Source: Halanaerobiales bacterium (GTDB lineage Bacteria > Bacillota_F > Halanaerobiia > Halanaerobiales > DTU029). From it: DNA of 7,260 nt. The first letter of the stretch is position 1. Each line of letters starts with the position of its first letter. The stretch lies in assembly GCA_016278415.1 (NCBI GenBank), contig JADQBV010000454.1, forward strand, positions 1 through 7,260, in the 5' to 3' direction. Below, one piece after another: positions 1-7,260 of this stretch. The notes beneath the pieces are model-generated. The model was not told where the DNA came from, made no database searches, and was given only the letters and a program-made list of their open reading frames with translations. The position numbers and the translations under genes were made by a program.

Positions 1-851
1 AGTTGTTTAAGGTGTTCATCATCCCCTATTCTATCAAATTTTCTTGCCTTTTTTAACTTTTCCTCAATATCTGACTTTTGTTCCTTATCAACATCTTTTG
101 TATTTTCTAGATCTTTGTTTTGATCTTTTTTTCTTTTCGCAATAACAATATTACCAGAGATCGACGAATTAAATGTTGGTACTTGTACAATCCCATTATT
201 TTCACTCCACTCAGAAACTTTATTGCATACCTTGATTTTTAATATTTCAGGATATATTTCCTCTTGTTCATTAAAATCTCTTATTGCTTCACTTAAATAA
301 TATGTAAATACACCTTGTTTAAGCCTTTCATCTGGATAAGAAAATCCTTCTTCACGACATGAAGCCATAGTAATCCATCCTGATTCTAGATTATTTAATA
401 TATCTCTTGAAAATTCTTTATAATTTAATATAGATCTTACATCCTGACCTGATCTACATGCATCAAATATTCTAACATTAATTTTACCTTTGTTCCTTAA
501 TAAATCACTTATATCTCTTAAGGCAATTGCAGTACTTTCAATATTACTAATTTCTGTTCTAGGTAAGATCAAATAAGAATCCCCATTTTGATAATGTCCA
601 TGGCCTGCATAATAAAATAAAATCGTATCACCAAATTGTGTTTTTTTTACTAATTCTTCTATATCATCTAAAACTTTTTTGGGAGTAATTTCATCATTTG
701 GATTTAATAATTTGTCTATTACATCTTGTTCCGCAAAATCACAATAATTAATTAGTGTGTCTCGTAATAATTTCACATCATTATGGCAATATGCAGTAGA
801 ATTTGCTTCATTATATTCTTCGCTACCAAGTAAAATTGCAAATCTTTTCAT
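1..851 (-). CDS. caspase-like (peptidase C14) protein, C-terminus cut by window edge
   Basis: The frame runs from ATG at 849-851 to the left edge without a stop: 283 codons visible, C-terminus missing. A strong AGGAGGT (861-867) lies 9 nt before the ATG and fixes the start. The first ~235 residues form a caspase/metacaspase fold: strand AILLGS (5-10), strand TILFYYAGHG (76-85) carrying catalytic His84, and strand VRIFDACRSG (126-135) carrying catalytic Cys132, followed by a GWITMASC strand (158-165). Both dyad residues are in their family context, so an active cysteine endopeptidase is likely; cleavage specificity cannot be read. Residues ~239-283 are rich in Lys, Asp and Glu (hydrophilic linker), so a further domain probably follows beyond the edge. 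No signal peptide is seen; cytoplasmic. Bacterial proteins of this class are often executioners in anti-phage abortive systems. It lies downstream of a NACHT gene on the same strand, with a dead IS between, which suggests but does not prove a shared role. Confidence 0.9.
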   Translation of the reverse strand, partial: MKRFAILLGSEEYNEANSTAYCHNDVKLLRDTLINYCDFAEQDVIDKLLNPNDEITPKKVLDDIEELVKKTQFGDTILFYYAGHGHYQNGDSYLILPRTEISNIESTAIALRDISDLLRNKGKINVRIFDACRSGQDVRSILNYKEFSRDILNNLESGWITMASCREEGFSYPDERLKQGVFTYYLSEAIRDFNEQEEIYPEILKIKVCNKVSEWSENNGIVQVPTFNSSISGNIVIAKRKKDQNKDLENTKDVDKEQKSDIEEKLKKARKFDRIGDDEHLKQ

Positions 852-933
852 TTATTAAGGACCTCCTTGTTTATTTAATAATTAATATCAAAATGTCGCT
901 TAACGTATCCGTATTGCCGAAGTACAGCAGACT

Positions 934-962
934 TAGATAGCTGATATGGAAGCAACTGTCAA
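934..962 (-). promoter_or_regulatory. outward promoter-like site at IS end, facing the caspase gene
   Basis: On the minus strand a perfect TTGACA (-35) is at 957-962, followed by a 17-bp spacer and TATCTA (934-939) as a weak -10 that matches only the first three consensus bases. It points towards the caspase start at 851 and is the best -35 box between the IS and that gene. The -35 lies just inside the right inverted repeat of the insertion sequence, the known position for the outward -35 of IS110/IS1111 elements. Activity in this inserted state is inferred; the poor -10 makes it uncertain. Confidence 0.4.
947..956. repeat. right subterminal inverted repeat of the IS
   Basis: TGGAAGCAAC on the plus strand is the exact reverse complement of GTTGCTTCCA at 2564-2573. 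The two copies bracket the transposase remnant, with 379 nt on the 3' side and 61 nt on the 5' side of the reading frame. It directly abuts the outward TTGACA box at 957-962. A 10-bp match alone could be chance within this window; the position at both IS ends and the adjoining promoter boxes make an IS terminus more likely. Confidence 0.5.
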
Positions 963-1335
963 GCGTTTTTGGGGAAAAAGACCCTTACCTCTTAAGATTC
1001 TTCTCATACAGCCTCTGAATCATTGAATAAAATATATTCCCGTAAATAAACAACTTTACTCTTTGATTGTTTATCGTCTAAACAGATAACACATCCCTCC
1101 GAAGGAATAACTAAATAACTATTTATAGATTGGCAGAGCGGAAATGAAATATTAGATCAGCCTATTGGCGTACTTTGGTTTTAGAGACCATTAAAGCACA
1201 TTATAAAAACGTCCAGGAGCTGCCTTGATCTCTTATACGTACGCTCAGAATTTTAACATCCTAGTGCAAGCTATCTATCAATGTCTCTCCATATCGTTGT
1301 CTAGTTTCCACCTTGCCTAAACTTTAATTTCTTTA
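957..1335 (-). other. IS 3' non-coding end; candidate guide (bridge/seek) RNA region
   Basis: No reading frame of note exists here on either strand. The segment lies between the transposase stop and the right inverted repeat, where IS1111-type elements are known to encode the structured RNA that guides target choice. Visible structure: an 8-bp perfect hairpin ATAAACAA/TTGTTTAT at 1046-1074 with a 13-nt loop, and a 5-bp hairpin at 1094-1107 (TCCCT-CCGA-AGGAA, one wobble pair on the minus strand). These are modest and I cannot assign guide loops. Given the age of the element the RNA may be decayed too. The RNA call is inference from position and family. Confidence 0.3.
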
Positions 1336-2502
1336 TTAACTTTTTATTATGCAATATCTATTATAAAACCAATATTTCTCTATGCAACATGGCTTTTTTT
1401 CTACTTTTCTACTTTTCTCTTTTTTACTCACTACCTGTATTCCTGCTTCCCATATAAAACCCATAAGCTCCCTAGCTATGGCTATGATTACTACTTGATT
1501 GAGGTTTACCACGTCCTGACAGACGCCAGCATTTCTTGTGTAACCTTCTCTGGGCTCTCCAGGAAATATCTTTAATCACCGGGGATAATCCCTTCTGTCT
1601 TTTATTAATTGCATAGCTTACTTTCGGCTTCAGCTTATAGTTTTGACATGTCGCAATTATGACCCTTCTTAGATGAGTATTACCTGCCTTGGTAATTTTT
1701 CCATTACCACTTGAGTGTTCTGAGGGGATAACCCCTAAATAAGACATAAATTACTGGGGTTTTGAAATCCGCCTGATATCTCCTATTTCACAGGCAATAG
1801 AGGCTACTGTAATTGTATCAATACCCCGGAAACCTTTTAAAGCTTTAATGAATTCTTTTGAGAACATGTAGGAACATATTTCTCAATAGTTTTATCAAAT
1901 CGCTTAACCTGTAGTCTGACCTGGTCATAATTCTGCAGATATTCCTGCAAAACTAAGGATTGAGTTTCATTATTAATCAATCTAACCACTGACGATAAGC
2001 TACTGGGCCAGGAATTGATATCTCCTGGTTTGATGATATTATTCCGTAATAGAAATTGCTTGATTCTGTTCTTTGCTCTTGTAAGGTCACTTACCACTCT
2101 TTCCCTGGCAAGTACCAAATCCCGATGAGCTTCGTTTTCTCTGTCAGGAACCAGATAAATGTAAGTTCATTACTTCTTAATAGACTTGTTAACTTTTTGG
2201 AATCGCGTCGGTCAGTTTTTATCCGGTTTCCTGGTTTTCCTGGGAATAAGTGAAGATGCAGCAACATTACACTCTATACCTACATCTTTAAGATGACGGT
2301 ATATGGTATAACCGCAAGAACTTGCTTCGTAACAAACTTTGAGATTGTCCACTTGATCAAATATGAATAAAACCTTCTTTAATGTTGTTATATTATACTT
2401 GATACTAACATAGATCTTGATTTCATCAGCATATCCTTTTACCCTGGCAATAGTAATTGTTTCTTTATGGACATCCAATCCAAAAAATGTGGTGTTTAAC
2501 AT
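1336..2502 (-). pseudogene. IS110-family DEDD transposase, broken by four frameshifts and one stop
   Basis: The full frame-corrected gene is ~389 codons, normal for the family. It starts at ATG 2500-2502 (GGAG 10 nt upstream) with FFGLDVHKETI, which contains the first catalytic Asp; the family Glu is in VCYEASSCGY. Frameshift 1 lies at an AAAA run (2235-2238), after which TDRRDSKKL supplies the last acidic pair. Frameshift 2 lies near 2155-2165, before VPDRENEAHRDLVLARERVV and the DLTRAKNRIKQFLLR segment. Frameshift 3 lies near 1850-1870, before ALKGFRGIDTITVASIACEIGD. A TAA at 1751-1753 replaces a sense codon between SKPQ and FMSYLGV. The C-terminal domain SSGNGKITKAGNTHLRRVI carries the conserved Ser region. 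Frameshift 4 lies near 1495-1500, after which QVVIIAIARELMGF continues to the TAA at 1336-1338. All family motifs survive in pieces, so the gene was once functional but now is not. Confidence 0.92.
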
Positions 2503-2563
2503 GGCAACCGCACTCCTTTTATTTGATACTTTATTTTGATCATAAACTCTTTAATATCCTGCG

Positions 2564-2578
2564 GTTGCTTCCACTATA
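2564..2578. repeat. left subterminal inverted repeat of the IS with inward -10 box
   Basis: GTTGCTTCCA (2564-2573) is the inverted mate of 947-956. Overlapping it on the minus strand is TATAGT (2573-2578), five of six bases of a -10 box, directed towards the transposase start at 2502. Joined to the right end in a circular intermediate, the TTGACA of the right end would sit 10 bp of repeat plus about 7 bp of terminal sequence away, the correct promoter spacing. A second short inverted repeat, GCAACCGC (2504-2511) / GCGGTTGC (2561-2568), overlaps this site and could fold the transposase leader. Confidence 0.45.
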
Positions 2579-2661
2579 TCTCTTATCTTGGTCTGCTGGA
2601 TTTGTAAGAAATGACGGAGGAATGAAATCGCAATATATTGTTATCTGAAGTTTGAATCCTT

Positions 2662-4581
2662 TTACAACCCCAGCAATAAATAATCTTCCCTTATTTCTTT
2701 CTCAAACTGTTTTTCCATCTTATTTTTTACTTTTTTGCACTTTTCAAAATTAAATATTATGTCATTTTGTTTACATAAAGCAGCATTAACTTGAGAAAAA
2801 TATTCGTCCTTATTAATATGAAGATTAGGGTCATCATTTATTTCCAAATAATCCAGCTTAGGTAAATTAAATTTAACCTTTTCATATTTTATTTTATTAA
2901 CAAATTCTTCCCTTTTATTATATAACATAGGTAATAATGGTAAATAAAATTCTCCTTCATAAATAATTGTATATGAGATTTCAAGATTAATAGTTCTATG
3001 AATTGCAATATGAGTTGGATTGTCTGAAAAGAAAGATTTTACCTCTTTCATTACTCTTTCAAAATCTGATGTAAATGAAGATTTATCTTCATCAATTTTA
3101 TCAACTTTTATAATAATGTTTTTCCCAAAAGTTAATTGTCTCCTTTTATCTATTTCCTCTTTTTTTACATTTTCAAAATCTTTTTGATAAGAATTATTAA
3201 AATGTTCTATAAATTTATTAGCTAAGTCATAGATTATTACTTTTTTAAAAGTAGGATAATCTATGTCATAATATAAATCTAATACATTTAGATAGTTATC
3301 ACATTTTTCGTATAATTTTTTTATTATTTTTCCCTTATTATTATTAGTATCTAAGTGAATAAATCGAGCTGCAAAATACTCTTGGATAGATTTATGAGAC
3401 CATCTATAGTAATTTCCATCTTTAACAAACAGTGGAACCTTGCGAGTTAAGTCTTTGAAAAAGGCGTTTGCATTAAAATCGACTCTCCAAACGTTATCTT
3501 TAGATTGATTAATCAATTCAATAAGATTATCTTTATCAAACTCTATTTTCCCTTGTTTTAATGTTATAAATCCTAATTTTCTTAATACTTTATTAAAATC
3601 ATCAATATCTAGTTTACTGTATTTTTCATTTGTAAATGAACTCCCTTTAGTTAGATCATGTTCCTCAAATAAAGCATCATATACTTGTCTATAAAATATA
3701 TGTTTTTTATAGGGAATCTTAGATTTATACTCATAAGCTTTATATACTAGTGATACTAGTAACGGACTGCTTAGAAATTCTTCAATATTTCTAAAGGTAA
3801 AATCCTTCTCAATTTGTTTAATAAGCCTTTCAGAAAGTTCACCATTATTATCATATTTTTTTATTAAATTAAATGCCCCTTGTTTGTCTAGAGGCTCTAT
3901 TTTAAAAGCTTGAAAGTCTCCAAAAGAAGATAAAGCGGGTTCAGGTCTTGAAGAAATTACAAACAAATTATTATTAGCTTTTGCTATAAATTGCTCCAAA
4001 TCCTCAGTAACATTTCTTCTTTCTTCAAAAGGAATTTCATCATAACCGTCAAAAAAGAATATAAAGTCTCCCCTTTTTATAAGTGCTATTATAAAATCTT
4101 TATTTATTTCTTCATCTATAGGATTTAAGCTTTCGCAAATAAAATCTAAAATACTTTTACTTTTCGATAACTTTCTTAATTGTATAAAAATAGGAATTCC
4201 ATGCTCACCTTTAATACTAGACAAAAATAACCATTTTAAAATAGTGGATTTTCCCATTCCTGCTGTATCTTTAATTAATACTTTTTTATATTTTGGAATA
4301 AAATCATCATTATATTTATTAGTATCAAATATAGTTTCTTCCTCGCTATCTAATTTAACTTTTAATGGTAAGTATAAATCTTCAATATTTTTTTGTTGAT
4401 TTTTAAATACAATAGTATCCATAGTAGAATATTTCTCATATGCTCTACACAAATATTCCTTAAATCTATTCTCAAAATAATGAGCCACTAACTCTTTGTC
4501 CAATTTCAATTCTTTCCTAACTTCTTCTAATTTAGGTTTAACATATACATCTACAATTGATTTAACCAAAACACTTATCAT
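2662..4581 (-). CDS. NACHT-domain STAND NTPase (bacterial NLR-like protein)
   Basis: This is a complete 639-residue gene. AGGAGG (4590-4595) ahead of ATG 4579-4581 decides the start. Residues 1-85 are a helical N-terminal part without a recognisable effector domain. The NACHT ATPase follows: P-loop DTAGMGKST (105-113, with Asp where the first P-loop Gly is usual), Walker B FIFFFDGYDE (173-182) with the NACHT-type acidic residues Asp178, Asp181 and Glu182, and sensor-1-like FVISSRPE (207-214). SSPLLVSLVY (271-280) and the winged-helix hallmark RWSHKSIQEYFAARF (393-407) follow. Residues ~430-639 are a charged C-terminal region I do not recognise; no leucine-rich or TPR repeats are evident, and this is where a sensor would be expected. 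STAND NTPases switch by ATP-driven oligomerisation, and bacterial NACHT proteins include proven anti-phage defence proteins. No membrane segment is seen; cytoplasmic. The nearest same-strand partner downstream is the caspase-like gene beyond the dead IS. The specific trigger and output are unknown. Confidence 0.92.
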   Translation of the reverse strand: MISVLVKSIVDVYVKPKLEEVRKELKLDKELVAHYFENRFKEYLCRAYEKYSTMDTIVFKNQQKNIEDLYLPLKVKLDSEEETIFDTNKYNDDFIPKYKKVLIKDTAGMGKSTILKWLFLSSIKGEHGIPIFIQLRKLSKSKSILDFICESLNPIDEEINKDFIIALIKRGDFIFFFDGYDEIPFEERRNVTEDLEQFIAKANNNLFVISSRPEPALSSFGDFQAFKIEPLDKQGAFNLIKKYDNNGELSERLIKQIEKDFTFRNIEEFLSSPLLVSLVYKAYEYKSKIPYKKHIFYRQVYDALFEEHDLTKGSSFTNEKYSKLDIDDFNKVLRKLGFITLKQGKIEFDKDNLIELINQSKDNVWRVDFNANAFFKDLTRKVPLFVKDGNYYRWSHKSIQEYFAARFIHLDTNNNKGKIIKKLYEKCDNYLNVLDLYYDIDYPTFKKVIIYDLANKFIEHFNNSYQKDFENVKKEEIDKRRQLTFGKNIIIKVDKIDEDKSSFTSDFERVMKEVKSFFSDNPTHIAIHRTINLEISYTIIYEGEFYLPLLPMLYNKREEFVNKIKYEKVKFNLPKLDYLEINDDPNLHINKDEYFSQVNAALCKQNDIIFNFEKCKKVKNKMEKQFEKEIREDYLLLGL

Positions 4582-4645
4582 TGGTATATTCCTCCTTTAT
4601 ATTTTTAATTATTTATTTATTATTCAGTAATTAAATAACTTAGTA

Positions 4646-4674
4646 ATTATAAATATCTTGATTCAAATTTTGAA
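4646..4674 (-). promoter_or_regulatory. sigma-A-type promoter of the NACHT gene
   Basis: On the minus strand TTCAAA (-35; 4669-4674) and a perfect TATAAT (-10; 4646-4651) are separated by exactly 17 bp. Transcription would begin near 4639, giving a leader of about 58 nt to the ATG at 4581, with the ribosome site at 4590-4595. The -10 is perfect and the -35 matches four of six bases. In such AT-rich DNA chance -10 boxes are common, so confidence rests on the spacing and position. Confidence 0.55.
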
Positions 4675-4675
4675 T
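4661..4675. promoter_or_regulatory. palindromic operator-like site over the NACHT -35 box
   Basis: ATTCAAA-T-TTTGAAT is a perfect 7-bp inverted repeat around one central base. It covers the whole -35 hexamer and part of the spacer of the predicted NACHT promoter. A dimeric regulator bound here would block polymerase. No regulator gene is seen in the window, so any repressor would be encoded elsewhere. The AT-rich composition raises the chance of a coincidental palindrome. Confidence 0.35.
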
Positions 4676-5093
4676 AACTATATTTTTACGAACTTAATGA
4701 CGTAAACCTCACCTAATATATAATTGTCTATGAAATGAATTACTCCTTCATAAAATTAATTATTTTTACAAAAAATAACAAAATAATATTACAATGGACA
4801 ACATAGAATAATAATCAAAGTCTCTCCGCAAATTGCCTACTGGTAGATTTCTAGGCCGTATTAAGTCCTATATTATTTATTATATAACTAATACAAGCAA
4901 GGGCGCGGAAAAGCATAACAGAGTATAAATTACGAGTCTACATAATCAAACAATAATTGATGAATCCATTAAGTAAATACTCTCGAAAATAAATATTAAA
5001 AATTGACTACTAATTTGACATCAACGCCAATTTATTTAGGTAAATCTATATTTTAAATAGATTAAATACTAAAATAATAAAGCTTGTTATATC

Positions 5094-5102
5094 TGGTATA
5101 AT
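5094..5102 (+). promoter_or_regulatory. extended -10 promoter-like site without a downstream gene
   Basis: TGG followed by a perfect TATAAT (5097-5102) forms an extended -10 element on the plus strand. No convincing -35 exists at 16-18 bp upstream. No open reading frame with a ribosome site follows before the tRNA fragment, so it could be chance, a relic of a lost gene, or the start of a short RNA ending at the C-rich tract near 5290. Confidence 0.2.
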
Positions 5103-5245
5103 AGTACTATATTATGTAGTTTTAATCCACAAATCCTAGATCATATAGTGTTTAACTGTCTGTGAGTATAAGAGATTTGGACATTAAAATTTCTTATAAT
5201 ATATTATTAATAGAAGGACGATCTTAATTAAGGAATCCTAGAAAA

Positions 5246-5290
5246 GTAGGACCCAAATTGGTCCCCCTACCCCCTACCTCCTACCTTTTT
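5246..5290 (+). repeat. C-rich tandem heptamers with hairpin and T-run
   Basis: Three tandem 7-mers CCCCCTA (5263-5269), CCCCCTA (5270-5276) and CCTCCTA (5277-5283), then CC and TTTTT, stand out in very AT-rich surroundings. Just before them GGACC (5249-5253) pairs with GGTCC (5260-5264), and GTAGG (5246-5250) can pair with either following CCTAC. A GC-rich stem followed by a T-run resembles an intrinsic terminator for plus-strand transcripts. The minus strand is a four-run G tract that could form a two- or mixed-tetrad quadruplex. Function unknown. Confidence 0.45.
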
Positions 5291-5305
5291 CGCAAGCTTA
5301 TGTCT

Positions 5306-5327
5306 TTTGACAGCTATTTGACAGCTA
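5306..5327. repeat. perfect tandem repeat of an 11-mer near the tRNA scar
   Basis: TTTGACAGCTA occurs twice head to tail (5306-5316 and 5317-5327), about 130 bp inside the tRNA-Leu fragment. Short direct repeats at this distance from an attachment core are what tyrosine recombinases use as arm-type binding sites, so that is the leading idea. The repeat itself is certain; the role is inferred. It also encodes part of a short plus-strand frame (ATG at 5300-5302, ~35 codons) that has no ribosome site and is not called a gene. Confidence 0.5.
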
Positions 5328-5453
5328 AACGAATTAAAAAGCCTTTTATAAGATTAAATGCATTGGAAATTAATAGAAGGAAAAACACTATGGTTACCAA
5401 CATATAGGAAAGGATAATGCCATAATACAATAGATTAAATGAACATTTGATAA

Positions 5454-5509
5454 TTCAGGGTCATGTGACCGCAAGTTACGTGAGAGTTCGAATCTCTCCT
5501 TCAGCACCA
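5454..5509 (+). tRNA. 3' fragment of a tRNA-Leu gene (probable attachment-site scar)
   Basis: The segment holds anticodon loop TTCAGGG (5454-5460, anticodon CAG), the 3' anticodon-stem strand, and a long variable arm with GTGAC/GTTAC pairing around CGCAA. The T-arm GAGAG-TTCGAAT-CTCTC is perfect, and the acceptor strand CTTCAGC and ACCA end at 5509. The large variable arm marks a class II tRNA and the anticodon reads leucine. The 5' half is missing: no GCTGAAG acceptor strand or D-arm lies upstream, and the bases before the loop do not form the 5' anticodon stem. Integrating elements that enter tRNA genes leave exactly such a 3' duplicate at one end, with the intact tRNA at the other. On this strand the element should lie upstream, that is to the left, and include the NACHT and caspase genes. 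Confidence 0.85.
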
Positions 5510-5579
5510 TTTTTATATGATATGATAAATTTTACAGTCCTTTTGTATATCTATATAATCCGACTACAAATAAAATAGC

Positions 5580-5617
5580 ATACATGATTATTTGCTCTTT
5601 TTTAGCTAGTCATGTAT
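5580..5617. repeat. 8-bp inverted repeat ATACATGA/TCATGTAT
   Basis: ATACATGA (5580-5587) and its exact reverse complement TCATGTAT (5610-5617) are separated by 22 bp that contains a six-T run. It lies about 70 bp outside the tRNA fragment. It could be a weak hairpin in a transcript or a binding site; there is no clear T-tail on either side, so a terminator call is not supported. Confidence 0.35.
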
Positions 5618-5827
5618 CCCGATTAACTCGTACAAAAACTATAAAAGTGGGGGTTATTTTAATTTACCTGAACTGTAACATCTACTTCAAACTTTCTGGC
5701 TAAGTCTATTGCTGTTATCATCTTATTTCTGTTTTTATATCTATCATTCGCCAAGAGACAGAAACATATTAATAACTATTTATTAATGAGAATGCCTTTA
5801 CTACAATTTTTCTACAACGAAGAAAAT

Positions 5828-5857
5828 TAAAACTGAAGGCAGTAGCCTCCAGTTTTA
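5828..5857 (-). terminator. intrinsic terminator downstream of the GGDEF gene
   Basis: AAAACTG/CAGTTTT and AGGC/GCCT form a nearly perfect stem (one A·C mismatch) around a 4-nt loop AGTA, with one further T-A pair at the base. On the minus strand the stem ends in CAGTTTT followed by AATTTT, suiting leftward transcripts from the GGDEF gene whose stop is ~150 bp before. It is nearly symmetrical and could also stop rightward transcription. Confidence 0.7.
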
Positions 5858-6004
5858 TAATAAATACATTTCTATATAGTCCTTTATAAAGGCCTAATAT
5901 TTTGTTTTATTTACAAATAATTCATTTATTACACTCAGATCATTTGTTGAAAGGTCAAGCTATGAAGAAAAATATTATACTAATATTATTATACTATTCG
6001 TTTT

Positions 6005-7260
6005 CTAATATAGAATGTATTCCTTCTGCTCATTTTTTGCTCTATACATAACATGATCTGCTTTTTTAATAAGTTCTTCTAACTGTTTACCATCTTCAGG
6101 ATAAATACTAATTCCCATACTAACATTTATCACAAACTCACTGCCTTCTATAATTAGAGGTTCTTTAAATTTCTCTATCAACTTATCAGCTGCCTTGATA
6201 GCTTCCTCTTTAGATATAATTCCGTCTAGTGCTATAGTAAATTCATCCCCACCCAATCTGGATATTATATCTTCTTTACGGAAAATTTCTTTTAATCTAC
6301 GGGCTACATCTATAAGTATTTTATCTCCCATGCTATGACCATAATTATCATTGATTTCTTTAAACTTATCAATATCCAAAAATATAATTGCTATTTTTTT
6401 TCTATTCTTTTCTGTACTTACTCTTAAACTATTAAATTGCTCTATAAAGAATTTCCTATTTGCTAATCCTGTTAATTGATCGTGATTAGCCTGGTGTTCA
6501 AACTTACTTAATAAATATATTACTACTATAATAAAGACCACAAAAACTACAATCATAATAAAAGCATTAATTAGAAATAAACTGCGATGCCTATTAATCT
6601 CTTCTAGCATAACCCGATCATTATATTTAATTCCAACTACATAAGAATTCCATTGCTCTTTGTCATCCTCACCAGAAATTAAAGCAGGAAAGAATTTGTA
6701 AAGATAAGTATTGCCTTCTAAGTTAATAACTGTACTTTGCACTTCATTACTCAAAATAGAGTTCCTAGCCAATTTTCTTTCAGTTACGGAAATATCAGGA
6801 TTCACAAAGGGCCCTATACTACTCCTTAGCTTAGCAACTCCTTTATTTATAGGTTCAACACTGAAGAATGATATATCTTCCACTATTTCATAATCTTTTG
6901 TAATTTTAGTAGCATCCCCAAATATATCTAAATTTTTAAGAACAGGAAATTTTCTGTGAGCCTCAATACTTAACTCCAATAAATATTTATTATCATGAGT
7001 TGGAAAATAGCTATATTTTTTTATTTCTCCTGTACTTGTAGACAAATCAAGCCGATCAACTACAAAGGAATTCCCTTCCAAACGTTTTCTTAATACTTGT
7101 GAAAAACCTGAATATACCGAAAAATCAAGACCTAAATCCTTTGGAAATGTTGTTTTAATTATCTCCAGCTCACTATTAAGAATATAAATCTCATAAATAC
7201 CAAATTCTTCTTTTAACGGCTCCAAATCCCAATCCATCACTTCGGGATTACGCCGATATT
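6005..7260 (-). CDS. membrane sensor diguanylate cyclase (GGDEF), N-terminus cut by window edge
   Basis: The frame ends at TAG (6005-6007) and is open to the right edge. GTG at 7238-7240 and ATG at 7235-7237 have no ribosome site, and upstream codons (YRRNPE) continue in frame, so the true start lies outside. Numbering from that GTG: residues 1-~218 form an extracytoplasmic sensor-like region, 221-245 a strong membrane helix (FLINAFIMIVVFVVFIIVVIY), then the GGDEF domain from HDQLTGLANR (253-262). FLDIDKFKEIND (287-298) holds the metal-binding Asp, GGDEF (330-334) is the intact active-site loop, and RKED (321-324) is the RxxD product-inhibition site at the correct five-residue spacing. The protein should make cyclic di-GMP from two GTP in response to an external signal, with feedback inhibition. 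The missing part likely contains the first membrane segment. It lies outside the tRNA scar, so it is probably chromosomal and unrelated to the defence genes. Confidence 0.93.
   Translation of the reverse strand, partial: YRRNPEVMDWDLEPLKEEFGIYEIYILNSELEIIKTTFPKDLGLDFSVYSGFSQVLRKRLEGNSFVVDRLDLSTSTGEIKKYSYFPTHDNKYLLELSIEAHRKFPVLKNLDIFGDATKITKDYEIVEDISFFSVEPINKGVAKLRSSIGPFVNPDISVTERKLARNSILSNEVQSTVINLEGNTYLYKFFPALISGEDDKEQWNSYVVGIKYNDRVMLEEINRHRSLFLINAFIMIVVFVVFIIVVIYLLSKFEHQANHDQLTGLANRKFFIEQFNSLRVSTEKNRKKIAIIFLDIDKFKEINDNYGHSMGDKILIDVARRLKEIFRKEDIISRLGGDEFTIALDGIISKEEAIKAADKLIEKFKEPLIIEGSEFVINVSMGISIYPEDGKQLEELIKKADHVMYRAKNEQKEYILY

Follow-up and report, generated by a model that had tools for sequence, protein, structure and literature searches.

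A NACHT NTPase gene and a caspase-like protease gene meeting at an IS-interrupted attC-like site, probably as neighbouring cassettes

Genes and features of the locus

The window, the whole stretch of 7,260 nt analysed here, contained an intact NACHT NTPase gene and a caspase-like protease gene on the minus strand, with a dead insertion sequence (IS) between them lying inside an attC-like site (Table 1). In these features the original prediction was right: profile scores and conserved Walker motifs bear out the NACHT gene, a profile match and an invariant catalytic dyad the C14 protease, and broken transposase frames the dead IS.

Table 1. Positions of the features found at the locus
Feature	Position	Strand	Basis
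Caspase-like protease, peptidase C14, His84/Cys132; proposed cassette gene 2	3-851, open at left edge	-	ORF list, profile, alignment
Ribosome-binding site (AAGGAGG) of caspase gene	868-862	-	sequence
attC-like site, right half	891-940	-	nhmmer
Right-half elements: stem arm GTCTGCTG; L'; R' GTTAAGC	932-925; 917-913; 904-898	-	box reading
Dead IS1111-type IS, 1639 nt, at hairpin apex of attC-like site	941-2579	-	junctions from unbroken sites
Right subterminal inverted repeat, 10 nt, 6 nt within the other IS end	947-956	+	sequence
Left subterminal inverted repeat TGGAAGCAAC, 10 nt, 6 nt within IS end	2564-2573	-	sequence
attC-like site, left half, about 10 nt past NACHT stop	2580-2652	-	empty-site comparison, nhmmer
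Left-half elements: R''; L''; stem arm CCAGCAGAC	2646-2640; 2634-2630; 2599-2591	-	box reading
NACHT NTPase with C-terminal SNaCT5 domain, intact, 639 aa; proposed cassette gene 1	2662-4581	-	ORF list, profile search
Ribosome-binding site (AAGGAGG) of NACHT gene	4597-4591	-	sequence

The NACHT ORF matched the NACHT profile at 44.4 bits (cut-off 26.7) and the SNaCT5 profile at 73 bits (cut-off 27), and Lys111 of Walker A and the DGxDE motif of Walker B were invariant in all 20 rows of alignment A2. With a NACHT and a SNaCT domain, intact Walker motifs and no discernible effector domain, the protein is of the SNaCT type. Clade 14 bNACHTs are described as SNaCT proteins whose effector domain is not discernible and which protect against phage (PMC12169576). 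Like bNACHT02, 11 and 12 of that clade, the window protein has a central NACHT, a short SNaCT C terminus and no discernible N-terminal effector domain; it differs in belonging to the SNaCT5 subfamily and in standing beside an attC-like site, and the likeness is one of domain layout. On sequence evidence, the gene is best read as a putative clade-14-like bNACHT forming an autonomous single-gene defence cassette.

Of the caspase, about 490 residues in full length, the window shows residues 1-283, and this visible part is intact. It matched Peptidase_C14 at 81.8 bits (cut-off 21.4), and His84 and Cys132 were invariant in 32 of 32 rows of alignment A1. The closest relative was P0121 (489 aa, 77% identical), and it was in the predicted model of this relative that the caspase fold was seen, with the VIA-align rows spanning residues 1-242. 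A search with residues 262-489 of P0121 recovered P0121 and one other caspase and missed the other known family members, so it says nothing on the absence of this domain from other proteins. The protein is best read as a putative solo protease. Its C-terminal domain, some 230 residues long, is conserved in the family and uncharacterised, and it showed no similarity to the SNaCT5 end of the NACHT protein when the whole alignments were compared as profiles.

Two further matches were set aside. A Foldseek match of MALT1 over the C-terminal part was stretched (rmsd about 19) and was discarded for the C-terminal fold, and a caiA RNA match at 849-904 (28.8 bits, cut-off 55.5) was rejected as resting on the ribosome-binding site.

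The insertion sequence and the attC-like site

The IS shows the marks of the IS1111 group: subterminal inverted repeats, a right end longer than the left (about 400-530 nt versus 77 nt, measured from the ORFs), and a Transposase_20/DEDD transposase. The transposase is broken into pieces in three frames, one of which matched Transposase_20 (PF02371) at 26.1 bits (cut-off 21.3). The borders of the IS carry a 2-nt uncertainty, AG being common to both junction ends. Subterminal inverted repeats of 7-17 bp and a longer right end are traits described for this group (PMC11208160, PMC11187229), some members of which are reported to target attC (PMC11187229). Among these, ISKpn4 and ISPst6 resemble the window IS in layout and in their attC target, but they are described as targeting one attC end (PMC11187229), whereas the window IS sits at the hairpin apex and has a broken transposase.

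The two flanks of the IS (query positions 10-86 and 1720-1769) were contiguous in three genomes, G567, G521 and G346, which represent empty sites; the genomes with the unbroken site belong to the Tepidibacter phylum. Through nhmmer, the left half was matched at 2648-2577 (47.5 bits, E 6.1e-13) and the right half at 945-894 (33.5 bits, E 1.3e-8). Once the IS is subtracted the gap between the two genes is 171 nt, of which 46 nt lie between the end of the R' box and the caspase start.

The attC consensus has an R' box GTTRRRY and a complementary R'' box RYYYAAC. The R' box of the window fits this consensus, and its R'' box AGATAAC fits in five of seven letters, with two departures; the two boxes match each other in 4 of 7 positions. 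The hairpin arms CCAGCAGAC and GTCTGCTG still match across the IS. With the IS removed, the site failed a strict box scan and its fold was modest (z -1.8). Model and box scans found no second attC-like site upstream of the NACHT gene within the window, and a box-scan site inside the NACHT gene (2871-3020) was rejected as chance-like, shuffled sequences giving 0-2 per window. The window thus contains one attC-like site, and since a cassette with recombination sites on both sides was not found, we file the site as attC-like, short of a proven integron.

Because one attC-like site is split by the IS, the NACHT and caspase genes look like successive gene cassettes, and because most of the 171 nt is attC-like cassette boundary, they were probably united by cassette recombination. 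The explanation we favour, and hold to be probable, is that they sit next to each other as cassettes of an integron-type (attC) array in a Bacillota-like genome, each mobile on its own and each acting alone. Site-specific recombination at attC would have set the caspase cassette beside the NACHT cassette, and the IS, inserting afterwards at the hairpin apex, would have frozen the boundary.

Related arrays in other genomes

In related genomes, copies of the attC-like sequence stand directly 3' of ORFs, in arrays of one orientation. With the model R1 at E <= 0.01, all 22 matches in five loci (L098-L102) pointed one way within their own locus, 10 of the 22 having been used to build R1. When one of 10 copies from other genomes supplied the structure on which all 10 were scored, 81.3% of cells were paired, against 25-40% when the structure was slid, and 16 of its 36 pairs had changed on both sides, so that the arms of this imperfect palindrome covary. 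In L132 (6.4 kb), a scan by the attC box rules found five sites, four of them at most 85 nt past an ORF, against a mean of 0.2 sites per strand in the shuffled control. The box scan was uneven: it found one site in L098, where R1 found five, and none in L133.

R1 matched at least 15 of 299 genomes in the phylum of G004 and at least 13 of 249 in the phylum of G010, the latter being mostly the G004-phylum genomes again and no independent count; both are lower bounds, as the best 12-14 candidates per genome were scored. In the phylum of G006, where the best candidates were likewise scored in a set without internal control, none of 249 genomes matched.

An integron integrase was not seen with these arrays. 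No protein exceeded the TIGR02249 cut-off in the array genomes G567, G521, G346 and G566, and the recombinases adjoining two arrays were without the IntI insert. On two loci with a true IntI gene, intended as positive control, R1 gave no match, so that structure and boxes are what links it to classical attC. We might tentatively speculate that some Bacillota carry attC-type arrays run by a non-IntI integrase, in which single-gene immune systems are banked, NLR relatives and solo caspases among them. The integrase, as part of the same tentative joint reading, would be a XerA-like recombinase that lacks the IntI insert and in one case has gained an N-terminal segment. Elsewhere than in the window, this attC type was not found beside any caspase or NACHT relative in the 38 loci searched with E < 1, and among the four array genomes none had a NACHT relative and none a caspase relative.

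The repeat might instead be no attC site but a MITE or REP-like element, a small mobile palindrome scattered between genes, the pair then belonging to an ordinary defence island. That IntI was not seen beside the arrays would agree with this, as would the fair similarity of the copies (mean column identity 74%) and the reported targeting of REP palindromes by the IS1111 member ISPa11 (PMC11187229). We regard it as unlikely, given the single orientation per array, the position of copies directly 3' of many ORFs, the covarying arms and the presence of R boxes, which in L100 include GTCTAAC/GTTAGGC.

Occurrence of the two genes in other genomes

The original prediction had taken the two genes for one immune module. 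Its expectation that they were adjacent before the IS landed agrees with the 171-nt gap and the empty sites, but its proposal of a single operon in which the NACHT protein controls the protease runs against the cassette boundary and the failure to find the pair elsewhere. As an operon, the NACHT protein would sense phage and activate the caspase, which would cleave an effector encoded past the left edge, much as CARD-NLR systems do. The shared strand and the short gap are compatible with this, the two terminator-like sites at 800-2700 are both on the opposite strand, and NLR-protease systems are reported in bacteria (PMC13236601). The LypABC system of L. enzymogenes likewise has an NLR-like ATPase and a protease in one neighbourhood, but LypA is a trypsin-like peptidase with a CARD-like domain (PMC13236601), whereas the window protease is of the C14 type and a fixed operon was not found.

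The distribution of the relatives makes such an operon improbable. Caspase matches were present in 16 loci, and by score 11 of these belong to this caspase family, with up to 10 kb on each side; a NACHT profile (E <= 10) found no NACHT ORF in any of the 16. In the reverse direction, the caspase profile found nothing in 20 loci. A NACHT ORF was present in 19 of these 20, namely 15 viral contigs (flank up to 10 kb) and four short genome pieces (flank about 1.5 kb). No NACHT relative at E <= 1e-10 occurred in 9 of 10 caspase genomes, while the control genome matched; the remaining one, G002, had four remote matches to the NACHT core (E 3.5e-21 and weaker), none in the locus read. In G528, a remote caspase (52 bits) and a NACHT match lay on the same contig about 0.9 Mb apart. 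NACHT relatives without a caspase were found in prophage contigs and in three plasmid regions, the neighbourhoods of three of the eight plasmid matches having been read.

The search with the SNaCT5 family was discounted, as it was silent in the 10 caspase genomes and in the controls too; in a wider set it gave one of 291 genomes, below the cut-off, and was discounted as well. Alignment A2, with its responding control genome, took its place, and matches to it at E <= 1e-20 were found in 3 of 398 genomes in the phylum of G004.

NACHT homologues with a caspase directly downstream were thus not found elsewhere, and as far as the co-occurrence test could be run it goes against the module. No partner gene was common to the relatives of either gene in the loci examined, and conserved adjacency in related loci, the mark of a fixed NLR-caspase operon, was absent. 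A functional NLR-caspase unit is unlikely, and co-transcription of both genes from an array promoter is still conceivable.

The decay of the IS suggests that the cassette boundary has stayed unchanged for a while. This would suit a variant overlapping with our favoured explanation, in which separate cassettes are held together by selection because their defences are complementary, for example as backup against escape phages. We give this variant little weight, as no other genome was found to have both genes side by side, and one case cannot prove selection.

Possible functions and comparison with known systems

As separate cassettes, the two genes may defend against phage independently of each other. 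The NACHT protein would be a one-gene STAND switch, whose SNaCT5 end may sense infection and whose ATPase core may drive assembly; its helical N terminus, or assembly itself, would then lead to growth arrest or death. The caspase may be restrained by its own C-terminal domain until a trigger releases it to cleave a cell or phage protein.

Mobile integrons reportedly also carry defence cassettes. In Vibrio, chromosomal integrons are described as holding defence cassettes, usually of a single gene (PMC12409362, PMC12444791), and a recent report portrays their cassettes as a store of anti-phage genes (PMC12409362). The window resembles these in its one gene per cassette, attC-type boundary and defence-type content; it differs in an attC type that our searches found in the phylum of Tepidibacter only, in that IntI was not seen, and in its NLR-like and caspase content. 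Integrons are reported to be extremely rare in Firmicutes (PMC9024848), and apart from the rare cases given in that source, none of the open-licence literature matches listed described attC arrays of Bacillota. If the cassette explanation is true, an attC-like boundary between an NLR-like and a caspase gene would bring Gram-positive-type genomes within the range of cassette-borne defence, together with two protein families known chiefly for their part in animal inflammasomes. Gene neighbours should not be equated with a module, and here the boundary itself explains why the pair need not cooperate.

Compared with the MALT1 paracaspase and metacaspases, the window caspase family is distinguished by its C-terminal domain. 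With this conserved domain, the solo caspase family offers a test case for a protease that might combine sensing and action in a single polypeptide.

A split attC-like site between the NACHT and caspase genes

The intact NACHT gene and the caspase-like protease gene were confirmed on the two sides of a dead insertion sequence (IS), whose transposase was open only as pieces over three frames. With window 852-2661 as query, matches were found in 6 of 299 genomes from the phylum of Tepidibacter (G004), and the strongest were two short pieces at the query ends. In G567, G521 and G346 these pieces adjoin each other, and therefore window 941-2579 (1639 nt) is an insertion in a site of about 120 nt. 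An nhmmer search with a profile of five copies recovered both halves of the window site, one at 2648-2577 (47.5 bits, E 6.1e-13) and the other at 945-894 (33.5 bits, E 1.3e-8); they lie in order on the same strand. The hairpin arms beside the IS, CCAGCAGAC and GTCTGCTG, are unlike those of other genomes, yet they match each other, and thus both halves derive from one hairpin. The site starts about 10 nt past the NACHT stop; on its other side, 46 nt lie between the end of the R' box and the caspase start. R'' and R' match at just 4 of 7 positions, the joined site (halves without the IS) fails the strict box-rule scan and has a modest predicted fold (z -1.8), and R1, a covariance model of the site, scores the halves weakly (23.3 and 12.0 bits). 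These sequence comparisons indicate that a split attC-like site very probably lies between the two genes; no further one was found in the window by the nhmmer profile, R1 or box-rule searches.

At both ends of the IS, 6 nt in from the terminus, lies a 10-nt subterminal inverted repeat (a shared 10-nt word occurred in 14 of 2000 random 40-mer pairs, before equal offset was required). The left end is short (77 nt) and the right end long. Passages of two papers (PMC11208160, PMC11187229) give such repeats and such ends as marks of the IS1111 group. The IS lies at the hairpin apex of the attC-like site; since the group has attC-targeting members, this position supports the identity of both IS and site.

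attC-like arrays in other genomes

The site recurs in other genomes with copies placed after ORFs, and in four loci (L098, L100, L101 and L102) ORFs and sites alternate along arrays that keep a single direction. R1, built from 10 site copies, gave 22 matches at E <= 0.01 in L098-L102, 10 of them the very copies that built it, and 22/22 run in the direction of their own array. On the 10 copies the hairpin paired 81.3% of cells, a value favoured by taking the structure from one of them, versus 25-40% when slid and 73.9% after within-column shuffling (0 of 500 shuffles as high); 16 of the 36 pairs had changes on both sides. The attC box consensus is RYYYAAC (R'') and GTTRRRY (R'), and one L100 copy has GTCTAAC and GTTAGGC. 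The box-rule scan, which knows the box rules alone, revealed five sites in L132 (6.4 kb; shuffled mean 0.2 per strand), four right after an ORF and three also matched by R1. Against shuffled means of 0-0.5 per strand, it found six in L102, three each in L099, L100 and L131, a single site in L098 and in L101, and 0-1 in L133 and L134, so that box-rule sites in these loci are enriched but uneven. Array placement, one orientation, paired hairpin and boxes are, judged from sequence, features of integron-cassette attC sites.

R1 matches were detected in at least 15 of the 299 genomes in the phylum of G004, six of these 15 carrying at least two sites, and in 0 of 249 genomes in the phylum of Undibacterium (G006). 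The set drawn for Brevibacillus (G010) was mostly the genomes already in the G004 set, therefore both share one phylum, which we take to be Bacillota. For Firmicutes, a passage on IntegronFinder 2.0 (PMC9024848) lists a few attC clusters and a single complete integron. The array genomes G567, G521, G346 and G566 contained no integron integrase over the cut-off, nor NACHT or caspase relatives; the caspase genomes G005 and G007 have an integron-integrase match over it. Tyrosine recombinases near the L101 and L102 arrays scored 212.8 and 205.1 bits, below the integron-integrase cut-off of 265, and 215.8 and 209.8 bits, just below the 220 of XerA-type NF040815; the IntI insert is absent from both. 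In the L101 recombinase about 80 additional N-terminal residues come ahead of the integrase, and in L102 (2225-3351) a similar-looking segment is a separate ORF beside the recombinase. The arrays may be either true integrons served by a different integrase or orphan attC clusters.

Coordinates of features in the window and in array loci
Feature	Position	Strand	Remark
R' box GTTAAGC of window site	904-898		from sequence
GGDEF diguanylate cyclase, window	6005-7258	- (as NACHT and caspase)	165.8 bits; cut by right edge
Tyrosine recombinase, L101	2728-3795		2-4 kb from array
Tyrosine recombinase, L102	2593-3351		2-4 kb from array

Four of 10 hand-picked array proteins clearly matched PADLOC candidate-defence models (33.8 to 256.5 bits; L132:2578-3336, L132:3563-4288, L100:6639-7325 and L100:1878-2615), and a fifth matched marginally. 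The candidate families among cassette-like genes between sites in L100 and L132 are PDC-M62B, PDC-S04/SoFic, PDC-S05 and PDC-M34A. A 426-aa ORF inside the L102 array (12433-13713) starts like an IS110-type transposase by eye.

Distribution of the NACHT and caspase genes

The original prediction treated both genes as one candidate module, a reading that is partly supported. Their adjacency stood, with a gap of 171 nt (89 + 82) without the IS; a fixed unit was not found in the loci and genomes searched. Among ORFs (>= 50 aa, up to 10 kb each side where the contig reached) of 16 loci with a caspase match, drawn from 52 loci, the NACHT profile had no match at E <= 10; 11 of the 16 (L001-L010, L052) hold family members, with > 190 bits to the caspase profile. 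Conversely, the caspase profile matched no ORF in 20 loci taken from the NACHT side; of these, 19 have a NACHT ORF (four of the 19 being short pieces). No NACHT relative at E <= 1e-10 was found in 9 of 10 caspase genomes, and control G175 gave a match; caspase genome G002 has four remote NACHT relatives. The neighbourhoods of 3 of 8 plasmid NACHT matches, as read, held no annotated caspase.

Only five pairs were alike between loci among 308 neighbour ORFs of the 11 caspase loci, therefore the caspase is without a shared partner. Four of 10 scanned neighbours were defence-type: AbiJ and AAA_21 (L003), SLFN_AlbA_2 (L001) and SIR2-like (L052). In viral contig L052 (6822-12082) the 1045-aa SIR2-like gene stops 38 nt short of the gene for a 694-aa caspase-family member. 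In a Geobacter assembly (L005, 6614-9557) the caspase gene is split, with the C-terminal-matching piece beyond an opposite-strand 453-aa ORF.

In viral contigs L060, L063 and L064 the NACHT relative stands alone just upstream of the terminase small subunit gene; three of five such downstream ORFs pass the terminase cut-off and those of L059 and L072 fail. By eye, L061, L062 and L065-L068 also carry NACHT-SNaCT5 as a single cargo gene there. This prophage slot is a possible defence hotspot.

Proposed working of the two genes

Part of PMC12169576 describes clade 14 bNACHT proteins with SNaCT domains and no readily discernible effector domain that protect against phage. By parallel, the NACHT protein would be a single-gene switch, its C terminus the sensor and its assembly ATP-driven. 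The caspase would be a solo protease with a built-in regulator at its C terminus, since this domain, unlike any partner gene, is found again across the family. The abstract of PMC11014356 calls the cassette array operon-like; one promoter may serve several array cassettes, so the two genes could be expressed together without a joint mechanism. We somewhat favour independent function. The two are probably best filed as single-gene defence candidates with an attC-like site between them, split by an IS1111-type element.

Elsewhere in the window, a GGDEF gene reaches the right edge and no whole tRNA was found. Window 5480-5509 (+) matches the 3' end of a tRNA-Leu(CAA) gene in two viral contigs at all 30 nt, and may be a scar left at the attachment site of an integrated element.
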